A stretch of DNA of 11,642 nucleotides, from assembly GCA_023539445.1 (NCBI GenBank), contig JAKCEW010000017.1, positions 1 to 11,642 on the forward strand, read 5' to 3'. This document shows, piece by piece, positions 1 to 11,642 of the stretch (positions are counted from its first letter, which is position 1; each line of letters starts with the position of its first letter). Source of the stretch: Candidatus Terraquivivens yellowstonensis (GTDB lineage Archaea > Thermoproteota > Nitrososphaeria_A > Caldarchaeales > Wolframiiraptoraceae). The position numbers were made by a program, and so were the translations under genes. The notes beneath the pieces were generated by a model. The model was not told where the DNA came from. It ran no database searches and worked only from the letters and a program-made list of their open reading frames with translations.

Positions 1-110
1 CATTCCTATAGGTGTAGGTGAATATGAGGACTAAGTACGCTTATTTGCTTGAGGATGTCCTTCTCAAACAATTTATTTTTAGAAAAAAGCGCTAAAGCGC
101 CGGATTCGAT

Positions 111-152
111 TTTAAATTAGCAGTATTTAATGGTTTACTATTAATTTATTAA
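111..152 (+). promoter_or_regulatory. AT-rich candidate promoter of the Fur-like gene
   Basis: The 166 bases before the Fur-like ATG contain no convincing gene. Three TATA-like stretches lie at about 111-119, 124-131 and 141-152. The first two would give a short leader, and the third is slightly too close to the ATG. I cannot choose between them. A small GCGC-TAAA-GCGC hairpin at 89-100 sits just upstream and could belong to the end of a preceding transcript. Confidence 0.25.
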
Positions 153-166
153 ATGGACTATGTATC

Positions 167-596
167 ATGACGAAGATTTGGGGAGCAATAATTAATGCGC
201 TTCGTAAAAAAGGGTACAAAGCGACCCCTCAAAGAATAGCCATATGTAAAGTCGCTCTACAAATGTCGACACATCCAACTACAAAGGAAATTTATAAGAA
301 AATTAAAGAGGAATATCCTACGATAAGCCTCGCAACAGTATACCAAACTCTTAAAGTTCTCAAAGAACTCAACTTAGTCCAAGAATTACCTTTTTCCAAC
401 GAAAAATAAGGTTTGACCCATATACCAAGCCTCATATAAACTTGGTTTGCATAAATGTGGCACAATAAAGGACTTGAACGATCCAGCGGCGCAATTAATA
501 GTTGACAAATTAACCAACTCAGCCAACTTTAAAGTGATAGGACAACGCATAGACATCTATGGGATATGTAAAAAATGTAACCAACAGAAAGATTAA
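167..596 (+). pseudogene. Fur/PerR-family metal- or peroxide-responsive repressor, interrupted by two frameshifts
   Basis: The open part (167-409, 80 aa) is the winged-helix DNA-binding half of a Fur-family regulator, with ATPQR, HPTTKEIY and the recognition-helix motif ISLATVYQTL. The stop at 407-409 arises because an A-run at 402-406 is one base short for the family frame. Adding one A continues the protein as IRFDPYTKPHINLVC. A second one-base loss in the A-run at 453-455 must be repaired to read CIKCGTIKDL, and the frame then runs through IYGICKKC to a stop at 594-596. The restored product is about 143 aa, the normal length for Fur/PerR, with the PH-x-N-L metal motif and two CxxC pairs of the zinc site. 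It lies just upstream of superoxide dismutase, a common PerR target. As given the gene is broken: either real decay or two homopolymer sequencing errors. Family assignment is secure. Whether it senses peroxide, Fe or Zn is not. Confidence 0.85.
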
Positions 597-650
597 TAAG
601 CATAAAAAATAATATTAAACAAGTCTTAAAAATAAAGAGCTGATGGATAT

Positions 651-1262
651 ATGGAGAACAAGTTTTACGTTTTGCCTAAACTGCCATATGAGTACGGTGC
701 ATTAGCCCCATACATGTCTGAAGAGCAGTTAAGGATTCACCATAGTAAACACCATCAAGCATATGTTAACGGGGCGAACGCCATATTACAAAGGCTGGAT
801 AAAGCGCGTAAGGAGGATGCAGAAATAGACATAAAATCATCCTTAAAAGAACTTTCGTGGAACATAGGTGGACACCTCCTCCACTCGCTTTTCTGGGAAA
901 ATCTAGCGCCACCAGGAAAGGGCGGGGGCAAACCAGGCGGAGTCCTAGGAGACGTCATTGAAAAGGAATTTGGAAGCTTTGAACGTTTTAAGAAGGAATT
1001 TACTCAAGCAGCCATAAGCGTTGAGGGATCTGGTTGGGCTGCGCTTACTTATTGCAAGCAAACCCAGAGACCAATAATAATGCAAATTGAAAAACACAAC
1101 ACTAACGTGTATCCCATGTTTAGGATACTGATGGTTTTAGACGTGTTTGAACACGCCTACTACATAGACTACAAAAACGATAGAGCAAAATTCGTCGAAG
1201 CTTTTTGGAACATCGTCAATTGGGACGAGGTAAACAAAAGAATTGAAGAGCTCCTAAAATAA
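651..1262 (+). CDS. sod: Superoxide dismutase, Fe/Mn family (cytosolic)
   Basis: Converts superoxide to hydrogen peroxide and oxygen at a mononuclear Fe or Mn centre. The 203-aa protein is full length for the family, with an N-terminal helical hairpin (to about residue 90) and a C-terminal alpha/beta domain. The four metal ligands are visible: H30 in IHHSKHH, H78 in [10 protein letters not shown]164 and H168 in [11 protein letters not shown]. The position of the Fe-type active-site Gln (before the second His) is G74. The residue near the Mn-type Gln position appears to be H149 in IEKHN, a pattern I associate with archaeal SODs. Metal choice therefore cannot be called simply. No signal peptide is present. 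It lies 54 bp after the Fur-like gene and 49 bp before the glutaredoxin-like gene. Bases 957-979, encoding IEKEFGSF, recur exactly at 1529-1551. Confidence 0.97.
957..979 (+). repeat. 23-bp direct repeat, copy 1 (inside sod)
   Basis: These 23 bases match 1529-1551 exactly, with flanks that differ on both sides. In SOD they encode IEKEFGSF, followed by ERFKKEF. Confidence 0.8.
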
Positions 1263-1278
1263 ACTAAACAAAAATCAC

Positions 1279-1290
1279 TTTCTTTTTTTT
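1279..1290 (+). terminator. T-rich archaeal-type terminator after sod
   Basis: A pyrimidine tract ending in eight Ts starts 16 bases after the SOD stop codon, without a strong hairpin. This is the form of intrinsic archaeal termination. The same AT-rich stretch lies about 25 bases before the next ATG, so it could also serve as a TATA-like element for the glutaredoxin-like gene. Confidence 0.5.
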
Positions 1291-1311
1291 AATGTTAGGA
1301 AGTATAAAATT

Positions 1312-1533
1312 ATGGCGTTGATGGAAATGAACAAAGTTAAGGTGCCAGGCAAAAACAAGGAACATAAAGTGTTAGTGTATGCATTAAGCACATGTGCATG
1401 GTGTAAAATGTTAAAACAATTTCTCAAAGAAAACAATGTCGAATTGCGTAAAGTATTGATTATGGTTGATGACGGAGTTGAGGACGCAGAGTTTCTGTAC
1501 CCTTACTATCGATTCCAAGAAGAAGGCTATTGA
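1312..1533 (+). CDS. Glutaredoxin/thioredoxin-like CxxC protein, probably frameshifted at its 3' end
   Basis: The 73-aa frame begins like archaeal glutaredoxin-type proteins: a VPGKNKEHKVLVYAL strand, then the redox motif C28-A-W-C31 and helix KMLKQFLKENNVE. It would be a cytosolic thiol-disulfide oxidoreductase. The normal third part of the fold (a cis-proline strand such as YPT..I and a last helix) is missing from the frame. Removing one T at 1503/1504 changes YPYYRFQEEGY-stop into [19 protein letters not shown] and carries the frame to a stop at 1565-1567 (about 84 aa), which looks more like a glutaredoxin C-terminus. The spacing from CxxC to YP is still short for the family, so an internal deletion is also possible. 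Two further Met codons (4 and 6) could be the start; AGGAAG at 1296-1301 is a possible ribosome site. Position after sod suggests a redox role. Confidence 0.6.
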   Translation: MALMEMNKVKVPGKNKEHKVLVYALSTCAWCKMLKQFLKENNVELRKVLIMVDDGVEDAEFLYPYYRFQEEGY

Positions 1534-1551
1534 AAAGGAATTTGGAAGCTT
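1529..1551 (+). repeat. 23-bp direct repeat, copy 2 (3' end of glutaredoxin-like gene)
   Basis: Exact copy of 957-979, 572 bases downstream. In the alternative (+1) frame of the glutaredoxin-like gene it reads the same peptide, IEKEFGSF. The stop codon of the 73-aa frame (1531-1533) lies inside this copy, so the repeat coincides with the point where the gene looks damaged. Confidence 0.8.
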
Positions 1552-1574
1552 CATGTCTGGCCTATAGTAATGTC

Positions 1575-1727
1575 TTAGAAAGAGGTATCAAATGAGCATA
1601 AGATGTAGCCATAATGCTTCATTAATGCCAAGCATCGTTTAGCCCATTTACGATTATAATTCGCGTAGATGGCTCTCTCAACATAGGGCCAATTAATCTC
1701 TAAATCGTTTGAATATCCTCTAACGTT
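1575..1727 (-). pseudogene. Possible decayed ORF fragment next to tRNA-Ala; unrecognised (integrase-like at best)
   Basis: The 267 bases between the glutaredoxin-like frame and tRNA-Ala hold no intact gene. On the minus strand one frame is open for about 50 codons (1727 down to the stop at 1575-1577). It reads from VRGYSND through WPYVERAIYANYNRKWAKRC to KHYGYILCSFDTSF and has no start codon. A short ATG-led frame (MAKTLEDI, from 1734) leads into it after a one-base shift, and the sequence continues past its stop in another frame. The composition looks protein-like, and the helical, basic Tyr-rich pattern loosely recalls the core-binding part of archaeal tyrosine recombinases, which often integrate at tRNA genes. 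No catalytic residues are present, so this is a weak suggestion. Confidence 0.22.
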
Positions 1728-1800
1728 TTAGCCATTTAATAGGTAATACGTTTGTATTATGGCCTAGAAGGCATCTAGAGGCAATAGAAGAATGATTTAA

Positions 1801-1872
1801 TGGACCGGGCGGGACTCGAACCCGCGACCTCCCGCGTGCGAGGCGGGCGCGCTTCCGCTACGCTACCGGCCC
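1801..1872 (-). tRNA. tRNA-Ala (anticodon CGC)
   Basis: A complete 72-nt cloverleaf on the minus strand: acceptor GGGCCGG/CCGGTCC with the G3:U70 wobble pair that marks alanine tRNAs, anticodon stem CCCGC/GCGGG with loop CTCGCAC (anticodon CGC at 1838-1840, reading GCG), and T arm GCGGG-TTCGAGT-CCCGC. The discriminator base is A (1801). CCA is not encoded, unlike the tRNA-Asn in this window. No intron. It lies 45 bp beyond the end of the metal-transporter operon. Confidence 0.97.
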
Positions 1873-1917
1873 ATTCACTCTTTTATCTTTTCATGAAACG
1901 AGGCCGTAATTATACCT

Positions 1918-2745
1918 TCACTGTTTTTGAACTAGCTTCTTGGCTAGCATAGTGCCTACATATATAGCGCTCGCGAATATTGCTATGGAGCCGCTACTCG
2001 GCATGTTGAATATGATAGAAAGCGCCAGACCTCCATAACCTGCTACCAAGGTGATGATTACGGTAAGTCTCAGCATACCATTAACACTCCTTGACAGCTC
2101 TTTTGCCGTTATGGCCGGCGCTATCACAAGAGCATAAACGATAAGAGTACCTACGGTCTTGGTTGCCACACTACCAGCCAGACCTATCAAGAAGAAAATT
2201 ATAAAGTCGTAGAATGAGGCGTTCATGCCCATGGCTTCGGCACCTTCAGGGTCGAAGCACACATAAATTATCTCATTATAGAAAATTGCAAAGATGACCA
2301 TACATGCCATAGTTAGAATCGAGAGCGTAACTATATCCGAGTCTCCTAGGAGAAGTATGTCACCTACAAGATAGCCGTCCAAAATGACCCTGAGTTGCGC
2401 GGGCAAAACATATCTCACAAATGCATAAACAGAAACGCCAAGAGTTAATGCGCCTGCGAGTGCGCTCGCAATCGCCTCCGGACCACCCTTTCTTCCCACA
2501 TAGCCCGCAAAAAGCGTCGTGATGCTGGCGAAGATTGCCGCAACCAAATATGGGTTTACTGTTAGATTAGCCACATAACCGAGTAAGATTCCTAAGGCTG
2601 CACCGCCTAATGCCGCATGAGCCGCCTCAGCGGGCATGTAGGCAACACCTCTCAGCACAGCCACAGAGCCGATTATAGATGTAGCTGCCATAAGCAGAAC
2701 GGCGACGTAGGCCTTTATCAAAAAAGGCGATAGTAGGTCAACCAT
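1918..2745 (-). CDS. ABC-3 family membrane permease of a metal (Mn/Zn/Fe) importer
   Basis: The 275-aa protein is a polytopic membrane subunit of the ZnuB/MntB (ABC-3) family, with about eight hydrophobic helices. It forms the channel for divalent metal delivered by the binding protein and driven by the ATPase encoded just upstream. Family features include the early MAATSIIGSVAVLRG segment, the conserved AAHAALGGAALG region (about residues 41-52), and the later VGTLIVYALVIAPAITA stretch (about 198-214). Length is typical. The start ATG overlaps the last 8 bases of the ATPase gene, so the two are translationally coupled. The Shine-Dalgarno is weak (GAGAGATT before ATG). It is the last gene of the operon. 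The metal cannot be decided from this subunit. Confidence 0.93.
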   Translation of the reverse strand: MVDLLSPFLIKAYVAVLLMAATSIIGSVAVLRGVAYMPAEAAHAALGGAALGILLGYVANLTVNPYLVAAIFASITTLFAGYVGRKGGPEAIASALAGALTLGVSVYAFVRYVLPAQLRVILDGYLVGDILLLGDSDIVTLSILTMACMVIFAIFYNEIIYVCFDPEGAEAMGMNASFYDFIIFFLIGLAGSVATKTVGTLIVYALVIAPAITAKELSRSVNGMLRLTVIITLVAGYGGLALSIIFNMPSSGSIAIFASAIYVGTMLAKKLVQKQ

Positions 2746-3514
2746 GTGAATCTCTCGGTATGAACATTAGACATGGTTCGTACGAACAAATCCTGATTCT
2801 ATCACCGTACACACTTTTCAAGATGTCTTCTTTCAGAACATCCTCCGGTCTACCCGCTGCTATAACCCTTTTGTACAATATGACAATGTTGTCAATGAGG
2901 TTAATGACGTCGCTCACGTCGTGTGTGACCATTACAATTGAAACGCCGCTCTCTTTCAGGCTAGTTATGAGGTTCGTTATCTCATACTGACTTCTCACGT
3001 CAACACCGTTGAAAGGTTCATCGAGCAACAATAGCTTGGGTTCAGAGACTATGGCCCTAGCTATAAGGACCTTTTGTTGTTGCCCACCGCTAAGCTCATC
3101 AAACCTTCTATCCGCTAAATCTTCAGCCCCTACGATTCTTAGGACTTTTTTTACAACGTTCTCATCGTACTCTGTTGCCCACCTCGGCGGTCTTTTCCAC
3201 ACTAGTCTCGACATCATGACAACATCTTTTGTCTTCATTGGCACGAAGAAGGATGTCCTATCCCTCTGTGGAACGTAACCAACCATCGACCTAACTCTTT
3301 TTGGTTCTTTTGTCGGGTCCAAACCCATTACCCTGATGTATCCGCTCTGTGGTTTTAGGAGTCCGAGAATCGTTTTGAGCAGTATAGTCTTACCGGCACC
3401 ATTTGGTCCTATGATTGCCGTAAATGTTGGGTGATTCAGAGATAGCGTTACGTTGCTTAGCGCTTCAAAGCCATTCAACCTGACCGTTAACCCCGAAGTT
3501 TCGACAGACTTCAT
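2738..3514 (-). CDS. ABC transporter ATPase of a metal (Mn/Zn/Fe) importer
   Basis: The 258-aa nucleotide-binding subunit energises import. All ABC motifs are visible: Walker A GPNGAGKT (36-43), Q-loop Q83 in YVPQRD, signature LSGGQ (141-145), Walker B LLLLDEP (161-167) and the H-loop H198 in VTHD. The sequence between Q-loop and signature (FVPMKTKDVVMM) is of the ZnuC/MntC/TroB type. The ATG lies in a four-base ATGA overlap with the stop of the binding-protein gene, preceded by a strong GGTGAGGAGGT ribosome site. That places it third in the operon. It would work as a homodimer on the cytosolic face with the ABC-3 permease. Confidence 0.96.
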   Translation of the reverse strand: MKSVETSGLTVRLNGFEALSNVTLSLNHPTFTAIIGPNGAGKTILLKTILGLLKPQSGYIRVMGLDPTKEPKRVRSMVGYVPQRDRTSFFVPMKTKDVVMMSRLVWKRPPRWATEYDENVVKKVLRIVGAEDLADRRFDELSGGQQQKVLIARAIVSEPKLLLLDEPFNGVDVRSQYEITNLITSLKESGVSIVMVTHDVSDVINLIDNIVILYKRVIAAGRPEDVLKEDILKSVYGDRIRICSYEPCLMFIPRDSHG

Positions 3515-4509
3515 GACCTCCTCACCCTTAACCTTAGTATGAGTATTGCCTCGAGTACCACAACTACGGATAATATCGAGACCAGTATGCTCATGAGTGC
3601 ATTCGTTCCGGAGCTCGTTTTGGGCGCAGCAGACACGCTACTAGTTAAGCCCGCATTGTATGCAAGAAGCGTCTCGTAATCCCAGCCATCTTTTGACATC
3701 ACAACGAGTTTTAAGAGGTATGTGTTCGTCTCTTCAGCAAGCTTCTTTGCAGCATCTGCCCCAGTAGTACCTTCGCTGATGTCGGCTAACACGAGTATTT
3801 TAGGAGAGCTATCGGCGAGTATCGTTCTTGCCTTCTCAAGAGTTAGGGGCTTTACACCGGCCAACTCTTCTTCTTCCAACACAAGCGTGCAACGTACGCC
3901 AAACCCTTCGATTAGGTATTGTTCGATTGGTGTTGAGCAGATTGCAACGTTGCCGGTAAAGCCTTTTACACTTAACGTTCTCTCGGCTTCGGCTAAAACG
4001 CTGTCTATAGATTCTACGGATTTTTCGGCAAGGCTCGTATAAATCTTAGCGTTATAGTTGTCTATCTCCGCTAATCTGGCTGCTATCTCTTTTATGACGA
4101 GTTTGGCATTGTACGGTGAAAGCCACCACTCGTGTAAATTTATATCACCATTTGGAAGGTTAAGCAGTTTCAGCTTTCCGCCCAACGCTTTATATAGGTC
4201 TAGGATTGAACCGCGGTTTACGAAGGAAGTAAGCTCTTCCTCCCATTTGAAGTGCCCTGTAATGATTAGCAGGTTCGCTTTGGATACTTTTTCCAGATCC
4301 TCAGGAACAGGTTGGTATTCATGCGGATCTGTCCCAAACGGCACCACACTTGTGACTTCAACGTAATCTCCAGCAGCCGACTTGACTAGCGGCACTAATG
4401 TCGGCGTAGATACCACAACAATAATTTTTGTGGTTGCGTTAATGGTAAGCTGCGCAGAGAGGAGTAGGGCCAGTATAACTGGTATTAAAAACGCAGGTTT
4501 CAAACTCAT
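3511..4509 (-). CDS. Metal ABC transporter substrate-binding protein (TroA/ZnuA/PsaA family), membrane-anchored at both ends
   Basis: The 332-aa protein starts with a hydrophobic signal or anchor segment (about residues 6-21) and ends with a second hydrophobic helix (about 304-326) followed by a basic tail RLRVRRS. It would therefore sit tethered outside the membrane, as archaeal binding proteins often do. The TroA-type metal site is partly visible: H63 in GTDPHEYQP and H126 in LHEWWLSP. The third ligand (His in Zn-type, Glu in Mn-type proteins) is not obvious around STPIEQYL (T193 or E196). The fourth may be D243 in LADISEG. There is no His-rich loop of the kind seen in many ZnuA proteins. 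The ATG overlaps the repressor stop codon (ATGA), with a GAGGTGAGGAG ribosome site. Substrate is Mn, Zn or Fe; the altered third ligand keeps this open. Confidence 0.92.
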   Translation of the reverse strand: MSLKPAFLIPVILALLLSAQLTINATTKIIVVVSTPTLVPLVKSAAGDYVEVTSVVPFGTDPHEYQPVPEDLEKVSKANLLIITGHFKWEEELTSFVNRGSILDLYKALGGKLKLLNLPNGDINLHEWWLSPYNAKLVIKEIAARLAEIDNYNAKIYTSLAEKSVESIDSVLAEAERTLSVKGFTGNVAICSTPIEQYLIEGFGVRCTLVLEEEELAGVKPLTLEKARTILADSSPKILVLADISEGTTGADAAKKLAEETNTYLLKLVVMSKDGWDYETLLAYNAGLTSSVSAAPKTSSGTNALMSILVSILSVVVVLEAILILRLRVRRS

Positions 4510-4940
4510 TTTCTCCTCACCTCACACCCTATGTGAATTATGGCACGGTTGTGACAACACTTCTCGGGTTTATTGAGGTAGGCACAAAGCCTAGTTATTA
4601 CCTCCTTATCGAGTACATGATCCACACAGTCCGCTACCTCGCATGCCTCATTTGACTTCATTTTGAGGGCCTCAACAAGAAAAACTTCAAAGACCCTATG
4701 GGCGTGTAATAGCTCGACCGCGACCCTATAGCCTGCTTGGGTCAACGTTATGTGCCCGTACTTTTCTTTCTTGATGTACATCTTTTTCTCTAGTTTGTTC
4801 AAAATATCTATTGCCGAGGGTGTTTTGACGTTAAACATCTTAGCAAGATCGCCACTTGTAATCTGCCTTCCGTCCTCAATGGTTGAGGTGTATATGCGTT
4901 TGAGATAACAGGATTCAGCCCTGCTAAGATTTCTAGACAC
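4506..4940 (-). CDS. DtxR/MntR-family metal-dependent repressor, first gene of the metal-importer operon
   Basis: The 144-aa protein has an N-terminal winged helix (about 1-75; LSRAESCYLKRIY, recognition region NVKTPSAIDILNKLE) and a DtxR-type dimerisation and metal-binding domain (about 76-140). Candidate metal ligands are E9, H79, H81, D104, D107 and H108, where DtxR has Cys/Glu/His and MntR Glu/Glu/His. The late KCCHN motif resembles the CPHG segment of the family. No SH3-like third domain is present, as in MntR. The start is GTG at 4940: an in-frame stop lies at 4944-4946, and the TATA element is placed for a leaderless transcript. A perfect palindrome lies immediately upstream, so the gene probably represses itself and the importer when metal is plentiful. 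Confidence 0.93.
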   Translation of the reverse strand: MSRNLSRAESCYLKRIYTSTIEDGRQITSGDLAKMFNVKTPSAIDILNKLEKKMYIKKEKYGHITLTQAGYRVAVELLHAHRVFEVFLVEALKMKSNEACEVADCVDHVLDKEVITRLCAYLNKPEKCCHNRAIIHIGCEVRRK

Positions 4941-4947
4941 GACCTAT

Positions 4948-4964
4948 GTTAGGCACTGCCTAAC
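4948..4964. promoter_or_regulatory. DtxR-type operator palindrome GTTAGGCACTGCCTAAC
   Basis: A perfect inverted repeat with 8-base arms and one central base. It contains the TTAGG...CCTAA half-sites typical of DtxR/IdeR/SirR operators. It occupies the space between the TATA box (4965-4971) and the GTG start (4940), over the expected transcription start. Bound repressor would block polymerase loading. Confidence 0.85.
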
Positions 4965-4979
4965 TTTTAAACCTTTCTG
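4964..4979 (-). promoter_or_regulatory. BRE/TATA promoter of the dtxR-metal importer operon (leaderless)
   Basis: On the minus strand the sequence reads AGAAAGG (BRE-like purines) followed by TTTAAAAG. The TATA centre is about 28 bases from the first base of the GTG start, so the transcript should be leaderless or nearly so. Confidence 0.6.
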
Positions 4980-5038
4980 GCCAAAAAATTTCTATGGGTG
5001 GCAACGTTCGTAAAATGGCTAAGAACCTTTTACAAATG

Positions 5039-5047
5039 TTTATATTA
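5039..5047 (+). promoter_or_regulatory. TATA box of the CTP synthase gene (leaderless)
   Basis: TTTATATTA is centred about 25 bases before the GTG start at 5068, the normal archaeal TATA-to-start distance, and no ribosome site is visible. This supports a leaderless mRNA and the chosen GTG. The promoter is divergent from that of the metal operon. Confidence 0.6.
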
Positions 5048-5067
5048 AGCTCTAAAGCATCATTTTT

Positions 5068-6720
5068 GTGCCGAAGTATATCTTCGTAACAGGCGGCGTA
5101 GTCTCGTCGGTTGGTAAGGGCATAGTCGCGGCCTCTGTTGGCAGGATTTTACAGGCCAGGGGTTACAGGGTAACTGCTATCAAGATAGATCCTTATCTAA
5201 ACGTTGACAGCGGTACGATGAACCCATACGCTCACGGTGAAGTTTTCGTTACCGATGATGGTGGTGAAACCGACCTAGATATAGGATGGTATGAACGGTT
5301 TCTAGATATCACACTTTCAAAGCGTAACAACATAACGACTGGGCAGGTTTATTTGGAGGTCATTACTAAAGAAAGACGCGGAGATTACTTAGGCAAGTGT
5401 GTCCAGATAGTCCCCCATATAACCGACGAGATTAAGCGTAGAATAAGGCTAGTTGCAGAGGGAAATGGTGTTGATATAGCTATAGTCGAGATAGGCGGCA
5501 CAACAGGCGACATAGAGGGACAACCATTTTTAGAAGCCGCAAGGCAAATGCGTCTCGAGGAAGGGTTCGAGAACACACTTTTCATCCACGTAGCCTTGGT
5601 ACCTATACTGAAGGCCACCGAGGAATTTAAGACCAAAGCATTGCAGCATAGTGTAAACGAGTTGCGTAGGATAGGTATACAACCGGATGCCATCGTAGCA
5701 AGATGCGAAAAGCCAATAGACAGCGCGACAAGAAGTAAGATAGCTTTGTTCGGAACGCTTCCAGAGAGCGCAGTTTTTTGCTCCTACGATGTGGAATACG
5801 TGTATGAAGTGCCACTGATACTGGAAGAACAGGGCATGGGTGTTTTTATAACTGGTAGGCTTAACCTTAGTTGGAGACAACCGAGACTGAAGGAATGGAG
5901 CGATATAGTTGCTTCGATGAAGAACGCCAAAGAAGAGGTTAAGATTGCCGTATGTGGTAAGTATACCAAGCTTATAGATTCTTACGTTAGCGTAAAGGAA
6001 GCGCTAATACATGCCGCAGCTTATGCAGGCGCAAAGGCAGTCATAGATTGGGTAGATGCAGAAGAATTCGAGACACATCCTGAAAGGGTAAACTTGCTCA
6101 GTAGGTATGATGGCATATTAGTACCGGGCGGATTTGGTCAAAGAGGTGTCGAGGGTAAGATAAGCGCAATCAAGTATTCTAGAGAGAACGGCATACCGTT
6201 TCTTGGAATATGCTTTGGTATGCAGCTTTCAGTTGTCGAATATGCGAGAAATGTTTGCGGTCTTGAGGAAGCCAACAGCACAGAAGTATCGGCAGATACA
6301 CCGCATCCCGTCATAGACCTTTTACCGGAACAACGCAATCTTGAAAACTTAGGGGGCACTATGAGGCTCGGGGGGTTCGAGATCATCATAAAACCCGGAA
6401 CGTTGGCGCACAAGCTCTACAATTCCAGCATTATACGTCAAAGACACCGTCACAGGTATGAGGTCAACCCAGCATATTGGGACGTTTTAACGCGTGCGGG
6501 CATGATCTTTTCGGGCATGTCTGAAGATGGTCGAAGGGTTGAGATCATCGAGTTACCAAATCATCCGTACTTTATAGCAACTCAATACCATGCAGAGTTT
6601 GTCTCAAAACCAGGGAAACCCGAGGCGGCATACTTGGGGTTTATAAGGGCCGCCCTCAAAAGAAGAAAGAGCCTTGAAAACCACAGCAAATCAAAATACG
6701 TTTCAATATACAATGGTTAG
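5068..6720 (+). CDS. pyrG: CTP synthase (glutamine-hydrolysing)
   Basis: Makes CTP from UTP, ATP and glutamine, the last step of de novo pyrimidine nucleotide synthesis, in the cytosol as a tetramer. The 550-aa protein is full length. The N-terminal synthetase domain (about 1-265) has the GGVVSSVGKG loop (9-18), the conserved IKIDPYLNVDSGTMNPYAHG block (38-57) and EIGGTTGDIE (141-150). The C-terminal class I glutamine amidotransferase domain (about 290-530) has oxyanion motif GGFGQRG (354-360), nucleophile C382 in GICFGMQ, RHRHRYEVN (459-467) and the catalytic H508 and E510 in QYHAEF. The last 20 residues are basic and variable. The GTG start fits the canonical MPKYIFVTGG N-terminus and the leaderless promoter. 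It stands alone, divergent from the metal operon. Confidence 0.98.
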   Translation: MPKYIFVTGGVVSSVGKGIVAASVGRILQARGYRVTAIKIDPYLNVDSGTMNPYAHGEVFVTDDGGETDLDIGWYERFLDITLSKRNNITTGQVYLEVITKERRGDYLGKCVQIVPHITDEIKRRIRLVAEGNGVDIAIVEIGGTTGDIEGQPFLEAARQMRLEEGFENTLFIHVALVPILKATEEFKTKALQHSVNELRRIGIQPDAIVARCEKPIDSATRSKIALFGTLPESAVFCSYDVEYVYEVPLILEEQGMGVFITGRLNLSWRQPRLKEWSDIVASMKNAKEEVKIAVCGKYTKLIDSYVSVKEALIHAAAYAGAKAVIDWVDAEEFETHPERVNLLSRYDGILVPGGFGQRGVEGKISAIKYSRENGIPFLGICFGMQLSVVEYARNVCGLEEANSTEVSADTPHPVIDLLPEQRNLENLGGTMRLGGFEIIIKPGTLAHKLYNSSIIRQRHRHRYEVNPAYWDVLTRAGMIFSGMSEDGRRVEIIELPNHPYFIATQYHAEFVSKPGKPEAAYLGFIRAALKRRKSLENHSKSKYVSIYNG

Positions 6721-6730
6721 CAAATTTAAC

Positions 6731-6744
6731 TAAAAATTTAAAAT
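6731..6744 (+). promoter_or_regulatory. TATA-like promoter of tRNA-Asn
   Basis: AT-rich TAAAAATTTAAAAT is centred about 32 bases before the first tRNA base, in the short gap after the CTP synthase stop. This is an acceptable distance for an archaeal tRNA promoter with a few bases of 5' leader. Confidence 0.4.
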
Positions 6745-6770
6745 GTCCTGCATAATATTCTAACAATTAA

Positions 6771-6867
6771 GCCGCGGTAGCTCAGCTCGGTAGAGCAGCG
6801 GACCTCGTAAAGGGGGCTGAAGCTGTTAACCCGTTGGTCGTCGGTTCGAATCCGACCCGCGGCGCCA
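6771..6867 (+). tRNA. tRNA-Asn (anticodon GTT) with a 20-nt intron at position 30/31 and encoded CCA
   Basis: Acceptor GCCGCGG (6771-6777) pairs with CCGCGGC (6857-6863). The discriminator is G (6864), as in asparagine tRNAs, and CCA is encoded at 6865-6867. D arm GCTC...GAGC and T arm GTCGG-TTCGAAT-CCGAC are standard. The anticodon arm closes only if 6802-6821 is removed: GCGG plus G (6798-6801, 6822) then pairs with CCCGT (6830-6834, with one G:U), and the loop is CTGTTAA with anticodon GTT at 6825-6827. The mature tRNA is 74 nt before CCA. An unspliced reading with loop CTCGTAA (Thr CGT) does not give a paired stem. Confidence 0.95.
6802..6821 (+). other. tRNA intron with canonical bulge-helix-bulge splice sites
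   Basis: The fold has a central 4-bp helix CAGC (6796-6799) with GCTG (6816-6819). It is flanked by 3-nt bulges GGA (6800-6802) and AAG (6820-6822). An inner helix CCTC/GGGG (6803-6806, 6812-6815) closes loop GTAAA. Cutting after the second base of each bulge releases exactly the 20 bases needed to restore the anticodon stem. Position 30/31 is non-canonical (the usual site is 37/38). Confidence 0.92.
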
Positions 6868-6873
6868 ACCTGA

Positions 6874-6884
6874 TTTTATTTTTT
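6874..6884 (+). terminator. T-rich terminator after tRNA-Asn
   Basis: TTTTATTTTTT begins seven bases after the encoded CCA. It is an intrinsic archaeal-type stop signal for the tRNA transcript. The rest of the gap to the transporter stop at 6944 shows nothing else. Confidence 0.45.
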
Positions 6885-6943
6885 AATAATCAAACGAACA
6901 GCGATTTAGAGGCGCACTATGTTAAAACCTCCAGTCCATACGG

Positions 6944-8819
6944 TTATTCTAATCTTCTTAATATCATAAACCGTCCAGGATATTCCTGCGATAATTTGTT
7001 TATGGTTTCTTCACGGTGCTTACCAACTAATGTTTCTTTGAAGGAAGGCCTTATGCAAATTATGAAATCTACGTTAAAAACAGAAATCTCTCGCCTGATC
7101 GCTTCCTCGAAGTCTCCCAAAAAGACATCATAGGTTACGTTATAACCTTCCCTTCTGAACTCAATTGCCAACTTTTCAAGGTCGCTCAACACTGATGTTT
7201 GTAATTCCTTTAGGTTTGACTCTTTTTCCGCAATGTGATTTATAACGCTTAGAAGTCTTAGTTTGTACCTTTTGTCATATGAGTGCAATATTGTCTTTTT
7301 GATTGTTTCATAGTCCTCCATCGGGTCTACTAAAACTGTTACCTCCATAACATAAGACGAGGGCACTACCCACGAACCTTCCTCATTGCTTATCAACGGA
7401 AGTTTATACAATTTGCGATAGAACGCGTACAACGCCAGCCCTATTGCAACCCAAATAAAACCAAACAACCTTCCGTTTGGATGTAAGATTACTACGAGTA
7501 ACCACAGAATAAATGTGGCAGGCAACCCTATCAGTCCTATTAATGGCAACTCAACAACCTTGTCCTTAAGCTTGAGTTTGATGTTTAAAGGCACTTTCCA
7601 TGGACGGTAGACGTCGCGGTCAACAATCCGAAGCCTGATAAAGCTGGCCATCAAAATCATATAACTCAACAGCCCACCAAAGTTGTATAGGCTGACCACG
7701 AAGGGGATGTCACCTACCAAGGCTATTAGTGCGCCTATGGATCCGAAAATGAGTAACGTCCTTGTGGGTGTTCTAAATACCGGATGTATATGATAGAACC
7801 ATCTGGGCATGAGTCTAAATTTGCCCATGCTGGCCATGAGTCTAGAGATTCCTATGACACCCGTATTTGCAGAGGCATAGCAAAGAATGAAGGCAGTTAT
7901 GGCGACTATTAGTGAAAAGAACGGACCTATAACTGGAAGTTTTGAAGTTAAAACAGCAACGGAGTTTTCATAGGATGTTGCCATTGTTTCCCAACTTACG
8001 CTACCGGATGCCAAAAATGCGAATAAAAGAACGGACAGCAGAACTACCAGTACGGTAAGCTTGGCGGCTCTCGGTATCCATTTGTAAGGTTTTCTTGTTT
8101 CCTCTGCCGCCTGTGATATGGATTCTATTCCTATAAAGCTAGCGATCGCTACTGTGATGCCGTAAATAAAATTGTTGAATTGCACTGAGCCGGAGAAGAA
8201 ATACTCAACCTCTGACAAGGCTTTAGGATTTCCGAAAATGTTCAATTGATATAACATTGTTTCCATATTAAATAATAGCGCATAACCTAGGAGCAGAATG
8301 GTCGCCTCAACTACCAGACCAAATACGACCAACACCGTTGTGAAGCTTGTAGAATATTTTATACCGATATAATTTATAAATAAGAGAGATAAAACAAGCA
8401 CTACCGCTATCAAACCTAACGGGGATATACCCAGATTCAAAGTATAAAGCTCAGGTAAAAGGAACTTAAGATATCCGGCGGCAGCGAGAGAGAACAACGA
8501 TATATTTATCACATAGTCCAGCATGAGTGCCCAACCTGCTAGAAATCCAAACAGGCTGTTAAGCCCCTTGAGGGCAAAGACTTGGCTCCCTCCAGCATAG
8601 GGATAGACAGAGCTTAACTCCGCGTATGTCAGTCCGATAAGCACGTAGACAATAGCGGCGATCATGAAAGCAAAGGGCGCTGCTCCTGCTGCATAAAGGA
8701 ATACAACACCTAGGGCTAAGAATATGTCTGCACCTACATCACCGTAACCGATAGCGAAAGATCCGAGCCAACCGATGTCCCTCTTTAATGTAACGGCTTT
8801 TTTTTCTTTCTCGTAACAA
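6944..8819 (-). CDS. APC-family amino-acid permease with C-terminal UspA-like domain; apparent one-base frameshift near the start
   Basis: A cytoplasmic-membrane amino-acid/polyamine-type transporter with about 12 helices. The first in-frame ATG (8665) would omit helix 1. Upstream of it the frame clearly continues as LKRDIGWLGSFAIGYGDVGA and DIFLALG, the APC helix-1 region with its glycine break, but no ATG, GTG or TTG exists before the in-frame stop at 8831-8833. If the A8 tract (T8 on + at 8798-8805) were one base shorter, TTG at 8819 would start MLRERKKAVTLKRDIGW, giving about 624 aa. Other marks are YPYAGGSQVF near helix 2, and IGIESISQAAEETRKP after helix 6. The last 135 or so residues (VTVLVDPM...) form a soluble UspA-like alpha/beta domain lacking a clear GxxGx9GS ATP motif. 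The gene is divergent from a RAM-domain protein. Substrate unknown. Confidence 0.85.
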
Positions 8820-8855
8820 GTCCGAATAATCTAGGGGCTGTAAAAATACAATATA

Positions 8856-8864
8856 GATATTTAA
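8856..8864 (-). promoter_or_regulatory. Candidate TATA box of the permease gene
   Basis: TTAAATATC on the minus strand lies about 40 bases before the proposed TTG start, predicting a leader of about 15 bases. No clear ribosome site is visible in it. It sits in the 99-bp divergent gap with the RAM-protein gene. Confidence 0.35.
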
Positions 8865-8876
8865 GCGTATTTGAGG

Positions 8877-8888
8877 AAAATTAATAAG
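8877..8888 (+). promoter_or_regulatory. Candidate TATA box of the RAM-domain gene
   Basis: AAAATTAATAAG is centred about 36 bases before the ATG at 8919, predicting a leader of about 10 bases. It lies only about 20 bases from the divergent permease TATA, so both promoters could be controlled together. Confidence 0.35.
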
Positions 8889-8918
8889 CACATTGTTTTG
8901 CTGTGATTCTGATCGAAA

Positions 8919-9185
8919 ATGACAATTCTCGTAGTCCTTCACATATACGTGGAATCCAACAAGCTTGACCATGTTTGTAAAGTATTAAACAACATGTCCG
9001 AGGTGACCGATGTGTTTGAGGTTAGTGGAGATTATGACATCATAGCCATAATAGAAACGGAATCCATCTCAAAGTTTAGAGAAATTTTAAAAACAAACAT
9101 ATTAAAGATAGAGGGCATAAAGGCAATCACGTCATCTATTGTTCTCCACACACATAAAAGAAGTGGTGAAGTTTTGGAGGTTTAA
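8919..9185 (+). CDS. Standalone Lrp/AsnC ligand-binding (RAM) domain protein
   Basis: The 88-aa protein is a complete RAM (alpha/beta, ferredoxin-like) domain without the helix-turn-helix of full Lrp/AsnC regulators. Family features are the opening strand ILVVLHIYVE, a helix with VCKVLNNMSEVTDVFEVSGDYDIIAII (the V-x-G-x-x-D turn that forms the amino-acid site), and the closing strand IKAITSSIVLHT. Such single-domain proteins assemble into dimers and rings and bind amino acids or modulate full-length Lrp partners. This follows from the family and is not shown here. It is divergent from the amino-acid permease, which suggests an amino-acid sensing role. It ends 14 bp from the convergent M29-type gene. 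Confidence 0.9.
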   Translation: MTILVVLHIYVESNKLDHVCKVLNNMSEVTDVFEVSGDYDIIAIIETESISKFREILKTNILKIEGIKAITSSIVLHTHKRSGEVLEV

Positions 9186-9199
9186 AAAAGTTTTAGGTT

Positions 9200-10240
9200 T
9201 TAAATCAACAATTCTCCGTTCTTCATAACAACCTTTCCATCCAACGTTAGTGTCGGACGCGGTATTATGAAGTCTTCATGTATATCGGACTCAACCTTCC
9301 CGCCCATGTGTGAGTTATCGCCGATCGCGATGTGGACAGTACCCCTTATCTTTTCAGCTTCCAGAACGTTGTCCGGACGTCTTGCGTATGGATTTGTTCC
9401 TACACCAAGCTCAGCCAGATTTCTTCTTGAAATATAGGGCTGTTCGTTCTTTTCTAAGGCCAGAAGACTCCTGAATCTATCGCCCACTTCACCGCCGCCA
9501 GAAATCTCAACCACGTAACCGTCCTTAAAAGTTAAAACCATTTTCTCTTTTAAGTCTGGGTACCACCCTACTTCTACGACAACCCTGCCATTAGCGGTCC
9601 CCTCTAGGGGGGCTATGTAAGCTTCTCCTGAGGGTAAGTTACCCCATGAGCCCCTTTCTCTAAATATGCCGGCGTCTACCTTTCCCTCTCTTCCTTCTAA
9701 GCTAAACGTTATGTCTGTACCGGTTTCCGTTTTGATGTTTGCTTTATTCGCCTCGCTAAGCAGCTTAGCAATCTTCTTTGTTTCCTCAGCAATCTTCTGG
9801 TAGTCTGCTGCCATTGGTCCGCCGGGATAGAACATCTCGGGTAGGAACATCGGCATACTTGCAACCCTCGCACCAGCCTTACATGCATTTACTCGTGCAT
9901 CTGTATGCGTCAGCGAGTATGTTGTTATTGCGACGACGACGTCAGCGGCCTTCATCCTTTCCTCGACATCCTTTCCTGGATAAGTCCCGTGCTTACCGAC
10001 CGATGGGTACGCAAAAAACTCAACGGTACATTCAGGGAAATTCTTCATCGCAATCTCGCTCACCATCTTAGCTAAGAGTGACCTCTTGAGTGCATCCAAA
10101 AGCTTCTCACTTGATTTTGCTCTCCACTCTTCCGCTGTTGGAAAATCTGTAACGACCAGTATCTTCTCGCCCGGCTTAACTCCCATGTTGACCCTAAACA
10201 TGTTAATAACGCCTGGCTCAATTTTCTCAAATTCTATCAA
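9200..10240 (-). CDS. M29-type (thermophilic) aminopeptidase
   Basis: Probable cytosolic metallo-aminopeptidase of the AmpS/AmpT (M29) fold, removing N-terminal residues from peptides. Ligand positions of the family's metal centre are present (numbering from GTG 10249): E209 in PSGEAYIAP, E280 in LAELGVGTNP, H306 in VHIAIGDN, and H324 and D326 in SDIHEDF. The N-terminal half is a Rossmann-like region with the conserved THTDAR (114-119). I place the start at TTG 10240 because the GTG at 10249 lies inside the ribosome site. The protein is then about 346 aa, short of the roughly 410 of bacterial M29 enzymes but usual for archaeal members. It is second in an operon with a divergent paralogue. Confidence 0.82.
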   Translation of the reverse strand: MIEFEKIEPGVINMFRVNMGVKPGEKILVVTDFPTAEEWRAKSSEKLLDALKRSLLAKMVSEIAMKNFPECTVEFFAYPSVGKHGTYPGKDVEERMKAADVVVAITTYSLTHTDARVNACKAGARVASMPMFLPEMFYPGGPMAADYQKIAEETKKIAKLLSEANKANIKTETGTDITFSLEGREGKVDAGIFRERGSWGNLPSGEAYIAPLEGTANGRVVVEVGWYPDLKEKMVLTFKDGYVVEISGGGEVGDRFRSLLALEKNEQPYISRRNLAELGVGTNPYARRPDNVLEAEKIRGTVHIAIGDNSHMGGKVESDIHEDFIIPRPTLTLDGKVVMKNGELLI

Positions 10241-10244
10241 ACAT

Positions 10245-10254
10245 ATCACCTCTC
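10245..10254 (-). promoter_or_regulatory. Ribosome binding site that decides the start of the M29-type gene
   Basis: GAGAGGTGAT on the minus strand is a strong Shine-Dalgarno. It overlaps GTG 10249 and lies 4-6 bases before TTG 10240, so TTG is the better start. Confidence 0.55.
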
Positions 10255-10279
10255 AAATAAAAAAATTAAAGATATAGTT

Positions 10280-11326
10280 TTATGCTTTGCCTAATTTCTT
10301 GGCTAAATCTATGAGCTCCGGATGAACCACTTTGCCCTTGTCAAGCAACTGGACATCATCAAGCCACACTGAAGAGTTGAGGCATATCCCATCAGTATGG
10401 GACTTTGCTGGTCTACCTTTAGGCGGCGCCAGCATAGGTCCTACGTTGCCAATTCCCCACTCGGTACATCCCCAGACCCTTTCGTCCTCCAAGATTGCGC
10501 CCGTTAGCTTTGCGTTCGGATGGAAACCGTAGCATACGTGAGCCATGTAGAACATATTCGGGTCATTGAAGCTATTTAGCCATGCTTCAAACTCCACCGC
10601 CTCTTTGCCTCCTTCAATCTTTACAATCTTGCCCTCTTTCACGTGGAGCTTGACTGGTTCTTTTAGTAAACCTATTGGTGGCGAGAGCGACCCGTCAAAC
10701 ACTATTATCCCGTTGATCGTTTCAAATATTGGAGACCAGCCTATTTGACCGGATAGGAAGTGAGGTCCTGGCGTATCTGCGTAACCAACTTCTAAAATTA
10801 TTGGTCTATTTGGATCGTTCTCAAAGGAAACATCGGTTCCAGCCGGCGTGGTTATCCTCATCCTTTTGGCTTTCTTAGTTAGCTCCACAACCTTTGTCTG
10901 GAATTCCTTCAAAGTAGGATAGTCAACTCTGCCTATACATCTTATCATCATATCTACATCCATGCCGACGAGGCAAAGATACCTTAGCTTCTTGTTCTCC
11001 TCCATGGCAATGTCCCATGGCGTAGAGTAAAGCAACCACTGGTTGTTGAATTCGACCCACGCATCAGCCTCCTTCAATGCGGCCGTCAGGGGTTTAAGCG
11101 GCAACATCGGGTCAGCAGCTTTTCCAACCCCTAGCGGCGAAGCCAACCATATGACCATTGGCTTAGCACCAGCGGAGAAGGCGGCCCTAGCTGTTGCATC
11201 TACAACTCTCGGGTCGGATTCCGTGTCCGCCGTTATAATGAAAGTCTCGTCGGGCTTTAGCTTGAAAAGCTCTCGAACGAGAATATCGGCTGCTTTCCCT
11301 AACTCGTATTCATACCTTCCAACCAT
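10280..11326 (-). CDS. M29/NicX-fold metalloenzyme, paralogue of the downstream aminopeptidase; exact reaction unknown
   Basis: The 348-aa protein shares the overall layout of the downstream M29-type protein: an N-terminal Rossmann-like half (TESDPRVVDATARAAFSAGA) and the same C-terminal order of blocks. The ligand pattern differs. The Glu of SGEAY becomes Gln (SGQ, Q194), the Glu of LAEL becomes His (MAH, H263), the HIAIG His becomes Glu (E289 in TEWGIG), and H310-x-D312 remains in KSHTDG. His, His, Asp at 263/310/312 resembles the non-heme Fe(II) site of NicX-type 2,5-dihydroxypyridine dioxygenases, which share this fold. It may therefore not be a peptidase. ATG at 11326 has a GAGG ribosome site (11331-11334). 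Its stop is 30 bases before the next gene's GTG and 39 before its preferred TTG start, making a two-gene operon. Confidence 0.78.
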   Translation of the reverse strand: MVGRYEYELGKAADILVRELFKLKPDETFIITADTESDPRVVDATARAAFSAGAKPMVIWLASPLGVGKAADPMLPLKPLTAALKEADAWVEFNNQWLLYSTPWDIAMEENKKLRYLCLVGMDVDMMIRCIGRVDYPTLKEFQTKVVELTKKAKRMRITTPAGTDVSFENDPNRPIILEVGYADTPGPHFLSGQIGWSPIFETINGIIVFDGSLSPPIGLLKEPVKLHVKEGKIVKIEGGKEAVEFEAWLNSFNDPNMFYMAHVCYGFHPNAKLTGAILEDERVWGCTEWGIGNVGPMLAPPKGRPAKSHTDGICLNSSVWLDDVQLLDKGKVVHPELIDLAKKLGKA

Positions 11327-11355
11327 ATATCCTCGGTCAGTTTTTACCTTACATT

Positions 11356-11366
11356 CTATTTAAAAA
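11356..11366 (-). promoter_or_regulatory. TATA box of the NicX-like/M29 operon
   Basis: TTTTTAAATAG on the minus strand is centred about 35 bases before ATG 11326. This gives a short leader that includes the GAGG ribosome site. Confidence 0.45.
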
Positions 11367-11422
11367 TTTTTGCTCTTTTCTTATCTTAAAAGAGGAGTCT
11401 TCGCTTAGGAGCTTACAAAAAA

Positions 11423-11430
11423 TTTATAAA
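11423..11430 (+). promoter_or_regulatory. TATA box and ribosome site of the right-edge gene
   Basis: TTTATAAA predicts a transcript start near 11450. The leader then carries GGTGA at 11463-11467, six bases before ATG 11474. A second AT-rich block, GATATAAAG (11440-11448), is closer and less well placed. Confidence 0.5.
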
Positions 11431-11473
11431 CAAAAAAGCGATATAAAGCTACAAACCCTTTAGGTGAAAAATT

Positions 11474-11642
11474 ATGGTAAAAACTTCGGTCGTTGCAGCC
11501 ATAATCGCGATCGTAGTTATCATAGCTATAGTTGGCGTAGCGGCATGGTACCTTACCGCACCACCTGCTCCTACACCAACCCCAACGCCTACACCAACCC
11601 CAACTCCTACACCTACGCCAACACCAACACCTACCCCAACAC
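11474..11642 (+). CDS. N-terminus of a membrane-anchored protein with Pro-Thr linker, probably a surface solute-binding protein (partial, runs off the window)
   Basis: Only 56 codons are inside the window. MVKTSVVAA begins a hydrophobic segment of about 20 residues (IIAIVVIIAIVGVAAWYL), which would be a signal anchor or lipoprotein-like leader without a visible lipobox Cys. It is followed by TAPPA and then an unbroken Pro-Thr dipeptide run to the window edge. This layout (anchor, Thr/Pro-rich probably glycosylated stalk, then globular domain) is typical of archaeal ABC-transporter binding proteins and some other exported proteins. The functional domain is not seen, so the substrate is unknown. 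It has its own promoter and ribosome site and is divergent from the NicX-like/M29 operon. Confidence 0.75.
   Translation, partial: MVKTSVVAAIIAIVVIIAIVGVAAWYLTAPPAPTPTPTPTPTPTPTPTPTPTPTPT
11570..11642 (+). repeat. Low-complexity Pro-Thr coding repeat (six-base period)
   Basis: Alternating proline and threonine codons run to the end of the window. The third bases vary freely (CCA/CCT/CCC, ACA/ACC/ACG/ACT), which points to selection on the dipeptide repeat rather than fresh DNA slippage. Confidence 0.9.

What the first reader, a model, noticed from the sequence alone, without database searches (positions are those of the whole stretch)
6771..6867. tRNA-Asn(GTT) with a 20-nt non-canonical intron at 30/31 and a textbook bulge-helix-bulge
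Without removing 6802-6821 the anticodon stem cannot form. The precursor folds into a strict 3-4-3 bulge-helix-bulge whose two cut sites release exactly the needed 20 bases. The intron splits the 5' strand of the anticodon stem rather than the loop. Such sites are processed by the broad-specificity (heterotetrameric) splicing endonucleases known from Thermoproteota and relatives. An intron-blind caller could call this Thr(CGT) or miss it.
Basis: partly seen in the sequence, partly recalled or inferred. Interest (0 to 1): 0.65.

Follow-up and report, generated by a model that had tools for sequence, protein, structure and literature searches.

The report
tRNA-Asn gene with archaeal splicing intron
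This is a normal asparagine tRNA gene of a heat-loving archaeon (a Terraquivivens relative) that carries a 20-base intron in an unusual but already described place; the genome also encodes the splicing enzyme expected to remove it, so the finding is real but ordinary in kind.

Summary
Window 6771-6864 encodes tRNA-Asn(GTT), interrupted at tRNA position 30/31 by a 20-nt insert (6802-6821); removing it restores a complete cloverleaf. All five other genomes of the genus carry an intron of 18-21 nt at the same site. Orthologs in sister genera lack it, with the exon junction exactly where predicted. The same Asn 30/31 intron recurs across the phylum, and its hairpin and 4-bp core helix covary (100% of 90 cells paired, covariation 0.465 against 0.147 shuffled), which fits a strict 3-4-3 bulge-helix-bulge (BHB). 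One correction: the minimum-energy fold of the precursor is not that BHB. A register-shifted competitor is 6.3 kcal/mol lower at 37 C, but comparative data reject it. The genome has one tRNA-Asn gene, two EndA genes (a catalytic alpha with the Crenarchaea-specific-loop lysine and a degenerate beta) and RtcB; about 21 of 44 tRNA-like loci need an intron removed. Position 30/31 is listed in the literature as a known non-canonical site, so this is a new member of a known kind. ARAGORN miscalls it as Leu(TAA), not Thr(CGT). Splicing itself is inferred; no RNA data were available.

The parts
6771..6801 (+). tRNA-Asn exon 1 (positions 1-30)
   Evidence: intronless orthologs join here
6802..6821 (+). 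20-nt intron at tRNA position 30/31
   Evidence: same site in all 6 genus genomes
6822..6864 (+). tRNA-Asn exon 2 (positions 31-73), anticodon GTT at 6825-6827; CCA follows at 6865-6867
6796..6799 (+). 5' strand of the BHB central helix (C25 A26 G27 C28), pairs with 6816-6819 GCUG
   Evidence: covariation CAGC/GCTG, CAAC/GTTG, CGCC/GGCG, CACC/GGTG
6800..6802 (+). 5' bulge GG|A, cut predicted between 6801 and 6802
6803..6815 (+). intron hairpin CCUC-GUAAA-GGGG (inner helix 6803-6806 with 6812-6815)
6816..6819 (+). 3' strand of the BHB central helix (GCUG)
6820..6822 (+). 3' bulge AA|G, cut predicted between 6821 and 6822
6731..6743 (+). A/T-rich box TAAAAATTTAAAA about 30-40 nt upstream, conserved in the 6 genus genomes; probable TATA-type promoter of the tRNA gene
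   Evidence: upstream sequences side by side; assignment inferred
5068..6720 (+). CTP synthase gene (pyrG) directly upstream; same order seen in the named relative L033

Best explanation
6771-6864 is the single functional tRNA-Asn(GUU) gene of a Terraquivivens-like archaeon (Caldarchaeales, 'Aigarchaeota'). Its transcript holds a 20-nt BHB intron at 30/31. The heterotetrameric (alpha-beta)2 splicing endonuclease cuts after 6801 and after 6821, and RtcB most likely joins the exons, which restores the anticodon stem. Shown here: cloverleaf only after removal, position, covariation of the BHB, intronless orthologs, presence of both EndA subunits and RtcB. Inferred: transcription, cleavage, ligation, and that the BHB forms transiently or with protein help despite a more stable competing fold.
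For: Rfam tRNA match with insertion. Spliced cloverleaf and BHB. Same-genus conservation of position with divergent introns of 18, 20 and 21 nt. Intronless sister-genus orthologs with the exact junction. Phylum-wide Asn 30/31 introns with compensatory changes in the central and inner helices: 100% of 90 cells paired, 12 double-changed cells, covariation 0.465 against 0.147 shuffled, while the competing register shows no excess covariation. Only one GTT tRNA among 44 tRNA matches. Two EndA genes: alpha is 1e-49 to A. pernix EndA 3p1z_B with the FAVY, IDHAPF and TVRKRF stretches conserved and a Lys aligned to CSL K44; beta is a divergent EndA relative lacking the His stretch. RtcB present. Other tRNAs of the genome carry 29/30 or 30/31 introns (Ile, Met, Gly, two Arg).
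Against: No RNA evidence. The minimum-energy fold of the precursor is a register-shifted structure, 6.3 kcal/mol below the BHB-constrained fold at 37 C and 2.8-3.6 below at 70-80 C, and the overall fold is not unusually stable (z -1.5). The genome is a draft in 35 contigs.
Confidence: 0.96

Rival explanations
1. A pseudogene or decaying tRNA-Asn broken by a random 20-nt insertion.
For: An intron-blind caller misreads it.
Against: It is the only Asn tRNA found; exons are intact; an insert sits at the same site in 6 of 6 genus genomes with the BHB kept while the loop varies; the upstream A/T box is conserved.
Confidence: 0.01
2. A true intron, but cleaved through the alternative, more stable register (A bulge and GAA bulge) and not through the strict BHB.
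For: It is the minimum-energy structure at 37-75 C.
Against: In that register 3-nt bulges do not flank a 4-bp helix at the needed cut points; across 13 lineages it shows no covariation above shuffles (0.104 against 0.101) and breaks in the f26, f2 g9 and f29 lineages, while the BHB is kept.
Confidence: 0.03
3. A tRNA-Leu(TAA) or other isotype without intron, as ARAGORN reports.
For: ARAGORN output.
Against: It needs a malformed anticodon arm; the genome has a separate intact Leu(TAA) (L019); orthologs without the insert are Asn(GTT).
Confidence: 0.005

Closest known systems
Archaeal non-canonical BHB tRNA introns (position 30/31 class)
   Same: Position 30/31 is listed among known non-canonical sites (PMC4090602); strict BHB geometry; short intron; heterotetrameric EndA host.
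   Different: No earlier report of this gene, or of tRNA-Asn in Terraquivivens, was found in the searched library; nothing structural differs.
tRNA introns of Caldiarchaeum subterraneum (Aigarchaeota)
   Same: Same broad lineage; 13 of 45 tRNA genes with introns at canonical and non-canonical sites (PMC3293823).
   Different: This genome appears richer: about 21 of 44 tRNA-like loci, by my own script.
Split tRNA-Lys(CUU) at 30/31 in Nanoarchaeum and Staphylothermus
   Same: Same junction, same BHB principle (PMC4090602).
   Different: Here both halves are in one gene 20 nt apart (cis).
Aeropyrum pernix (alpha-beta)2 EndA (3p1z, 3ajv)
   Same: The alpha subunit aligns over residues 14-188 with catalytic stretches and the loop lysine conserved; the CSL Lys gives broad specificity (PMC6379350).
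   Different: The beta subunit is only distantly similar to solved chains.

Membership tests
Archaeal tRNA-Asn(GUU) | Complete cloverleaf with GUU anticodon after splicing | tested here: met
BHB tRNA intron | Two 3-nt bulges separated by a 4-bp helix, cuts within the bulges | tested here: met
   Sequence and covariation; the minimum-energy fold differs
BHB tRNA intron | Excised by EndA in vitro or in vivo | not testable with these tools
   No RNA data
BHB tRNA intron | Intronless homologs equal the spliced product | tested here: met
Heterotetrameric (alpha-beta)2 EndA with Crenarchaea-specific loop | Two EndA genes, one catalytic and one structural | tested here: met
Heterotetrameric (alpha-beta)2 EndA with Crenarchaea-specific loop | Loop lysine equivalent to A. 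pernix K44 | tested here: met
   Lys45 of the 189-aa protein aligns to K44; role from PMC6379350
Heterotetrameric (alpha-beta)2 EndA with Crenarchaea-specific loop | Assembly as a 2+2 heterotetramer | not tested
   No structure job was run
Split (trans-spliced) tRNA | Halves transcribed from separate loci | tested here: not met
   Both exons lie together at 6771-6864

The most novel reading that the evidence does not exclude
The Asn 30/31 intron occurs in about a dozen families of the phylum with unrelated hairpins but the same boundaries. It could be either one very old intron kept patchily or a hotspot where BHB introns have been gained many times. The shared xG|A and A(A/G)|G edges also occur in other isotypes of this genome, so they fit an enzyme preference and do not prove common descent.
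Probability: 0.4. Interest if true: 0.4.

Novelty: new member of a known kind. Interest (0 to 1): 0.2.

Why it matters
Mainly for annotation: intron-blind callers lose or misname the only Asn tRNA of this genome. It also adds a clean case in which comparative covariation, and not the fold of one sequence, identifies the splicing substrate, and a set of 24 Asn 30/31 introns for studying how such introns are gained and lost.

Tried and rejected
Thermodynamic fold as proof of the BHB: rejected, since the minimum-energy fold is another register. Tandem-duplication origin from the GGGCTG/GCTG repeat: rejected as evidence, because the repeat is forced by pairing to CAGC and disappears in lineages with CAAC, CGCC or CACC. 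Shared A at the first intron base as proof of common descent: rejected, since other isotypes in the genome show it too. G019 (family f1, genus g2) as evidence of intron sharing between sister genera: set aside, because contig C117 carries a multi-intron Asn gene resembling those of other families and may be binned wrongly. G029/G033 have an intron of roughly 65-70 nt at about 37/38 in place of 30/31.

Full report
What is there. The window lies in a 1.16-Mb, 35-contig archaeal draft genome. The closest named relative by CTP synthase is Candidatus Terraquivivens ruidianensis (87% identity; taxonomy). Directly downstream of pyrG (5068-6720), 6771-6864 matches the Rfam tRNA model at 52.9 bits with an insertion in the anticodon arm. 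ARAGORN reports tRNA-Leu(taa) there. An intron-aware scoring script finds one clearly best reading: removal of 6802-6821 gives a full cloverleaf, anticodon GTT, with the intron between the fourth and fifth base of the anticodon stem, position 30/31. The next-best reading scores 19.4 against 31.0.

Boundaries. Orthologs in sister genera of the same family align as query 1-31 joined directly to query 52-95, i.e. exactly without 6802-6821 (sequences). All five other genomes of the genus carry an intron of 18-21 nt at this site. The named relative L033 has it too.

Splicing motif. The junctions give bulges GG|A and AA|G, a central helix CAGC/GCUG and an inner helix CCUC/GGGG. In 20,000 shuffles of the intron letters none met the motif. 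A thermodynamic fold of the lone precursor prefers another register in which CAGC pairs with exon 2; the BHB-constrained fold is 6.3 kcal/mol higher at 37 C and 2.8-3.6 higher at 70-80 C. The question is settled by comparison. A search of 398 genomes of the phylum yielded 24 tRNA-Asn genes with an intron at this site, listed and tested. In all 24 the four central pairs form, with exon CAGC, CAAC, CGCC or CACC each matched by intron GCTG, GTTG, GGCG or GGTG. On a 13-sequence alignment the BHB has 100% of 90 cells paired, 12 cells changed on both sides and a covariation score of 0.465 against 0.147 shuffled. The competing register shows no excess over shuffles (0.104 against 0.101) and breaks in three lineages.

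Machinery. The genome has two EndA-type genes. The 189-aa protein aligns along its length to Aeropyrum pernix catalytic EndA (3p1z_B, 1e-49) with the Tyr, His and Lys stretches conserved and a lysine aligned to K44 of the Crenarchaea-specific loop, the residue linked to broad substrate range (PMC6379350). The 195-aa protein is a divergent EndA without the His stretch and fits a structural beta subunit. RtcB is present. That these form a heterotetramer and act on this RNA is inferred.

Context. Among 44 tRNA matches only this one reads GTT (pattern check). By my script about 21 of the 44 need one or two introns removed, including 30/31 introns in Ile(GAT) and Met(CAT), and 29/30 introns in Gly(TCC), Arg(GCG) and Arg(TCG). 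Four loci (Val, Ser, Trp, His) are not fully resolved, so the count is approximate. Position 30/31 is listed as a known non-canonical site (PMC4090602), and the related Caldiarchaeum has 13 of 45 tRNA genes with introns (PMC3293823).

Verdict. The part that might deserve more attention is evolutionary: why the same site of the same tRNA carries an intron in about a dozen families. Other isotypes share the edge bases, so an enzyme preference explains those; whether the intron is old or repeatedly gained is not settled here.

Noticed in passing
G000:C3:3791-3897 (-), loci L118/L218; relatives L219-L223: tRNA-Asp(GTC) appears to carry a 29-nt intron in the 3' strand of the acceptor stem (68/69: CCA[tggggagggttgaaaccctgcccgccgaa]GGGC) with a strict BHB, present in all 6 genomes of the genus and absent in the orthologs of another family that were read. 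I did not find this position named in the papers read, but the search was not exhaustive.
   Followed up: partly
L221 about 1473-1500; L223 about 1433-1500: In G003 the same tRNA-Asp seems to have a further intron in the 5' acceptor strand (GCCCT[agcccgatgggcggcaag]GG) whose BHB uses a leader base; in G004 a D-arm intron flanked by a GTATAG repeat. Extra copies of the acceptor 5' strand (GCCCTGG) lie just upstream in both.
   Followed up: partly
G000:C28:21582-21637 (-), locus L119: tRNA-His: the acceptor 5' strand GGCCGCGG occurs twice in tandem ahead of a D-arm insert, similar to the tRNA-Asp duplications.
   Followed up: no
L145, L146 (G033, G029): tRNA-Asn of another family of the order has an intron of roughly 65-70 nt at about 37/38 and none at 30/31.
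   Followed up: no
L133, L135, L141 (G060, G019, G053): tRNA-Asn genes with the 30/31 intron plus further inserts in the acceptor/D or T arm; in G019 an integrase-like gene lies next to it.
   Followed up: no
window 1800-1873 (-): tRNA-Ala(CGC), intronless, next to what reads as a metal-type ABC transporter operon and a DtxR-like regulator (names from reading the translations, not searched).
   Followed up: no
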